Shown: positions 1 through 64,000 of the stretch, piece by piece
Layout of the letters: every line of letters starts with the position of its first letter
Position numbering within the stretch: position 1 is the first letter of the stretch
NCBI RefSeq assembly: GCF_000826685.1
Contig: NZ_JROO01000011.1
Location: 1-64,000 of the forward strand
Source: Streptomonospora alba
Lineage (GTDB): Bacteria > Actinomycetota > Actinomycetes > Streptosporangiales > Streptosporangiaceae
Direction: 5' to 3'
Length of the DNA: 64,000 bases
The notes under the pieces: generated by a model
Told to the model about the DNA's origin: nothing
Seen by the model: only the letters and a program-made list of their open reading frames with translations
Databases searched by the model: none
Made by a program: the position numbers and the translations under genes

Positions 1-24
1 TTGGGGGGTGGGGTTCCCGTTTTC

Positions 25-47
25 GGGGGCCCTGCCCCCCTTTTTTT
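25..47 (+). terminator. Intrinsic terminator of an upstream transcript
   Basis: A G-run and a C-run (25-29 and 35-40) can form a short GC stem, followed directly by seven T residues (41-47). This is the classical rho-independent layout and reads on the plus strand. The gene or RNA it ends lies left of the window. Confidence 0.6.
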
Positions 48-756
48 GTACCCGATTCCGGTCGCGGACGGGAACGGCCGGTGGGCGCCCATTCGTCGGC
101 GAAACGGCCGGTCAGCTGCACTTTCAACGGCAGATTACGGTATCGTACTCGGTATCTGACCGACAGTGATCACCAGGCGTCGGCTCGGCTCATGGTCGGC
201 GCATCCCTTCCGGTGTGTTCTGTCGGTCGTGTTCTGTCGGATTGCCAACACTCATCCGCGACCGAGGTCCCGGCGCTTCCGCCGGGGATGGTCAAGAAGG
301 GAATCAGGTGCTTATTCAAGCGCCGATGCGCGGTGTCATCTGGGAACTGAGCGGCGGCGCGCGCCGCCGCTCCGGGGGCCCCGCCGGCTTCTCGCCGGTG
401 GCGGGCGGGAGCCGGTCCTGCGCGGCTGCCTCATGCACTTCTGCGCAGGGGAGATGAGCCCCTCCGGCCTGTCACCGTCCGCGCCGGCGGAGCCGGGCGT
501 AGCCGCGAACGGCCGTACCGGCTCGGGTTCGCTTCCGTCGGGGACAGACCGAAAGACGTACGTCTCAGAGTGTCGTCCTCGATCCTGAGGCGCCGCGGTT
601 GGATGCGAGCGGCGGTGGGAGGCTCCCACCGCCGCGTTCCGGAGGTACCGAGCGGGCGAATGCGCCCGCCGCATGCAGGTAGAGTGAAAGACCTGGGATG
701 AACAACGCGCTGCTACTCCTGAGTGGCAGCGCTTTTGACTGTTTACGGACGGAAGC
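48..756. other. Non-coding stretch upstream of the TPR gene
   Basis: I find no convincing gene or RNA here; the open frames are short and compositionally arbitrary. Two perfect small inverted repeats are visible: a stem with 11-nt arms around 610-633 (GGCGGTGGGA / TCCCACCGCC core) and a 7-bp stem at 652-669 (GCGGGCG, AATG loop, CGCCCGC). A TAGAGT hexamer at about 675 could be a -10 box for the downstream gene, but I see no matching -35. Confidence 0.4.
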
Positions 757-1905
757 ATGACTGACGAAAGCCGCGGGAACCGGAACGGCTCAGGAGCACG
801 CAACTCTGGAAGCGGCCCCCGTTCCGGCGGTCCAAGTGGCGGCCGAGGCGGCGGTAGCGGCGGTCGGCCCCGCTCCGGGGCCGGAGGCGGCGGCGGTCGT
901 TCGGGAGGCTTCCGTGGCGGTCGTGACGGCGGCGGACGCGGCTCCGGCCAGTCCGGAGGCGGCTCCGGCCGGGGCGGCCAGTCCGGCCAGGGCGGTGGCG
1001 GACGGGACCGCCGTGATGAGCGCGGCGCCCGGTCGGGAGACCGCCGAGTCGGCGGACGCCCCGACCGCGGCGACGACCGCGGCCGTCCCCAGCGCGGTCC
1101 GAGCGGCGGGCAGGGCCGCGACGGTTCGGGCTCCCAGGACCGTGAGGCCGCTCCCCGGTTGCCGGACGACGTGGCCTTCAACGAGCTCGACCCGGAGGTC
1201 CGCAAGGAGCTGACCGGCCTGCCCAAGTCCCTCGCCGAGGTCGTCGGCAGACACATGGTGATGGCCGGCCGCCTGCTCGACGACGAACCCGAGCGCGCCT
1301 ACGAGCACGCCTCCTTCGCCCGCCGGAAAGCCTCCCGAATGGGAATCGTTCGCGAGGCCGCGGGAATCGCCGCCTACTCGGTCGGCAAATGGCAGGAAGC
1401 CCTGTCGGATCTTCGGGCGGCCCGCCGGATGACCGGGCAGGACAACTATCTGCCGATGATCGCCGACTGCGAGCGCGGCCTCGGGCGCCCGGAGCGTGCA
1501 CTGGAGATCGTGCGCGACCCTGCGGCCAAGGACCTGTCGATCGAGGACCGCATCGAACTGCGCATCGTCGCGGCCGGAGCCCGGCGCGACCTCGGGCAAC
1601 CGGAGGCGGCCGTCGTGGAGCTGCAGATCCCCGAGCTGAAGGAGCGGCGCGCCCGCCCGTGGGTCGCGCGCCTCTTCTACGCCTACGCCGACGCGCTCGT
1701 CGCCTCCGGCCGGAAGAAGGAGGCCCGCGAGTACTTCGCGCGCGCCTCCTCGGTGGACCGCGAAGGGCTGACCGACGCCGACGAGCGCATGGCCGAGCTG
1801 GAGGGCGTCGAGATCGTCGACATCGGCGACGACGTCGTCTGGACCGACGCCGAGGACCCCGACGCGGAAGCCGGGGAGTCCGAGGAGAGCGAAACCGACC
1901 GCTGA
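757..1905 (+). CDS. RGG-rich tetratricopeptide-repeat protein
   Basis: The 382-aa product opens the conserved tlyA-nadK-recN neighbourhood, where actinobacteria commonly carry a TPR protein of unknown role. Residues about 12-125 are almost entirely Gly, Arg, Ser and Asp, with many RGG, GRGG and GGR repeats. They are presumably disordered, and such segments often bind RNA. Residues about 140-340 are alpha-helical and TPR-like (helical hairpins such as the one around EPERAYEHASFARRKASRM). The C-terminal 30 residues are strongly acidic. The ATG at 757 follows a GGACGGAAGC stretch acting as ribosome site. The cellular function is not known; I infer a protein- or RNA-binding scaffold. Confidence 0.85.
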   Translation: MTDESRGNRNGSGARNSGSGPRSGGPSGGRGGGSGGRPRSGAGGGGGRSGGFRGGRDGGGRGSGQSGGGSGRGGQSGQGGGGRDRRDERGARSGDRRVGGRPDRGDDRGRPQRGPSGGQGRDGSGSQDREAAPRLPDDVAFNELDPEVRKELTGLPKSLAEVVGRHMVMAGRLLDDEPERAYEHASFARRKASRMGIVREAAGIAAYSVGKWQEALSDLRAARRMTGQDNYLPMIADCERGLGRPERALEIVRDPAAKDLSIEDRIELRIVAAGARRDLGQPEAAVVELQIPELKERRARPWVARLFYAYADALVASGRKKEAREYFARASSVDREGLTDADERMAELEGVEIVDIGDDVVWTDAEDPDAEAGESEESETDR

Positions 1906-1972
1906 CGGCCTGCGCCGACGCCCGTCCGCAGCGGCCCGTCCTCCGGAAAACCGGCTGCGCCCGCACGGACCG

Positions 1973-2749
1973 ATGGCCGAAACCGGCCCGATGGACCTGA
2001 TCGGCGATATCACACGGCTGGTCGACGACGTCCTCGGCCCCGACGCCCTCGGCGTCTACCTGCACGGGTCCGCGGTGTCCGGCGGGCTGAAACCGGCCAG
2101 CGACCTCGACGTGCTCGTCGTCTCCCGGCGGACCATGGACGACGGCCGGCGGCGCCGGCTTCTCGACGGGCTGCTCGCGCGATCCGGCTTCTCCGGCGGA
2201 GCGCGACCGGTCGAGCTCACCGTCGTCGTCCAATCCCGGGTCCGCCCGTGGCGGTTCCCGCCCACCGGCGACTTCCTGTACGGCGAGTGGATGCGCGACG
2301 AGTTCGCCGCGGGCGGTCCGCCCCGGCCCGCCACGATGCCGGATCTGGCGCTGATCGTCACGATGGCGCTGGCCGGGGACCGCCCGCTCGCCGGCCGGCC
2401 GCCCGCGCAGGTACTCGACCCGGTCCCGCACGCCGACGTGGTGCGCGCAAGCGTGGCGGGCATCCCCGACCTGCTCGCCGAGGTGGACACCGACACCCGC
2501 AACGTGGTGCTGACCCTCGCCCGCGTCTGGGCCACGCTCGCCACCGGCGAGGTCATGACCAAGGATGCCGCCGCGGAATGGGCCCTCGCCCGGCTTCCGC
2601 AGGAGCACCGGCCCGTGCTGTCCCATGCCAGGGACCTGTATCTGCACCGGCGGTACTCCGAGGAGGTCTGGAGCGACGAGCTGAGGGCGCGAGTAGGGCC
2701 CCACGTCGAGGCGGTGCTCGCCGGGATCGACAGGTCGACCTCCCGCTGA
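1973..2749 (+). CDS. Aminoglycoside nucleotidyltransferase, AadA/ANT(3'')-(9) family
   Basis: The 258-aa protein matches the length (about 260) and motif order of AadA-type enzymes, which adenylylate streptomycin and spectinomycin using ATP. The nucleotidyltransferase signature is complete: GSAVSGGLK at 32-40, then PASDLDVLV with D44 and D46 as the metal-binding pair. A second acid is supplied by the VELTVVV strand. Other family landmarks are PWRFP, the GEW motif, FDPVP-like LDPVP, RNVVLTLAR and the C-terminal AAEWALARLP helix. It starts 67 nt after the TPR gene. An in-frame ATG at 1991 is an alternative start; neither has a clear Shine-Dalgarno. Substrate is inferred from family only. Confidence 0.85.
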   Translation: MAETGPMDLIGDITRLVDDVLGPDALGVYLHGSAVSGGLKPASDLDVLVVSRRTMDDGRRRRLLDGLLARSGFSGGARPVELTVVVQSRVRPWRFPPTGDFLYGEWMRDEFAAGGPPRPATMPDLALIVTMALAGDRPLAGRPPAQVLDPVPHADVVRASVAGIPDLLAEVDTDTRNVVLTLARVWATLATGEVMTKDAAAEWALARLPQEHRPVLSHARDLYLHRRYSEEVWSDELRARVGPHVEAVLAGIDRSTSR

Positions 2750-2795
2750 GGGCGCCGGTGGCGCTGCCGCCGCGACGCGCCGGCGCGGCGGTGGT

Positions 2796-3998
2796 TCAGT
2801 CCGCCCGGTCGGCCAGGGCCGCGGTGATGTCGTGCACAATCCGGATGCGGTGGTTGTGCGTGTCGGCGATGTAGAGGTCACCGCTGGGGCTGACGGCGAG
2901 GCCGCCGGGGGAGTCGAGGGCGGCCTGCTCGGCCGGTCCGCCGTCTCCGGTGAAGCCGTGGTGCCCGGTTCCCGCGACGACGATCGGTTCGCGTCGGCCC
3001 GGTGTGAAGGCCAGAACACGGTTCTCGACGGCGTCGGCCGCGAACAGTATGCCCGTGCGGCTGTCCACGGCGATGGCTTGCGGATGCTCCGGCAGCCGCG
3101 GGTTCCATGCGGCGCTTACGGTGTGCTCGTAGGAGTCCAGCTTGCGCAGCCCGGCGATGCCGTCGACGAACAGGAGTGAGCCGTCGCCGTCCACGGCCAA
3201 CCGGCCGAGCTCGGCGAACTCCCCGTCCGCGGGGTACCCGCTGCCCGGCCGCCCCTGCGCACCGTTTCCGGCGACCACCCGCACGTGATCGGGCTCCGGC
3301 CGCCCGGCGTCGCGGGCCTCGTGCGGGCCGACCGCCACGATGCGGCCGTTGCCGCTGTCGGCGATGTAGAGCCTCCCGCCGGGGCCGACGTCGACGCCGC
3401 TGGGCCACCACAGAGCACCCAGCCGCTCCATATGCGGAGGGGACAGCTGCGTGGCGGAGCCGTCTCCGCGGCCCGCGAGGATCTCGATCGTTCCCTCCTT
3501 CGGGGCGATCGCGGCCACCTGGTTCTGCAGCGTAGAGGCGGCGTAGAGGGTGTCGCCGTAGGAGCTCACGGCCAGGTCGGCGACCTCGGGCAGTGCCGCG
3601 GCCGTGGCGCTCTCGGCCCGAGCCCAGTCCTTCCCGCCCCCGCCGGCGACCGTGTTGATGGTGCCGCTGTCGGGGCTGACGCGGCGGATCCGGTTGTTGT
3701 CGGTGTCGGCGACATAAAGGGTGCCGTCGGCGGCGAACGCCAGGGCGCCGGGCGCGTTCAGCCGCGCTCCTACGGCGTCGCCCGCGTCTCCGGCATAGCC
3801 GCCCTCGAGCCACCCGGGTTCGCCCGTGCCGACGACGGTCTCGATGGTGCCCGGCTTGTCGGTCCGCGCCGGTGTGCTGCAGGCGGCGGGAGCGAACGCG
3901 AGCGCTGCGAGCATCAGCGCACCCGCCCGCCGCAGCGGGCGCGCGGGCGCCACGCCGGTCCCGCCGCCGAAGAGGAGGGCCAGCGGGCCGAGGGGCAT
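2796..3998 (-). CDS. NHL-repeat beta-propeller, probable secreted lipoprotein
   Basis: The 400-aa protein has an N-terminal hydrophobic segment ending in APAACS, which may be a lipobox although the -3 position is not a typical Leu. It is followed by NHL-type propeller blades with the recurring pattern GTLYVADTDNNRIRRV, GRLYIADSGNGRIVAV and GDLYIADTHNHRIRIV. Six or so blades fill the rest, as expected for an extracytoplasmic six-bladed propeller. The start at 3998 is preferred over an upstream ATG at 4064 because AAGGA lies 5 nt before it and the signal peptide then begins normally. Ligand and role cannot be inferred. Confidence 0.8.
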   Translation of the reverse strand: MPLGPLALLFGGGTGVAPARPLRRAGALMLAALAFAPAACSTPARTDKPGTIETVVGTGEPGWLEGGYAGDAGDAVGARLNAPGALAFAADGTLYVADTDNNRIRRVSPDSGTINTVAGGGGKDWARAESATAAALPEVADLAVSSYGDTLYAASTLQNQVAAIAPKEGTIEILAGRGDGSATQLSPPHMERLGALWWPSGVDVGPGGRLYIADSGNGRIVAVGPHEARDAGRPEPDHVRVVAGNGAQGRPGSGYPADGEFAELGRLAVDGDGSLLFVDGIAGLRKLDSYEHTVSAAWNPRLPEHPQAIAVDSRTGILFAADAVENRVLAFTPGRREPIVVAGTGHHGFTGDGGPAEQAALDSPGGLAVSPSGDLYIADTHNHRIRIVHDITAALADRAD

Positions 3999-4141
3999 CG
4001 GTGTCCTTGGGGGAGGGCTCGACGGGTGGACGAAGGTGACGATACCCGGATCGGTGCCGGTCATGCCTGTGGATGTCTTCGTCGCCCGCGAACGCGCAGG
4101 CTGGGCCGTTCAGCCGTCCCGGTCCGCGGCGCTCCGCCGTC

Positions 4142-5389
4142 TCAGCCGCTGCGCGCCCCGGCCTCTCCGGGGATCCCGTGCCGGTTGTAATGGGTGCTCC
4201 GCCACCCCAGAATGCCGGCGGAGAGCAATGTGGCGGCCAGCGACGCCAGCAGCACGCCTCCCTTGGCGCTGTCCAGCATCGACTCGGCCCCCGGGTAGGC
4301 CAGCTCGGTGATCAGCAGTGAGACCGTGAAGCCGATTCCCGCCAGGATCGACATTCCGGCGATGTCCCACCAGCTCAGTGTGGGGTTGAGTTCTGCACGG
4401 GTCACCTTGGTGGTGATCCAGGCGCCGCCGAGGATGCCGACGAGCTTGCCCACGACCAGGCCGAAGAAGACGCCCAGCGCGATGGTGTCGGTGACCATCT
4501 GGGCGATGCCGCCGAACGCCACTCCCGCCGACATGAGGGCGAAGATCGGCAGGGCCACCCCCATCGCCCAAGGGCGCAGCATGTGCTCGACGCGGTGCAG
4601 CGGCGACTCGTGCTCGCCCTCGGCCTCGGTACTGCGCATCAGCATGCCCATGGCCACGCCTGCGATGGTCGCGTGCACTCCGCTCTCGTGCATCAGCGCC
4701 CAGATCGCGAAGGCGAGCGGAACGTAGACCACCCAGTTGGGGATGGGAGAGCGGTCGAGGGCGGCGGCCGGGCCCCGGCCCTGCTGCAGGAAGCCGAACG
4801 CCGCCAGGAGTGCCAGGGCGGCGATCAGGGCGCCGAATTTCAGGTCGTCGGTGTAGAAGACGGCGATGACGAGGATCGCGCCCAGGTCGTCGACGATGGC
4901 CAGCGTAAGCAGGAACGTGCGCAGCGCCGGAGGCAGATGGCGGCCGATGATCGCCAGCACGGCCAGCGCGAAGGCGATGTCGGTGGCCATCGGAACGCCC
5001 CAGCCGGAGAGCCCCTCGGGCCGGGTCAGGTTGAAGAGGACGAAGACCAGCGCCGGTACCACCATGCCGCCGGCGGCGGCCACGATGGGCAGCATCGCCC
5101 GTCTCGGGTTGCGCAGCTCACCGTGGACGAACTCCTGCTTGAGCTCGGCGCCGATGATGAAGAAGAACAGCGCCAGGATGCCGTCGGCGGCCCAGTGCTC
5201 GACGTCGAGGTCCAGGTGCAGCGGCTCGGACGGGCCGAAGGTGAAGCCGCGGACCGCCTCGTACAGTCCCGACCACGGCGAGTTGGCCCAGATGAGTGCC
5301 ACGGCGGCCGCGGCGATCAGGAGGAAACCGCCGACGGAGTCCTTGCGAAGTGCGTCGGCGAGTCCGTTCGAACTCGTCTTGGTCGCCAT
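4142..5389 (-). CDS. nhaA: Na+/H+ antiporter NhaA
   Basis: The 415-aa polytopic membrane protein exchanges internal Na+ for external H+ in pH and salt homeostasis. It has about 12 hydrophobic segments and the family landmarks FFFIIGAELKQE (75-86), the TM IV site MATDIAFALA with D137, and the paired aspartates D167-D168 in LAIVDDLGAI that bind the ion. Length and end-to-end pattern match NhaA. It runs opposite to the Nudix gene and is a stand-alone transcription unit here. Confidence 0.96.
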   Translation of the reverse strand: MATKTSSNGLADALRKDSVGGFLLIAAAAVALIWANSPWSGLYEAVRGFTFGPSEPLHLDLDVEHWAADGILALFFFIIGAELKQEFVHGELRNPRRAMLPIVAAAGGMVVPALVFVLFNLTRPEGLSGWGVPMATDIAFALAVLAIIGRHLPPALRTFLLTLAIVDDLGAILVIAVFYTDDLKFGALIAALALLAAFGFLQQGRGPAAALDRSPIPNWVVYVPLAFAIWALMHESGVHATIAGVAMGMLMRSTEAEGEHESPLHRVEHMLRPWAMGVALPIFALMSAGVAFGGIAQMVTDTIALGVFFGLVVGKLVGILGGAWITTKVTRAELNPTLSWWDIAGMSILAGIGFTVSLLITELAYPGAESMLDSAKGGVLLASLAATLLSAGILGWRSTHYNRHGIPGEAGARSG

Positions 5390-5703
5390 GGTCGAAACTC
5401 CCGAGTCGTCCCTACGCGTTGCAGAACATCGCCGACCAGACTTCCCGGCACACCATGCGTGTCACACCGACCGCCCGGACAACCCTGCCCTATGGCTCGG
5501 GATCTGTCCAAGTCATCCCAGCTCACACGAGTTCGCGAAACTCACCGAGCAGGGGGTTCCTGAATTCTAGGAGAGTACGATTACACCGGCCCCCCCGGGG
5601 GGCGGTTCGCAGGGCCGCCGACCGCCCGCTCCGGAGGACGTTCCGGGCGGCCCCGCCGGCCGCCCGCCCTTCCGAACCCCCGATCGCCGAGGTGTTCGAC
5701 CCC
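5390..5703. other. Intergenic region between nhaA and the Nudix gene
   Basis: This is the divergent promoter region of nhaA and the downstream Nudix gene. An open frame continues through it from inside nhaA, but its residues are low-complexity and precede a much better start at 5704. I see no operator or conserved RNA. Confidence 0.4.
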
Positions 5704-6132
5704 ATGAGCCCGCAACCGTCGCTGAACGGCGCCGCCGTACACCTGGGACGCTTGCCCGAACGCCACGATTCCGTGGTGTGCCTGCTGTTCCGCGGTGAAC
5801 GGCCGGTGCTGGTGCGCCACCGCAGCCGTGCCTGGGAGTTCCCCGGCGGCCACGCCGAACCCGGCGAGGGCATCGAGGCGACGGCGCGCCGCGAAGCCCG
5901 CGAGGAGGCCGGCGCCGACCTCGGCGAGGTGCACGTCGACGGCTACTACGTCCTCGCCGGCGGCCATACGACCGTCGTCACCCATGCGCAGGTTGCGGCG
6001 CGCCGGCCGCTCGACGGCACTTTCGAGACCGACGAGGTCGGCGAGTTCGACGTGCTGCCCGCTGACCTGTCGTGGGACGACGGCATCTACGCCCACCTGC
6101 TGCGCGTGCTGGGCCTGCCCGGCGCACCGTGA
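5704..6132 (+). CDS. Nudix hydrolase
   Basis: The 142-aa protein carries a complete Nudix box at about residues 46-68: G-HAEPG-E-GIEATAR-REAREEAG, matching GX5EX7REUXEEXGU. Such enzymes hydrolyse nucleoside diphosphates linked to another moiety with Mg2+. The frame is open further upstream, but the ATG at 5704 gives a single compact Nudix domain, with a YVLAGGHTTVVTHAQV beta-strand region after the box. Substrate cannot be told. It is followed after a short gap by the converging MBL gene. Confidence 0.85.
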   Translation: MSPQPSLNGAAVHLGRLPERHDSVVCLLFRGERPVLVRHRSRAWEFPGGHAEPGEGIEATARREAREEAGADLGEVHVDGYYVLAGGHTTVVTHAQVAARRPLDGTFETDEVGEFDVLPADLSWDDGIYAHLLRVLGLPGAP

Positions 6133-6191
6133 GCCGCCGGGGCGGCTTCCGGGGCCCGGGCGCCGTGGAGCCCCGGCGGGGCCGACCCCGG

Positions 6192-7196
6192 TCAGCCCTC
6201 CCGCTGCCCCCCGGAGTCGGCGGCCGCACGCTGGTCCTCGGCGACGCGGTCGAGCCAGTGCGTGATGCCGGTGACGTTGCTGTGCACTCCGCTGAGGACG
6301 TCCATGACCTCGGCCGATTCGGCGGAGACCGATTCCGGGTTGGGGCGGTAGCGGCTCACGACCCGCTCGCGCACCATGGCCACGGCATGGTCGAGGTCGG
6401 GGGAGTCGGCCCGTGCGTCGCGAACCGTCTCCACCCACATCCGCAGTTCCTCCTCGGCGCTCTGCAGCGTCTCGCCGACCGTATCGACGGCCCCGAAGTG
6501 CGAGAACATCAGCCGTCGCGCCCCGATGTCGCCGAACAGCCGCAGGGACGCGACCGCGGCGTCCAAGTCGAAGTCGGGCGGCGGGGTGGCGGGCCGCACG
6601 TCGCCGGTCGCGGGGTTGTAGACGCCCAGGGCGTCGCCGACGTAGAGATCTCCGGTGGCGGAGTCCACCAGGCCGACGTGGTGCTTGGCGTGGCCGGGTG
6701 TGTAGTGGCTGACCAGCCGGCGCCCGGCGCCCAGGTCGACCTCGCCGCTTTCGGCGACCGAGCGGATGCGGGCGGCGTCGGTGGGGCGCAGGTCGCCGAA
6801 GAGGACGTCGAGCTGGTCGCCCCAGACCATGCGGGCGCTACGCATCAGGCGCGACGGATCGGCGAGGTGGCGGGCGCCCCGCTCGTGGACCACGATCTCG
6901 GCGTTGGGGAACATCGTCGCGATGTCGCCGACGCCGCCGGCGTGGTCGAGGTGGATGTGGGTGACGACGACGGTGGCCAGGTCCCGGGGGCCGATTCCGA
7001 GCGCCTGCAGCGCGTCCCGCAGCACCGGTGCGGATCCGGCGGTGCCCACCTCGACGACGCAGGGCCGCTCGGTGCGGATCAGGTAGCTGGAGGTGATCCC
7101 GGGATAGCCCGCCATCCGCGTGTCGATGGCGAAGATGTCGTCGCCCAGGGCGGTGATGCCGCTGGGCAGCGCGTTGGGGTCCACGTCGTCGTGCAC
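6192..7196 (-). CDS. MBL-fold metallo-hydrolase
   Basis: The 334-aa protein has the metallo-beta-lactamase signature THIHLDHAGG at 79-88 (H80, H82, D84, H85), a downstream His in YTPGHAKHHVG, the bridging Asp in LYVGDALGVY, and a final metal His in LMFSHFGAV. The pattern resembles glyoxalase II or lactonase-like hydrolases. The annotated GTG start at 7196 is preceded by GGAAGGAG about 7 nt upstream. The frame stays open far upstream but crosses the divergent ssb gene, so that extension is spurious. The roughly 100 C-terminal residues after the core are helical and charged. Substrate unknown. Confidence 0.85.
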   Translation of the reverse strand: MHDDVDPNALPSGITALGDDIFAIDTRMAGYPGITSSYLIRTERPCVVEVGTAGSAPVLRDALQALGIGPRDLATVVVTHIHLDHAGGVGDIATMFPNAEIVVHERGARHLADPSRLMRSARMVWGDQLDVLFGDLRPTDAARIRSVAESGEVDLGAGRRLVSHYTPGHAKHHVGLVDSATGDLYVGDALGVYNPATGDVRPATPPPDFDLDAAVASLRLFGDIGARRLMFSHFGAVDTVGETLQSAEEELRMWVETVRDARADSPDLDHAVAMVRERVVSRYRPNPESVSAESAEVMDVLSGVHSNVTGITHWLDRVAEDQRAAADSGGQREG

Positions 7197-7544
7197 CTGG
7201 CGTCTCCTTCCGCTTGCGAACGGCGGCCCGAGGTGCGGGCCGCCGCAGAGGGTCCCGGGGCCGGCGGCGGTTGCCGCGGTGCGGGAGCGCCGCCTCCGCC
7301 GCGACCGGGCGGCCTGTGCCGAATCTAGTTCACCGCGGATCCGACGTGGCCGGGCGGGGCAGGCGCGGCCGCCGCCCACCGCCGCCCCGACGGAGCCGGG
7401 TGCGTCGAGACTTGTCCACAGGTCGGGAATCGGGCTTTCGGCCGAGGGTGTGCGACTCGGATTCTGGAATCGCCCGGCCGGTCCGCTTCGGCGGTCCGGC
7501 AGCCGCCACTCGGGACCATCGAGTCTCGTCCGCAGGGAGGAACC
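7197..7544. other. Divergent promoter region, MBL gene and ssb paralogue
   Basis: These 348 bases separate two divergent genes and must hold both promoters. Apart from the two ribosome sites at its edges (GGAAGGAG near 7210 on the minus strand, GGGAGGAACC at 7534-7543 on the plus strand) I see no clear operator, RNA structure or coding sequence. Confidence 0.4.
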
Positions 7545-8036
7545 ATGCCCGACACGACCACGCCCCCGACCACCGCTCCGGCGCCGGCGACGATTCCCGG
7601 CACCGCGAACGCCACCGGAACCACTCGCGGCAAGCGGGCGGCGGCGTCCGCGCGCGGCTCGGCCGGCGGGAACGATCGCGAGCCCGGCCACCGCAACGAG
7701 GTCGTCGTCGCCGGACGCATCACCGCCGAGCCCTACGTCCGCGAACTGGCCAGCGGCGACCGCCTCACCACCTGGCGGGTCTCGATCGCCCGCGCCCCCG
7801 CCCAGCAGCGCCCCAACCAGTCCGCCGACCCCATCACCTGCGTCAGCTTCCAGAAGGCCATCGAGGAGCGCACCCGCGAGTGGCGCCTCGGCGACGTCGT
7901 CCAGATCAGCGGCGTGCTGCGCAGGCGCTTCTGGAGGTCGCCCAAGGGCGCGGCAAGCGTCGTGGAGATCGAGGCGCGCACCGTTCAGCGCATCAGTCGC
8001 CGCCCCGGATCCTCCGCGGACGCTTCCGGGAGCTGA
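7545..8036 (+). CDS. ssb: Single-stranded DNA-binding protein paralogue without acidic tip
   Basis: The 163-aa protein contains one OB-fold SSB domain at about residues 48-150, with the strand pattern HRNEVVVAGRI, TTWRVSIARA, PITCVSFQKAIEE and GDVVQISGVLRRRFW. It binds single-stranded DNA. Residues 1-45 are a Thr/Pro/Ala- and then Arg-rich disordered extension. The C-terminus ends SSADASGS and lacks the DDDIPF-like acidic tip that recruits replication and repair partners in the housekeeping SSB. It is therefore probably a secondary paralogue. GGGAGGAACC precedes the ATG. Confidence 0.88.
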   Translation: MPDTTTPPTTAPAPATIPGTANATGTTRGKRAAASARGSAGGNDREPGHRNEVVVAGRITAEPYVRELASGDRLTTWRVSIARAPAQQRPNQSADPITCVSFQKAIEERTREWRLGDVVQISGVLRRRFWRSPKGAASVVEIEARTVQRISRRPGSSADASGS

Positions 8037-8158
8037 CGTCCTGATCCCCGCCGCTGCGCCGTGCCCGGATCTGCCGGTGAACCCGTGCATGCCGCCGGGC
8101 ACGGCAGGCCCTCTGCGTTCGTCGCGGCCTCGGCGGCGGGTCCGGACCGCCTGCGGTG

Positions 8159-9193
8159 CTAGTCGTCCTCCGGCAGGCCCAGCTCGGCGAGGGCCTCGTC
8201 GCAGCTGCCGTCCGGAACGGGGCCGTCGGGGTGGGCGGCCCAGGCGCAGGCGCACAGGGCGCGCAGGCCGTCCAGGCGTTCGCCCCGGCCCGAGAGGCGC
8301 AGCCGGCCCGCCCGGAGAGCGGCGGTCCACCCGCCGCAGTGGGCATCCCCGGACTCCATACGGACGTGCGGGTGGGGCTGGTTGATCCCGGACAGATCCC
8401 AGGCGAGGAAGGAGGGACGGTGCTCGGGCGGAGCGATCACCGCTTGGGCGGGGCTCGTCACACCGGAGAACACCAGCAGGCCGGCGGCGCCGCGCACTGT
8501 GGCGCTTTCGATGTCGGTGTCGAGTCGGTCGCCCACCACCAGCGGCGCCTCGGCACCGGTCCGCAGCACGCCCTCCTCGTGCAGGGGCCGCATGGGCTTG
8601 CCTGCCACCACCGGCTCCTTGCCGGTGGCGTGGGCGATCACCCGGGCGGCCGCGCCGTTGCCCGGTTGCACGCCGAGGTCCAGGGGTGCCGTCGCGTCGT
8701 TATTGGCCGACACGAACAGCGCGCCGTCGGCCACCGCGAGCGCCCCCTGGACCATCAGGTCGTAGCTCAGCCGGGGGGAGTAGCCCTGGATCACGGCCAC
8801 CGGCCGCTCCGCGGCCGTCGACACCGGTCGCAGTCCGCGCTGGCGCAGCGCCAACCGCAGGCCCGTGTCACCCACCACCAGCACGGCCGATCCGGCCGGG
8901 AAGCGCTCCGACACAAGCCGCGCGGCGGCCTCCGCCGAGGTCACCACATCCTCCGGAGCCGCCCCGACCCCCATCGAGGTGAGCCGTTCGGCGACCCGGG
9001 CGGGAGTGCGGGCCGCGTTGTTGGTCACGAAGGCCACGCGCATGCCTGCCGCCCGTGCCTTGTCGACGGCCTCGGGCGCGGCGGGCACCGGAGCGGAGCC
9101 GACGTAGACGACGCCGTCGAGATCGAGCAGAGCCGCGTCGTAGCGCTCGTTCAGCGGGCTCTCTGCGCTCTGCAGGGTCATGCCGTCAGTCAT
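8159..9193 (-). CDS. HAD-superfamily class IIA phosphatase (NagD-like)
   Basis: The 344-aa protein has the HAD nucleophile motif LLDLDGVVY with D24 and D26, motif II in VAFVTNNAART, the Lys motif around VVAGKPMRPL, and motif IV in VVGDRLDTDIESA. The cap inserted between motifs II and III marks subclass IIA, as in NagD and phosphoglycolate phosphatase homologues. A HAD gene of this type is a fixed member of the tlyA cluster in actinobacteria. The last 75 residues extend past the HAD core and include a C-x2-G-W and a CACAW segment. Substrate not known. Confidence 0.9.
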   Translation of the reverse strand: MTDGMTLQSAESPLNERYDAALLDLDGVVYVGSAPVPAAPEAVDKARAAGMRVAFVTNNAARTPARVAERLTSMGVGAAPEDVVTSAEAAARLVSERFPAGSAVLVVGDTGLRLALRQRGLRPVSTAAERPVAVIQGYSPRLSYDLMVQGALAVADGALFVSANNDATAPLDLGVQPGNGAAARVIAHATGKEPVVAGKPMRPLHEEGVLRTGAEAPLVVGDRLDTDIESATVRGAAGLLVFSGVTSPAQAVIAPPEHRPSFLAWDLSGINQPHPHVRMESGDAHCGGWTAALRAGRLRLSGRGERLDGLRALCACAWAAHPDGPVPDGSCDEALAELGLPEDD

Positions 9194-9522
9194 CGGTCTC
9201 CTGGTCCTGGTGCGAGTCGCCCGGTGCGCCCGGGGGTGCTCCGGGTCCGGTCCCCGCCGCGCGCCGGCCGCGCGGGCGGCCGGCGACCGCGCTGCGGGGC
9301 CGCCGTGATCCCGCTCCGGCGGGAGCGATCACATCTGAACGGCCCTTCGCGCCCACCGGAGCCGCCGCGCATGCCTTTGCCGGACACCGGCGCCCGGGCG
9401 TTCGCCGGTTCCACCACCCAGCCTAGCCAGCGGAGGCAGAGGGGACGGCCGCGGTATCCCCTGCGCCGGCGGTGCGGTATCGCGGCGCGGTCCCCGGCGA
9501 CACCGAAGGCGCGCCCGCGGGC
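9194..9522. other. Intergenic stretch between the HAD and DUF1015 genes
   Basis: Both flanking genes are on the minus strand. Around 9433-9474 there is an imperfect inverted repeat (GCAGAGGGGA against TCCCCTGC) that could end the DUF1015 transcript. The HAD promoter should be near 9200-9300, but I cannot pick it out. No coding sequence. Confidence 0.35.
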
Positions 9523-10887
9523 TCATCCCGTGAGTCGGGGGCCGAGCGCTTCGGCGCCACGCAGCACGAGGCCGGTCCGCGGCTTGGGACCGAAGGACGT
9601 CGTCTTGCGCGGTGTCAGTTCGCCTTCGGCGGCGATCGTGTAGACGTCCTCGACCGGGACGGGGTCCAGCAGCACAGCCGTGTCGCGGCCGGGGCGGGCC
9701 GCGGCCACCGCCGCGGCGGGGTCGTCGTGCACCAGGTCGACGTCGGCGTCGCCGAGCCCCCACACGCCCAGCAGGTACTCCAGAGCGGCGGTGGGCAGAG
9801 CGCGCCAGGCGGGGGAGCGGTCGGGGAACGCGGCCGCCAGCCGATCCGCATCCACGCGCAGCCGGAACCTCCTGCTTCCGCGATCGGGCGCGGCGAGCAC
9901 CAGCCCCGGACCTTCGCCCCCCGACGGCTCGGAGGTGCCGCCGGTGGCTCCGGGCGGAACCGCCGGCCCTTCCGCTTCGGCGGGCATCGGCACCGCTGCC
10001 GCCACCTCGGCCGCCGCCGCAACCGCGGCGTCGGTGTCCAGGCCGCGCAGCACCCGGTGGATCGCGCCCACTCGGGGCGGGCAGGAGTCGGAGTCCACCA
10101 GCAGCGCGAGCCCGTCGTCCCAGGGGCCCGGCCCGTGGCGGCGGGCCCGGAGGCGCTGGTAGGCGGCGTAGCGGTGGTGCCCGTCGGCGATGAGCGCGGT
10201 GCGGGCGGCCAGATCCGCGGCGATCTCCCCGTGCAGCGCTGTGTCGGTGACCGACCACAGCCGGTGGGCGACGCCGTCGGCGGTCGCGGTATCCACCAGC
10301 GGCTGCGGCCAGGTTTCGGCGACCGTTTCGGTGATGCGTGCGGCGGCGCCGTCGCCTCCTCGGTAGAGCAGGAAGATCGGTTCCAGGTTGGCCTGGGTGG
10401 CGGCCATCAGCCGGGCGCGGTCGAGTACCGGCTCCGGGGCGACGTCCTCGTGCGGGCGCACCACTGGGCTGCCGGGAGCGGGGAGACGCAGCGCGCCGAC
10501 GAGCCCGCGCTGGCGCAGTCCTTCGGGCAGGGTCTGCTCGTAGACGTAGATCGCCGGTTCCCTGTCGCGGACCAGGATCCCCTCGGTGAGCCAGTTCCGC
10601 AGCGTGCGCGCGGCGGCCGCATAGCGGTCCGCCGCGGTTATGGGCGGCCCCGCTCCCGCACGCTGTCCGACCGTGATCGGCGGAACGGTCAGACGGACGG
10701 CGTTGTGCGGTTCGGCGCGGGTGAGTTCCGTGAAGGAGGCCGCGTCGAGCACGTCGTAGGGCGGTGCCAGGGCCCGGGCGATCTCGAACTCGGGCGAGTC
10801 CAGCATCGGGCCGGCGTCGCGGTCGGCGTAGCGCAGCCCCCGCAGTGGCGCCAACTCAAGGGCGTCCGCGCCCGCGTGTTTCCGCAC
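9523..10887 (-). CDS. DUF1015-family protein
   Basis: The 454-aa protein has the hallmark N-terminal segment of DUF1015 proteins (ARALAPPYDVLD near residue 39, then a polar region with HNAVRLTVP), a central region with IADGHHRYAAYQRLR, and a C-terminal ParB-like part with SFGPKPRTGLVLR. The HHRYAA motif resembles the nucleotide-binding motif of ParB/Srx-like proteins. The biochemical role of the family is not established. The gene is a regular neighbour of the HAD gene in this cluster. Confidence 0.85.
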   Translation of the reverse strand: MRKHAGADALELAPLRGLRYADRDAGPMLDSPEFEIARALAPPYDVLDAASFTELTRAEPHNAVRLTVPPITVGQRAGAGPPITAADRYAAAARTLRNWLTEGILVRDREPAIYVYEQTLPEGLRQRGLVGALRLPAPGSPVVRPHEDVAPEPVLDRARLMAATQANLEPIFLLYRGGDGAAARITETVAETWPQPLVDTATADGVAHRLWSVTDTALHGEIAADLAARTALIADGHHRYAAYQRLRARRHGPGPWDDGLALLVDSDSCPPRVGAIHRVLRGLDTDAAVAAAAEVAAAVPMPAEAEGPAVPPGATGGTSEPSGGEGPGLVLAAPDRGSRRFRLRVDADRLAAAFPDRSPAWRALPTAALEYLLGVWGLGDADVDLVHDDPAAAVAAARPGRDTAVLLDPVPVEDVYTIAAEGELTPRKTTSFGPKPRTGLVLRGAEALGPRLTG

Positions 10888-10944
10888 GCTGGCACGATAC
10901 CCGCCGCAGGCGGCGTTCTCGCCGTTGAGGGCGGGTGCGGGCGC

Positions 10945-11295
10945 TCACAGCAGCTTGCGCAGCCGCATCAGATCGCCGAAGTTCGCATCGAGCTTCACCC
11001 GGCCGCCGAGAAGGGCTTTGGCGGCGTCGAGGCGGTCCTCGGCCAGCGCGACGAGGTCGTCGCTGGAGACGGTGACGCCCACCTCAGCGCGCCGGGCGGA
11101 TTCGTCGGGCCGGCGCTCGGTGATGTCCTGCATCCCGTCTTCGGTCAGGCGCATGTCGAACACGGTGTCCACGTCGCTCACGGTGAGGCTTACGGTGCGC
11201 TCGACGATGTGCTTGCGCCGGTCGGCCGGGTCGATTTCGGTGATGCGCTCGGAGACCTTGCCGATCGCCGCCCGGCACTCCTCCAGAGTGGCCAT
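10945..11295 (-). CDS. SCP2 sterol-carrier-like small protein
   Basis: The 116-aa protein begins MATLEECRAAIGKVSERI and has the compact alpha/beta pattern of bacterial SCP2-like proteins (RTVSLTVSDVDTVFDMRLTEDG, then VGVTVSSDDLVALAE). Such proteins bind hydrophobic ligands or act as fold-only partners. Start codons further upstream (11304, 11400) add Arg-rich residues unlike the family, so 11295 is chosen. It lies tail-to-head with the DUF1015 gene and divergent from the phasin-like gene. Confidence 0.8.
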   Translation of the reverse strand: MATLEECRAAIGKVSERITEIDPADRRKHIVERTVSLTVSDVDTVFDMRLTEDGMQDITERRPDESARRAEVGVTVSSDDLVALAEDRLDAAKALLGGRVKLDANFGDLMRLRKLL

Positions 11296-11488
11296 GGGTC
11301 CCATGATGCCCCACCGGCGTCCGGCTCTCCCGCCCGCCGCCGCGGTGCGGCGGGCGAAATGCCGCTCGACCCTGCGAAGTCGCGCCCGTGGAGGCCGCAC
11401 GCCCGGTAGCGTTTACGGCTGCGTCCCACCCCGCTGTGGCACCGGCAACTCTTCCGCTTTCTCTGGTACCGGCAAGGAGCAAGTCACC

Positions 11489-12397
11489 ATGGTCGTCGAT
11501 GCGGTGCGTGCCTATTTCGAAGCAGTCAACGGCCTCACCGAACTGACCCGCAAACGCGCTGTCGCAGCGGCCAAAGTGATCCTCAAGGCGGGTGAGGAGC
11601 GTTTCGCCGCCCCCGCGCCGAGCGGGGCGCGGTCCGCTGGGCCGGCGGGAGAGACCGGCGACGGCGGGCAGCGCGCGGGTTCGGGGATCCAGACGTTGGC
11701 CGGCGAGCTGATCGAGACCTCGCAGGCCAACCGCGAGGCGCTGAACGCACTGGTCGGCAGCGAGGTCGAGCGGGCCCTGGAGCGGATGGAGCTGGTCAGC
11801 CGGGCTGAGTACGACCGCCTGGCACGCCGCGTGGCCGAGCTGGAGCGCCGCCTGGCCGCCCAGCGGCCGCTCATCAGCACGGCGCCCATACACGCCGCGG
11901 TGCCGCCCGTCGCCGCTGCCTCCGCGGAGGCAGCCGAGGCGGGGCCCCTGCCGTCGGCGGGCGGAGCCCCCGCCGACGCGGCCGACGGGTACGGGAAGGC
12001 GGTCGAGGACGCGCCGGCCGGGACCGCAGCGGACGCGGACGCCGCTGGGAAGCCCGAGACGAGCGCGCACACGCGAGACGCTGCGCACGGCGCCGGTGCG
12101 AGCGCCGCGGTCGACTCGACCGAAACCGAAACCGAAACGAACGGTGAGGCGCCGGGCGGCGAGCCGCTTACGGAGGCGGACCAGGGCGACTCGGAGCGCT
12201 CGGAGGCGGCGTCCTCGGGCGGAGGCGCGGGGAACGGGCAGGCCACCGCCAAGAGAACGGCGGCGTCGGCCAAGAGCCAGCAGCAGCGCTCGACGAAGGC
12301 CAAGTCCGGTTCCGGCCGTTCCGGCGCCGCCGCCAAGAGCGGTGGCGCGAAGCGCCCCGCCAGCCGTGGTAAGAACAGCACGAAGAACGACCAATAG
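11489..12397 (+). CDS. Phasin-like protein with long disordered tail
   Basis: The 302-aa protein has an N-terminal helical part of about 125 residues (VVDAVRAYFEAVNGLTELTRKRA, then a coiled-coil-like stretch ending YDRLARRVAELERRLA) that resembles phasin or apolipoprotein-type amphipathic helices. The remaining 170 residues are Ala, Glu, Thr and Pro rich, with ETETETN repeats and a basic Lys/Ser/Gly C-terminus. A poorly understood protein of this design is typical in the tlyA cluster. The ATG is preceded by AAGGAGCAAGTCACC. Function is unknown; granule or membrane association is inference. Confidence 0.75.
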   Translation: MVVDAVRAYFEAVNGLTELTRKRAVAAAKVILKAGEERFAAPAPSGARSAGPAGETGDGGQRAGSGIQTLAGELIETSQANREALNALVGSEVERALERMELVSRAEYDRLARRVAELERRLAAQRPLISTAPIHAAVPPVAAASAEAAEAGPLPSAGGAPADAADGYGKAVEDAPAGTAADADAAGKPETSAHTRDAAHGAGASAAVDSTETETETNGEAPGGEPLTEADQGDSERSEAASSGGGAGNGQATAKRTAASAKSQQQRSTKAKSGSGRSGAAAKSGGAKRPASRGKNSTKNDQ

Positions 12398-12504
12398 CCA
12401 CAGCACGAGCGGAATTGCACAATAGGACCGGCGCCGCGGGAGCGGGTCGGCTCCGCGGCGGTAGGCACGGCAATGCGCGCACAGATGAAGGGCGGCGCGG
12501 AAAA

Positions 12505-12741
12505 GTGACGGACGCAACCCCCCTTGGCCACACGGAATCGGCCGAAAACGCCCACGCGGCCACCGAGCAACAGCAGGCGGCGGGAATCGCCGAGCGCACC
12601 CTGCAGATGGCCCGCGAACGCCTGGCGGCCCTCGACGACATGCCCACTGCCGACCACGTTGCCGTCTTCGACGAACTGCATCAGGAACTCTCCACAGTCC
12701 TCAACGGTCTGGAGAAGGACGACAGCCCTCGCGGCGGCTGA
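12505..12741 (+). CDS. Small conserved helical protein of the tlyA cluster
   Basis: The 78-aa product starts at GTG 12505 (VTDATPLGHTESAENAH) and is mainly two helices (GIAERTLQMARERLAALDDMP and DHVAVFDELHQELSTVLNGL). An in-frame ATG at 12415 would add 30 Arg/Gly-rich residues with no family resemblance, so the GTG is preferred. Small proteins of this shape usually stand directly before tlyA. Here a regulator and a short UvrA separate them. Function unknown. Confidence 0.7.
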   Translation: MTDATPLGHTESAENAHAATEQQQAAGIAERTLQMARERLAALDDMPTADHVAVFDELHQELSTVLNGLEKDDSPRGG

Positions 12742-12912
12742 CCCGCGGCACCGCCGTCCCGCGCGCCGCTGCCGCGGTTGCCGGCGCCGGCGAGCACAGA
12801 GCGGCGGGAGCATCGCGGCACAGGCGAGCCACGGCCGCAGGCGGTGCGCGCCCGCACCACCGTGCGGCTGCGCTGCGGGCGCAGCCGCACGGGGCGGCCG
12901 CTCCGGCGGGGA

Positions 12913-13872
12913 TCAGTCGCCCGCCGCCTGTGCCATGCGCTGCGCGGCGTCGCGGGTGAAGGCGACCAGCTCCGGGGGGCCTTCGACCGTATAGGCGACG
13001 CCGACCATGGCGACGGTGATCGCGATCCATTCCCACGAGTCGGCGGCGGTCACCAGGCGGCAGGAGCCGGAGTCCACGGCCTCCAACGAGCCCGCCTCGG
13101 CCATCAGCCGCTCCGATACCCGTTCCACCGGCGCGGAGAACAGCACCACGCCGCGGTGCCGGCTGATGGGGAAGCGTGCGCTGTCGTGCACGAAGCTCAC
13201 GGTGTCGGCGCTCGGCAACTCGCGCGCGGTGAACGTGGTGGGCTGGACCGTCAGCCCGGCCATCCGGTCCAACCGGAACGTGCGCCAGTCACGCCGGTCG
13301 CGATCCCAGCCCAGCAGGTACCAGCGTCGCCCCACCAGCACCTGCCGGTAGGGCTCGACGCGGCGGTCGCCGCTGCGTTCGGCGCGGTCGGTGTAGCTGA
13401 AGCGCACGTGGTTTCGCGCGTGCGCGGCGGTGGCCAGGCGCTGCAGAGTGCGCAGATCGGGGGCGGCGTGGGTGCGCGCGACGGCGTCGGTGGAGGAGGA
13501 GACGGCTTCGGCCCGGTAGCGCAGCCGCGACGGCAGCACCTGTTCCAGCTTGATCAGCGCGTTGCCCGCAGCGTCGGCGGCATCGGACACGGCGGCCGAC
13601 GACGCCAGGCGCAGCCCCACCACGGCGGCCACCGCCTCCTCGTCGGTGAGCAGCAGCGGCGGCATGGCGCGCCCGGCCACGAGCCGGTAGCTGCCGCCGG
13701 GACCGCGCGTGGATCGGACGGGATAGCCCAGGCCGCGCAGCCGGTCGACGTCGCGCCGCAGGGTGCGCGCAGACGCGCCGACGCGCTCGGCGAGCTCGCG
13801 CCCCGTCCAGGTCCTGCCGCTCTGCAGCAGCGACAGCAGTTCCAGCATCCGCCCGCTCGGTCCGTCCACCAC
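12913..13872 (-). CDS. WYL-domain transcriptional regulator (YafY/DeoR-type HTH)
   Basis: About 319 aa from the GTG at 13872. An N-terminal winged helix-turn-helix (RMLELLSLLQSGRTWTGRELAERVG, then TLRRDVDRLRGLGYPV) is followed by a WYL domain (RVEPYRQVLVGRRWYLLGWDRDR) and a C-terminal WCX-like region. WYL proteins sense ligands, often nucleic acids or small metabolites, and regulate DNA-damage or defence genes. An ATG at 13914 would leave only 19 bp to the divergent UvrA gene. The GTG gives the usual family start (VVDGPSGRMLELL). It probably regulates the adjacent short UvrA through the shared promoter. Confidence 0.85.
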   Translation of the reverse strand: MVDGPSGRMLELLSLLQSGRTWTGRELAERVGASARTLRRDVDRLRGLGYPVRSTRGPGGSYRLVAGRAMPPLLLTDEEAVAAVVGLRLASSAAVSDAADAAGNALIKLEQVLPSRLRYRAEAVSSSTDAVARTHAAPDLRTLQRLATAAHARNHVRFSYTDRAERSGDRRVEPYRQVLVGRRWYLLGWDRDRRDWRTFRLDRMAGLTVQPTTFTARELPSADTVSFVHDSARFPISRHRGVVLFSAPVERVSERLMAEAGSLEAVDSGSCRLVTAADSWEWIAITVAMVGVAYTVEGPPELVAFTRDAAQRMAQAAGD

Positions 13873-13933
13873 ACTCCGATCCTGCACCCGGTTGCGGCCG
13901 GAATCCGGCCTCAACCGTTTCTACCGTCGCCCC

Positions 13934-16210
13934 ATGGCACACGACCGCATCCGCATCTCCGGCGCCCGCGAACACAACCTCGCCGACATCGCCGTGGAGA
14001 TCCCGAAAGACCGCCTGACCGTGGTCACCGGGGTGTCCGGCTCCGGTAAGTCGTCGCTGGTCTTCGACACCGTCGCCGCCGAATCCCAGCGCCAGCTCAA
14101 CGAGACGTTCACCACCTTCGCCCGCAACCGGCTGCCCAGATACGGACAGCCCGACGTCGACACGATCGAGAACCTGGCCCCGGCGATCATCGTCGACCAG
14201 AGGCGGCTGCGCGGCGACGCCCGCTCGACGGTGGGCACCATCACCGACATCTACTCCCTCATGCGGCTGCTGTGGTCGCGCGCCGGGCGGCCCCGGATCG
14301 GTTCGTCCAACCTCTTCTCCTTCAACGACCCCCAGGGCATGTGTCCGCGGTGCGCCGGTCTCGGCGCTGTCCGCACCGTCGACGTCGACGGACTCGTGGA
14401 TCGCAGCCGATCGCTGAACGAGGGCGCGATCCGCTTCCCCACCTTCCACGTCGGCGGCTGGATGTGGCGCACCTACGCCGACTCCGGGCTGTTCGACAAC
14501 GACAAGCCCCTGGCCGACTACACGCCTGCCGAATGGGAGGCGTTCCTGCACGGCGCAGCGGCCACAGTGCACCTGCCCAGCCGGGGCGGACCGGTGCCCA
14601 CCGCCTACGAAGGGCTGCTGCCCAGGTTCGAGCGCATCTGGCTGCCCAAGGACCCCGAGACGCTCAAGCCCAAGGCCCGCGAAGCCTTCGACAGAGTCGT
14701 CACCGAGACCGCGTGTCCCGACTGCGAGGGAACCCGGCTGTCGGCGGCCGCGCTGTCCAGCCGGATCGACGGGCGCACCATCGCCGAGGGCGCCGCCATG
14801 GAGGCCGGAGAGCTGGCGGCGGCGGTACGGGGCATGGACGTCGGCGACGCCGCGCCGGTGGCCGAGGCGCTCGCCACCCAGCTGGAGCACATGGTCGGGA
14901 TCGGGCTGGGATATCTGACCCTGGACCGGCCCACGTCGACGCTGTCGGGCGGGGAGTCGCAGCGCGTGAAAACGGTCCGCCACCTCGGCAGCAGCCTCAC
15001 CGGCATGCTCTACATCCTCGACGAGCCCAGTGTCGGCCTGCACCCCCACGACGTCTCCCGCCTCACTCGACTGCTGTGCCGCCTGCGCGACAAGGGCAAC
15101 ACGGTCCTGGTCGTCGAGCACGACCCCGACGTGATCGCGGTGGCCGACCACGTCGTCGACATGGGCCCCGGAGCCGGCGAGGCGGGAGGGCGGGTGGTCT
15201 ACGAGGGCGACGCGGCCGGGCTGGCCGCCGCCCCGACGGCCACCGGCCGCGCCCTGCGCGATCGGCCCGTGCCCAAGGCCGCTCCGCGGACCCCGGCCGG
15301 ATGGGCGCGGATCCGCGGCGCCGACCGCCACAACCTGCGCGCAGTGGACGTGGACATCCCCACCGGCGTGCTGACCGCCGTCACCGGGGTGGCCGGCTCG
15401 GGAAAGAGCACTCTCGTGCACGGCTACCTGCCGCTCGTGTGCCCCGGGACCACCGTGATCGACCAGCGCGGCATCCGGGTGTCGCGCCGCTCCAGCCTGG
15501 CCACCTACACCGGGATCCTCGACGTGATCCGCCGATTGTTCGCCCGGGAGAACGGGGTGAGCACGTCGCTGTTCACTCCCAACGGGGAGGGCGCCTGCCC
15601 GGCGTGCGAAGGGCTCGGTGTGGTCTACACCGACCTGGCTTTCATGGACCCCATCGTCAGCACCTGCGAGGTGTGCGGCGGCACGAGGTTCACCGACGAC
15701 GTGCTGCGGTACCGACTCGACGGGCGCACCGTCGCCGATGTGCTGGACCTCAGCGTGCGCCGAGCACTCGACGCCTTCCCGCGGTCCGGTGCCGTCAACT
15801 CGGTGCTTGTGCGCCTGGACGAGGTGGGGCTGGGCTATCTCGCGCTCGGGCAGACCCTGAACACCCTCTCCGGCGGCGAGCGGCAGCGCCTCAAGCTCGC
15901 CGACGAACTCGGCGGCGACGGCGGCGTGTACGTGTTCGACGAGCCCACGACGGGGCTGCACATGTCCGATGTCGCCGACCTCCTCGCGCTGCTCGACCGG
16001 CTGGTCGACGGCGGCTCGACGGTGGTGGTCGTCGAGCACGACCTCGACGTGGTCAGCCGTGCCGACTGGATCGTCGACCTCGGGCCCGGGCCGGGCCGCC
16101 ACGGGGGAGGGGTGGTGTTCCAGGGGACGCCCGCCGACCTGCTCGCGGAGCCCGCGTCCGAGACCGCCCGCCACATGCGCCGGGCGGTGCGCACCGCGCA
16201 GCCGGTGTAA
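13934..16210 (+). CDS. Short UvrA paralogue (DrrC-like ABC-ATPase)
   Basis: The 758-aa protein is a two-ATPase UvrA homologue, about 190 residues shorter than the housekeeping copy at 25811. Both Walker A sites (GVSGSGKSS near 35 and GVAGSGKST near 488), both signature motifs (LSGGES, LSGGER) and two CxxC zinc modules (CPRCAGLG with [17 protein letters not shown] with CEVCGGTRF) are present. The region carrying the UvrB-binding domain after the first Walker A is missing. This is the layout of DrrC and related self-resistance proteins of antibiotic producers. It is divergent from the WYL regulator, and starts ATG 13934. DNA-intercalator tolerance is the likely role, but this is inference. Confidence 0.88.
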
Positions 16211-16451
16211 CAGGGGCGCCGGCGGCGCGGCCGCCCGCCCCGCGGGATCTCGTATGCTTTGCCTTGCCGCCGCCGCAGCCTGCGGCGTCGCGGGCGGCAT
16301 CCGCTCGGCGGAGGATCGGCGCGCGGCTCATCGCCTCGATCACGCGGGAGACGCGCGTGCACGCCCGCCCGCGGCCGCCAAGGCGCCGCCCCGCCCCGCC
16401 GGTGCGGGGGCGGCTCCCCGGATACCCGAGAGGTGGGTGCACTCGATCCCC

Positions 16452-17252
16452 ATGGTCAGGCGCAGCCGACTGGATGCCGAACTGGTCCGCCGCGGGCACG
16501 CGCGTTCGCGAAGCCACGCCGGCGAACTGATCGACGGCGGACACGTGCTGGTCGGCGGTGTCCCGGCCGGGAAGGCTGCTACGCAGGTGGGCCTGGACCA
16601 GGCGATCGTGGTCAAGGCACCCCCGGACGAGCCGACCTACGTCTCGCGCGGCGCGCACAAGCTGGTGGGTGCGCTGGAGGCGTTCGGGATCGAGGCCTCG
16701 GGGCGGCACTGCCTGGACGCCGGAGCGTCCACCGGCGGGTTCACCGACGTGCTGCTGCGGCGCGGCGCGGCCTCGGTGGTGGCGGTCGACGTGGGCTACG
16801 GGCAACTGGCGTGGCCGCTGCGCAGCGACGACCGGGTCACGGTCCTGGAGCGGCGCAACGTGCGCGACCTGGAGCCCGAGCAGGTGGGCGAGCCGATGCC
16901 GGACCTGGTGGTGGCGGACCTGTCGTTCATCTCGCTGGGCCTGGTGCTGGGCCCGCTGGTGCGCTGTGCCGACCCCGGCGCCGACTTCACGCTGATGGTC
17001 AAGCCGCAGTTCGAGGTGGGCAAGGACCGTGTGGGGACCGGGGGTGTGGTCCGCGACCCGCAGTTGCGCGCCGAAGCGGTGCGCACCGTCGCCGACCGCG
17101 CCCGCGAGCTGGGCCTGGGAACGGCCGAGGTGGCGGCGAGCCCGCTGCCCGGCCCCTCGGGCAACGTCGAGTACTTCCTCTGGCTGCGCGCGGGCGCGCC
17201 CCCGCTGGACGAGGGGCGGCTGCAGAGCGCTGTGGCGGAGGGCCCGCAGTAG
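16452..17252 (+). CDS. tlyA: TlyA, rRNA 2'-O-methyltransferase
   Basis: The 266-aa protein methylates ribose 2'-OH groups of 16S and 23S rRNA, and its loss gives capreomycin or viomycin resistance in mycobacteria. Residues 1-60 form an S4 RNA-binding domain (RRSRLDAELVRRGHARSRSHAGELI). Residues 65-260 are an FtsJ-like SAM methyltransferase with motif I LDAGASTGGFTDVLL and the catalytic-type Asp and Lys in VADLSFISL and LMVKPQFEVGK. The open frame extends upstream into the end of the previous gene, so the start is set at ATG 16452. A GTG at 16437 is possible. Confidence 0.93.
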   Translation: MVRRSRLDAELVRRGHARSRSHAGELIDGGHVLVGGVPAGKAATQVGLDQAIVVKAPPDEPTYVSRGAHKLVGALEAFGIEASGRHCLDAGASTGGFTDVLLRRGAASVVAVDVGYGQLAWPLRSDDRVTVLERRNVRDLEPEQVGEPMPDLVVADLSFISLGLVLGPLVRCADPGADFTLMVKPQFEVGKDRVGTGGVVRDPQLRAEAVRTVADRARELGLGTAEVAASPLPGPSGNVEYFLWLRAGAPPLDEGRLQSAVAEGPQ

Positions 17253-17758
17253 GCCGGGGATCGGGAAGGGCCGCAGCGGCCCGGAGCGGAGGGGCCCGCG
17301 CCGCCGACCGGGCCCCGGGCCGGGGCGTGGCCGTGCGCTGCGCCCGCCGCTGTGCGGATCGCGCCCTCGCGGTGCGGCCCGCCCCGTCGCGGTCGGCGGC
17401 CGGCGGCGTGCGACGGGGGATACGCTCCGGTGCGGGCACTTCGCCGCGGGCCGCGTACACGGCGAGCGCCCCCGCCGCGTCCCGGCGCCGGGCGCGAACG
17501 CGGCCTGGGCGCCGAACGGATGTGTGGAGCCGTATGCAGTGTCCATGCCCCGAGTAAACGCCGCCGCTCCCGGCGACCGCCACTGGCGATGCCCGGATGT
17601 GGATAACGTCGTTGTGGGACACGCTCTCTCTGGACGGGTAGCGTGACTCGGCCGGTGTGCGAGCCGGTGCCGCGGGTACCGCACCGCCGGTCGCGCCGTG
17701 GCACGCCCGCGCCGCCGGCGGTCAGGGCGGTGTTGCCAGGCGAAGTTGAGGAGACCCG
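17253..17758. other. Non-coding GC-rich gap between tlyA and nadK
   Basis: These 506 bases carry only low-complexity open frames on both strands. I see no RNA gene or strong terminator. GAGGAG at about 17748 is the nadK ribosome site. The unusual length for an otherwise compact cluster is the only notable feature. Confidence 0.4.
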
Positions 17759-18697
17759 ATGACCAGCCCCGGATCGGACGGACGCAGTGTGCTGCTGCTG
17801 GCGCATACCGGTCGTGCTGCGGCCACGCGCAGCGCTCAGCTGGTGCACCGCAGCCTTACCGAGGCAGGTCTGACCGTGCGGATGCTGGCCTCGGAGGTCG
17901 ACGAGCTGAAACTCGCCGGCTGCGATCTCGATCCGGTCGAGGCCGTAGGCGGTCTCGACGCGGCCGAAGGGGTCGAGCTGGTGATGGTGCTGGGCGGCGA
18001 CGGCACCCTGCTGCGCGCCGCCGAGATCGCCCGCCCCGCCGGCGCGCCGCTGCTGGGCGTCAATCTCGGCCACGTGGGCTTCCTCGCCGAAGCCGAGCGC
18101 GAGGACCTCGGCGCGACGGTGCGCAGCGTCGTCGATCGCGATTACGAGGTCGAGGAGCGGATGACCCTCGACATCGCCGTCTACAACGGCGGCCGCAACG
18201 CCACAGCGCCGCCCGTCCGCACCTGGGCGCTCAACGAGGCGACGCTGGAGAAGGCCAACGCCCGGCGCATGCTGGACATGGTGCTGGAGATCGACGGCCG
18301 CCCGCTGTCCCGATGGGGCTGCGACGGTGTGGTCTGCGCCACGCCCACCGGCTCGACGGCACACGCCTTCTCGGCCGGCGGCCCCATCGTCTGGCCGGAG
18401 GTCGAGGCGCTCGTGGTGGTCCCGATCAGCGCCCACGCGCTTTTCGCCCGCCCGATAGTGGTCTCCCCCGACGCCACCGTGGCCTGCGAAATCGTCCCGG
18501 CGACCACGGCAGGCGTGCTCTGGTGTGATGGACGCCGTATGGTCGAATTGCCCGCAGGGGCACGAATCGAGGTGACCCGCTCCGACATGCCGGTCCGACT
18601 CGCGCGCCTGCAGCGGGCGCCGTTCACCGACCGGTTGGTGGCCAAGTTCGCCCTGCCGGTCGCGGGCTGGCGCGGCCGCTCCGAATACGAGGCCTGA
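17759..18697 (+). CDS. nadK: NAD kinase
   Basis: The 312-aa enzyme phosphorylates NAD+ to NADP+ using ATP or polyphosphate. It has the kinase motif LGGDGTLLRAAE (G79-T83), NLGHVGFLAEA, the NE-A-T motif LNEATLEKAN, and the NAD-binding GCDGVVCATPTGSTAHAFSAGGPI. Length and order match actinobacterial NadK. It follows tlyA and precedes recN, the standard order. Confidence 0.96.
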   Translation: MTSPGSDGRSVLLLAHTGRAAATRSAQLVHRSLTEAGLTVRMLASEVDELKLAGCDLDPVEAVGGLDAAEGVELVMVLGGDGTLLRAAEIARPAGAPLLGVNLGHVGFLAEAEREDLGATVRSVVDRDYEVEERMTLDIAVYNGGRNATAPPVRTWALNEATLEKANARRMLDMVLEIDGRPLSRWGCDGVVCATPTGSTAHAFSAGGPIVWPEVEALVVVPISAHALFARPIVVSPDATVACEIVPATTAGVLWCDGRRMVELPAGARIEVTRSDMPVRLARLQRAPFTDRLVAKFALPVAGWRGRSEYEA

Positions 18698-18772
18698 CCG
18701 GCCGCGTGGACGGGGCGCCTCGCCCGAGCGTCCGCACCGCAAGCACGTCAATGGTGAGCAGGAGAGGATTCG

Positions 18773-20473
18773 GTGCTCGAAGAAGTCGGCATCCGAGGTC
18801 TCGGCGTCATCGACGACGCCGTCCTGGAGCTGTCGCCCGGTCTCACCGTCGTCACCGGTGAGACCGGCGCTGGAAAGACCATGGTGGTGACCGGGCTGGG
18901 ACTGCTCTTCGGCGGCCGTGCCGATCCGCAGCGGGTCCGCCCCGGCTCCGACCGCGCGACGGTCGAGGGCCGCCTGACCGTGCCCACCGAGGGCCGCGTG
19001 GCCGACCGCGTCGCCGAGGCCGGCGGCGAACTCGACGACGACGTCCTCATCCTGACCCGCAGCGTCTCCGCTGAGGGGCGCTCCCGGGCCACGCTGGGCG
19101 GCAAGTCGACACCCGTGAGTGTGCTGTCCTACCTCGCCGACGACCTCATCGCGGTGCACGGCCAGTCGGACCAGCACCGGCTGTTGCGCCCCGAACGCCA
19201 GCGCGCCGCCCTCGACCGCTACGCCGGCGAACCGCTCGCCCGTGCGCTGCGTTCCTACACCACCGCATACCGTCGGCACCGCGAGGTCTCCGCGTCGCTG
19301 GAGGAGCTGGTCACCCAGGCGCGTGAGCGCGCCCAGGAAGCCGACATGCTGCGCTTCGGCGTCGAGGAGATCGCCGCCGCCGAACCCGTGCCGGGGGAGG
19401 ACGCCGAGCTGCTGGCCGAGGAGACGCGCCTGGCCCACGCCGACTCCCTGCGCATGGCGGCCACGACCGCCCACGAGGCACTCACCGGCGATCCCGCCGC
19501 CGAGATCCAGGCCGACGCGGTGGGTCTGCTGGCCGCCGCCCGCCAGGCCCTCACCGCGGTGCGCGAGCACGACAGCGCGCTCGCCACGGTCTCCGACCGC
19601 TTGGACGAAGCCAGCTATGTGATCAGCGACGCCGCCACCGAGTTGGCCTCCTACGCCGAATCGGTCGAGGCCGATCCCGCCCGCCTGGCCGCCGTTCAGG
19701 AGCGCCGCGCCCTGCTCAACCAGCTCTCCCGCAAGTACGGCGAGACCACCGACGACGTGCTCACGTGGTCGGAGAACGCCGCCAAGCGCCTGTCCGAGCT
19801 GGAAGGCGACGATGAGCGCATCGAGGAGCTGCGCGCCGAGGAGGCCGAGCTCCGCGAGCAGCTGACCGGATTCTCCGACGAGCTGACCGACCTGCGCAGC
19901 CGTGCAGCCGAGGACTTCGGCGCGGCGGTCACCGACGAGCTCACCGCGCTGGCGATGCCCCACGCCCGGGTCGACGTCAAGATCACCACCGGCGAGGAGT
20001 TCGGTCCGCACGGTCGCGACGATGTGGAGGTGCTGCTGGCCCCGCACCCCAGCGCTCCGCCGCTGCCGCTGAACAAGGGCGCCTCCGGCGGTGAGCTCTC
20101 CCGCGTCATGCTCGCCATCGAGGTGGTCTTCGCCGGCGCCGATCCCGTGCCCACCTTCATCTTCGACGAGGTCGACGCGGGCGTCGGCGGCAAGGCCGCC
20201 GTCGAGATCGGCCGCCGCCTGGCCCGGCTGGCCCGTAGTTCCCAGGTCGTCGTGGTCACCCACCTGCCGCAGGTGGCCGCCTTCGCCGACGCGCACCTGG
20301 TGGTGGAGAAGTCCAGCGAGGGGACCGTCACCGAGAGCGGGGTGACCCGCCTCGACCGCGACGGCCGCACCCGCGAGCTGTCGCGGATGCTGGCCGGCCT
20401 GGAGGACTCCGAACTCGGCCGAGCCCACGCTGAGGAACTGCTCACCATCGCCTCCGCGGACCGGGACGCATAG
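18773..20473 (+). CDS. recN: DNA repair protein RecN
   Basis: The 566-aa SMC-like ATPase acts in double-strand-break repair. Walker A GETGAGKT is at 29-36, a long coiled-coil with central hinge-like break spans about 160-360, the signature ASGGELSR lies near 440, and Walker B FIFDEVDAGVGG near 462. The GTG start at 18773 has GCAGGAGAGG upstream. I found no LexA box in the 75-nt gap before it, so its transcription may be shared with nadK. Confidence 0.95.
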   Translation: MLEEVGIRGLGVIDDAVLELSPGLTVVTGETGAGKTMVVTGLGLLFGGRADPQRVRPGSDRATVEGRLTVPTEGRVADRVAEAGGELDDDVLILTRSVSAEGRSRATLGGKSTPVSVLSYLADDLIAVHGQSDQHRLLRPERQRAALDRYAGEPLARALRSYTTAYRRHREVSASLEELVTQARERAQEADMLRFGVEEIAAAEPVPGEDAELLAEETRLAHADSLRMAATTAHEALTGDPAAEIQADAVGLLAAARQALTAVREHDSALATVSDRLDEASYVISDAATELASYAESVEADPARLAAVQERRALLNQLSRKYGETTDDVLTWSENAAKRLSELEGDDERIEELRAEEAELREQLTGFSDELTDLRSRAAEDFGAAVTDELTALAMPHARVDVKITTGEEFGPHGRDDVEVLLAPHPSAPPLPLNKGASGGELSRVMLAIEVVFAGADPVPTFIFDEVDAGVGGKAAVEIGRRLARLARSSQVVVVTHLPQVAAFADAHLVVEKSSEGTVTESGVTRLDRDGRTRELSRMLAGLEDSELGRAHAEELLTIASADRDA

Positions 20474-20709
20474 CGGAGGCCGTGCCGCGGTGCACGGTGG
20501 TTCGGCCGTGGCCGGGGACGGCCTCGGCCGGTTCCGCGGACGGTTGCGGTCGCAGCGAGGCGGCGCGTCCCTGCAGGTGCACTCGCCCTTCACAGCGGCG
20601 GTGATCGCGGGCGCTGCGGCCGATGCCCGCCTTTCCCGTATTCATAGAGCGACCGGTTCGACACGCCGGGTGATCGACGTCCCGTGATTTCCGGGCGCAT
20701 CTCGGCAGA

Positions 20710-21933
20710 ATGCTGTCGATGAAGGTCACGGAAGCGCTCGGCGCCCGCCTGTCCCGGTTCGGCCGTGGGAGAGGCGGCGGCTCCACCGGCGTGACGGCGC
20801 CCGTCCGGTGCGATCGCCGTACCAAGAATCTCGCCAAGAGGCTGCGCCCGGGCGACATAGCTGTCATCGACCACGTCGACCTCGACCGCGCCAGCGCCGA
20901 GGCGCTGCTGGAGCGGGAGGTCGCCGCAGTTCTCAACACCGCTGTCAGCATCAGCGGACGCTTTCCCAACCTCGGGCCGCGGCTCATCGTCGAAGCCGGC
21001 GTCCCGCTCGTCGACGACGTGGACCCGGAGGTCTTCGCCCGGGTGCACGAGGGGGAGCGGCTCACCCTGGACGGTGGCGCCCTGCTGAAGGGCGAGAGCG
21101 TGCTGGCCACCGGCACCCCGCAGACGTCCGAAAGCGTCGCGGCCGCGATGGACGCCGCCCGTGCCGGGATCTCGGTCCAGCTGGAGGCGTTCGCCGCCAA
21201 CACCGCGGAGTACCTGCGGCACGAACACGACCTCCTCTTCGACGGCGTCGGAATCCCCGACGTCTCCACGCCCATGGAGGGCCGCCACGTCCTCGTCGCC
21301 GTACGCGGCTACCACCACCGCGAGGACCTCGCCGCGCTGCACCCCTACATCCGCGACTTCCGGCCGGTACTGATCGGCGTCGACGGCGGCGCCGACGCGC
21401 TCGTCGAAGCCGGATTCCGGCCCGCCCTCGTCGTCGGCGACTTCGACTGCGTCTCCGACCAAGCGCTGAACAGCGGCGCCGAGCTGGTCGTCCACGCCGA
21501 CCGCGACGGGCGCGCCCCCGGGCTGAAGCGGGTCCGCGAACTCGGCCGGGAGGCGGCCGCGTTCCGAGGCGCCGGAAGCGGCGAGGACGCCGCGATCCTG
21601 CTCGCCGACCACGCCGGGGCCTCGGTCATCGTGCTCGCCGGCGCCCAGTCCGCCCTGGAGGAGTTCCTGGACAGGGGACGTGTCGGCATGGCCGGCAGCT
21701 TCCTGACCCGGCTGCGCGTGGGCGGCAGGCTCGTCGACGCCAAGGGCGCCGCCCGCCTTTACCGCAGGCGGATCTCACCCTGGTCGCTGATCGCGCTGGC
21801 AGGGGCCGCCCTGCTGGTCGTCGTACTGGCGGCCCTCAGCTCACCGGCCCGGTCCGGCTACGTCGCCTTTCTGACGACGCGATGGGACCTGCTCGCCGAA
21901 TACGCCTACCGGCTCACAGGACTGTTCACGTGA
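20710..21933 (+). CDS. steA: SteA-like cytokinetic protein
   Basis: The 407-aa protein matches the SteA family: a thiamin pyrophosphokinase-like fold followed by one C-terminal membrane helix (WSLIALAGAALLVVVLAAL, about 357-375) and a short tail. In Corynebacterium SteA localises to the division site and supports cell-wall synthesis with SteB. The strand GDIAVIDHVDLDRASAEALL and the segment IGVDGGADALVEAGFRPALVVGDFD are typical. A second ATG lies 9 nt downstream. The stop overlaps the start of the next gene, consistent with a SteA-SteB complex. Confidence 0.88.
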   Translation: MLSMKVTEALGARLSRFGRGRGGGSTGVTAPVRCDRRTKNLAKRLRPGDIAVIDHVDLDRASAEALLEREVAAVLNTAVSISGRFPNLGPRLIVEAGVPLVDDVDPEVFARVHEGERLTLDGGALLKGESVLATGTPQTSESVAAAMDAARAGISVQLEAFAANTAEYLRHEHDLLFDGVGIPDVSTPMEGRHVLVAVRGYHHREDLAALHPYIRDFRPVLIGVDGGADALVEAGFRPALVVGDFDCVSDQALNSGAELVVHADRDGRAPGLKRVRELGREAAAFRGAGSGEDAAILLADHAGASVIVLAGAQSALEEFLDRGRVGMAGSFLTRLRVGGRLVDAKGAARLYRRRISPWSLIALAGAALLVVVLAALSSPARSGYVAFLTTRWDLLAEYAYRLTGLFT

Positions 21934-22961
21934 TCGACTTCCGCTATCACCTGGTGTCCATCATCGCCGTCTTCCTCGCACTGGCAGTCGGCATCGCCCT
22001 GGGCGGCGCCCTGCTGCACGGCGCCCTGCCGACCACGCAGAACGACTCTGGCGAGCGGGGCGCCGAGACCGAGCGCCTGCGCGCCGAGAAGGACGTGGCC
22101 GAGCGGTTGAGCTCCGGCGGCGACAGGCTCGTCGACGCCTACGCCGATCGGATCCTGCGCGACCGCCTCGACGGGGTCGGCGTCGCCGTGGTGGAAGCGC
22201 CCGGCGCCGACCCGCGGCTGCGCGAGGGGATCGCCGAGCGCATCCGGCAGGCCGGCGGCACCGTCACCGCGAGGCCGGCGCTCACCGACACCTATCTCGA
22301 TCCCGGTGAGGCCGCGTTCGTGCGCGAGCTGACCGACCAGCTCGCCACCGGCATCGGACTCCCGCGGGGCAGCGCCCACGATCGCGCCGGAACGCTGCTG
22401 GGCCGCGCCCTGCTGCGGTCCGACGGGAAGGACTCGGACGACGGCGACTCCGGATTCGACTCGGCGGCCGCCCTGGCGGGCTTCGCCGAGGCCGGGATGC
22501 TCGGCCTCGACGGTGAGCCCGGCGACGCCGCCGGTGCCGCTGACGCCGTGGTGGTGCTCGCACCGGCCGAGCCCCTCGCCGCCGACGCCGAGGCCTATGC
22601 GGCCGTGCAGCGGTCCGGCGGCGAAGAGCCCACCGGCAGCAGGATCATGCTCGACACAGCGAACGCGCTGGAGGGGGTCTCCGAGGCGGCGGTGCTCGTC
22701 GGCGGCCCTTCCGCCGCCCGTCCCGGCGGACTCGTCCACCAGGCCCGCGCCGAGGGGGCCGCCTACAGCACGGTCGACGCCGCCGGGAGCGATGCGGGCG
22801 ACGTCGCCGCCGCCCTGGTGGTGGCCGCCGCGGCCGAGGGCGGCGAAGGCGCCTACGGCGTCGCCGAAGGCACCGACGCGTTCATGCCCGCTCCCCTGCC
22901 CGGCGCCGAGGACGGCGCGGACGGCGCGGACGACACCGCGGACGACGACGAGGCGAAGTAG
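21930..22961 (+). CDS. steB: SteB/MctB-like membrane-anchored protein
   Basis: The 343-aa protein begins with the diagnostic VIDFRYHLVSIIAVFLALAV membrane anchor, then a coiled-coil (ETERLRAEKDVAERLSSG) and a large extracytoplasmic domain, and ends acidic. Members are annotated copper transport protein MctB in mycobacteria and SteB in corynebacteria, where it partners SteA in division. The GTG start overlaps the steA stop by 4 nt (GTGA), indicating translational coupling. Confidence 0.88.
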   Translation: MIDFRYHLVSIIAVFLALAVGIALGGALLHGALPTTQNDSGERGAETERLRAEKDVAERLSSGGDRLVDAYADRILRDRLDGVGVAVVEAPGADPRLREGIAERIRQAGGTVTARPALTDTYLDPGEAAFVRELTDQLATGIGLPRGSAHDRAGTLLGRALLRSDGKDSDDGDSGFDSAAALAGFAEAGMLGLDGEPGDAAGAADAVVVLAPAEPLAADAEAYAAVQRSGGEEPTGSRIMLDTANALEGVSEAAVLVGGPSAARPGGLVHQARAEGAAYSTVDAAGSDAGDVAAALVVAAAAEGGEGAYGVAEGTDAFMPAPLPGAEDGADGADDTADDDEAK

Positions 22962-23137
22962 CGGGGGCGCGGGGACCCGGCACCGCCGCCGCCCCGCCCC
23001 GACCGGTCGACCGCATCGGGGCGGAGCGGCCGGGGCGAGGGCCGGGCGCCACCGCTTCCTTCCCGCCGGGCGTCGGCGCGGACGCCCGCAGGCCCTCTGC
23101 GCCCGCCCGATCCCGCCGCACCGTCGAGAGGACACCC

Positions 23138-24223
23138 ATGGCCCCGCCCCGAGAACCGGCAGCCGTCCGCGGCCGCCTGCGCGCGGCCTGGTCGGGCCCT
23201 GTCGGCGCGGCGCTGGGCGCTCTCGGCGCGCGCACCGCCTACCGGCTGCTGATCCCCCCGCCGCAGCGAGGCTGCGTCCACGACGTCTTCCGCACCGCTG
23301 AGCACACGCGCGACGTGTGGCGGCACACCAACTTCCGCGGGGAGGAGGTGACACGGCTCGCAGGGCCCGCTCTCGCGCTCGGCGTCTGCGCCGCGGCGGC
23401 CGTGGCACCCGGCTGCCCGCGCCGGCTGCGCGGCGCCGCGGTGCTGGCCACCGCCGGTGCGGCCGCCTTCGGCGCCTATGACGACCTTCCCGGCAACTCC
23501 GGCGGCCGCCGCATCGCCGGGCACGCCGGTGCTCTGGCACGCGGGCGGATCACCACCGGGGCCGTGCGGCTCGCCGGGGTCGGCGCATCCGGACTCGCCG
23601 CCGGAGGCCTCCTCGCTCGGGGAGAGCCGGCGCGGGTGCTCGCCGACGGCGCCTTGATCGCGGGTTCGGCGAATCTGGCCAACCTGCTCGACGTGCGTCC
23701 CGGCCGCGCGGCCAAGGCGGCCCTGCTCCTGGGCGCCCCGCTGCTGGCAGGACCGGCCGCGGGCACGGCCGGAACCGCGCTGGGCGCCGCGGCGGCCCTG
23801 CTGCCCGAGGAGCTCGACGAACGCGCCATGCTGGGCGACCTGGGCGCCAACGCACTGGGGGCCGCGCTGGGCACGGCCGCTGCGGCGGGATTGCCGCCCC
23901 GCGGACGGACCGCTGCGTTGTGCGCCGTCGCCGCGCTGACGGCCGCCGCCGAGTTCGTCGATCTCGGCGACGCGATGGCGGCTGTGGGGCCCCTGCGCCG
24001 ACTGGACGGGCTCGGTCGGCGTCCCGCTCAGGCGCCCGGCCCGCGCCCCTCCACGTGCCGCTGCACCACGAGGATCCTGCCTCGGCGACCGCTGCGCGCG
24101 CGTTCGCGGTCCCCCGGCCGCGCCGCCGGCGGGGACCCGACCGGCAGGGCGGGCACGCGCCGGGCCGATAGGCGGCCGTGCCCGGCAGGAATTCCAGGTG
24201 GCCGCGGGGAGCGAAGCAGGTGA
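23138..24223 (+). CDS. MraY/WecA-like glycosyl-1-phosphate transferase, GT4 family
   Basis: The 361-aa protein is an Ala/Gly/Leu-rich membrane protein of about 9-10 helices. AAFGAYDDLPGN supplies the Asp-Asp loop of polyprenol-phosphate transferases, ANLANLLDVRPGRAAK supplies the NxxNxxD-type motif, and ERAMLGDLGANALGAALG supplies the third motif. Homologues are usually found beside SteA/SteB in actinobacteria and are inferred to act in envelope polymer synthesis. The last 50 residues (from about 312) are Arg/Pro/Gly-rich, outside the membrane fold, and may be nonconserved read-through. Confidence 0.75.
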   Translation: MAPPREPAAVRGRLRAAWSGPVGAALGALGARTAYRLLIPPPQRGCVHDVFRTAEHTRDVWRHTNFRGEEVTRLAGPALALGVCAAAAVAPGCPRRLRGAAVLATAGAAAFGAYDDLPGNSGGRRIAGHAGALARGRITTGAVRLAGVGASGLAAGGLLARGEPARVLADGALIAGSANLANLLDVRPGRAAKAALLLGAPLLAGPAAGTAGTALGAAAALLPEELDERAMLGDLGANALGAALGTAAAAGLPPRGRTAALCAVAALTAAAEFVDLGDAMAAVGPLRRLDGLGRRPAQAPGPRPSTCRCTTRILPRRPLRARSRSPGRAAGGDPTGRAGTRRADRRPCPAGIPGGRGERSR

Positions 24224-24379
24224 GCCGGGGAACAGGGCCGGTGAGCTGGGAAACGGTGCGGATGCGGCGGGTGAGATCTTCGCCGCAGGTGTGGGAGGTT
24301 ACGGAGAGATCTCGACGGTGGCATCATAGGTGGAGTAACCGGGAACCTCCGCGCTGCCCCGCGCGTTGGGTCCATCGGT

Positions 24380-24541
24380 AATGGGTGAGGGGAGTATCCC
24401 TTACGCGGCGGTGTCGTCATCACGGTGCGCACAAGGGCGCACCCGGCGCCGTCGGCCCGGCGGGACCGCCACCACGGCGTCCGCCACGGGCGGGAAAGAC
24501 CTCCGGAGACGCGTGTGCCCGCAGCTCAGCGGCGCGGGCAC
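24380..24541 (+). ncRNA. Candidate yybP-ykoY (Mn2+) riboswitch before terC
   Basis: The leader of the terC-family gene contains the two best-conserved parts of the yybP-ykoY aptamer in the right order: GAGGGGAGTATCCC at 24387-24400, and GGGAAAGACCTCC at 24492-24504. GAGG near 24387 can pair with CCTC near 24500 as helix P1. GTCGTCATCACGG at 24414-24425 resembles the internal segment of known members. A perfect 8-bp hairpin follows (GTGCCCGC 24515-24522, GCGGGCAC 24534-24541), ending about 6 nt before the CCGGAGGG ribosome site, and may be the switching part. Known members sense Mn2+ and control TerC-type exporters. Confidence 0.7.
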
Positions 24542-24561
24542 GGCAACCGGAGGGATAGTCC

Positions 24562-25578
24562 GTGGATATTCCACTGTGGGTTTGGCTTGCCACGATCGGC
24601 GCGATGATCGCCATCCTGGCCGTCGACCTCGCCATCGTCGACCATCCGTGGAGCAAGAAGACCGGCCCCCGCGAATTCGGCATCAAGCAGGCCGCCTGGT
24701 GGGCCGTCTTCTACATCGGCATCGCCATCGTCTTCGGCTTCGGCGTGTGGTACTTCGGCGGAACCACAGCCGCAGGCGAGTACTTCGCCGGGTTCCTCAC
24801 CGAGAAGAGCCTCAGCGTCGACAACCTCTTCGTCTTCTACATGATCATGACCGCGTTCGCGGTGCCGAAGCGGTACCAGCACGAGGTGCTGCTGGTGGGC
24901 ATCGTCATCGCGCTGGTCATGCGCGGCATCTTCATCGCCGTCGGCGCTCAGATGATCAACGCGTTCAGCGAGGTGTTCTACGCCTTCGGCGTGCTGCTGA
25001 TCTACACCGCCGTCAAGATCGTCCACGACCACGTCAAGAGCGACGACGACGAGAAGGACTTCAGCGACAGCTTCGCCGTGCGGACGGTGCGCAAGTTCTG
25101 GCCGGTCACCGAGGACTACCACGGCGCGCGGCTGACGGTGGTCCAGCAGGGGCGCCGCCACGTCACCCCCATGCTCATGGTGATCGTGGCCATCGGCGTG
25201 ACCGACCTGATGTTCGCCGTCGACAGCATCCCGGCCATCTTCGGACTCACCCAGGACCCCTACCTGGTCTTCACCGCCAACGCCTTCGCGCTCCTGGGCC
25301 TGCGCCAGCTCTACTTCCTGCTGGCGGGGCTGATGGACCGGCTCGCCTACATCAGCTGGGGCCTGGCCGCCGTCATGGTGTTCATCGGTGTGAAGATGAT
25401 CCTGCACGCCCTGCACGAGAACCACGTCCCGGTTCCCGAGATCGGCATCGGCCTCTCGCTCGGTGTGATCACCGGCGTGATGACGCTCACCATCGTCGCG
25501 AGCCTGCTGAGATCCCGCGGCAGCGGCCGAAAGGGCGAGCGGCCCGACGAAGTCCCGTCGGAGTCCTCAGCGGAGTGA
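24562..25578 (+). CDS. TerC-family membrane protein, probable Mn2+ exporter
   Basis: The 338-aa protein has about eight membrane helices and the TerC landmarks: [14 protein letters not shown] with the conserved acidic residue in helix 3, and [21 protein letters not shown] in helix 6. Family members such as Alx/MntP-like and YkoY proteins export Mn2+ or support metal loading of secreted proteins. The GTG start has CCGGAGGG 6 nt upstream. The leader upstream resembles an Mn2+ riboswitch, which fits this function. Confidence 0.92.
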
Positions 25579-25585
25579 CCACCGC

Positions 25586-25601
25586 TCGAACGGCTGTTCG
25601 T
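25586..25601 (+). promoter_or_regulatory. LexA/SOS box before uvrA
   Basis: TCGAAC-GGCT-GTTCGT matches the Gram-positive/actinobacterial LexA operator (TCGAAC-N4-GTTCGA) except for the last base. A TATAGT -10-like hexamer follows at 25603-25608. UvrA is a classical SOS gene, which supports the call. Confidence 0.8.
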
Positions 25602-25611
25602 CTATAGTGGT

Positions 25612-25637
25612 GCCCCCGGCGGTTCGCCGCCGGGGGC
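25612..25637 (+). terminator. 11-bp TTCG hairpin between terC and uvrA
   Basis: GCCCCCGGCGG, a TTCG tetraloop and CCGCCGGGGGC form a perfect stem. It has no T-run. It could end the terC transcript, but it also lies just after the SOS box and -10 box, so a uvrA transcript would begin at or inside it. Either role is possible. Confidence 0.55.
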
Positions 25638-25810
25638 GGCGGTGGTGGATGCGGAAGTTTCTCCGGCGCCGAATCGTTACGGTTAAGGACCCGGATCCAC
25701 GGGCGCCCGGCGCGGCCGCATTCCCCGGCCAGCAGCAGCGCACCCGGTGCCGGACGGGTACTCCGCGCGCCGCCGCACGCGCGACCTCGATGCCGAAGGG
25801 TGAGAAACAC

Positions 25811-28645
<2,835 letters not shown>

Positions 28646-28690
28646 TCCTCTCAGCGTCGAACGTCGGCGCGCGTTCGCGAAGGAGTGCCC

Positions 28691-29230
28691 ATGGGCGCTG
28701 ACCCCCCTGCCGAGCGCCCGGCCGGGCTCGGGCGGCGTGTCGCCGCGCGGCTGATCGACCTGGTCGTGCTCGCCGGTATCGCGATGCTGTTCTCGGCGCT
28801 TGTGGTCAACACCCTGCCCGGCGCCGAGGACCCGCTGCGCATGGCGATGCTGCCTGCGGTGGTGCTCTCGGTCGGCTTGTTCGCGATCTACCTCGCCTAC
28901 GAGGCCGCGTTCACGGCCGTCTACGGCGCCACCCCCGGCAAGCTCTACCTGGGGTTGAGGGTGGCGGCCGCCGATCCTTCGGTGAGCGCACCGCGTGCCG
29001 GCGCCGTCGCGGTGCTCAAGCGTTCGGTGGTGCTCTACGCCTCCGTGCTGCTCAACTTCGTGCCGGTGGTGAGCTTCCTGGCCCTGATCGTGTCCGTCTA
29101 CGCGGTGATCTCCGCGTTCTTCGACCGCCCGCGCCACCGCGGACTGCACGACAGGGCGGGCGGGACCGCGGTCGTGGGCGGATCGGGGCCCGGCCCGGGT
29201 GCTCGCCGCAGCGGGTCCTCCGGCCGATAG
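28691..29230 (+). CDS. RDD-family membrane protein
   Basis: The 179-aa protein has the RDD pattern: RRVAARLIDLVVLAGIAML (Arg and Asp in the first helix), two further helices, YGATPGKLYLGLRV, and a final RGLHDRAGGTAVV stretch. The family is of unknown or varied function, with some members acting as Na+/H+ antiporters. AAGGAGTGCCC precedes the ATG at 28691. It is 45 nt behind uvrA. Confidence 0.85.
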   Translation: MGADPPAERPAGLGRRVAARLIDLVVLAGIAMLFSALVVNTLPGAEDPLRMAMLPAVVLSVGLFAIYLAYEAAFTAVYGATPGKLYLGLRVAAADPSVSAPRAGAVAVLKRSVVLYASVLLNFVPVVSFLALIVSVYAVISAFFDRPRHRGLHDRAGGTAVVGGSGPGPGARRSGSSGR

Positions 29231-29284
29231 GGTCGAATCGCGTCCCGCCGGCGAGGGTCGGCGCGCGAGGAGGTACCGGTCCCG

Positions 29285-29962
29285 ATGAGTTTCCCCCCGC
29301 CCTGGAACGACGGCGCCGCCGGGCCCGGGCATACCGCGCGGCAGCCGCCGCCGTACCGGCCCGACGGCCCGCCGCCCCCGCCCTACACCGGGCCGGGCGG
29401 TGCACCGCCGTCCCACCCGCAGTCCGGCCCGGCATCGCCCGCGGTCGACGCCGCGAGCTTCTCGCCCGGGCCCTACCGGTTGGCCCGATGGTGGCAGCGC
29501 GCCGCCGCCCGCGTCATCGACGCACTGGCCGTGGGCATACCGGTGACCGTCGTCGCCTTCCTCATCGCACTGATGTGGGCGGGGGCGCAGTGGCTGGGCG
29601 ACAACGGCGAGATCGAGCGCAACACCGCCATCGTCTTCGGAATCGTCGCGTTCACCCTGTTCGTGGCCTACGAGACCGTGTGCGTGAAGCGGTGGCGCCG
29701 CACCCTGGGCAAGCACCTGCTGAAGCTTGAGGTCGCGCCCGTAAGCGGGGCGGGACGCCAGGGCCCCATCCCGGTGGCGTCGATGGCGGCGCGGGCCGCA
29801 CTGTTCAACCTGCCCACTCTGGCCGCCGCGAGCCCCACCTGGTGGGTCCTGCTCTACGTGCTGCTTGTCGTGCCGTGCGCACTGTGGCCGTTGTGGGACC
29901 GGCCCGATCGCCAGGGGCTGCACGACAAGCTCGGCGGCACCGTGGTGGTGCGCACCGACTGA
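29285..29962 (+). CDS. RDD-family membrane protein with proline-rich N-terminus
   Basis: The 225-aa protein starts with about 55 Pro/Gly-rich residues (cytoplasmic, probably disordered), then an RDD domain: WWQRAAARVIDALAVGIPV, WRRTLGKHLLKLEV and GLHDKLGGTVVVRT. It is a second, distinct copy 54 nt after the first. The ATG at 29285 has GAGGAGGTACC nearby. Role unknown. Confidence 0.83.
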   Translation: MSFPPPWNDGAAGPGHTARQPPPYRPDGPPPPPYTGPGGAPPSHPQSGPASPAVDAASFSPGPYRLARWWQRAAARVIDALAVGIPVTVVAFLIALMWAGAQWLGDNGEIERNTAIVFGIVAFTLFVAYETVCVKRWRRTLGKHLLKLEVAPVSGAGRQGPIPVASMAARAALFNLPTLAAASPTWWVLLYVLLVVPCALWPLWDRPDRQGLHDKLGGTVVVRTD

Positions 29963-30020
29963 GCCCTCGGGTGCGGGACGGGGGAGTGCCGGGGGCGGAG
30001 ACAGGGCATACCCCATTTGG

Positions 30021-30037
30021 TACTACAGTCTGTAGTA
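30021..30037. promoter_or_regulatory. Perfect inverted repeat, candidate BlaI/CopY-type operator
   Basis: TACTACAG-T-CTGTAGTA is a perfect 17-bp palindrome with a TACA/TGTA core, 30 bp before the Rieske start codon. BlaI/MecI/CopY regulators use TACA...TGTA operators, so one of these may control this gene. No such regulator gene is in the window. Confidence 0.6.
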
Positions 30038-30067
30038 ATGAAGGAAGCGGCGGAGAGGAGCGGTGTC

Positions 30068-30523
30068 ATGAGCGGGGGGCTGGGGTGCGCCTGCGGGATC
30101 AGCCGGCGCAGGCTGATCGGTGCCGCGGGGGCCGCCGGGGCCGCTGCGCTGGGGGCGGCCGCCTGCGGATCACCGGACGAGGGCCCCGCGCCCCACGATG
30201 CCCTGCGGGGCACCGTGGTGGCCCAGACCTCCGACATCCCGGTGGGTGGAGGAAGCGTGGTGATCGACGGCAAGCTCGTCGTCACCCAGCCCGAGAAGGG
30301 CGACTTCAAGGCCTTCAGCGCCGTGTGCACCCACGCCGGCTGCACCGTCCAGGAGGTCGAGGCCACGGTCAACTGCCTGTGCCACGGCAGCGAGTTCGAC
30401 ATCGCCACAGGAGACGTCCGCAGCGGGCCGGCCGACCGCCCGCTGGAGGAACTGTCCATCACCGTCGACGGCACCGACATCGTCCTCGACGAAGAACCGC
30501 CGCAAGGGGAGCAGGGCTCGTAG
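30068..30523 (+). CDS. Rieske [2Fe-2S] protein with Tat signal
   Basis: The 151-aa protein begins with a twin-arginine signal (SRRRLIGAAGAAGAAAL) ending near C33, so it is probably exported folded and may be lipidated, although the lipobox is weak (AAAC). The Rieske ligands are C87 and H89 (CTHAGC) and C103 and H106 (CLCHGS), with C92 and C105 as the disulfide pair. It is an isolated one-domain protein, not linked to cytochrome bc genes, so it probably serves a separate electron-transfer role. ATG 30068 is preferred because AGGAG lies 7 nt upstream. ATG 30038, next to the operator, is the alternative. Confidence 0.88.
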   Translation: MSGGLGCACGISRRRLIGAAGAAGAAALGAAACGSPDEGPAPHDALRGTVVAQTSDIPVGGGSVVIDGKLVVTQPEKGDFKAFSAVCTHAGCTVQEVEATVNCLCHGSEFDIATGDVRSGPADRPLEELSITVDGTDIVLDEEPPQGEQGS

Positions 30524-30536
30524 TTCCCGGGCGGCC

Positions 30537-31736
30537 TCAGCCGTCGGCGTCACCGGATCCGTCGGTGCCGTCGCGGGTCTCCGAGCCGCCTTGGCCGTTG
30601 ACCGCCAGCGAGCCGTCGGGCCCGGGCGAGCCGGCCCCCCGGCGCGAGTCCCGCCGCACCGCCGACTCGGGGAACACCGCGGCGTAGGGCGGCTCCTGAT
30701 CGCCGGCCGTGAGGAACTCGGTGCGGCGCCGCGGCAGCGCCTGGGGCATGTGCTCGTTGATGTGGGTGATCAGGTGCTCGCGCAGGTCGCAGCACAGGTC
30801 CCAGCGGGCGTCGGAGTCGGCGGTGGTGACCACCGCCCGCAGTTGCACGATGCCGTCGTCGAGGATGTCGGTGGCCTGCAGCGACCAGCGGCGGCCGTCC
30901 CACAGGGGGTGGTGCGCGACGTAGGCGCCGACCTCCTCGCGGATCCTGCCGATGGGTGCCTCCCAGTCGACTTGGAACAGCACCCAGCCCGTGATGGAGG
31001 CGCCCTGCTTGGTCCAGTTCTCGAAGGGGGTGGTGGCGAAGTAGGAGACCGGCACGATCAAGCGGCGCTCGTCCCACATGCGGATGGTGACCATGGTGAG
31101 GCTGAGTTCTTCGACGCGCCCCCACTCGCCCTGGAAGACGATGACGTCGTTGAGGCGCAGGGCGTTGCTGAACGCCAACTGCAGGCCGGCGAAGATGTTG
31201 CCGAGAGTGGACTGCGCGGCTAGGCCCGCGACGACCGACAACAGGCCGGCCGACGCCAGCAGTCCGGCGCCCAGCCCTTGGACCGCGGGGAAGGTGAACA
31301 GGATCGCCGCGATGGCGATGACGCCGATGATGCTGGCCGCGATGCGCCGCAGCAGCCGCACCTGGGTCTGCAGGCGCCGCGAGTGGTGGTCGTCGTCCCC
31401 GTTGTTGGAGGCGAGCCGGTCCAGCACCAGGTCCGTCGCCGCGTAGGCCAGGCCCAGCGCGAACCACGTCATCGCCCCGATCATCAGGATCGTCATGAAG
31501 TGGTCGATGATCGGGAACAGCGCGCGGTCGGGCATCTCCTGCCGGTCGGGCAGCGCTATGTTGACGCCGATGACCGAGGCGGCCGCGTAGGCCGAGAACC
31601 GGCAGTGCCGGACCAGCGGCCCGGCGAGTGGCGAGACCTTCGAGAGCTGGTGGGTGAGCAGCCAGTGCGCCACCATGATGACGAGCACCGCGATCAGGAC
31701 GGTCGCGCCGATCCCGACCCACTGCATGAAGCTCAC
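30537..31736 (-). CDS. MscS-family mechanosensitive ion channel
   Basis: The 399-aa protein has four or five N-terminal membrane helices, then the MscS pore and beta-domain signature AGLAAQSTLGNIFAGLQLAF, with VIVFQGEWGRVEELSLTMVTIRMWDERRLIVPVSYFATTPFENWT. This is the family hallmark. It opens on membrane tension to release solutes. The last 70 residues are disordered. It converges with the Rieske gene, 13 bp from its end, and diverges from uvrC. Confidence 0.9.
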   Translation of the reverse strand: MSFMQWVGIGATVLIAVLVIMVAHWLLTHQLSKVSPLAGPLVRHCRFSAYAAASVIGVNIALPDRQEMPDRALFPIIDHFMTILMIGAMTWFALGLAYAATDLVLDRLASNNGDDDHHSRRLQTQVRLLRRIAASIIGVIAIAAILFTFPAVQGLGAGLLASAGLLSVVAGLAAQSTLGNIFAGLQLAFSNALRLNDVIVFQGEWGRVEELSLTMVTIRMWDERRLIVPVSYFATTPFENWTKQGASITGWVLFQVDWEAPIGRIREEVGAYVAHHPLWDGRRWSLQATDILDDGIVQLRAVVTTADSDARWDLCCDLREHLITHINEHMPQALPRRRTEFLTAGDQEPPYAAVFPESAVRRDSRRGAGSPGPDGSLAVNGQGGSETRDGTDGSGDADG

Positions 31737-31770
31737 GGGAGCAGCCCCCTTGTTTCAGAAAGCACGGTCG

Positions 31771-31802
31771 GTATCCGCCCAACCTAGGTCATGCGGATAC
31801 CA
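31771..31802. repeat. Concentric inverted repeat between mscS and uvrC
   Basis: The outer arms GGTATCCGC (31771-31779) and GCGGATACC (31794-31802) flank a central palindrome ACCTAGGT (31783-31790). Both share the centre at 31786.5, so 13 of 16 position pairs match. It lies in the divergent promoter region and looks like a dimer-binding operator or a cruciform site. Confidence 0.65.
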
Positions 31803-31985
31803 AATCGTGACGTTTGACGGGTGATTCAACCCATGGGCGAATGTGCGGGGAACCGTCCACAGCTTAGGCGCCGCATCCCGGACGCGGCACGGGTCGCGGC
31901 GTATACGGGTCTTTGGTCCCTGTGTCGTGTCCACAGGCCGCCCGTCGAGTGGCCGAGCACCCGCGCGGCCGACCACAATGGAGGT

Positions 31986-34130
31986 ATGCCAGCCCAACCC
32001 CATCTGAGGCCCCGTCCCGGATCGATCCCCACCTCCCCCGGGGTCTACCGGTTCCGCGACTCCCATGGGCGGGTCGTCTACGTGGGCAAGGCGAAGAACC
32101 TTCGCGCGCGGCTCTCCTCTTACTTCCAGGACTTCGCCGCACTGCACCCGCGCACCCAGACCATGGTCTCCACCGCCGCCGACGTCGACTGGACGGTGGT
32201 GGGCACCGAGGTCGAAGCCCTCCAGCTGGAGTACTCCTGGATCAAGGAGTACGACCCCCGGTTCAACGTCAAGTACCGCGACGACAAGAGCTACCCCTAC
32301 CTCGCCGTCACCATGAACGAGGACGTGCCCCGCGTCCAGGTGCTGCGCGGCGCCAAGCGCAAGGGCGTGCGCTACTTCGGCCCCTACGGACACGCCTGGG
32401 CCATCCGCGAGACCGTCGACCTCCTGCTGCGCGTCTTCCCGGTGCGCACCTGCTCGGCCGGGGTCTTCCGCAGCGCACGCAACGCCGGTCGGCCCTGTCT
32501 GCTGGGCTACATCGACAAATGCTCCGCGCCGTGCGTGGGCCGCATCGACGCCGACGAGCACCGCCGCTTGGCCGAGGACTTCTGCTCCTTCATGGCCGGC
32601 GACACCAGCCGATTCATCCGCACGCTGGAGCAGCGCATGCGCGATGCGGCCGCCGAGCAGGAGTACGAGCGCGCCGCGCGCGTCCGCGACGACATCCAGG
32701 CGCTGCGCACCGCGCTGGAGAAGCAGGCGGTCGTGCTGGGCGAGGCCACCGACTGCGACGTCATCGCCCTGTCCGAGGACCAGTTGGAGGCCGCCGCCCA
32801 GGTCTTCTACGTGCGCGGCGGGCGCATCCGCGGCCAGCGGGGCTGGGTCGTCGACAAGGTCGAGGACGTCGGCACCGGCGAGCTCGTCGAGCGGTTCCTG
32901 GCCCAGACCTACGGCGGCAACGGCGGCGGCCCCGGTGCCGATCCCGACGACGGCGGTGCCACCGGGGCTGCCATCCCCCGCGAGGTCCTGGTCTCGGCCG
33001 AGCCGGCCGACCGCGACGCCGTGGTCGCCTGGCTCAGCGAGCGCCGCGGTTCCTCCGTCGATCTGCGGGTGCCCCAGCGCGGCGACAAGAAGGCGCTGAT
33101 GGAGACCGTCGCCAAGAACGCCGACCAGGCGCTGGCCCGGCACAAGACCCAGCGCGCCGGCGACCTCACCACGCGCAGCCGGGCGCTGAGCGAGATCCAG
33201 GAGGCTCTGGAGCTGGACGAGGCGCCGCTGCGCATCGAGTGCTTCGACGTGTCCAACCTGATGGGCGAACATGTGGTGGCGTCGATGGTCGTGTTCGAGG
33301 ACGGCCTGGCCCGCAAACCCGAGTACCGCCGCTTCAGCATCCGCGGCTCGGGGCGCGCCCAGGGCGCCGAGCAGAACGACGTCGCCTCGATGTACGAGGT
33401 CGTCAAGCGCCGGTTCGCCCGCTACATCGAGGAGAGCCGCCGCACCGGCGAGCTCGACCGGCTGGGCGCCGAGGCGGGAGAGGACGGCCAGGACGGCGGT
33501 ACCGCGCCTTCGGCCGTGGGCGGGAGCGGATCCGCGGGCGTCGAGGGCGCCGCCGCGGAAGCGGACTCCGGCCGATCCGCCTCCGAGAGCCAGGGGCCCG
33601 CCAAATTCGCCTACCCTCCTAACCTGGTGGTGGTCGACGGAGGCCGCCCCCAGGTCCAGGCCGCACGGCGCGCCCTGGACGACCTCGGTATCGACGACAT
33701 CGCGGTGTGCGGACTGGCGAAGCGGCTGGAAGAGGTGTGGCTGCCCGACGACGAGGACCCGATCGTGCTTCCCCGGACGGGCGAAGGCCTCTACCTGCTC
33801 CAGCGCATCCGCGACGAGGCGCATCGCTTCGCCATCACCTACCACCGCCAGAAGCGCGCCAAAGCGCTCACCGGCAGCGCCTTGGACGACGTGCCCGGCC
33901 TGGGGCCCACGCGGCGCAGTGCGCTGCTCACGCACTTCGGCTCGGTCAAGAGACTGGCCGCGGCCACGGAGGAGGAGATCGCCCAAGTGCCCGGTATCGG
34001 CAAGACCACCGCCGGCGTGATCCACGCACGGCTCTCCGGCCAGGACCGGGAGGGAAACCATGACAGGGGCGGAGTCCGTGCCGGAGAACGCGGCACGGCA
34101 GACGGAAGTGATCAGAACAATGGGGGATGA
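31986..34130 (+). CDS. uvrC: Excinuclease ABC subunit C (UvrC)
   Basis: The 714-aa dual incision nuclease of nucleotide excision repair. An N-terminal GIY-YIG domain ([23 protein letters not shown]) is followed by a UVR motif ([17 protein letters not shown]), the RNase H-like second nuclease with [24 protein letters not shown], and two C-terminal helix-hairpin-helix motifs ([31 protein letters not shown]). Two Gly/Glu-rich inserts near 316-330 and 490-540 are linkers. The ATG at 31986 fits the family start; the open frame continues upstream without similarity. It overlaps rapZ at its 3' end. Confidence 0.96.
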
Positions 34131-35019
34131 CCAGCCGAACGGCAGCCTCAGCGGGGAACTCCCGCCCGAGATCGTCGTGGTTACCGGCATGTCCGGCGCC
34201 GGACGCAGCACCGCCGCGCGCGCACTGGAGGACCTGGACTGGTTCGTCGTCGACAACCTGCCTCCGGGGCTGCTGCCGACCATGATCGACCTCGCCGGGC
34301 GCACGCAGGGCGCGGTGCCGCGGGTGGCGGCGGTGGTCGACGTGCGCAGTATGGCCTTCACCGAGGACCTGCTTTCCACGGTCGAGGAGCTGCGCCTGCG
34401 CGGGATCACCGTCCGCGTGGTCTTCCTCGAGGCCGGCGACGACACTCTGGTGCGCCGCTTCGAGAGCGTCCGCCGGCCGCACCCGCTGCAGGGCGACGGC
34501 CGGCTCACCGACGGCATCGCCCGCGAGCGCGAGACCCTGCGCGCCATCAGGGGCGCGGCCGACCTGGTCATCGACACCTCGCAGCTCAACGTCCACCAGC
34601 TCAAGGCCAAGGTCATCGGCTTCTTCGGCGAGGCCGAGGAGGCGCGTCCGCGCGCCAACGTGGTGTCGTTCGGATACAAGCACGGCCTGCCCGTCGACGC
34701 CGATCTGGTGCTGGACTGCCGCTTCCTGCCCAACCCGCACTGGATCCCCGAGCTGCGGGCGATGAACGGCCGCGACGCACCGGTCCGCGAGTACGTGCTG
34801 GCCCAGACCGGCGCCAAGGAGATGGTCGACTCCTACGCCGAGGTGCTGCGCCTGGTGATCGACGGCTACCAGCGCGAGGGCAAGCACTACATGACTCTGG
34901 CCGTGGGCTGCACCGGGGGCAAGCACCGCAGCGTGGCCATGGCCGAGCGGTTCGGCGAACGCCTGCGCGAGCAAGGGTTGGAGGTCCACGTCGTGCACCG
35001 CGACCTCGGCCAGGAGTAA
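34060..35019 (+). CDS. rapZ: RapZ-family nucleotide-binding protein
   Basis: The 319-aa protein has an ATP site GMSGAGRST (43-51; Arg replaces the usual Walker A Lys, as in other actinobacterial members) and the C-terminal domain with [17 protein letters not shown] near 280. RapZ proteins bind GlcN6P or cyclic nucleotides and guide RNA decay in E. coli; the actinobacterial role is not well defined. GGGAGGGAAACC precedes ATG 34060, so this start is chosen although it overlaps uvrC by 71 nt. An ATG at 34120 would give the usual domain length. The uvrC-rapZ-yvcK-whiA order is conserved. Confidence 0.92.
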
Positions 35020-35209
35020 GGGGGCACGCCCCTTGAGCGCGCACAGGTGCCGGCGAGGACGGCGGTACCGTCGATGACCGCGCGGGACGACCGTTCCCGG
35101 GCCACTCCCCAGCATTGGCCCGATCCGCGTCGGCGCCGCCCTGGGAAACGGGGCGGCAAGCGCCGGCGGCGGCCCGCATAAGACCGGGACACGAGGTACG
35201 CAGAGGCAC

Positions 35210-36241
35210 ATGGCAGACATCTTCCCCGCCGAGGACGGCGGGAGGCCGGCAGGCGGCGCGGCCTCGGAGACCGCGGCCGAGGAGGCCGAGCGCGGGAGCC
35301 CTCCGCGGGTCGTGGCACTGGGCGGAGGCCACGGCCTGCACTCGTCGCTGTCGGCGCTGCGCCGGGTCACCACCGACGTGACCGCCGTCGTGACTGTGGC
35401 CGACGACGGGGGCTCCAGCGGGCGGCTGCGCAGAGAGTTGGGCGTGCTGCCGCCGGGGGACCTGCGCATGGCGCTGGCGGCGCTGTGCGGCGACGACGAG
35501 TGGGGCCACACTTGGAGCGAGGTCATCCAGCACCGCTTCCGCTCCGAGGGCGAGCTGCACGGGCACGCGGTGGGCAACCTCCTCATCGTGGCGCTGTGGG
35601 AGCTGCTCGGCGACTCCGTGGCCGGACTCGACTGGGTGGGCCAGCTTCTGGGCGCGCACGGCCGGGTGCTGCCGATGTCCTCGGTGCCCCTCGACCTCGT
35701 GGCCGAGGTCGAGGGCGCCGACCCCGTGCACCCCTACGAGATCAGCACGGTGCGCGGGCAGGTGGCCTGCGCCAGCACCCGCGGCCGGGTGCGCTCGATC
35801 TCGCTGGTGCCCGAGGCGCCGCCCGCCTCTCAGCAGGCGGTCAAGGCGGTGCGCGAGGCGGACTGGGTGGTGTTCGGTCCGGGCTCCTGGTTCACCAGTG
35901 TGCTGCCCCACCTCCTGGTGCCCGAGCTCGCCGAGGCCCTCGTCGACACCTCCGCGCGCCGCATGGTCGCACTCAACCTCTCGCCGCAGAAGGGCGAGAC
36001 CGACGGCTTCCGCCCCGAGACCTATCTGGAGGTGCTGGCCGCGCACGCGCCCCGCCTGGGCATCGACGCCGTTCTGGCCGACAGCGGTGTCGTGGGCGAC
36101 ACCACCCGGGTGGGCGAAGTCGCCAAGCAGATGGGCGGCACCCTGGTCGTGCGCGACGTGGCCGCCGGTGACGGATCGCCGCGCCACGACCCCGACCTGC
36201 TCGCCGCCGCATACGACGAGGTGCTCTCCCAACCGCGTTGA
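35210..36241 (+). CDS. yvcK: YvcK/CofD-like gluconeogenesis factor
   Basis: The 343-aa protein carries the YvcK/CofD-type motif VVALGGGHGLHSSLSALRR near 33 and VTVADDGGSSGRLRRELG, and the NNP-like HAVGNLLIVALWELL. It binds UDP-sugars in homologues and affects cell shape and central carbon use. It follows rapZ by 190 nt and has a charged, disordered first 30 residues. The ending overlaps the region before a DUF488 gene. Confidence 0.92.
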   Translation: MADIFPAEDGGRPAGGAASETAAEEAERGSPPRVVALGGGHGLHSSLSALRRVTTDVTAVVTVADDGGSSGRLRRELGVLPPGDLRMALAALCGDDEWGHTWSEVIQHRFRSEGELHGHAVGNLLIVALWELLGDSVAGLDWVGQLLGAHGRVLPMSSVPLDLVAEVEGADPVHPYEISTVRGQVACASTRGRVRSISLVPEAPPASQQAVKAVREADWVVFGPGSWFTSVLPHLLVPELAEALVDTSARRMVALNLSPQKGETDGFRPETYLEVLAAHAPRLGIDAVLADSGVVGDTTRVGEVAKQMGGTLVVRDVAAGDGSPRHDPDLLAAAYDEVLSQPR

Positions 36242-36309
36242 GGCCCGCCGGCGCACGGAGCACCGCCGGCGCGTGGTTGACGTGGTCGGCCAACGGGCAT
36301 CCAGTCGAC

Positions 36310-36699
36310 GTGGGCAAGCAGCATCGAAGCACGAAGAGCACGGGCGACCTCCGCCTGGCGCGCGTGCGCGACACCATCGGGCAGGAGCCGCCGCCGGGCC
36401 GGGTGTTCCTGGTCGACCGGCTGTGGCCGCGCGGCGTGCGCAAGACCTCGGTGCACTACGACGCCTGGCTGCAGGACGCGGCGCCCAGCACCGAGCTCCG
36501 CCGCTGGCTGCACGCCGACCCCGACCGGTGGGAGGAGTTCGTCGAGCGCTACCGGGCGGAGCTCGCCGACAACCCCGATGCGCTGCGCCCCATCCGCGAG
36601 GCCCTCGCCGAGGGGCCGGTCACCCTGCTCTACGGGGCGCGTGACACCGAACACAACCACGCGGTCGTGCTGCGCGACTTCATGCTGGAGTCCGACTAG
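36310..36699 (+). CDS. DUF488-family protein
   Basis: The 129-aa protein has the DUF488 pattern [45 protein letters not shown], then [16 protein letters not shown]. Function unknown. The gene is inserted between yvcK and whiA, which normally touch each other. GTG 36310 gives the normal length. A TTG at 36238 overlapping the yvcK stop is also in frame. Confidence 0.8.
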
Positions 36700-36967
36700 C
36701 CCGAGGGCGGGGGAGTCAGGGGCACCGCTCGCCCCACCGGCGCGCCCGGCCGGTGTGCCTCTCCGGCGTTTCCGGGTCCCGGCCCAAGCGCATTCGGTAG
36801 AGATCCACACGGATCGGAAATCACGACTCGCCGTTTCGAGCAGGGAGTTTGGACACGCGGGCGAGGGCGTGGCCATCGCTCGCACGTTAAGTAGGCTCGT
36901 GATCGGAGCGCACCGTCGGCGGGCCGCGCTAGGCATGTGGAATTCGAGTATCGAGGGGACGGCGTCC

Positions 36968-37948
36968 ATGGCGATGACCGGCGTGGTGAAGGACGAGTTG
37001 AGCCGGCTGACCGTTCTCAAGCCGTGTTGCCGCAAAGCCGAAGTCTCCACGATCCTGCGCTTCACCGGAGGGCTGCACCTGGTCGGCGGGCGCATCGTGA
37101 TAGAGGCCGAACTCGACACCGGCGCCGCGGCGCGTCGGCTGCGCAAGGACATCTCCGAGGTCTTCGGCCACGAGTCCGAGGTCGTCGTGCTGTCGCCCAG
37201 CGGACTGCGCAAGGGCAACCGCTACGTCGTGCGCGTCATCAAGGACGGCGAGAGCCTGGCCCGCCAGACCGGCCTGATCGACAACAACGGCCGCCCCGTG
37301 CGCGGACTGCCCCGCCACGTGGTCGCCGGGGGCTCCTGCGACGCCGAGTCGGCCTGGCGCGGTGCCTTCATCGCCCACGGGTCGCTGACCGAGCCGGGAC
37401 GATCGATGTCGCTGGAGGTCACCTGCCCCGGCCCCGAGGCCGCGCTCGCTCTCGTGGGCGCCGCACGGCGGCTCAAGGTGCAGGGCAAGGCGCGCGAGGT
37501 CCGCGGCGTCGACAGGGTGGTGGTCCGCGACGGCGATTCGATCGGCGCACTGCTGACCATGCTCGGCGCACACGAGAGCGTCCTGGCCTGGGAGGAGCGC
37601 CGGATGCGCCGCGAGGTGCGCGCGACGGCCAACAGGCTCGCCAACTTCGACGACGCCAACCTGCGCCGCAGCGCCCGCGCGGCGGTGGCCGCCGGAGCCC
37701 GGGTCGAGCGGGCACTGGAGATCCTCGGCGACGAGGCGCCCGACCACCTGGTGGCCGCCGGGCAGCTGCGCCTGGCGCACAAGCAGGCGTCTCTGGAGGA
37801 GCTGGGCCAGCTGTCGTCGCCGCCGCTGACCAAGGACGCGATCGCCGGGCGGATCCGCCGGCTGCTGGCGATGGCCGACAAGCGGGCCGTGGACCTGGGC
37901 ATCTCGGGCACCGACGCGAACCTGACCGCCGACATGCTGGTGCCCTGA
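36968..37948 (+). CDS. whiA: Sporulation regulator WhiA
   Basis: The 326-aa protein matches WhiA in length and layout: an N-terminal LAGLIDADG-like domain ([39 protein letters not shown]) and a C-terminal helix-turn-helix ([29 protein letters not shown]). WhiA activates sporulation-specific division genes with WhiB. This placement after yvcK is conserved. Confidence 0.96.
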
Positions 37949-38025
37949 CGCACCGCCCGCGCCCCCTGCGGGCACCGGACGTCCGGGCCGAAAGGCCGGC
38001 CTCCGCGGCCGGCGGCGGATCTGCG

Positions 38026-38049
38026 AAACCGCCTCCGGTGTGCGGTTTT
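38026..38049 (+). terminator. Intrinsic terminator after whiA
   Basis: AAACCGC (38026-38032) and GCGGTTT (38042-38048) form a 7-bp stem with a 9-nt loop, and the run of Ts finishes the structure. It lies 78 nt after the whiA stop. Confidence 0.7.
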
Positions 38050-38084
38050 GTGAGCGCTGAGCCGGACCGGGAAACTTCGGAAAA

Positions 38085-38096
38085 TGGTCTAGACCT
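38085..38096. promoter_or_regulatory. Candidate DasR/dre-type palindrome before gap
   Basis: TGGTCTAGACCT holds the perfect palindrome GGTCTAGACC (38086-38095). The DasR-responsive element core, bound by a GntR-family regulator responsive to GlcN6P, is TGGTCTAGACCA. It lies about 195 bp upstream of the gap start codon. Confidence 0.55.
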
Positions 38097-38099
38097 TAA

Positions 38100-39296
<1,197 letters not shown>

Positions 39297-39401
39297 ACCG
39301 CACGTCCCCGGACGTGCCGGCGCATGCACGGCGCCCCGCCCACCGGGCCGGGGCGCCGTGCGCCGCCGCGGCACGGCCGCATCCCGCGGAAGGAGAGCAT
39401 C

Positions 39402-40589
39402 ATGCGCACGATCGACGACCTCGACGTCTCCGGTAAGCGCGTGTTCGTCCGGGCGGATCTCAACGTGCCCCTCGACGGCGACCGCATCACCGACGACGGC
39501 CGGATCCGCGCCAGCGTTCCCACCATCAGCACCCTGCGCGAGCGCGGCGCCCGCGTCGTGGTGGCCGCGCACCTGGGCCGCCCCAAGGGCGCCCCCGACC
39601 CCGCCTACTCCCTGCGCCCGGTCGCCGCGCGCCTGGGCGAACTGCTGGGCACCGAGGTCGCCTGCGCCGACGACACGGCCGGCGAGTCCGCCCGCGCCAC
39701 CACCGACGCGCTGGCCGACGGCGAGGTCGCCCTCATCGAGAACCTGCGCTTCGAGCCGGGCGAGACCAGCAAGGACGACGCCGAGCGCGGCGAGTTCGCC
39801 GACCGCCTGGCCCGGCTGGCCGACCTCTACGTCGGCGACGGCTTCGGTGCCGTGCACCGCAAGCACGCCAGCGTCTTCGACCTGCCCAACCGCCTGCCGC
39901 ACGCCGTGGGCGGCCTGGTGCTGGCCGAGGTCGAGGTGCTGCGAACCCTCACCGGCGACCCCGCCCGTCCCTACGTGGTCGCGCTGGGCGGCTCCAAGGT
40001 CTCCGACAAGCTCGGCGTGATCGACAACCTGCTGGGCACCGCCGACCGCCTGATCATCGGCGGCGGCATGGTCTACACGTTCCTCAAGGCCAAGGGCTAC
40101 GAGGTCGGCTCCAGCCTGCTGGAGGAGGACCAGGTCGACACCGTGCGCCGGTACCTGGACCGCGCGGAGGAGCAGGGCGTGGAGATCGTGCTGCCGGTCG
40201 ACGTGGTGGCCGCCGAGTCCTTCTCGGCCGACGCCCCGCACGGCCCGGCCGACGCCGACGCGATCCCCGCCGATCGCATGGGACTGGACATCGGCCCCAA
40301 GAGCCGCGAGGTGTTCGCCTCGAAGCTGGCCGATGCCCGCACGGTGTTCTGGAACGGCCCGATGGGCGTCTTCGAGATGGAGCCCTACTCCCACGGCACC
40401 AGTGCGCTCGCCAAGGCCCTGCTGGACTCCGGCGCCTTCACCGTGGTGGGCGGCGGCGACTCCGCCGCCGCGGTGCGCGCGCTGGGCTTCGACGAGTCGG
40501 CGTTCGGGCACATCTCCACCGGCGGTGGTGCCAGCCTGGAGTACTTGGAGGGCAAGAACCTGCCCGGTATCGAGGCCCTGGACGACTGA
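39402..40589 (+). CDS. pgk: Phosphoglycerate kinase
   Basis: The 395-aa enzyme makes ATP and 3-phosphoglycerate from 1,3-bisphosphoglycerate. Landmarks are [59 protein letters not shown] and the hinge/nucleotide segment [26 protein letters not shown] precedes the ATG. It is 105 nt after gap. Confidence 0.98.
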
Positions 40590-40648
40590 CCCCGCGCCGG
40601 CGGCCCCGCCCGGGCCGCCGGCGCCTCCCTGCAGCTGAGGAAGACACC

Positions 40649-41425
40649 ATGGCAGAGCGCAAGCCGCTGATCGCGGGCAACTGGAAGCTCAACAACAACC
40701 ACCTCGAAGCCATCGCGCTGGTCCAGAAGCTCGCGTTCGCGCTGAAAGACCCCGACTTCGACGCCGCCGAGATCGTCGTGCTGCCGCCCTTCACGAACCT
40801 GCGCAGCGTGCAGACCCTCGTCGAGGGCGACAAGCTGCGGATCGGCTACGGCGCCCAGGACATCTCCGCCCACGAGAAGGGCGCCTACACCGGCGAGGTC
40901 TCCGGGCCCATGCTCGTCAAGCTGGGCTGCACCTATGCGCTGGCGGGGCACTCCGAGCGCCGCGAGTACCACAAGGAGGACGACGCCGCCGTCAACGCGA
41001 AGGTGAAGGCGGCCTTCGCCTCCGACCTCACGCCGATCCTGTGCCTGGGCGAGGGCCTGGACGTGCGCAAGGCCGGCAACCAGGTCTCGCACACGCTGGG
41101 CCAGCTGGAGGGGGCGCTCAAGGACGTCACCGCCGAGCAGGCCGGTCGGCTGGTCGTGGCCTATGAGCCGGTGTGGGCCATCGGCACCGGAGAGGTCGCC
41201 ACCCCCGAGGACGCCCAGGAGGTCTGCAGCGCGCTGCGCGGGCGGCTGGGGGAGCTGTACTCCCAGGAGGTGGCCGACGCGGTGCGCATCATCTACGGCG
41301 GTTCGGTCAAGGCCGACAACATCGCCGACATCGTGACCCAGGAGGACGTCGACGGCGCCCTGGTGGGCGGCGCGAGCCTCAAGCCCGAGGAGTTCGTGAA
41401 GCTGGCCCGGCTGGGCCGGGAGTAG
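40649..41425 (+). CDS. tpiA: Triosephosphate isomerase
   Basis: The 258-aa TIM barrel interconverts dihydroxyacetone phosphate and glyceraldehyde-3-phosphate. [10 protein letters not shown] carries the substrate-binding Asn and Lys, GHSERREYH has the catalytic His, [11 protein letters not shown] has the catalytic Glu, and [11 protein letters not shown] forms the phosphate loop. Last gene of the glycolytic operon. Confidence 0.98.
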
Positions 41426-41434
41426 TCCGCCGCC

Positions 41435-41464
41435 GGGTCCGGCCGGTGCGCGCCGGCCGGACCC
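41435..41464 (+). terminator. Terminator hairpin after tpiA
   Basis: GGGTCCGGCCGG (41435-41446) and CCGGCCGGACCC (41453-41464) form a perfect 12-bp stem with a 6-nt loop, 9 nt after the tpiA stop. No T-run; strong GC stems without U-tracts are normal actinobacterial terminators. Confidence 0.7.
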
Positions 41465-41750
41465 CGAGCTGCGCCGTTCGCGTGTACTCGAAACCGCGGG
41501 CCGCCGCCGATTCTGCGCCGTGAAGGCGCATCCGGTGCCGGAAGCGGGCGCGTCGGGGTCGCACGCGGGTTAGAATTCGCGGAGCCCGTCAACGAGACGG
41601 GCGCGTGTCCAAAGGGGCACACGGTAGAATCCAGAAGAGTCCTCGGCCCACGTTCGCCTCGGCCGCCGACCCGCCGCCTCGGCGAGCGAGCGGTCCCGTG
41701 GGCCCCAAGTCGTCAATTCCCCCACTCGGGGTCGAGTTACGGGTGAGCGT
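41465..41750. other. secG upstream region
   Basis: A non-coding 286-nt leader. TAGAAT hexamers occur near 41572 and 41625 and could be -10 elements. The second follows an imperfect GTGTCC...GGCACAC hairpin. No conserved RNA recognised. Confidence 0.4.
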
Positions 41751-41987
41751 GTGATCCTCGGTCTGTCCATCCTCGTGATGCTGTGCAGCGTCCTGCTGGT
41801 CCTTCTGGTGCTCTTGCACAAGGGCAAGGGCGGTGGCCTGTCCGACCTGTTCGGGGGCGGCGTCACGTCCTCTCTGGGCGGGTCCTCCGTGGTCGAGCGC
41901 AACCTCGACCGGCTGACTGTCGCCACCGGACTGGTGTGGATCGTCGCCGTCGTGGTTCTCGGGCTCATGCTCAACCAGGGCGCTTAG
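41751..41987 (+). CDS. secG: Preprotein translocase subunit SecG
   Basis: The 78-aa membrane protein stimulates the SecYEG channel. It has two helices (ILGLSILVMLCSVLLVLLVL and VATGLVWIVAVVVLGLML), separated by the typical loop HKGKGGGLSDLFGGGV. GTG start. The gene after tpiA is the usual location in actinobacteria. Confidence 0.95.
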   Translation: MILGLSILVMLCSVLLVLLVLLHKGKGGGLSDLFGGGVTSSLGGSSVVERNLDRLTVATGLVWIVAVVVLGLMLNQGA

Positions 41988-42128
41988 CCCGGCCTTTCCT
42001 CGGCCCGCTTTCCAGCCCCAGCTTTCGGCCCGCGCCCGAGCGCGGGTACCGCCGCACCGTGCCGCCGTGCGGCGCGCATTCCTGATTTCCCCTAGCCGGG
42101 GTGTGTTGTCCGACGAATGGAGTATTCC

Positions 42129-42506
42129 GTGGGTAGTGGCAGCGCAATCCGTGGCAGCCGCGTCGGTGCCGGCCCGATGGGCGAGGCCGAGCGCGGTGAG
42201 GCCGCGCCGCGTATCCGGGTTCCGTTCTACTGCGCCAACAAGCACGAGGTCGTGCCGAGCTTCGCGAACGAGGCGGCGGTCCCCCACGAGTGGGACTGCC
42301 CCCGCTGCGGCTTCCCTGCGGGCAAAGACCCGCAGAACCCCCCGGCGCCCCCGCGCACGGAGCCGTACAAGACGCACTTGGCCTACGTGAAGGAGCGGCG
42401 CAGCGAGGAGGAGGGCAAGCTCATCCTGGACGAGGCCCTCGCCAAGCTGCGCGCCGAGCGGGCCGAAATCGAGGCCCACATGAAGGCCAACGCCAACGCC
42501 AACTAG
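42129..42506 (+). CDS. rbpA: RNA polymerase-binding protein RbpA
   Basis: The 125-aa protein binds core RNA polymerase and the principal sigma factor in actinobacteria. Its N-terminal tail SGSAIRGSRVGAGPMGEAERGE, the RbpA core with CANKHEVVPSF and CPRCGFPAG, and the C-terminal basic and sigma-interacting helix AYVKERRSEEEGKLILDEAL all match. The start is set at GTG 42129 because GGAG lies 6 nt upstream and the product then begins VGSGSAIRG as in homologues. The ATG at 42117 would contain that ribosome site. Confidence 0.95.
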   Translation: MGSGSAIRGSRVGAGPMGEAERGEAAPRIRVPFYCANKHEVVPSFANEAAVPHEWDCPRCGFPAGKDPQNPPAPPRTEPYKTHLAYVKERRSEEEGKLILDEALAKLRAERAEIEAHMKANANAN

Positions 42507-42584
42507 CGATCGCCGGTCGCATCGGCGGCCGAGCCGCCCGCGGGCCGGGCGCGGTACGCGCACCGCGCCCGGCCCTGCGCGTCG

Positions 42585-43352
42585 TCACCACAGCTCAGGG
42601 GCGCGCCCGCCGAGGCGCCGGGTCAGTTCGGCGGCCGCGTCGCGCGCGCCCGCGGCCAGCGCCGCCGCCGTCACCGGACGCGCACTGGGCACGGTCAGGC
42701 TGATGGCCGCGGCCGGCGCGGCGTTGTGGTCGAAGGCCGCCGCCGCGATCGAGGAGAACCCCTCGGTGACCTGCCCCTCCTCGACCGCGTAGCCCGCGCG
42801 GCGCTCGTCGGCCAACACCCCGCGCAGTTCGGCGGGTCCCGAGGGGCCGTGCCCGGTGCGGTCCACGAACGCCGCCGCTGCGGGATACAGCGCACGTACC
42901 TGGGCGCGGGGCAGATGCGCCAGCAGAGCGCGCCCCGAAGCCGTCAGGTGGGCCGGCAGCCGCACACCCACCCCGGTGATGAGGGTGGGTGCATGCGGCG
43001 GCTGCTCCTTGAGCAGGTACAGCGTGTCCGGGCCGTGCAGGATCCCCAGGTGCGCTGTCGCCCCCGTCTCCTCGACGAGCCGCCGCAGCAGGGGCCGGGC
43101 CAACCGCTCCAGGGGGCCGTGGCGCAGATAGGCCGATCCGATCTCGAAGGCCGCCACTCCCAGCCCCCATCGGCGCTCCTCGGGCAGGTGGGTGACGAAG
43201 CCTTCCTCGGCCATGGCTTCCAGTAGCTGGTAGACGCTCGACCGCGGCAGTTCGAGTTCGGCGGCCACCGCCGCCGCCGATACCGGCCCCGACCGCGTGG
43301 CCAGGAAGCGCAGCAGCCGCAGCGCCCGCGTGGCCGCCGGGACATGGCTCAT
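42585..43352 (-). CDS. IclR-family regulator beside the hut genes
   Basis: The 255-aa protein has an N-terminal winged helix (ALRLLRFLATRSGPVSAAAVAAELELPRSSVYQLLEAM) and an IclR effector domain from about 85. It reads away from the histidine-utilisation genes 1.7 kb to the right. IclR proteins often control catabolic genes, so regulation of hut is plausible but unproven. The 3' end is close to rbpA (convergent). Confidence 0.88.
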   Translation of the reverse strand: MSHVPAATRALRLLRFLATRSGPVSAAAVAAELELPRSSVYQLLEAMAEEGFVTHLPEERRWGLGVAAFEIGSAYLRHGPLERLARPLLRRLVEETGATAHLGILHGPDTLYLLKEQPPHAPTLITGVGVRLPAHLTASGRALLAHLPRAQVRALYPAAAAFVDRTGHGPSGPAELRGVLADERRAGYAVEEGQVTEGFSSIAAAAFDHNAAPAAAISLTVPSARPVTAAALAAGARDAAAELTRRLGGRAPELW

Positions 43353-43680
43353 GGCCAGATTGTGGCACGGCGGTCGGCGACGGGCGGGGAAGGCGGCGCG
43401 GGGCCGGGGCGGCGTCGGTCGGTGCTGTGGAGCGTCGGGGCGGGCATCCGGCGGCGGCAGCGGCGACCACCCGGCTGCCGCGCTCGGGTTCGCGGCACGC
43501 GCCGAGGCCGCCGGCCCGGTGTTCCACGCATCCGCCGCGAAACCCGTCCACGCTTCCTGGACGGAATCCGGTGGAGCGCTTGCACACGGATCAGGAACGC
43601 TCCGGGAACGCCGGTCGCGCGGGTGGGGCCGGCGGGCGCCTCGCCCGAGCGCGGGCGGATCGAGCTCCGCAACACACGGC
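43353..43680. other. Intergenic region between IclR gene and small Cys protein
   Basis: Contains the IclR gene promoter in principle. Only low-complexity frames are present. I see no operator or RNA. Confidence 0.35.
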
Positions 43681-43851
43681 TCAGGTGCCGCCCGGCACGT
43701 TCAGCGCGCGGACCTGCAGCCTTCCGCAGGCGCACCGGGTGTAGAGCACCATCCCGGTCGAGGTCAGGTGCCGCGAGACGACCTGGTAGATCTCCGACTC
43801 CGGCCAGCCGCAGTCGGGGCAGACCTGTGTGCGGTTCGCGCAGGATTCCAT
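43681..43851 (-). CDS. Small zinc-ribbon-like protein
   Basis: A 56-aa protein with five cysteines: ESCANRTQVCPDCGWPES near the start (C4, C11, C14) and TRCACGRLQV (C40, C42). The CPDC and CAC pairs suggest a zinc ribbon. Codon use is regular, the start is ATG 43851, and it is divergent from the LysR gene 74 bp away. It is shorter than many ORF cut-offs. Function unknown. Confidence 0.7.
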   Translation of the reverse strand: MESCANRTQVCPDCGWPESEIYQVVSRHLTSTGMVLYTRCACGRLQVRALNVPGGT

Positions 43852-43925
43852 GGCCCCAGTCTGGGCGAGGCTCTTTCTTCATGTCCATCTGAACTTTTTG
43901 CATGAAACCGTGTAGCGTGGACTAC

Positions 43926-44906
43926 ATGTTCGATCTCCGGCGGCTGCGCGTGCTGCGGGCGGTCCACCACCACGGAACCGTCACCGGCGCGGCCGAGGCG
44001 CTGCACCTGACCCCTTCGGCGGTCTCCCAGCAGATCCGCCAGCTCGCGCGCGATCTCGGCGTCACTCTGCTGGAACCGGAAGGCCGCCGGGTGCGGCTGA
44101 CCTCGGCGGCCCACGTGCTGCTGGACCACGCCGATGCGCTGAGCACCCGCTGGGAGCGGGCCGTGGCCGACCTCGCCCGCCACTCCGAAGGCGCCGCGGG
44201 TCCGCTGCGCATGGCCGGATACCCCACGGGCATCGCCACCCTGCTGGCGCCCGCCACCTCGCGGCTGCGCCGCACCCACCCCGAGCTGCAGACCTCGGTG
44301 CTGGAGGCCGAGACCGGCGAGTGCTTCGACATGCTGCTGGGCGGCAGCGCCGACATCGCCGTCTTCGTGCCCGACCCCTCCTACCCGCCGGCCGACGATC
44401 GCCGCTTCGACCAGCAGGTCCTGGTGGAGGACCCCCAGGACCTGCTGGTGCCGACCGACCACCCGCTGGCGACGCGCACCGGCGTCACGCTCGCCGACGC
44501 GGCACTGGAGGACTGGATCGCGGCCGACACCGCCTGCAACCACTCCTGGATGCTGCACGTGGCCTGCTCCGCCGCCGGATTCACCCCGCGCATCGCCCAC
44601 CGCGCCACCGACTGGGTCGGCGCCACCGCGCTGGTCGCCCACGGGCTGGGGGCGGCCCTCGTGCCCCGGCTGCTGCCCGTCGCCGCCGAGTACCCCGTGG
44701 CCCGGGTGCGGCTGCACGGCAGACCTCAGCCCTCGCGGTCGATCCTCACCGCCGTGCGCAGCGGAAGCGGCGACCACCCGGCCGTCGCGCACGGGCTCGC
44801 GGCGCTCGCCGAGACCGCCGCCCGGGCGGCCGCGGATCCCGGCCCGCAGGAGGTCCACGCCCGCGTGCGCGGCCCCGCCGAAGGGGTCGGCGCCGCCGCT
44901 CGCTGA
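43926..44906 (+). CDS. LysR-family regulator
   Basis: The 326-aa protein has an N-terminal helix-turn-helix (FDLRRLRVLRAVHHHGTVTGAAEALHLTPSAVSQQIRQLARD) and a periplasmic-binding-like effector domain (about 90-300). The tail is Ala/Gly/Pro rich. The start is ATG 43926, and another ATG at 43902 adds 8 residues. It is directly upstream and co-directional with hutH, 121 nt away, so is a candidate regulator of the histidine operon. Confidence 0.9.
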   Translation: MFDLRRLRVLRAVHHHGTVTGAAEALHLTPSAVSQQIRQLARDLGVTLLEPEGRRVRLTSAAHVLLDHADALSTRWERAVADLARHSEGAAGPLRMAGYPTGIATLLAPATSRLRRTHPELQTSVLEAETGECFDMLLGGSADIAVFVPDPSYPPADDRRFDQQVLVEDPQDLLVPTDHPLATRTGVTLADAALEDWIAADTACNHSWMLHVACSAAGFTPRIAHRATDWVGATALVAHGLGAALVPRLLPVAAEYPVARVRLHGRPQPSRSILTAVRSGSGDHPAVAHGLAALAETAARAAADPGPQEVHARVRGPAEGVGAAAR

Positions 44907-45027
44907 GGCGGCCCGGGACGGTCCCTCCCCGCCCGAGACCGCCGGTCGCCGTTCCGTCTGAAATCTCGGACACGATGTGGGCGCGGGGGCTCGCACACCA
45001 GGGCGCCGGCCGCGTCCAATGGGGGCC

Positions 45028-46566
45028 ATGCCCACCTCGATCCACATCGGCCCCGCGGGGCCCTCTCCCGAGGACGTCGTCGCCGTGGCCCGCCGCGGCG
45101 CCGCGGTCCGCCTGACGCCCGAGGCGCGCGCCGCCGTGGCCGCGGGACGCAAGCGCGTCGACGCCCTGGCCGCCGACCCCGCCCCCGCATACGGCGTCAG
45201 TACCGGGTTCGGCGCGCTCGCGACGCGGCACATCGCCCCCGACCTGCGCACCCGGCTGCAGGCCTCCCTCGTCCGATCCCACGCCGCCGGTACCGGAGAC
45301 GAGGTCGAGCGCGAGGTGGTGCGCGCGCTGATGCTGCTGCGGCTGCGCACCCTGGCCGGGGGCGGTACCGGCGTGCGCGTCGAGACCGCCGAGGCGCTGG
45401 CCGGACTGCTCAACGCCGGCATCACACCCGTCGTCCACGAGTACGGAAGCCTGGGCTGCTCGGGCGATCTCGCCCCGCTGTCCCACGTCGCTCTGGCGCT
45501 GATGGGCGAGGGCACGGTTCGCGACGCGGACGGGGAGCTGCGCGAGGCGGCCGAGGCGCTGCACGAAGCGAGCCTGGAGCCGGTGGAACTGGCCGCCAAG
45601 GAGGGCCTCGCGCTGATCAACGGCACCGACGGCATGCTCGGCATGCTGCTGCTGGCCTGCGCCGACGTGGCAGAGCTGCTGCGTGTCGCCGACATCACCG
45701 CGGCCATGAGTGTCGAGGCCCTGCTGGGCACCGACCGGGTCTTCGCCGCCGATCTGCAAGAACTGCGCCCCCACCCCGGGCAGGCGGCAGCGGCGGCCAA
45801 CATGCGCGCCCTGCTGGCCGACTCGCCGGTGGTGGCCTCCCACCGCGGTCCCGACTGCACCCGCGTGCAGGACGCCTACTCGCTGCGCTGCGCGCCCCAG
45901 GTCGCCGGCGCCGTACGCGACACCCTCGCCCACGCCGAGGCCGTCGCCCACCGCGAACTGGCCGCCGTCATCGACAACCCGGTGGTCCTGGAAGACGGCC
46001 GAGTCGAGTCCAACGGCAACTTCCACGGTGCGCCCGTGGGCTATGTGCTCGACTTCCTGGCCATCGCGGTCGCCGATCTGGCCTCCATCGCCGAGCGCCG
46101 CACCGACCGCATGCTCGACGTCGCCCGCTCCCACGGGCTGCCCGCCTTCCTCGCCGACGACCCCGGCGTGGACTCCGGCCACATGATCGCCCAGTACACC
46201 CAGGCGGCGCTGGTCTCCGAGCTCAAGCGGATGGCCGCCCCCGCCAGCGTCGACTCCATCCCCAGCTCGGCCATGCAGGAGGACCACGTCTCGATGGGCT
46301 GGTCCGCCGCGCGCAAGCTGCGCCGCTGCGTCGATGCGCTCACCAGCGTGCTGGCGGTCGAGCTGATCACGGCGGCCCGTGCGCTGGACCTGCGCGCGCC
46401 CCTGGAACCCGCGCCGGCCACCGCGGCCGTACGCGACATGCTGCGCACCCGCGTACCCGGCCCCGGCCCCGACCGCCACCTGGCGCCCGAGATCGCCGCC
46501 GCGGCCCGACTCATCTCCGACGGTTCCGTCCGCGCCGCCGCAGACTCCGTCACCCCGCTCGCCTGA
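45028..46566 (+). CDS. hutH: Histidine ammonia-lyase
   Basis: The 512-aa enzyme converts L-histidine to trans-urocanate and ammonia. The MIO prosthetic group forms from an ASG-type tripeptide; here it is C144-S145-G146 in [16 protein letters not shown]. Cys at the first position is tolerated since the prosthetic group only needs the backbone. Other landmarks: [34 protein letters not shown], and [18 protein letters not shown]. An upstream in-frame ATG at 44977 is unlikely. First gene of hutH-hutU-M20-hutF-hutI. Confidence 0.96.
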
Positions 46567-46585
46567 ACCGGTCGGGAGGACCGCC

Positions 46586-48262
46586 ATGACCACGGGAACC
46601 GGCTCCGCGCCGCGGAAGGTGCGCGCCCCGCGCGGCACCGTCCGCTCCGCCAAGGGGTGGCCGCAGGAGGCCGCCCTGCGCATGCTGCACAACAACCTCG
46701 ACCCCGAGGTCGCCGAGCACCCCGACCGGCTCGTCGTCTACGGCGGAAGCGGCAGGGCCGCCCGCGACTGGGCGAGTTTCGACCGCATCACCGCCGTGCT
46801 GCGGGAGCTGGGCGACGACGAGACGCTGCTCGTGCAGTCCGGCCGCCCTGTGGGGGTGCTGCCGACCCACGAGTGGGCGCCGCGTGTGCTCATCGCCAAC
46901 GCCAACCTCGTCGGCGACTGGTCGAACTGGGAGGAGTTCCGCCGCCTGGAGGCGCTGGGTCTGACCATGTACGGGCAGATGACCGCCGGGTCGTGGATCT
47001 ACATCGGCACTCAGGGCATTCTTCAGGGCACCTACGAGACCTTCGGCGCGGTGGCCGCCAAGCGCTTCGGCGGCAGCCTGGCCGGCACGCTCACCCTCAC
47101 CGCCGGGCTGGGCGGCATGGGCGGCGCCCAGCCGCTGGCGGTGACCATGAACGGCGGGACGGCGCTGGTCCTCGAGTGCGACGCCACCCGTATCGAACGC
47201 CGCATCGCCCAGGGCTACCTCGACGTCCGCGCCGACAGCCTCGACGACGCCCTGCGCCGGGCGGAGCAGGCGCGCCGCGAGCGGCGCGCGGTCTCCATCG
47301 GCGTCCAGGCCAACGCCGCCGACGCCGTACCCGAACTGCTGCGCCGCGGTGCGCCGGTCGACGTCGTCACCGACCAGACCTCCGCCCACGACCCGCTCGC
47401 CTACCTGCCCAGCGGGGTGGACTTCGCCGACTGGGGCGACTACGCGACGCGCGCGCCAGAGGACTTCACCCGCCGTGCCCGCGAGTCCATGGCCGCCCAC
47501 GTCGAGGCGATGGTCGGATTCGCCGACGCCGGCGCCGAGGTCTTCGACTACGGAAACGCGATCCGCGGAGAGGCGCGCACCGCCGGCTACGCGCGCGCCT
47601 TCGACTTCCCCGGATTCGTGCCCGCTTACATCCGCCCCCTGTTCTGCCAGGGCAAAGGACCCTTCCGCTGGGCCGCGCTCTCCGGCGACCCCGCCGACAT
47701 CGCCCGTACCGACCGGGCCGTGCTGGAGTTGTTCGGAGACGACGACCACCTGGCCCGCTGGATCCGCATGGCCGGCGAGCGGATCTCCTACCAGGGCCTC
47801 CCGGCGCGGATCTGCTGGCTGGGCCAGGGCGAGCGCGCCGCCGCCGGCCAGCGGTTCAACGAGCTCGTGGCCTCCGGCGAGATCAGCGCGCCACTGGCCA
47901 TCGGCCGCGACCACCTCGACACCGGCTCCGTGGCCTCGCCCTACCGCGAGACCGAGTCCATGGCCGACGGTTCCGACGCCATCGCCGACTGGCCGCTGCT
48001 CAACGCTCTGGTCAACACCGCCTCGGGCGCATCCTGGGTGTCGATCCACCACGGCGGCGGTGTCGGAATCGGCCGCTCCCTGCACGCCGGCCAGGTCAGC
48101 GTCGCCGACGGCAGCGACCTGGCCGCGCGCAAGCTGCACCGGGTACTCGCCAACGACCCCGCCACGGGAGTGATCCGCCACGCCGACGCCGGGTATGGCC
48201 AGGCCGAAGAGACCGCCGAACAGCACGGCATCCGCCTGCCCATGCGCGAGGGGCGGGATTAG
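46586..48262 (+). CDS. hutU: Urocanate hydratase
   Basis: The 558-aa enzyme hydrates urocanate to 4-imidazolone-5-propionate using tightly bound NAD+. Diagnostic segments are [37 protein letters not shown] (NAD-binding), the catalytic-region [19 protein letters not shown] with the active cysteine, and [27 protein letters not shown] precedes ATG 46586. It is 19 nt after hutH. Confidence 0.97.
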
Positions 48263-48316
48263 GCGGTGGTGGCGGGCGGCCGTGGAGACGAGGCGCAGAT
48301 CAGGGACGGAGTCCGA

Positions 48317-49552
48317 ATGAACGACGACTTCGAGGAGCTGTGGGACGGCCTGGCTCCGCTGGGGCGCAACCGTGCCACCGGCGGCTATCGCAGGTACTCC
48401 TGGGGCCCGGCCGACACCGAGGCGCGTGCCTGGTTCACCTCGGCGGCCCGCGCCCGGGGGCTCGGGGTCGAGACCGACCGCAACGGCAACCTGTGGGCAT
48501 GGTGGGGAGAGCCCGGTCCCGACGCCGTGGTCACCGGCTCCCACCTGGACTCGGTGCCCGACGGCGGTGCCTACGACGGGCCGCTGGGCGTCGTCGGCGG
48601 CCTGGCCGCGATCGACGAGCTCCGCCGGCGCGGGCTGCGCCCCCGGCGCCCCGTCGCGGTGGCGGTGTTCGTCGAGGAGGAGGGCGCCCGCTTCGGCGTC
48701 CCCTGCCTGGGCAGTCGGCTGCTGACCGGGGCGATCGCTCCGGAGCGTGCGTGTGCCCTCACCGACGCCGACGGTGTGACCTGGTCGCGGGCGATGGAGG
48801 GGGCCGGGCTCGACCCCGAGCGCATGGGCGCCGACCACGAGCTCATCGGCCGCATCGGCGCGTTCGTCGAACTGCACATCGAGCAGGGGCGGTCGCTGGC
48901 GTGCACCGGCGACCCCGTCGGCGCGGCTTCGGCGGTGTGGCCGCACGGGCGGTGGCGGTTGGACTTCGCCGGTCAGGCCGACCACGCCGGGACCACCCGG
49001 CTGGTCGACCGCAGGGACCCCATGCTGCCCTTCGCCGCGGCCGTGCAGGAGGCGCGGCGGGCGGCCGAGGAGCACGATGCCCTGGCCACCGTGGGCAAGG
49101 TGCGGGTCTCGCCCAACGGCACCAACGCGGTGCCCTCCCGGGTGCGCGCCTGGCTGGATGCGCGCGCGGCCGACGAGGCGGCCCTGCGCGCGGTCGTCGA
49201 CCGGGTCGACACCGCCGCGCGGGGCAGCGCCGCCGACCACGGAGTCGCCGTGACCGCCTACCTGGAATCCACGTCGCCGCTCGTGGAGTTCGACCACCGC
49301 CTGCGCGACCGCATCGCCGAGCGCGCGGGAGGAGGGTCGGGCGCCGTTCCGCTGCTGACCACCGGCGCCGGCCACGACGCCGGCGTGCTGGCCAACACCG
49401 TGCCCACCGCCATGCTGTTCGTGCGCAACCCCACCGGCGTCTCGCACGCCCCCGGGGAGTCGGCCACCGCCGCCGACTGCCGGGCCGGAATCACCGCCTT
49501 GGCCGACGTGCTGGCCGACCTGGCCGACGCCGCGCCGCCGGAGCAGGCATGA
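48317..49552 (+). CDS. M20 amidohydrolase, candidate N-formylglutamate hydrolase
   Basis: The 411-aa protein belongs to the M20/hydantoinase-carbamoylase group. VVTGSHLDSVPDGGAYDGPLGVVG supplies metal ligands, FVEEEGARFG the catalytic Glu pair, HIEQGRSLA, and HAPGESA a late metal His. Homologues are named allantoate amidohydrolases or N-carbamoyl-amino-acid hydrolases. It sits between hutU and hutF with its TGA in the hutF ATG (ATGA), so the genes are coupled. HutF yields N-formylglutamate and no hutG is here; I infer this enzyme hydrolyses it. Start ATG 48317 has GGAG upstream; a GTG at 48266 is possible. Confidence 0.85.
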   Translation: MNDDFEELWDGLAPLGRNRATGGYRRYSWGPADTEARAWFTSAARARGLGVETDRNGNLWAWWGEPGPDAVVTGSHLDSVPDGGAYDGPLGVVGGLAAIDELRRRGLRPRRPVAVAVFVEEEGARFGVPCLGSRLLTGAIAPERACALTDADGVTWSRAMEGAGLDPERMGADHELIGRIGAFVELHIEQGRSLACTGDPVGAASAVWPHGRWRLDFAGQADHAGTTRLVDRRDPMLPFAAAVQEARRAAEEHDALATVGKVRVSPNGTNAVPSRVRAWLDARAADEAALRAVVDRVDTAARGSAADHGVAVTAYLESTSPLVEFDHRLRDRIAERAGGGSGAVPLLTTGAGHDAGVLANTVPTAMLFVRNPTGVSHAPGESATAADCRAGITALADVLADLADAAPPEQA

Positions 49553-51051
49553 GCGCGACGCCGCCGGGCCCGTCCCCGGACGGGGGTGCCCGAGGGGAGG
49601 CGGTCGCGAGCGCGCGCGCAGCCGAGGCGGTAGGCGAGGAGGCGGGCGCGGTGCGGCCGGGACGCAGCGAGCGGTACTGGTGCGAGTGGGCGCTGCTGGA
49701 CGCCGGGGCCGGAGCAGCGGCGGCGCCGGGGGTCCTCGTCGAGGTCGACGGCGGCGCGATCACCTCCGTCACCCGCGACACGCGTCCCCCAGACGGCGCC
49801 GAGCGGCTGGGCGGGCTGACCGTCGCGGGGTTCGCCGACGCGCACTCCCACGCCTTCCACCGCGCGCTGCGGGGGCGCACCGGCGAGGACGGCGGCAGCT
49901 TCTGGACCTGGCGCAGCCGGATGTACGAGGCCGCCGGACGCCTGGACCCCGACTCCTACCACCGCCTCGCCCGCGCCGTCTACGCCGAGATGGCGCTGGC
50001 CGGGATCACCTGCGTGGGGGAGTTCCACTACCTGCACCACGCGCCCGGCGGCACCCGTTACAACGATCCCAACGCCATGGGGCGCGCTCTGATCGCGGCC
50101 GCGGCCGACGCCGGCGTGCGCATCACCCTGCTCGACACCTGCTACCTCGCCGGCGGCCTGGACGCCCGCAGCGGGTACACGCCGCTGGAGGGGCCCCAGC
50201 TGCGCTTCGGCGACGCAAGCGCCGACGCCTGGGCCGAGCGCGTCGCCGCCCTGCGGCCCGCCGCCGACCACGCCCGCATCGGGGTCGCCGCGCATTCGGT
50301 ACGTGCGGTCCCGCCCGCCGACCTCGCCCGCATCGCCCGAGCCGCGCCCGAGGCCGGATGGGCCGCCGCGCACATCCACGCCTCCGAACAGCCGGCCGAG
50401 AACACCGCCTGCATCGCCGCCCACGGGCGCACCCCCGTCCGCCTCCTGGACGACACCGGCTTTCTGACGGCGCTGCGGCCCACCCTCGTCCACGCCACCC
50501 ATCTCACCCGCGCCGACGCCTCCCTCGTGCGCGGCACCGGCGCCGGCGTGTGCCTGTGCCCCACCACCGAGGGCGATCTCGCCGACGGCCTGCCCGACCT
50601 GGGACGCCTGGCCGGCGCACCGCTGTCGCTGGGCACCGACGGCCACACCGGCATCGACATGTTCGCCGAGGCCCGCGGCGCCGAGATCCACGAGCGCCTG
50701 CGCACCGGCCGCCGCGGCACACTGCCCGCCCACGGTCTGCTGGAGGCCGCGCTCGCCGGCGGCCACGCGGCGCTCGGCTGGGAGCCCGACGCCGAGCCCG
50801 GCGGCGAGGGAGGCGCGGGGCGCATCGCCGCGGGAGCCCGGGCCGACCTGGTCACCGTCGCCCTCGACGGCGTCCGCATGGCCGGCTTCGAGGGCGACCG
50901 CGCCGCCGACGCGCTCGTGTGGGCCGCGACCGCCGCCGACGTCCGCCACGTCATGGCCGACGGGCGCTGGATCGTGCGCGACGGCGTGCACACCGCGATC
51001 CCCGACGCCGCCGCCCGGCTCCACGCCGCGATCACGGAGCTCACCCGGTGA
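49549..51051 (+). CDS. hutF: Formiminoglutamate deiminase
   Basis: The 500-aa amidohydrolase removes ammonia from N-formimino-L-glutamate to give N-formyl-L-glutamate. [12 protein letters not shown] supplies the first metal His pair, [20 protein letters not shown] and LVHATHLT give others, and [10 protein letters not shown] has the catalytic Asp. The first 45 residues (before RYWCEWALL) are low-complexity. The ATG at 49549 overlaps the M20 stop. The reading frame stays open for 2.9 kb upstream on hutU's shadow, which is not coding. Confidence 0.92.
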
Positions 51052-51163
51052 GTCCTCCGGGCGCGGCGCGCTCCGGCGCCGCAGACCCGCCGCAGGATCG
51101 ATCCGCACGCGCAGCCTCAGCCGAAGGGAGGAACGCGGCGCCTCTCGACGCGCCGCGACGCCG

Positions 51164-52396
51164 ATGAACACCCCCGATCCAGCCCCCGCCGTGCCCGCCG
51201 TCTCGTCGGTGCTGGTGGACGGCGTCGCCCACCTCGTCACCAACGACCCCGCCCTCGGGCCCGGCCCGCTGGGCGAGGTGCCCGACGCCGCCGTGGTCGT
51301 CGAGGCGGGCCGTGTGGCCTGGTGCGGGCCGCGAACCCGGGCACCGGCCGCCGACGTGCGCGTGGACGCCGCCGGTCGCTGCCTCATCCCGGGCTTCGTC
51401 GACAGCCACTCCCACGTCGTCTTCGCGGGCGACCGCAGCCGGGAGTTCGGCGACCGGATGAGCGGTCGGCCCTATGAGGCCGGCGGCATCCGCACCACCG
51501 TCGCCGCGACCCGTGCGGCCTCCGACACCGACCTGCTGGGCACCGCCACCCGCCTGCTGCGCGAGGCCCGCGCCCAAGGGACCACCACCCTGGAGATCAA
51601 GTCCGGCTACGGGCTGAGTACCGCCGATGAACAGCGCTGCCTGCGCGCGGCCGCACGGCTGACCGACGAGACGACGTTCCTGGGCGCTCACGTGGTCCCG
51701 CCCGAGTACGACGGCGACACCGACGGCTACGTGGATCTGGTCACCGGCGGGATGCTGGAGGCCTGTGCGCCCCACGCCCGCTGGATCGACGTGTTCTGCG
51801 AACGCGGCGCCTTCGACGAGCACCAGGCGCGCCGCGTCCTGCGAGCGGGGCGCGACCGCGGACTGATGCCGCGCGTGCACGGAAACCAGCTCGGTCCCGG
51901 CCCCGGTGTGCGCCTGGCGGTGGCGGAAGGCGCGGCGTCGGTGGACCACTGCACCCACCTGAGCGACGACGACGTCGCGGCGCTGGCCGGCTCCGCGTCC
52001 GGCGGGGGACCGGCGACGGTGGCCACGCTGCTGCCGGGCGTCGACTTCTCCACCCGCCAGCCCTACCCCGACGCCCGCGCCCTGCTCGACGCCGGCGCCC
52101 CCGTCGCCCTGGCCACCGACTGCAACCCCGGATCGTGCTTCACCTCCAGCATGGCGCTGTGCATCGCACTGGCGGTACGCGAGATGCGGATGAGCCCGGA
52201 GGAGGCGCTTCGGGCGGCCACAGCGGGCGGTGCCGCCGCGCTGCGCCGCGACGACGTAGGCCACCTCGCGGTGGGCGCTCGCGCCGACATGGTGCTGCTG
52301 GAGGCGCCCAATCCCGTCTATCTGGCCTACCGCCCCGGCGTGCCGCAGGTCGCGGCGGTGTGGAAGGACGGTGAACTCGTCGCCGGGCGGCCCTGA
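51164..52396 (+). CDS. hutI: Imidazolonepropionase
   Basis: The 410-aa amidohydrolase opens 4-imidazolone-5-propionate to N-formimino-L-glutamate. Metal site [14 protein letters not shown], substrate loop [19 protein letters not shown], later metal His in [11 protein letters not shown], catalytic ATDCNPGSC. It starts ATG 51164, 112 nt after hutF, and closes the pathway gene set. Confidence 0.95.
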
Positions 52397-52579
52397 CCGC
52401 GCCCCTGCGGGGGCGGGGGCCGCGGTGCCGGACGGATCCGCCGGGTGATGTGTCGCCGGAACTTACCTCGGCTTAGCGCGCACGAAACGCGGCGGTCCCA
52501 CCCTGGAAGGGAACCGGCGCGCACCGCCGGGCGGCAGCGCCGCCACCGGCGGCCGCGCCCACCCGCGAAGGGGGACAGC

Positions 52580-53674
52580 ATGAGCCTGTGGCGCATCCGC
52601 ACCGTCGTCGAAGACCGTCCCGGCCGACTCGCCGCCGTGGTCGGCGCCATGGCGGCCCACGGCGGCGACGTCGTCGGGCTGTCGATCCACGCCGACGCCG
52701 CCGGCGTGGTGGACGAGTTCCTCGTCGACGTTCCGGGGGAGCACCGCACTCTGCTGCGCGAGGTCGCCCAGCGCAGCGTCACCGAGTCGGTCGACGCCGT
52801 CCCCGCACAGCCGCGCGAGGTCGGCGACGACGTCACCAAGGCGCTTCTGCTCACCGCCCGGCTGCGCAGCGCGCCCAACCGGCTGCCCGAGGCGCTGGGT
52901 GAGCTGCTGATGGCCGATGACGCTCGCTGGACCAATCTCACCCGCCCGGTGCCGGAGTTCCCCGAGGAGCCGGAGACGACCCTGGTGGTGCCCGCCGGTC
53001 CGCTGCGCGGCGTCCGGCTGCGCCGCCCGGACCGGCCCTTCACGTGGACCGAGTCCGCACGCGCCGACGCCCTGGTGCGCTCGATACTGCCGCCCACCGG
53101 GCCGGTTCCGACCGACGGCACGGTCTCCACCGGCGGCGGAGCCCGCCTCGACGTGCGCCAGGCCTGCCCGGAGGACGCCGAGGCCATCCAGCGCCTGCAC
53201 GCCCGCTGCTCGCCCGAGACGACGCGCGGCCGGTACTTCTCCAGCCTGCGGCGGCTGCCCCCGGGCATGCTGGGGGCGTTCTGCGACCCCGAGCACGGGC
53301 TGACGCTGCTCGCGCGGCCGGAAGAGGGCGGCGAGCCGATCGCGCTGGCGCACCTGATGTACACGCTCGACCCGGGCGTGGGCGAGGTGGCCTTCCTGGT
53401 CGAGGACACCTGGCAGCAGCGGGGAGTGGGCACCGCGCTCGCCCGTACGCTGACCGCCGTCGCCGCCGACTGGGGCCTGGCCGAAGTCCGCGCCGAGACG
53501 GTGACCGGCAACCGGGCGATGCAGCGCATCATGCGGCGTATGGGCGCGGAGATCCGCCCGCCGCGCCACGGTGTGGTGCAGGCCCGCCTCCCGGTGGCCG
53601 GCGCCGTCCCGGCCCCGCGCGGCGGCCGACTGGCCGAGCTGATGAGCCGGCCGGGAGCCCCCGGGGCGGCCTGA
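52580..53674 (+). CDS. ACT-domain plus GNAT acetyltransferase protein
   Basis: The 364-aa protein has an N-terminal ACT-like domain (WRIRTVVEDRPGRLAAVVGAMAAHGGDVVGLSIHADA) that could bind an amino acid, and a C-terminal GNAT domain (RQACPEDAEAIQRLHARC, VAFLVEDTWQQRGVGTALARTL, NRAMQRIMRRMG) binding acetyl-CoA. ACT-GNAT fusions are known in actinobacteria as allosterically controlled lysine acetyltransferases. Its position 183 nt after hutI suggests, but does not prove, a link to amino-acid signalling. ATG 52580 has GGGGGACAGC upstream. Confidence 0.85.
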   Translation: MSLWRIRTVVEDRPGRLAAVVGAMAAHGGDVVGLSIHADAAGVVDEFLVDVPGEHRTLLREVAQRSVTESVDAVPAQPREVGDDVTKALLLTARLRSAPNRLPEALGELLMADDARWTNLTRPVPEFPEEPETTLVVPAGPLRGVRLRRPDRPFTWTESARADALVRSILPPTGPVPTDGTVSTGGGARLDVRQACPEDAEAIQRLHARCSPETTRGRYFSSLRRLPPGMLGAFCDPEHGLTLLARPEEGGEPIALAHLMYTLDPGVGEVAFLVEDTWQQRGVGTALARTLTAVAADWGLAEVRAETVTGNRAMQRIMRRMGAEIRPPRHGVVQARLPVAGAVPAPRGGRLAELMSRPGAPGAA

Positions 53675-53696
53675 TCGACGAGCCCTCCTGAGAAAA

Positions 53697-53738
53697 GGCG
53701 GGGGAGGCCGGCGATATGGGGCGCCGACCTCCCCCGCC
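53697..53738 (+). terminator. Terminator hairpin after the ACT-GNAT gene
   Basis: GGCGGGGGAGG (53697-53707) pairs perfectly with CCTCCCCCGCC (53728-53738), with an additional inner CGGCG/CGCCG pairing. It is preceded by GAGAAAAGG. It ends the hut-side transcript before the converging gene. Confidence 0.7.
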
Positions 53739-53853
53739 CATCCGCCCCGCCGCGGGTGCGGGCGACGGCGCGGTGCTGTCCTGCGCCGCTTCGTCCGGGC
53801 CGCTCGAAGCCGCCCGAGCGGCCGCGCCCTCATCAGCCCGGCGGGCCGGGAGA

Positions 53854-53895
53854 GGCCGGTCGCCGGAGCGTGCGCCACCGCTCCGGCGACCGGCC
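53854..53895 (-). terminator. 17-bp perfect hairpin after the zinc/Lsr2-like gene
   Basis: GGCCGGTCGCCGGAGCG (53854-53870) and CGCTCCGGCGACCGGCC (53879-53895) form a perfect stem with an 8-nt loop. It is 36 nt past the stop of the minus-strand gene ending at 53932, as expected for its terminator. Confidence 0.7.
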
Positions 53896-53931
53896 GACGT
53901 CAGCGCTCCCGTCCGTGCGGGAGCGGAAGTC

Positions 53932-54240
53932 TCAGGACTCGGAGGACTCGGAGGACTCGGAGTCCTCCGAGGAGGAGTCGTCCGAGGAGGGATCGGCGGA
54001 GGAGCCGCCGGAGGCGCCGGTCTTGGCCTCGGTCTTCTTGGCGCGGCGCTTCTTCACCGGCCGGGAGTAGTCGACCAGCGGCTCGTAGCGGGTCTCGTGC
54101 TCCTTTTTACAGTCGTCGCAGGCGTCGACCTCGCGAACGGTCCCCTCCCAGGCGAACTGGACGACGTCGGTCGCCTCGACCTTCTCTTCGCGGACGGCGT
54201 GCATGTCGCAATACTTCAGCGTGAGGACCTCGGTGACCAC
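53932..54240 (-). CDS. Zinc/Lsr2-like dimer-domain protein with acidic tail
   Basis: The 102-aa protein starts at GTG 54240 (VVTEVLTLKYCDMH), behind AAGGGACGC. Residues 1-65 resemble the N-terminal oligomerisation domain of Lsr2 (VQFAWEGTVREVDACDDC, then LVDYSRPVKKRR), but add C11-x2-H14 and C41-x2-C44-x3-H48, a possible zinc site. Residues 78-102 are Ser/Asp/Glu repeats (SSEDSESSESSES) in place of Lsr2's AT-hook-like DNA-binding domain. It may modulate Lsr2 or another nucleoid protein. Resemblance is by eye. An upstream ATG at 54342 is in frame but precedes the ribosome site. Confidence 0.65.
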   Translation of the reverse strand: MVTEVLTLKYCDMHAVREEKVEATDVVQFAWEGTVREVDACDDCKKEHETRYEPLVDYSRPVKKRRAKKTEAKTGASGGSSADPSSDDSSSEDSESSESSES

Positions 54241-54441
54241 GGCGGTGCGTCCCTTCGGTAGTGGGTGCCGGTTCGTACTCGTGGGGGAATCATACACCTG
54301 TACGAAACGGATCGCCGTGCCGTGGTCAGGGGTGCCGCCCACCGCCCGAATCTACGCTATCCCCCGGTGTGCGGAGTGGACCGGACGCCGCGGCCCGGCC
54401 CGGCCGCCCGGCCCCTTCCTCCGGGCGGCCGGGCGGTCGGC

Positions 54442-55590
54442 TCACTCCACCGCCGCCACCAGGTCGACCAGGGTGTCGAGGAGGTCGGCGCGGGTGTCGT
54501 CGTCGTGGGCGGCCTGCGCCCAGGCGGAGGGGATCGCCTCGGGGCGGGCGCGCAGGTGGGTGTCGAGGAACCGGTCCAGCGCCGTGACCGGGCTGGTGGC
54601 GTAGTAGACCGGGTTCTCACGGGCCTGGGTGACCAGCGTCCAGGCGGTGCGGCGCAGCCAGTCCTGCTCCCCTTCGGGCAGGTCCTCCGCCCGCGGGCGC
54701 TCGGGCGGCTGGGGCACGGCGGGGCCGGGCGCCGGGTCGGAGACCGGGTGGTAGGGGGCGCTGCGCGCCCGGCCGCGCGCCCGCTCCAGCAGCTCGAAGT
54801 GCTCCGGCAGGCGCTCGGCGAGTCGGCGCAGCACCTCGGTGAGGACCCGCGCCAGGTCTTCGGGCCCCATCCCGCGCAGCGACTCGCGCAATCCCACGCG
54901 GCGCAGCTCGTCCGCGGTACGGGCGCGCTCGGCATCGACGCCGTCGGCCAGCTCGTGCAGCTTGCGCAGCAGGTACTCGGCTGTGGGCACCGAAACCAGG
55001 GGACGCTCCCGGCACGCCGCCACGGCCCGGCCCGCGCGGTCGGCCACCGGCACCGCCCCCGACTCGCGGGTGAAGCCGTGGTCGCCGGGCAGGGCTGCTT
55101 CGACGGGCTCGTCGGGCTGCTCGTCAGGCAGGTCCACCGCCGGGTGGCCGAAGCCGGCGGCCAGGACCAGAGCGGCCAGCGCCTCCTGCTCGACGACGCC
55201 GGGCGCCACCCGGTCGGAGACCGCGTGCTGGCGCGCCCAGCGCCGCGGCCGCTCGGAGAAGGCGCAGCGCAAGGTGCGGCCGGACCACTGCGGGAACACC
55301 AGCCGCAGCCGGGAGAACGCGCGGTCGGTCTCGGCGTCGCGCAGCGCGAAGACCAGGCGGCGCACCTTGGCCGGTGCGGTCTCGCCCGCCTCCAGCGCGG
55401 CGTGCACCTCGTTCATGCGGGCGGTGATCTTGGAACCGCCCCCGCCGTGCCTGTCGCAGGGGCAGTGCTCGCTCAGCAGGGTCAGGGCGGAGTCGAACTG
55501 CGCAGCGTGGCGGTCGCAGCTCTGCAGCGTCTCGGGCGCGTTCCGCTGCCGCGCGGGCTCGCACCGGCCGCAGCCGAAGGCACGGGTCAT
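54442..55590 (-). CDS. Uncharacterised Cys-rich N-terminus protein
   Basis: I do not recognise this protein. From ATG 55590 it has 382 aa; the frame remains open to 55791, and the start is uncertain as no ribosome site is clear. Residues 1-55 hold a Cys/His cluster (FGCGRCEPARQ, QSCDRHAAQF, SEHCPCDRHG) that looks like a zinc-binding module. The rest is helical, with Arg and Glu, and ends in ALDRFLDTHLRARPE and DDDTRADLLDTLVDLVAAVE. It is next to an 87-aa unknown gene, both pointing away from the CRISPR locus. Confidence 0.6.
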   Translation of the reverse strand: MTRAFGCGRCEPARQRNAPETLQSCDRHAAQFDSALTLLSEHCPCDRHGGGGSKITARMNEVHAALEAGETAPAKVRRLVFALRDAETDRAFSRLRLVFPQWSGRTLRCAFSERPRRWARQHAVSDRVAPGVVEQEALAALVLAAGFGHPAVDLPDEQPDEPVEAALPGDHGFTRESGAVPVADRAGRAVAACRERPLVSVPTAEYLLRKLHELADGVDAERARTADELRRVGLRESLRGMGPEDLARVLTEVLRRLAERLPEHFELLERARGRARSAPYHPVSDPAPGPAVPQPPERPRAEDLPEGEQDWLRRTAWTLVTQARENPVYYATSPVTALDRFLDTHLRARPEAIPSAWAQAAHDDDTRADLLDTLVDLVAAVE

Positions 55591-55871
55591 GGCGTACAGG
55601 AACGCGGTCGAACCGAAAAGGTCCGTGAACAGGCAGCGCGTGCTCAAGATCCTTCTTCTCCCCGTCGACACGGGGCTGAGGCTCTTCCCCAGCTCCTCCG
55701 GGAAAGTGCATAGAAGAAGGTCGATCGCGCCGGTGACACACCCACGTCGGCTGACGCTGCGAACGCCGCCCTGGCAACGCGCGTGGTCCATTACGAAGGT
55801 AGGGTCCGCGCGCGTCTGGAGTCAAGGAACGGCAAAGACTTCGCGGTCGGGCAGGCTCAAGCGGGCCGGTA
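55591..55871. other. Gap between two unknown minus-strand genes
   Basis: A region of 281 bases with a small CCCCGT-CGAC-ACGGGG inverted repeat at about 55659 and no convincing coding sequence apart from a possible N-terminal extension of the 54442-55590 gene. Confidence 0.35.
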
Positions 55872-56135
55872 TCAGCGCTGCGGGCGGCGCCGGTAGCGCT
55901 CGGCCAGATGCGCGAGGTGGGCGGCCAGTTCCTCGGCGGTGACCTCGGGCACCGGCGGAGTCTGATCACGGCTCTGCGGCCCGCCGTCGGCCTCGGGCGC
56001 CTCCTCGGGATCGCCCACCTCCTCCAGGTCGGGATCGAGCGCCGCGAGCCGGAAGTGTATGTAGGCGTCCATCCAGTCGCGGGGACGCGGTACTCCGCGG
56101 TTCGGCGGGTCGCTGTGGTCGTCTGCGGGACTCAT
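55872..56135 (-). CDS. Small acidic hypothetical protein
   Basis: The 87-aa protein is acidic and Pro-rich in the middle with a C-terminal helix (VTAEELAAHLAHLAERYRRR). The segment RPRDWMDAYIHFRLAALDPDLEEV is the only structured part. No family recognised. It lies between the unknown Cys-rich gene and cas6, the latter divergent 213 bp away. Confidence 0.55.
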   Translation of the reverse strand: MSPADDHSDPPNRGVPRPRDWMDAYIHFRLAALDPDLEEVGDPEEAPEADGGPQSRDQTPPVPEVTAEELAAHLAHLAERYRRRPQR

Positions 56136-56348
56136 GCGCGGGCGGCTCCGTCCTGATCACTCGAGCGCGTTGTGCCGGGGCCGGCGGTGCAGGTGTGCCG
56201 ACACCTCTCGGACGGCCGAGCACGCCGCACCCGGCCAGGACAGCGCCGCGCTGCGCACCGGTGCTGTCCGAGAGCTATGGGTGCTCGGGCCTGATGAGAA
56301 GGGCGCCCACGACGGCCGAGGCAGCTCGGCGACAAAGGGGGAGTGACG

Positions 56349-57272
56349 ATGCCGCGACGCTGGACGCTGGTGCTGCGCGATCACGCCGACGCGGCCCGGC
56401 CCGTGCGCGCCGTCGACTGCCACGGGCTGCTGAACACCTGGTGGCCCCAGTCCGACGCCGAGCACGGCGCGGCCAAGAAGTGGGCGATGAACGGCTGGCC
56501 CCAGCCTTTGGCCGACCGGCTGTGGGTGTGGTCGCTGACCTGGCTGGACGACACCCCGCCCGAGACCGCGCCGGCCGACCTCGTCGGGCGTGTGCAGCGG
56601 GTGGGCGACCACCTGCTGGAGCCCTTGTCGGTGACCGAGGTGCACACGCGCGACTACGCCGCCGTCCTCACCGAGCCCCGCCGTTTCGCCCACGCGGCGT
56701 CGCTGCACACACTCAGCCCGGTCGTGTCGCTGGCCCGCAACTACGACGGAGAGGACAGCTTCCAGGCCTGGCCGGGACCGCGGCTGCTGTTCGGCGTGGT
56801 CCACCGCGCCGCCGACGGCCGGCTCAGCGGCAGCGGGGCCGTGGGGGCTGTCGCGCGCTTCGCCCCGCGCGAGCTCGCCGAGCCGTGGCTGCGCCGCATC
56901 GACGAGGTCACCGCGCAGCTGCGCCGGATGCCCGACGACTCCGCTCCCATCCGGGCCACCGAGCACCCCGGTCCGGCCGGCCGGACCGTGCTCGGTTGGG
57001 AGGGCGGGCTGCGCTTGGCGCTGCCCCGCGGCAGCGACAGCCGCCTCCTGGCCGACTTCGCCGCACTGCTGGAACTGATCGAGCTGACCGGAGTGGGCAA
57101 GTACACAGCGCAGGGCTTCGGTGCACTGCGCGCGGACACGCTCACGGCAGGCGGCGACACGGCAGCCGGGCGGCGGCGGCCCTCTGCCCGCGACCGCCGG
57201 AGGCCGCGGTCTGCGCGCCCGGTGCACGCGGAGCATCAGGAACAGGGGTTTGACGGGTTGCTGTTCGACTGA
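56349..57272 (+). CDS. cas6: CRISPR endoribonuclease Cas6
   Basis: The 307-aa protein is a Cas6-family crRNA processor. The C-terminal half has the diagnostic Gly-rich loop TGVGKYTAQGFGALR near 252-266, preceded by LGWEGGLRLAL. The N-terminal part has VDCHGLLNTWWPQSDAEHGAAKKW with two candidate catalytic His. The last 40 residues are Arg-rich and disordered. ATG 56349 is 5-6 nt from GGGGGAG. A GTG at 56343 is in frame. It is separated from the effector operon by 1.5 kb holding an array-like stretch. Confidence 0.85.
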   Translation: MPRRWTLVLRDHADAARPVRAVDCHGLLNTWWPQSDAEHGAAKKWAMNGWPQPLADRLWVWSLTWLDDTPPETAPADLVGRVQRVGDHLLEPLSVTEVHTRDYAAVLTEPRRFAHAASLHTLSPVVSLARNYDGEDSFQAWPGPRLLFGVVHRAADGRLSGSGAVGAVARFAPRELAEPWLRRIDEVTAQLRRMPDDSAPIRATEHPGPAGRTVLGWEGGLRLALPRGSDSRLLADFAALLELIELTGVGKYTAQGFGALRADTLTAGGDTAAGRRRPSARDRRRPRSARPVHAEHQEQGFDGLLFD

Positions 57273-57352
57273 CCCGGCGCCGCCTCCGGCGATCGCGCAG
57301 CATGCTGGGTCTGCTCGGTGCGCTCGGCCGGCTCGGGGTGTGAGAGGGAAGT

Positions 57353-57685
57353 ATGCGTGTTCCGCTGGTCAATCTGACACCGCATGAGGTGACGATCTTC
57401 GATTCCGACGACCGTGTCGTCGTCCGCTGCCCAGCTGCGGACAAGCCGGTGCGCGTGGCCGTCGACCGCTGCGAGATCGGCCGGATCGGGGGGATCCCCG
57501 TGTTCTCCGAGGATTACGGCCGCGCCATGCTGCCCGCCCCGGCCCTGGGGGTCTGGTACATCGTCTCCTCCACGGTCGCACTCGCCCATCCCGAGCGCAC
57601 CGACCTGCTGGTGCCGACCGACCTGGTGCGCTCGTCCGACGGCACGATCGTCGGCTGCAAGGCGCTCGGGCGCAGGAACGGCTGA
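57353..57685 (+). CDS. Uncharacterised small protein next to cas6
   Basis: The 110-aa protein has a sharply conserved-looking pattern: VNLTPHEVTIFDSDD near the start, PVRVAVDRCEIGRIGGIPVF, LGVWYIVSSTVALAHPERTDLLVPTDLV and the ending GTIVGCKALG. Similar proteins occur in phage and bacterial genomes in my memory, but no function is established. It starts at ATG 57353 behind GAGAGGGAAGT, 80 nt after cas6. Its location between cas6 and the array-like DNA suggests a CRISPR link, unproven. Confidence 0.65.
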   Translation: MRVPLVNLTPHEVTIFDSDDRVVVRCPAADKPVRVAVDRCEIGRIGGIPVFSEDYGRAMLPAPALGVWYIVSSTVALAHPERTDLLVPTDLVRSSDGTIVGCKALGRRNG

Positions 57686-57742
57686 GCGGGATCCCACGGC
57701 GCCCGCGCCGACCGGAGCGAAGGAGCAGGCACAAGCGCATCA

Positions 57743-57789
57743 GGCGGTTCCGGTCCCAGGGCGGTATGCGTCCTGGGACCGGAACCGCC
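57743..57789. terminator. 18-bp perfect inverted repeat downstream of the 110-aa gene
   Basis: GGCGGTTCCGGTCCCAGG (57743-57760) and CCTGGGACCGGAACCGCC (57772-57789), with an 11-nt loop, form a perfect stem. It lies 57 nt after the stop of the 57353 gene and just before the repeat series at 57820. It may be a terminator, or an array boundary element. Confidence 0.55.
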
Positions 57790-57819
57790 CATGCCGTGCG
57801 GCGCGCGGGCGTGCCCGGC

Positions 57820-58155
57820 GCCCGGGCCGGCCAATTCCGTCTGCCGGGATCGGGCCGGCGCTGGTATCCGCAGGCGAGCCAGGTGTTGGTTGTCAGGGCC
57901 GGGGGCAAGGGCCTGGCCGGGTGGAGCCCCGACCGGTGCCGGTGCCGGTCCCATTCCGTCTGCCGGGGAGGAGTCGGCCCTGGAAGCGTCCGTCAACAAC
58001 TGGCGTTGTTATCCCGTCAACCGGGGTCGGACGACGAAGAAGCAGTCAGGGCCGTTCTCTGCGCGGTCGCTGTCCCGTCCGCCGGGGCTACGAGCCTTCC
58101 CTGATCGACGCGAGAGACGTGCGGCGGTTGGTGCTATCCCGTCTGCCGGGTCCGC
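57820..58155 (+). CRISPR. Decayed CRISPR-like repeat series, 6 units
   Basis: Five units share CCGTC-N2-CCGGG, starting at 57837, 57956, 58014, 58075 and 58139; a sixth, weaker unit sits near 57896. Spacing is therefore 58-64 bp throughout. Most can form the same hairpin YCCG-N5-CGGR, and the four best share a left flank of the form GGYGTTGSTGYTATCCCG. This is the geometry of a roughly 28-bp repeat with roughly 32-bp spacers, but repeats differ at many positions, so the array is degenerate or is not a CRISPR. No leader is clear. Confidence 0.4.
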
Positions 58156-58817
58156 AGGCGGAACCCGGCGCGACCACCGGACCCCGGGCCCTGGTCGATC
58201 GGGGCGGGGCGGGAAGAACCGGGTGCGGTCGGCGCGTGGTTCCCTGCCTGAAGTCGATGTCTCACCGCTCCTCCTTCCGGCCGCAGCGGCGGCGAAGGCG
58301 GCGCCTGCGGTCTCGTCGCCCGCATCGGAGTCCGGTGCGGGCCTGGCGTGCGGGTCCGAGGGGGTCGAGGGGTTAGGTCATCGGGGTTCTGCGGCGGATC
58401 CCCAGGCCCTCGGGCCGGGAGGAAGCCGCTCCCTCCTTTCCGGTGGTGTGGCATCCGGACCGCTTCGTCAGGCGCGGATCCGCCGCGGGAGCGGAGGCGG
58501 ACGGGGGCCGGGGCCGGAGCAGGCAGCTGAGGAGGCACGGCCCGGTGGGGCTGTGGTCCTGTGTGGAACGTCGCCAACCGGGTCACCTCCCTTCGGGCGT
58601 CGGCTTGTGCTGGTAACGGCGGGTCTCGGCCGCCTGGACTGAAAGCCCCCGCCATCAGGCGGGAGGACCCGTTACGGTTCCTATGGGCGATCACCTCCGA
58701 CACAGCACCTCTCTCGGACACAGGCGTTAAACGAGTGGCTTCTGGTGGATCGAGGAAACCGCGGACGGCGGCGCCGCATGCTCCCCGGACCGGCGCGCGA
58801 CAGTGTGAAATGGACCT
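58156..58817. other. Non-coding stretch before the type III operon
   Basis: About 660 bases with low-complexity frames only. A GAAAGCCCCCGCCATCAGGC stretch and following GGGAGGACC at 58640-58668 folds as a short hairpin and resembles the right end of IS200/IS605 elements, but no transposase remains. The region should contain the promoter of the downstream operon. I see no clear -10/-35. Confidence 0.4.
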
Positions 58818-61148
58818 ATGGGACCCAGAGCGGATCTTTCCGGTGATCCCGGCGGCGCCGGCGACGACACCCCCGCGACCCTGGTGGTGCTGGCAGGGAC
58901 CAGCCCCACCCCGGCGCTGCTGGCCGCCCTGACCTTCGCTCCGCGCCGGCTGGTGCTCGTGCACAGCAGCGACACCGCCCGGCGGGCCGCCCGGATCGCC
59001 GACGCCGCGCGCCGGCTGTGCCCGGACATCGGCGTCGTCCGGCGCTTCGACGTGGGCGGCGACGTCTTCGACTTCCACGCCGTGGCAGCACGCTTCGCAG
59101 CGCTCTCCGCCGATCTGCAGGACGACTGGCGGTTGTGCTACACCGGTGGCAGCAAGGTGATGAGCGCCCACGCCGTGCTGGCGCACGTCGAGCGCTTCCC
59201 CGAGCGCCACCGCTGGCGCAGCTACCTCGACGCCACCTCCGAGACGCTGCGCTTCACCGACGGCTCCCGCCACGACGCCGGCATCGACAGCAGCGCACTC
59301 AGCGCCGGCGAGCTGGCCGGACTGCACGGCGTCGAACTGCGCCCGGGAGACCGGACCGGCGCCCAGGAGGCCTGGCTGCGCGGAGGGGACGTCCGCGCCA
59401 CGCTGACCAGCGGCGACATGGCCGAGGCGCGGGTGCTCGCACTGTTCCGCCGCAGGCTGGCCCCTGTGTCCGGCGCCGAGGTGCTGGGCAACCGCGTCAT
59501 GCCCGACCCGCGCAGCGAGCGCGACTCCATCGGCGACTTCGACCTCATCGTGCGCTACCGCCACCGCGTGCTGTGCGTGGAGGTCAAGCGCGACCCCTCC
59601 CACATCCCCGACGCCGCCGGATGGACCCTGACCAAGGCCCAGCGCGCCTTCGGCGGCGCGGCCCGGGTGCTGTTCGTGCACGAGGGCGCCAAGGGCGACT
59701 GCTCCATCGAACGCATCGCCGCCTACGACCCCGAACTCAGCGGTGCACCGCTGCACGTGCGCAGCCTCGGCGAGCTCTCCTCCCGCGACTTCGGCAGCGC
59801 CCGCCGGCTGATCGAGAGCTTCTTCCCCGCCGCCCCGCCCCCGAGAGGCGCGTCCGCCACCGCGCGCGCCGCGGCCGCAAGCCGAAGCGGCGAGCCCTCC
59901 TCCGCGCACCGGGCCGCCCCTCGGGTGCCCGCCCCCGGCGGCGCCGAGGGCGGGCACTGCCCCGCCGACCCGAACGGCTCAGGCGGTCCTGCGCCGCTGC
60001 TGCTGACGGGCCTGGGCGGCAACCGCCTGCCCGTCCTGGCCGCCGCCCGCGCCTGCCTGCCCGGCCGGGCCGTCATGCTGTTCACCCGCCAGAGCGAGAA
60101 GGAGCTGTCCGCCCTCGACTCCAGCGTGCGCCGCGCCCTGCTGGCCGGCGAGGAGCCGGAGGAGTTCCAGCGCCTCAACCGCCGCCGCCTGGCCCAGCGC
60201 CTGCGCCGCGACGGCTATCCCGATCGCGTCAAGTTCGCCGAGGCCGCCGTGGACGCGGCAGACGTCGCCGACACCGCCGCCCGCGCCCGCGCCAAGATCG
60301 ACCTGTATCGGACACCCGGCACCCCCGTGGTCGCCGACATCACCACCGGCACCAAGGCGATGAGCACGGGCCTGGCGCTGGCCGCCCACGAGCGCGACGG
60401 CTGCCTGATCTACGTCTCACCGCTCACCCGGCGCGTCTCCTGCCGCACGCACGGGCCCGTAGGCCACCACCCGCCCGCCGCCGTCGAATGGCGCCACCTG
60501 CTGCGGGGCTACCGCTTCCTCGGCGGCACGCTCAGCGAGGCAATCGACCCTGGCGTCGCCGCACGCCAGATCGACGCCCCCCTGATCGACGCCGCAGCCG
60601 AGCAGGTGCGCGAGCTGGCCGCCCCCGCCGAGGTCGCGGCCTGGGTCGACGAGACCGCCGTCGCCGGTGCGCCGCCGCTGCCGCAGTACTCCGCGCCGCA
60701 GCGCCCCACCCTGGTCCTCACCGCCGCCGACCGCGCCCTCGGCCTCAGCGCCCCCCGCCGGACGCGGCTGCGCTACTTCACATCCAAAGACGTGCACGTC
60801 GAGCAGGACACCGGTGCCGGAGGCTGGGCCCACGACGTCTTCGCGGCCGCCGCGCTGCTCAACGTCCGCTGCGGTACCGCCGGACTCACCCTCGCCCTGC
60901 ACCGGCCCGGCGAGGGCGACCCGGCCCGCGCGCTGGAGCTCATCGACTGGTTCTCGTGGTGGCGGGCCGACGGGGGCGCCCCCGACTCCGGTGATCGGAG
61001 ACCCCCCGCCGAGCAGGTCACCGGCCATGAGGACACTCGGCGTCCGAGAGTGGTGTCAGCCGAGCCGGGAACCGCCGCGTTCCGCACCGCGCTGCAGGCC
61101 CACCTGTCCGCCCTCAGGCTCACACCCCATCAGGAGGCAGACCCATGA
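58818..61148 (+). CDS. Can1-like double-CARF nuclease with swapped nuclease halves
   Basis: The 776-aa protein has four parts. CARF 1 (about 15-150): TLVVLAGTSPTP and CYTGGSKVMSAH with Y108-TGGSK113. Nuclease 1 (about 190-330): PD-(D/E)xK core with D242 in GDFDLIV and E255-V-K257. A disordered linker (330-395). CARF 2 (about 395-570): PLLLTGLGGN and ADITTGTKAMSTGLAL (D507-S516). Nuclease-like 2 (about 650-770): GGWAHDVFAAAALLN at 668-682 without a recognisable D/ExK triad. CARF domains bind cyclic oligoadenylates. The stop overlaps the cas10 ATG (ATGA). Can1 has a similar four-part layout. Confidence 0.75.
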   Translation: MGPRADLSGDPGGAGDDTPATLVVLAGTSPTPALLAALTFAPRRLVLVHSSDTARRAARIADAARRLCPDIGVVRRFDVGGDVFDFHAVAARFAALSADLQDDWRLCYTGGSKVMSAHAVLAHVERFPERHRWRSYLDATSETLRFTDGSRHDAGIDSSALSAGELAGLHGVELRPGDRTGAQEAWLRGGDVRATLTSGDMAEARVLALFRRRLAPVSGAEVLGNRVMPDPRSERDSIGDFDLIVRYRHRVLCVEVKRDPSHIPDAAGWTLTKAQRAFGGAARVLFVHEGAKGDCSIERIAAYDPELSGAPLHVRSLGELSSRDFGSARRLIESFFPAAPPPRGASATARAAAASRSGEPSSAHRAAPRVPAPGGAEGGHCPADPNGSGGPAPLLLTGLGGNRLPVLAAARACLPGRAVMLFTRQSEKELSALDSSVRRALLAGEEPEEFQRLNRRRLAQRLRRDGYPDRVKFAEAAVDAADVADTAARARAKIDLYRTPGTPVVADITTGTKAMSTGLALAAHERDGCLIYVSPLTRRVSCRTHGPVGHHPPAAVEWRHLLRGYRFLGGTLSEAIDPGVAARQIDAPLIDAAAEQVRELAAPAEVAAWVDETAVAGAPPLPQYSAPQRPTLVLTAADRALGLSAPRRTRLRYFTSKDVHVEQDTGAGGWAHDVFAAAALLNVRCGTAGLTLALHRPGEGDPARALELIDWFSWWRADGGAPDSGDRRPPAEQVTGHEDTRRPRVVSAEPGTAAFRTALQAHLSALRLTPHQEADP

Positions 61149-62923
61149 GCGCCGCCGAGCCCGCCGCCGCGCCGGGGGCCGCGTCCGCACCGCACGGCGG
61201 GGCGGACGAGCCGCCGCACGGGGTGCTCGTCGGCGTCGACCTCGCCGGCATCCAGCGGTTCATCTACGAGGGACGCCGACTGCTCGACGCCATCGGCCGC
61301 GCCACCCTCGTCGCCGACCTCACCGACACCGCCGGTCCGCACATCGCCCCGCTGCTCGCCGAAGTGGCCCCCGAGCACCGCACCGTGCTGCGCGACGCCG
61401 GCGGCGCGCTCTACGTCGCCTTCACCCACCCCGACCGGGCCGCCGAAGACGCCCGCGCCTTCACCGGCCGCTATACGCGCCGGATGCGCGACATCTCCGA
61501 CCGGCTGACCCCCGTCACCGCGCACGTCGCCTACGGCGGAGCCGGTCGTCCCGCCGACCAGGCCGAGGCGCTGCGCCTGCTGCCCGCCGCTTTGCAGGGC
61601 GCCCGCGCCCGCCCGGTTCCCGGACACCTGCCGGCACCGGGACTCGGCGTCACCGCCGCCTGCGACATCACCGGCCGCCCCGCCGAGCTGCTGGACCGCA
61701 CCCGCGACCGCGGACCCGTGCGCGAACGCACCGCCCGCGACGTCGTCACCGCTCGGACCCGGGCCCGGAGGTGGCACGATGACAACAGCCGCGCCTGGCT
61801 GAGCGGACTCGCACCGCCCCCCGGGATCCGGCGGCTGGAACTGCCCACCGACGTCGACCACCTCGGCCGCGAGATCGGCGACGTCAGCCGGCTGGCGGTG
61901 GTGCACCTGGACTTCAACGGCCTCGGCGACCTGCTGAAGGACCACCACAGCCGCCTTCAGGAGTCCGGAGCCGACGTGTCGGCGGGCATGCGCGCCGTCT
62001 CCGCCGACATCGCCCGGCTCACCGAGGGGCTGGCCCGCGCACTCATCCGCTCGGTCGCCGCCGCCGTCGGCACCGACGCCGGCACCGGCGAGCCCGTCAT
62101 CGAGGGGCACGGCGCCGGCGGGCGGCTTCGCCCCCACACCGTGCGCGGCACCGTCTACGTCCCGGTGCGCCCTGTCGTGGTGGCCGGCGACGACCTCACC
62201 GTCATCTGCGACGCCCGGCTGGCCTGGAGCGCCACCCGGTTCGCGCTCGACTGGCTGGACGCCGACCCCGCGTCGCTGAGCCCCGGCGACCCGCGCGCCC
62301 CCATGGCGCGCCGCGACCGGACCCCGCCCTGGACCCGCCGCCTGGGCGCTACGGGCCGGACCACGGGCGTGCCCTCGGCCGGTGTCGGGATCGCGGTGCA
62401 GCCCGTGGGCGCACCGCTCTCGGTGGGCTATGACATCTGCGCCGCGTTGTGCGAGGAGGCCAAGGACCACCGCAAGCAGGCCGCCCAACGCCTCGACGAC
62501 CACACCGTGGCCTGGTCGCACGAGTTCGACGACCCTGCCAGGGTGGTCGCCCGGCTGCGCGAGCACCGCGGTCCGTCCGCGCCCGGGGGATCCGGACGCA
62601 CGGCCCTGCCCATGACCGGCGCCGAGTTCCACGCGTTCCTGCGCGACTACCTCGACCCCCGCGCCCGCGGAAGCCTGCGCGGCGCGGACCTCAGCGAGCA
62701 GCGGTCCTGGCTGCTGTCACGCCTGGCTCCACTGCTGCAGGACGGCCGCGACCCCGCCCCCGAACTGGAGCGCCGCAGCGACCTCGGCATGCCCGTGCGC
62801 CTGCCCGACCCCTTCTCCCGCGCTCTGCTCCTGGACGCCCTCGCACTGCTCGACCTGCACTTGGACGTCGGTCTGACCCATCACCCGCCCCCGGACGAGG
62901 GAACGGAGGCGATGCGCCCGTGA
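61145..62923 (+). CDS. cas10: Cas10, HD-less type III effector with AGDD palm motif
   Basis: The 592-aa protein has the Cas10 signature VDLAGIQRFIYEGRRL at 31-46, the palm-domain acidic site VVHLDFNGLGD with D256, and VVAGDDLTVICD with A347-G-D-D350 at the cyclase site (usually GGDD). A C-terminal helical region ends near 580. The usual N-terminal HD nuclease is missing; the first 28 residues are disordered. It makes cyclic oligoadenylates when active; AGDD may lower or keep activity. It overlaps the effector gene before it, and its TGA overlaps the next GTG. Confidence 0.82.
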   Translation: MSAAEPAAAPGAASAPHGGADEPPHGVLVGVDLAGIQRFIYEGRRLLDAIGRATLVADLTDTAGPHIAPLLAEVAPEHRTVLRDAGGALYVAFTHPDRAAEDARAFTGRYTRRMRDISDRLTPVTAHVAYGGAGRPADQAEALRLLPAALQGARARPVPGHLPAPGLGVTAACDITGRPAELLDRTRDRGPVRERTARDVVTARTRARRWHDDNSRAWLSGLAPPPGIRRLELPTDVDHLGREIGDVSRLAVVHLDFNGLGDLLKDHHSRLQESGADVSAGMRAVSADIARLTEGLARALIRSVAAAVGTDAGTGEPVIEGHGAGGRLRPHTVRGTVYVPVRPVVVAGDDLTVICDARLAWSATRFALDWLDADPASLSPGDPRAPMARRDRTPPWTRRLGATGRTTGVPSAGVGIAVQPVGAPLSVGYDICAALCEEAKDHRKQAAQRLDDHTVAWSHEFDDPARVVARLREHRGPSAPGGSGRTALPMTGAEFHAFLRDYLDPRARGSLRGADLSEQRSWLLSRLAPLLQDGRDPAPELERRSDLGMPVRLPDPFSRALLLDALALLDLHLDVGLTHHPPPDEGTEAMRP

Positions 62924-63705
62924 CCGCCGCCGACACCGACCCGGCCGCAGCCTCCCCCTCCGGCGCAGCGCCCGGCGGCCGGACCGGCGAGCGGGACGCG
63001 CCCGCGTTCCTGCTGCTGGACCTCGCCTCGCCGGCGGTCTTCGCCGGCACCAGCGCCGCAGGTACCGCCGCCGACTCCGACGTGGTCACCGACGCACACG
63101 GGCTGCCCTACCTGCCCCGCCAGCGCATCGCCGCCCGGCTGCGCGACGCCGCCGTCAGCGCGGTGCGCGCCGACCCCGCGCTGCTGCCGGCCGCCCGGTC
63201 GCTCTTCGGAGCCTCCCGCAAGCACGGCCCCGGCCGCATCCTGCGCATCGGCCACGCCGCCCCGTCCGAACCGGTGCGCGCCGCGGTCGCCTGGGCTCTG
63301 GAGCAGCGCGCCGGCGAGGGATCCGGAGACGCCGCGAGCACCCTCGTGCGCGCCGTCACCGACGCCTTCACCTCCGTGGAGAGCGGCGTGGCGATCGACG
63401 GCGCCGGGGCGTCCGCAGACGCGCGGTTGCGCACCGTCCGCGTCGTCGACGCCGGATTGCGGCTCACCGCCCCGCTGCGGTGGACCCGCACTCCCGGGCC
63501 CGAGGAGGTGCGCTGCCTGGCCCGGGCCGCACTGGCCTTCACCCAGGCAGGGCTCAAGGCCGGGCGCGGCCGCGGCCGGCTCGACGCCCGCCTGGCCGAG
63601 ACCTCCGACGCCGAGGCCGACGCGGCGCATGCCCGCACTCTGGCCTGGGCGGACGTCGACACGGGGATCGAGAGCGGAGGGAGTGTCCGAGAAAGAAGGA
63701 TGTGA
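62920..63705 (+). CDS. Type III RAMP protein, Cas7-like
   Basis: The 261-aa protein shows the Cas7/RAMP pattern: LLLDLASPAVFAGTS, then SDVVTDAHGLPYLPRQRIAARLRD, LFGASRKHGPGRILRIG, SGVAIDGAGASADARLRTVRVV, and the Gly-rich AGLKAGRGRGRL loop near 228. It should form the crRNA backbone and may carry the target-RNA-cleaving Asp (in the ADSDVV loop). GTG start at 62920 overlaps the cas10 stop (GTGA), with GGAGG 10 nt upstream. Subtype assignment is uncertain. Confidence 0.72.
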   Translation: MTAADTDPAAASPSGAAPGGRTGERDAPAFLLLDLASPAVFAGTSAAGTAADSDVVTDAHGLPYLPRQRIAARLRDAAVSAVRADPALLPAARSLFGASRKHGPGRILRIGHAAPSEPVRAAVAWALEQRAGEGSGDAASTLVRAVTDAFTSVESGVAIDGAGASADARLRTVRVVDAGLRLTAPLRWTRTPGPEEVRCLARAALAFTQAGLKAGRGRGRLDARLAETSDAEADAAHARTLAWADVDTGIESGGSVRERRM

Positions 63706-64000
63706 CGATCGCCGAGCCCCATCCCGACGACCGCACCGGCGGCGCGGGCGAATCCGTGCGCGCCTATCTCGGACTGCGCTACGTGCTCACCGAGTCGCTC
63801 GTCGTACGCTCGGACTACGATCCGCTGCGCATCACCACCGCCCACGCCGTCACGGGCCGGGCCCAGCGCGGAATGCTCGCCGCCGCCCTGCACCACGCCG
63901 GCCGCGGGGACTTGGTCGAGCCCTGGATCGCGCGCGGTACCGCGCTCCGCTTCGCCCCCGCTTTCCCGCTGCTGGAGGACGACTCCGGCAGCGCGCAGAC
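63702..64000 (+). CDS. Csx10-like RAMP, truncated by window end
   Basis: The first 99 codons are visible, from GTG 63702. The segment YLGLRYVLTESLVVRSDYDPLRITTAHAVTGRAQRGMLAAAL and LRFAPAFPLLED fit the N-terminal part of Csx10/Csm-type RAMPs (strand, ipG-like RGML, then RFapayP). It overlaps the previous stop (GTGA). The rest lies outside the window. If it is Csx10 the locus is type III-D-like. Confidence 0.55.
   Translation, partial: MTIAEPHPDDRTGGAGESVRAYLGLRYVLTESLVVRSDYDPLRITTAHAVTGRAQRGMLAAALHHAGRGDLVEPWIARGTALRFAPAFPLLEDDSGSAQ

Follow-up and report, generated by a model that had tools for sequence, protein, structure and literature searches.

Hut-linked M20 amidohydrolases as candidate replacements for the HutG N-formylglutamate deformylase in Streptomonospora alba and other Actinomycetota

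Introduction

In the five-step hut pathway of histidine degradation, the step after HutF, i.e., deformylation of N-formylglutamate, belongs to HutG (PF05013, TIGR02017). An alternative form of this deformylase was predicted by Gerdes et al. in 2011 (PMC3223725, Table 3, case 20, COG0624/At5g43600) from SEED-based comparative genomics of histidine degradation. According to the available part of that paper, deformylase activity was not detected in one Streptomyces avermitilis protein, and the case was placed under invalidated predictions. The assignment considered here, i.e., that an M20-family amidohydrolase takes the place of HutG in the hut operon of Streptomonospora alba, is the same one, so that the substrate proposed in the original prediction for this operon is a rediscovery of the 2011 prediction rather than an original assignment. 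The new evidence is the mutual exclusion of the M20 gene and a peptide-deformylase-like gene at hutF loci; the latter alternative, which does not appear in the available part of the 2011 paper, is added by the present survey.

The L-N-carbamoylases of Geobacillus (3n5f) and Sinorhizobium (8apz) share the fold of the M20 protein. A review (PMC7431475, available in part) describes N-formyl amino acids as being used more efficiently than N-carbamoyl ones by the Geobacillus stearothermophilus enzyme, and deformylation chemistry is therefore within reach of the M20 family. The argument that N-carbamoyl and ureido bonds are chemically close to an N-formyl group thus gained a precedent from a related enzyme, although by itself it cannot separate formyl from carbamoyl substrates. 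The same review mentions cobalt added in one preparative reaction, and metal loading may therefore matter for the negative assay of the S. avermitilis protein. In the literature searched, no paper joined N-formylglutamate with allantoate amidohydrolase and histidine; in the available part of a report on a Paracoccus plasmid (PMC4447125), hutG is of the ordinary kind and an allantoate amidohydrolase is separate from it.

The hut operon of Streptomonospora alba

The window analyzed (64,000 nucleotides, positions 1 to 64,000 of contig NZ_JROO01000011.1) contained hutH (histidine ammonia-lyase, 45028–46566), hutU (urocanate hydratase, 46586–48262), the M20 gene (48317–49552), hutF (formimidoylglutamate deiminase, 49549–51051) and hutI (imidazolonepropionase, 51164–52396), in this order and all on the + strand. 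Each of the four hut genes scored above an NCBIfam cut-off (hutH, 701 bits for NF006871 and 654 bits for TIGR01225; hutU, 876 bits for TIGR01228; hutF, 552 bits for NF006681; hutI, 360 bits for TIGR01224), and hutF was barely over that of TIGR02022 (413.8 bits, cut-off 413.05). The M20 gene was intact, with a GGAG motif upstream of an ATG at 48317, 411 codons and a TGA at 49550–49552. Its stop shared four bases (ATGA) with the start of hutF at 49549, as the original prediction had it, and the reported absence of hutG from the operon was borne out as well; PF05013 was without a match in the entire assembly (5.91 Mb, 110 contigs, 97.5% complete), in a search that was positive in the Caulobacter control.

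The closest M20 protein among named records, from Streptomonospora sp. PA3, was 81% identical. Among 14 public loci chosen by protein similarity alone, the M20 gene was near hutF in 13, the exception (L141) being a contig that ends at the M20 gene. These loci, together with the hut-neighborhood M20 genes of 43 of the 62 hutF genomes described below, indicate that the position of M20 beside hutF is not a chance arrangement.

Family, structure and conserved residues of the M20 protein

The M20 protein was a member of the M20 hydantoinase/carbamoylase family TIGR01879 (290.2 bits, cut-off 204). Its Pfam matches were Peptidase_M20 (76 bits) and Peptidase_M28 only, and the FGase domain (PF05013) was absent; the protein thus resembles HutG in proposed reaction and in its place after HutF but belongs to a different family. 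An AlphaFold2 model (mean pLDDT 89.9) aligned with L-carbamoylase 8apz (Z 48.2, rmsd 2.4 over 401 residues), E. coli AllC 4pxd (Z 47.0) and plant ureidoglycolate amidohydrolase 4pxb (Z 46.1), near-equal scores for a predicted structure that do not pick out a substrate. In sequence, 3n5f was the top PDB match at 34% identity, the hut M20 proteins forming a clade separate from it, while AllC (1z2l, 4pxd) and the plant enzyme, with the same fold and catalytic residues, were 30–31% identical. AllC also differs in setting, its gene adjoining allB, allD and allE in the allantoin region whereas the M20 gene sits in hut.

Residues H76, D78, D87, E121, E122, H187, H223 and H377 were kept in all 50 main-clade sequences treated as hut-type, and R283 in 49 of the 50. 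H76, D87, E121, E122, H187, H377, H223 and R283, which we take to be the dinuclear metal ligands, the catalytic Glu, the dimer-domain His and the substrate Arg, were also present in 3n5f and AllC, so that the metal ligands are common to the M20 protein and the L-N-carbamoylase. What sets the M20 protein apart from the latter is its hut operon context and residues H210, D231, N371, P372 and T373, which were conserved in the hut M20 clade and rare among 20 other M20 proteins. R212 was common to AllC. Our guess is that some of the former five residues, or R212, may hold the side-chain carboxylate of glutamate.

Distribution of M20 genes among hut clusters

Hut neighborhoods were fetched from a sample of 298 genomes of the phylum and screened for hut genes, M20, peptide deformylase, arginase-family genes and FtcD, hutF being called in the fetched loci at a tblastn score above 150 against the HutF of this operon. 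Ten genomes were counted as without hutF despite similarity to it. Six of them, all of one family, had weak HutF-like proteins of 197–218 bits (G001, G030, G040, G062, G090 and G107); the other four (G096, G143, G217 and G273) had partial matches scoring about 250 bits. Removal of a genome that had no hutU (G166) reduced the set without hutF from 47 to 46. Some fetched stretches were short (3.4 kb for L021), which makes absences less sure than presences.

Sixty-two genomes carried hutF. Their hut neighborhoods contained an M20 gene in 43 cases (13 families, 21 genera), a peptide-deformylase-like gene in 11 (5 families, 7 genera), neither in eight and both in none, i.e., one or the other in 54 of 62. 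Two of the eight with neither (G102 and G154) were at contig edges. Among the 43 hut-linked M20 proteins, 36 were over the cut-off of NCBIfam model NF006770, one was cut by a contig end and six were of another subfamily (family f20). By comparison, the 46 hutU genomes without hutF had an M20 gene in one case (G127, where the contig ends just past hutU) and the hut-type deformylase in none. An arginase-family gene was present in the fetched stretch of 18 of these 46 genomes and FtcD in eight, and none of those contained either candidate. Arginase-family proteins and FtcD represent the other two known routes of histidine degradation. Fisher's test, run with 47 instead of 46 genomes without hutF, gave a value of 3e-21; kinship was ignored, so that significance is overstated. 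Across the phylum, M20 was associated with hutF but not with hut clusters from which hutF is missing.

The same was evident from two genomes (G026 and G076) in which an M20-hutF pair lay well inside a contig other than that of hutU and hutI, so that M20 goes with hutF. One of them, G026, was mixed in that FtcD was found beside hutU, and in another mixed genome, G144, an arginase-family gene adjoined hutU while hutF was elsewhere and without M20. Within a single family of 14 genomes (that of G085), hutF was present in six; M20 was next to hutF in five of these and the deformylase only in the sixth, and the other eight genomes had neither. Four of these genomes (G009, G045, G066 and G085) also belong to the set of 62. 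In a search of plasmids, M20 was found in two records, one from Arthrobacter and one from Nonomuraea, the latter being a hut locus (L206).

Peptide-deformylase-like proteins in hut clusters

The deformylase-like protein was recognized as a conserved reading frame where M20 was missing, at 11 loci (L027, L029, L054, L055, L062, L073, L077, L080, L082, L086 and L098). The gene lay between hutU and hutF in nine of these, between hutF and hutI in L098 and after hutI in L055. All 11 proteins matched PF01327 (140–157 bits; nine also by hmmscan), kept the EGCLS and HExDH motifs and contained an RYPYKP insertion that was seen in none of 15 other deformylases from these genomes and G000. In the tree they grouped together with support of 94/94, slightly below the starred level. 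Since all 11 genomes encode one or more additional deformylases elsewhere, the housekeeping function need not fall to the hut copy. The hut protein is a candidate for a second kind of N-formylglutamate deformylase. Deformylases in 39 records from the plasmid search were all less than 60% identical to the hut type (best 41% among the matches listed), and no link of peptide deformylase to the hut pathway was found in the literature searched, which consisted mostly of openly accessible papers.

Phylogeny of hut-linked M20 proteins

A tree was built from 84 M20 proteins with 20 sample M20 proteins as the only outgroup; the AllC and plant ureidoglycolate amidohydrolase rows were long branches, and the protein cut at a contig edge (L115) was left out. 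The NF006770 group formed one clade (54 rows, support 100/97), of which 49 members were in hut neighborhoods, one (L141) was at a contig end and four were outside hut, namely those of G166, G193 and G291, which formed one subclade, as well as an additional M20 protein of G026. The hut M20 proteins of family f20 (L024, L030, L031, L033, L034, L035 and L051) formed a separate clade (seven rows, 100/100), with starred branches between it and the NF006770 clade. The M20-hut association therefore probably arose at least twice.

Outside hut, the clade M20 gene of G166 (L121) adjoined a type III glutamine synthetase gene and those of G193 and G291 (L122 and L123) adjoined FAD amine-oxidase-like genes, with a gene for 'tyramine oxidase subunit B' also nearby in L123. 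All three genomes were without hutF.

PF05013 proteins away from hut clusters

PF05013 was above cut-off in 31 of the 298 genomes, including 19 of the 62 with hutF, and was without such a match in the other 43 of the 62. It was found at the hut cluster in none of the 62, coordinates having been compared in the 19 that bear it. In family f3, a PF05013 protein occurred away from hut in 14 of 16 hutF genomes. As true HutG, these unlinked proteins were rejected; for 11 of them (nine of the 19 from hutF genomes and two from genomes that lack hutF), scores to the HutG model did not exceed 84 bits, the cut-off being 278.75, values that are somewhat low for the ten that were trimmed to the matched part before scoring. 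In one annotated neighborhood (L155), the PF05013 gene adjoined a monomeric isocitrate dehydrogenase gene. Six hutF loci without M20 or deformylase (L052, L018, L044, L116, L118 and L119) were in genomes without PF05013.

Probable role of the M20 protein

Judged by genome context, the M20 protein is likely to be the last enzyme of the hut pathway, hydrolyzing N-formyl-L-glutamate in place of the missing HutG, yet one published assay contradicts this role. The HutF product, N-formyl-L-glutamate, would be the substrate, and the protein would act as a dinuclear-metal amidohydrolase to release L-glutamate and formate. That deformylation is the job of the slot is suggested by the peptide deformylase paralogue that other lineages put there. 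The swap of a formyl-amide hydrolase with M20 where N-formylglutamate is made favors a deformylase over an enzyme for allantoate or carbamoylglutamate or one with an unrelated role. The original proposal of an M20 replacement for HutG gains from its hutF-specific linkage, the exclusion between M20 and the deformylase-like gene, the lack of PF05013 and the L-carbamoylase precedent, and loses by the negative result for S. avermitilis (PMC3223725, available in part) as well as by priority. Counted against a deformylase, besides that assay, were the unlinked PF05013 proteins of 19 of the 62 hutF genomes, which could carry out the step, the eight hutF genomes with neither candidate, the four clade members outside hut and the mixed genomes G026 and G144.

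More broadly, the balance of these comparisons leans toward a formylglutamate step that in Actinomycetota would be carried out by non-homologous, mutually replacing enzymes of the hut cluster, no match to classical HutG (PF05013) having been found at the cluster in the 62 hutF genomes sampled. One kind would be M20 proteins, with two or more separate recruitments; the other, a paralogue of peptide deformylase that carries the RYPYKP insertion, would have switched from protein N-termini to a free derivative of an amino acid.

An unlikely alternative is that the M20 protein serves histidine use on some other substrate near HutF (e.g., N-formiminoglutamate directly, or a side product) while an unlinked enzyme removes the formyl group. 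Such a division of labor would account for the negative assay, as given in the available part of PMC3223725, and for the unlinked PF05013 proteins; it fits poorly with the presence of a peptide deformylase paralogue in the cluster of 11 of 62 hutF genomes, none of them with M20, and with the lack of PF05013 in the S. alba genome itself.

The possibility that the protein is an N-carbamoyl-L-glutamate amidohydrolase, active in salvage of hydantoin-5-propionate (oxidized HutU product) or in ergothioneine breakdown, agrees with the chemistry of the family and with 287.9 bits for the ErtE model (NF058540, an equivalog for N-carbamyl-L-glutamate amidohydrolase). We regard it as quite improbable, since that score is well below the cut-off of 520 bits, the linkage is to hutF only whereas every hut cluster makes the HutU product, and a carbamoylase is not expected to be replaced by a deformylase.

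The automatic annotation as allantoate amidohydrolase derives from NF006770 (634.1 bits, cut-off 372), a model for the name of which no supporting test was found. The score for the AllC allantoate deiminase equivalog (TIGR03176) was 217.2 bits, below the cut-off of 597.75. Moreover, a single cluster on another contig holds uricase, HIU hydrolase, OHCU decarboxylase, a presumed allantoinase of the amidohydrolase type, and allantoicase, so the genome needs no allantoate amidohydrolase. With all but five of the 54 clade members in hut neighborhoods, activity on allantoate is very improbable; this reading was rejected, and the automatic name is probably wrong. Least credible of all is a chance neighbor of hutF without a role in histidine use, to which the four clade members outside hut might point and against which stands the M20 linkage across 43 genomes, representing 21 genera in 13 family-level groups.

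If the deformylase assignment is true, the missing final step of histidine use would be filled in many actinobacteria, the automatic name of genes called allantoate amidohydrolase would be corrected and a prediction dropped after one negative assay would be reopened. The hut deformylase would in turn represent an unusual recruitment of peptide deformylase for small-molecule catabolism.

Regulators and flanking genes

An IclR-family regulator gene (42585–43352, - strand), identified by profile matches and near hut in six of 15 related loci, is a candidate hutR of this operon. Using the HutR motif of Corynebacterium resistens (PMC8222616, available in part), a scan of the window gave three matches against 0.27 expected, two of which were the same site on both strands, i.e., a palindrome (GTCTGAAATCTCGGAC, 44956–44971) with three mismatches to the published motif, located 56 bases before hutH. 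Similar sites, with three to four mismatches and 27–105 bases before hutH, were present in five of eight loci with hutH in view (L131, L134, L135, L136 and L139) and absent upstream of hutH in the other three (L132, L137 and L142). Directly upstream of hutH was a gene for a LysR-family regulator (43902–44906, + strand), found in one of the 15 related loci (L135). Just after hutI, a gene for a protein with ACT and GNAT acetyltransferase domains (52580–53674, + strand) was shared, among the same 15 loci, with that of Streptomonospora (L135) only.
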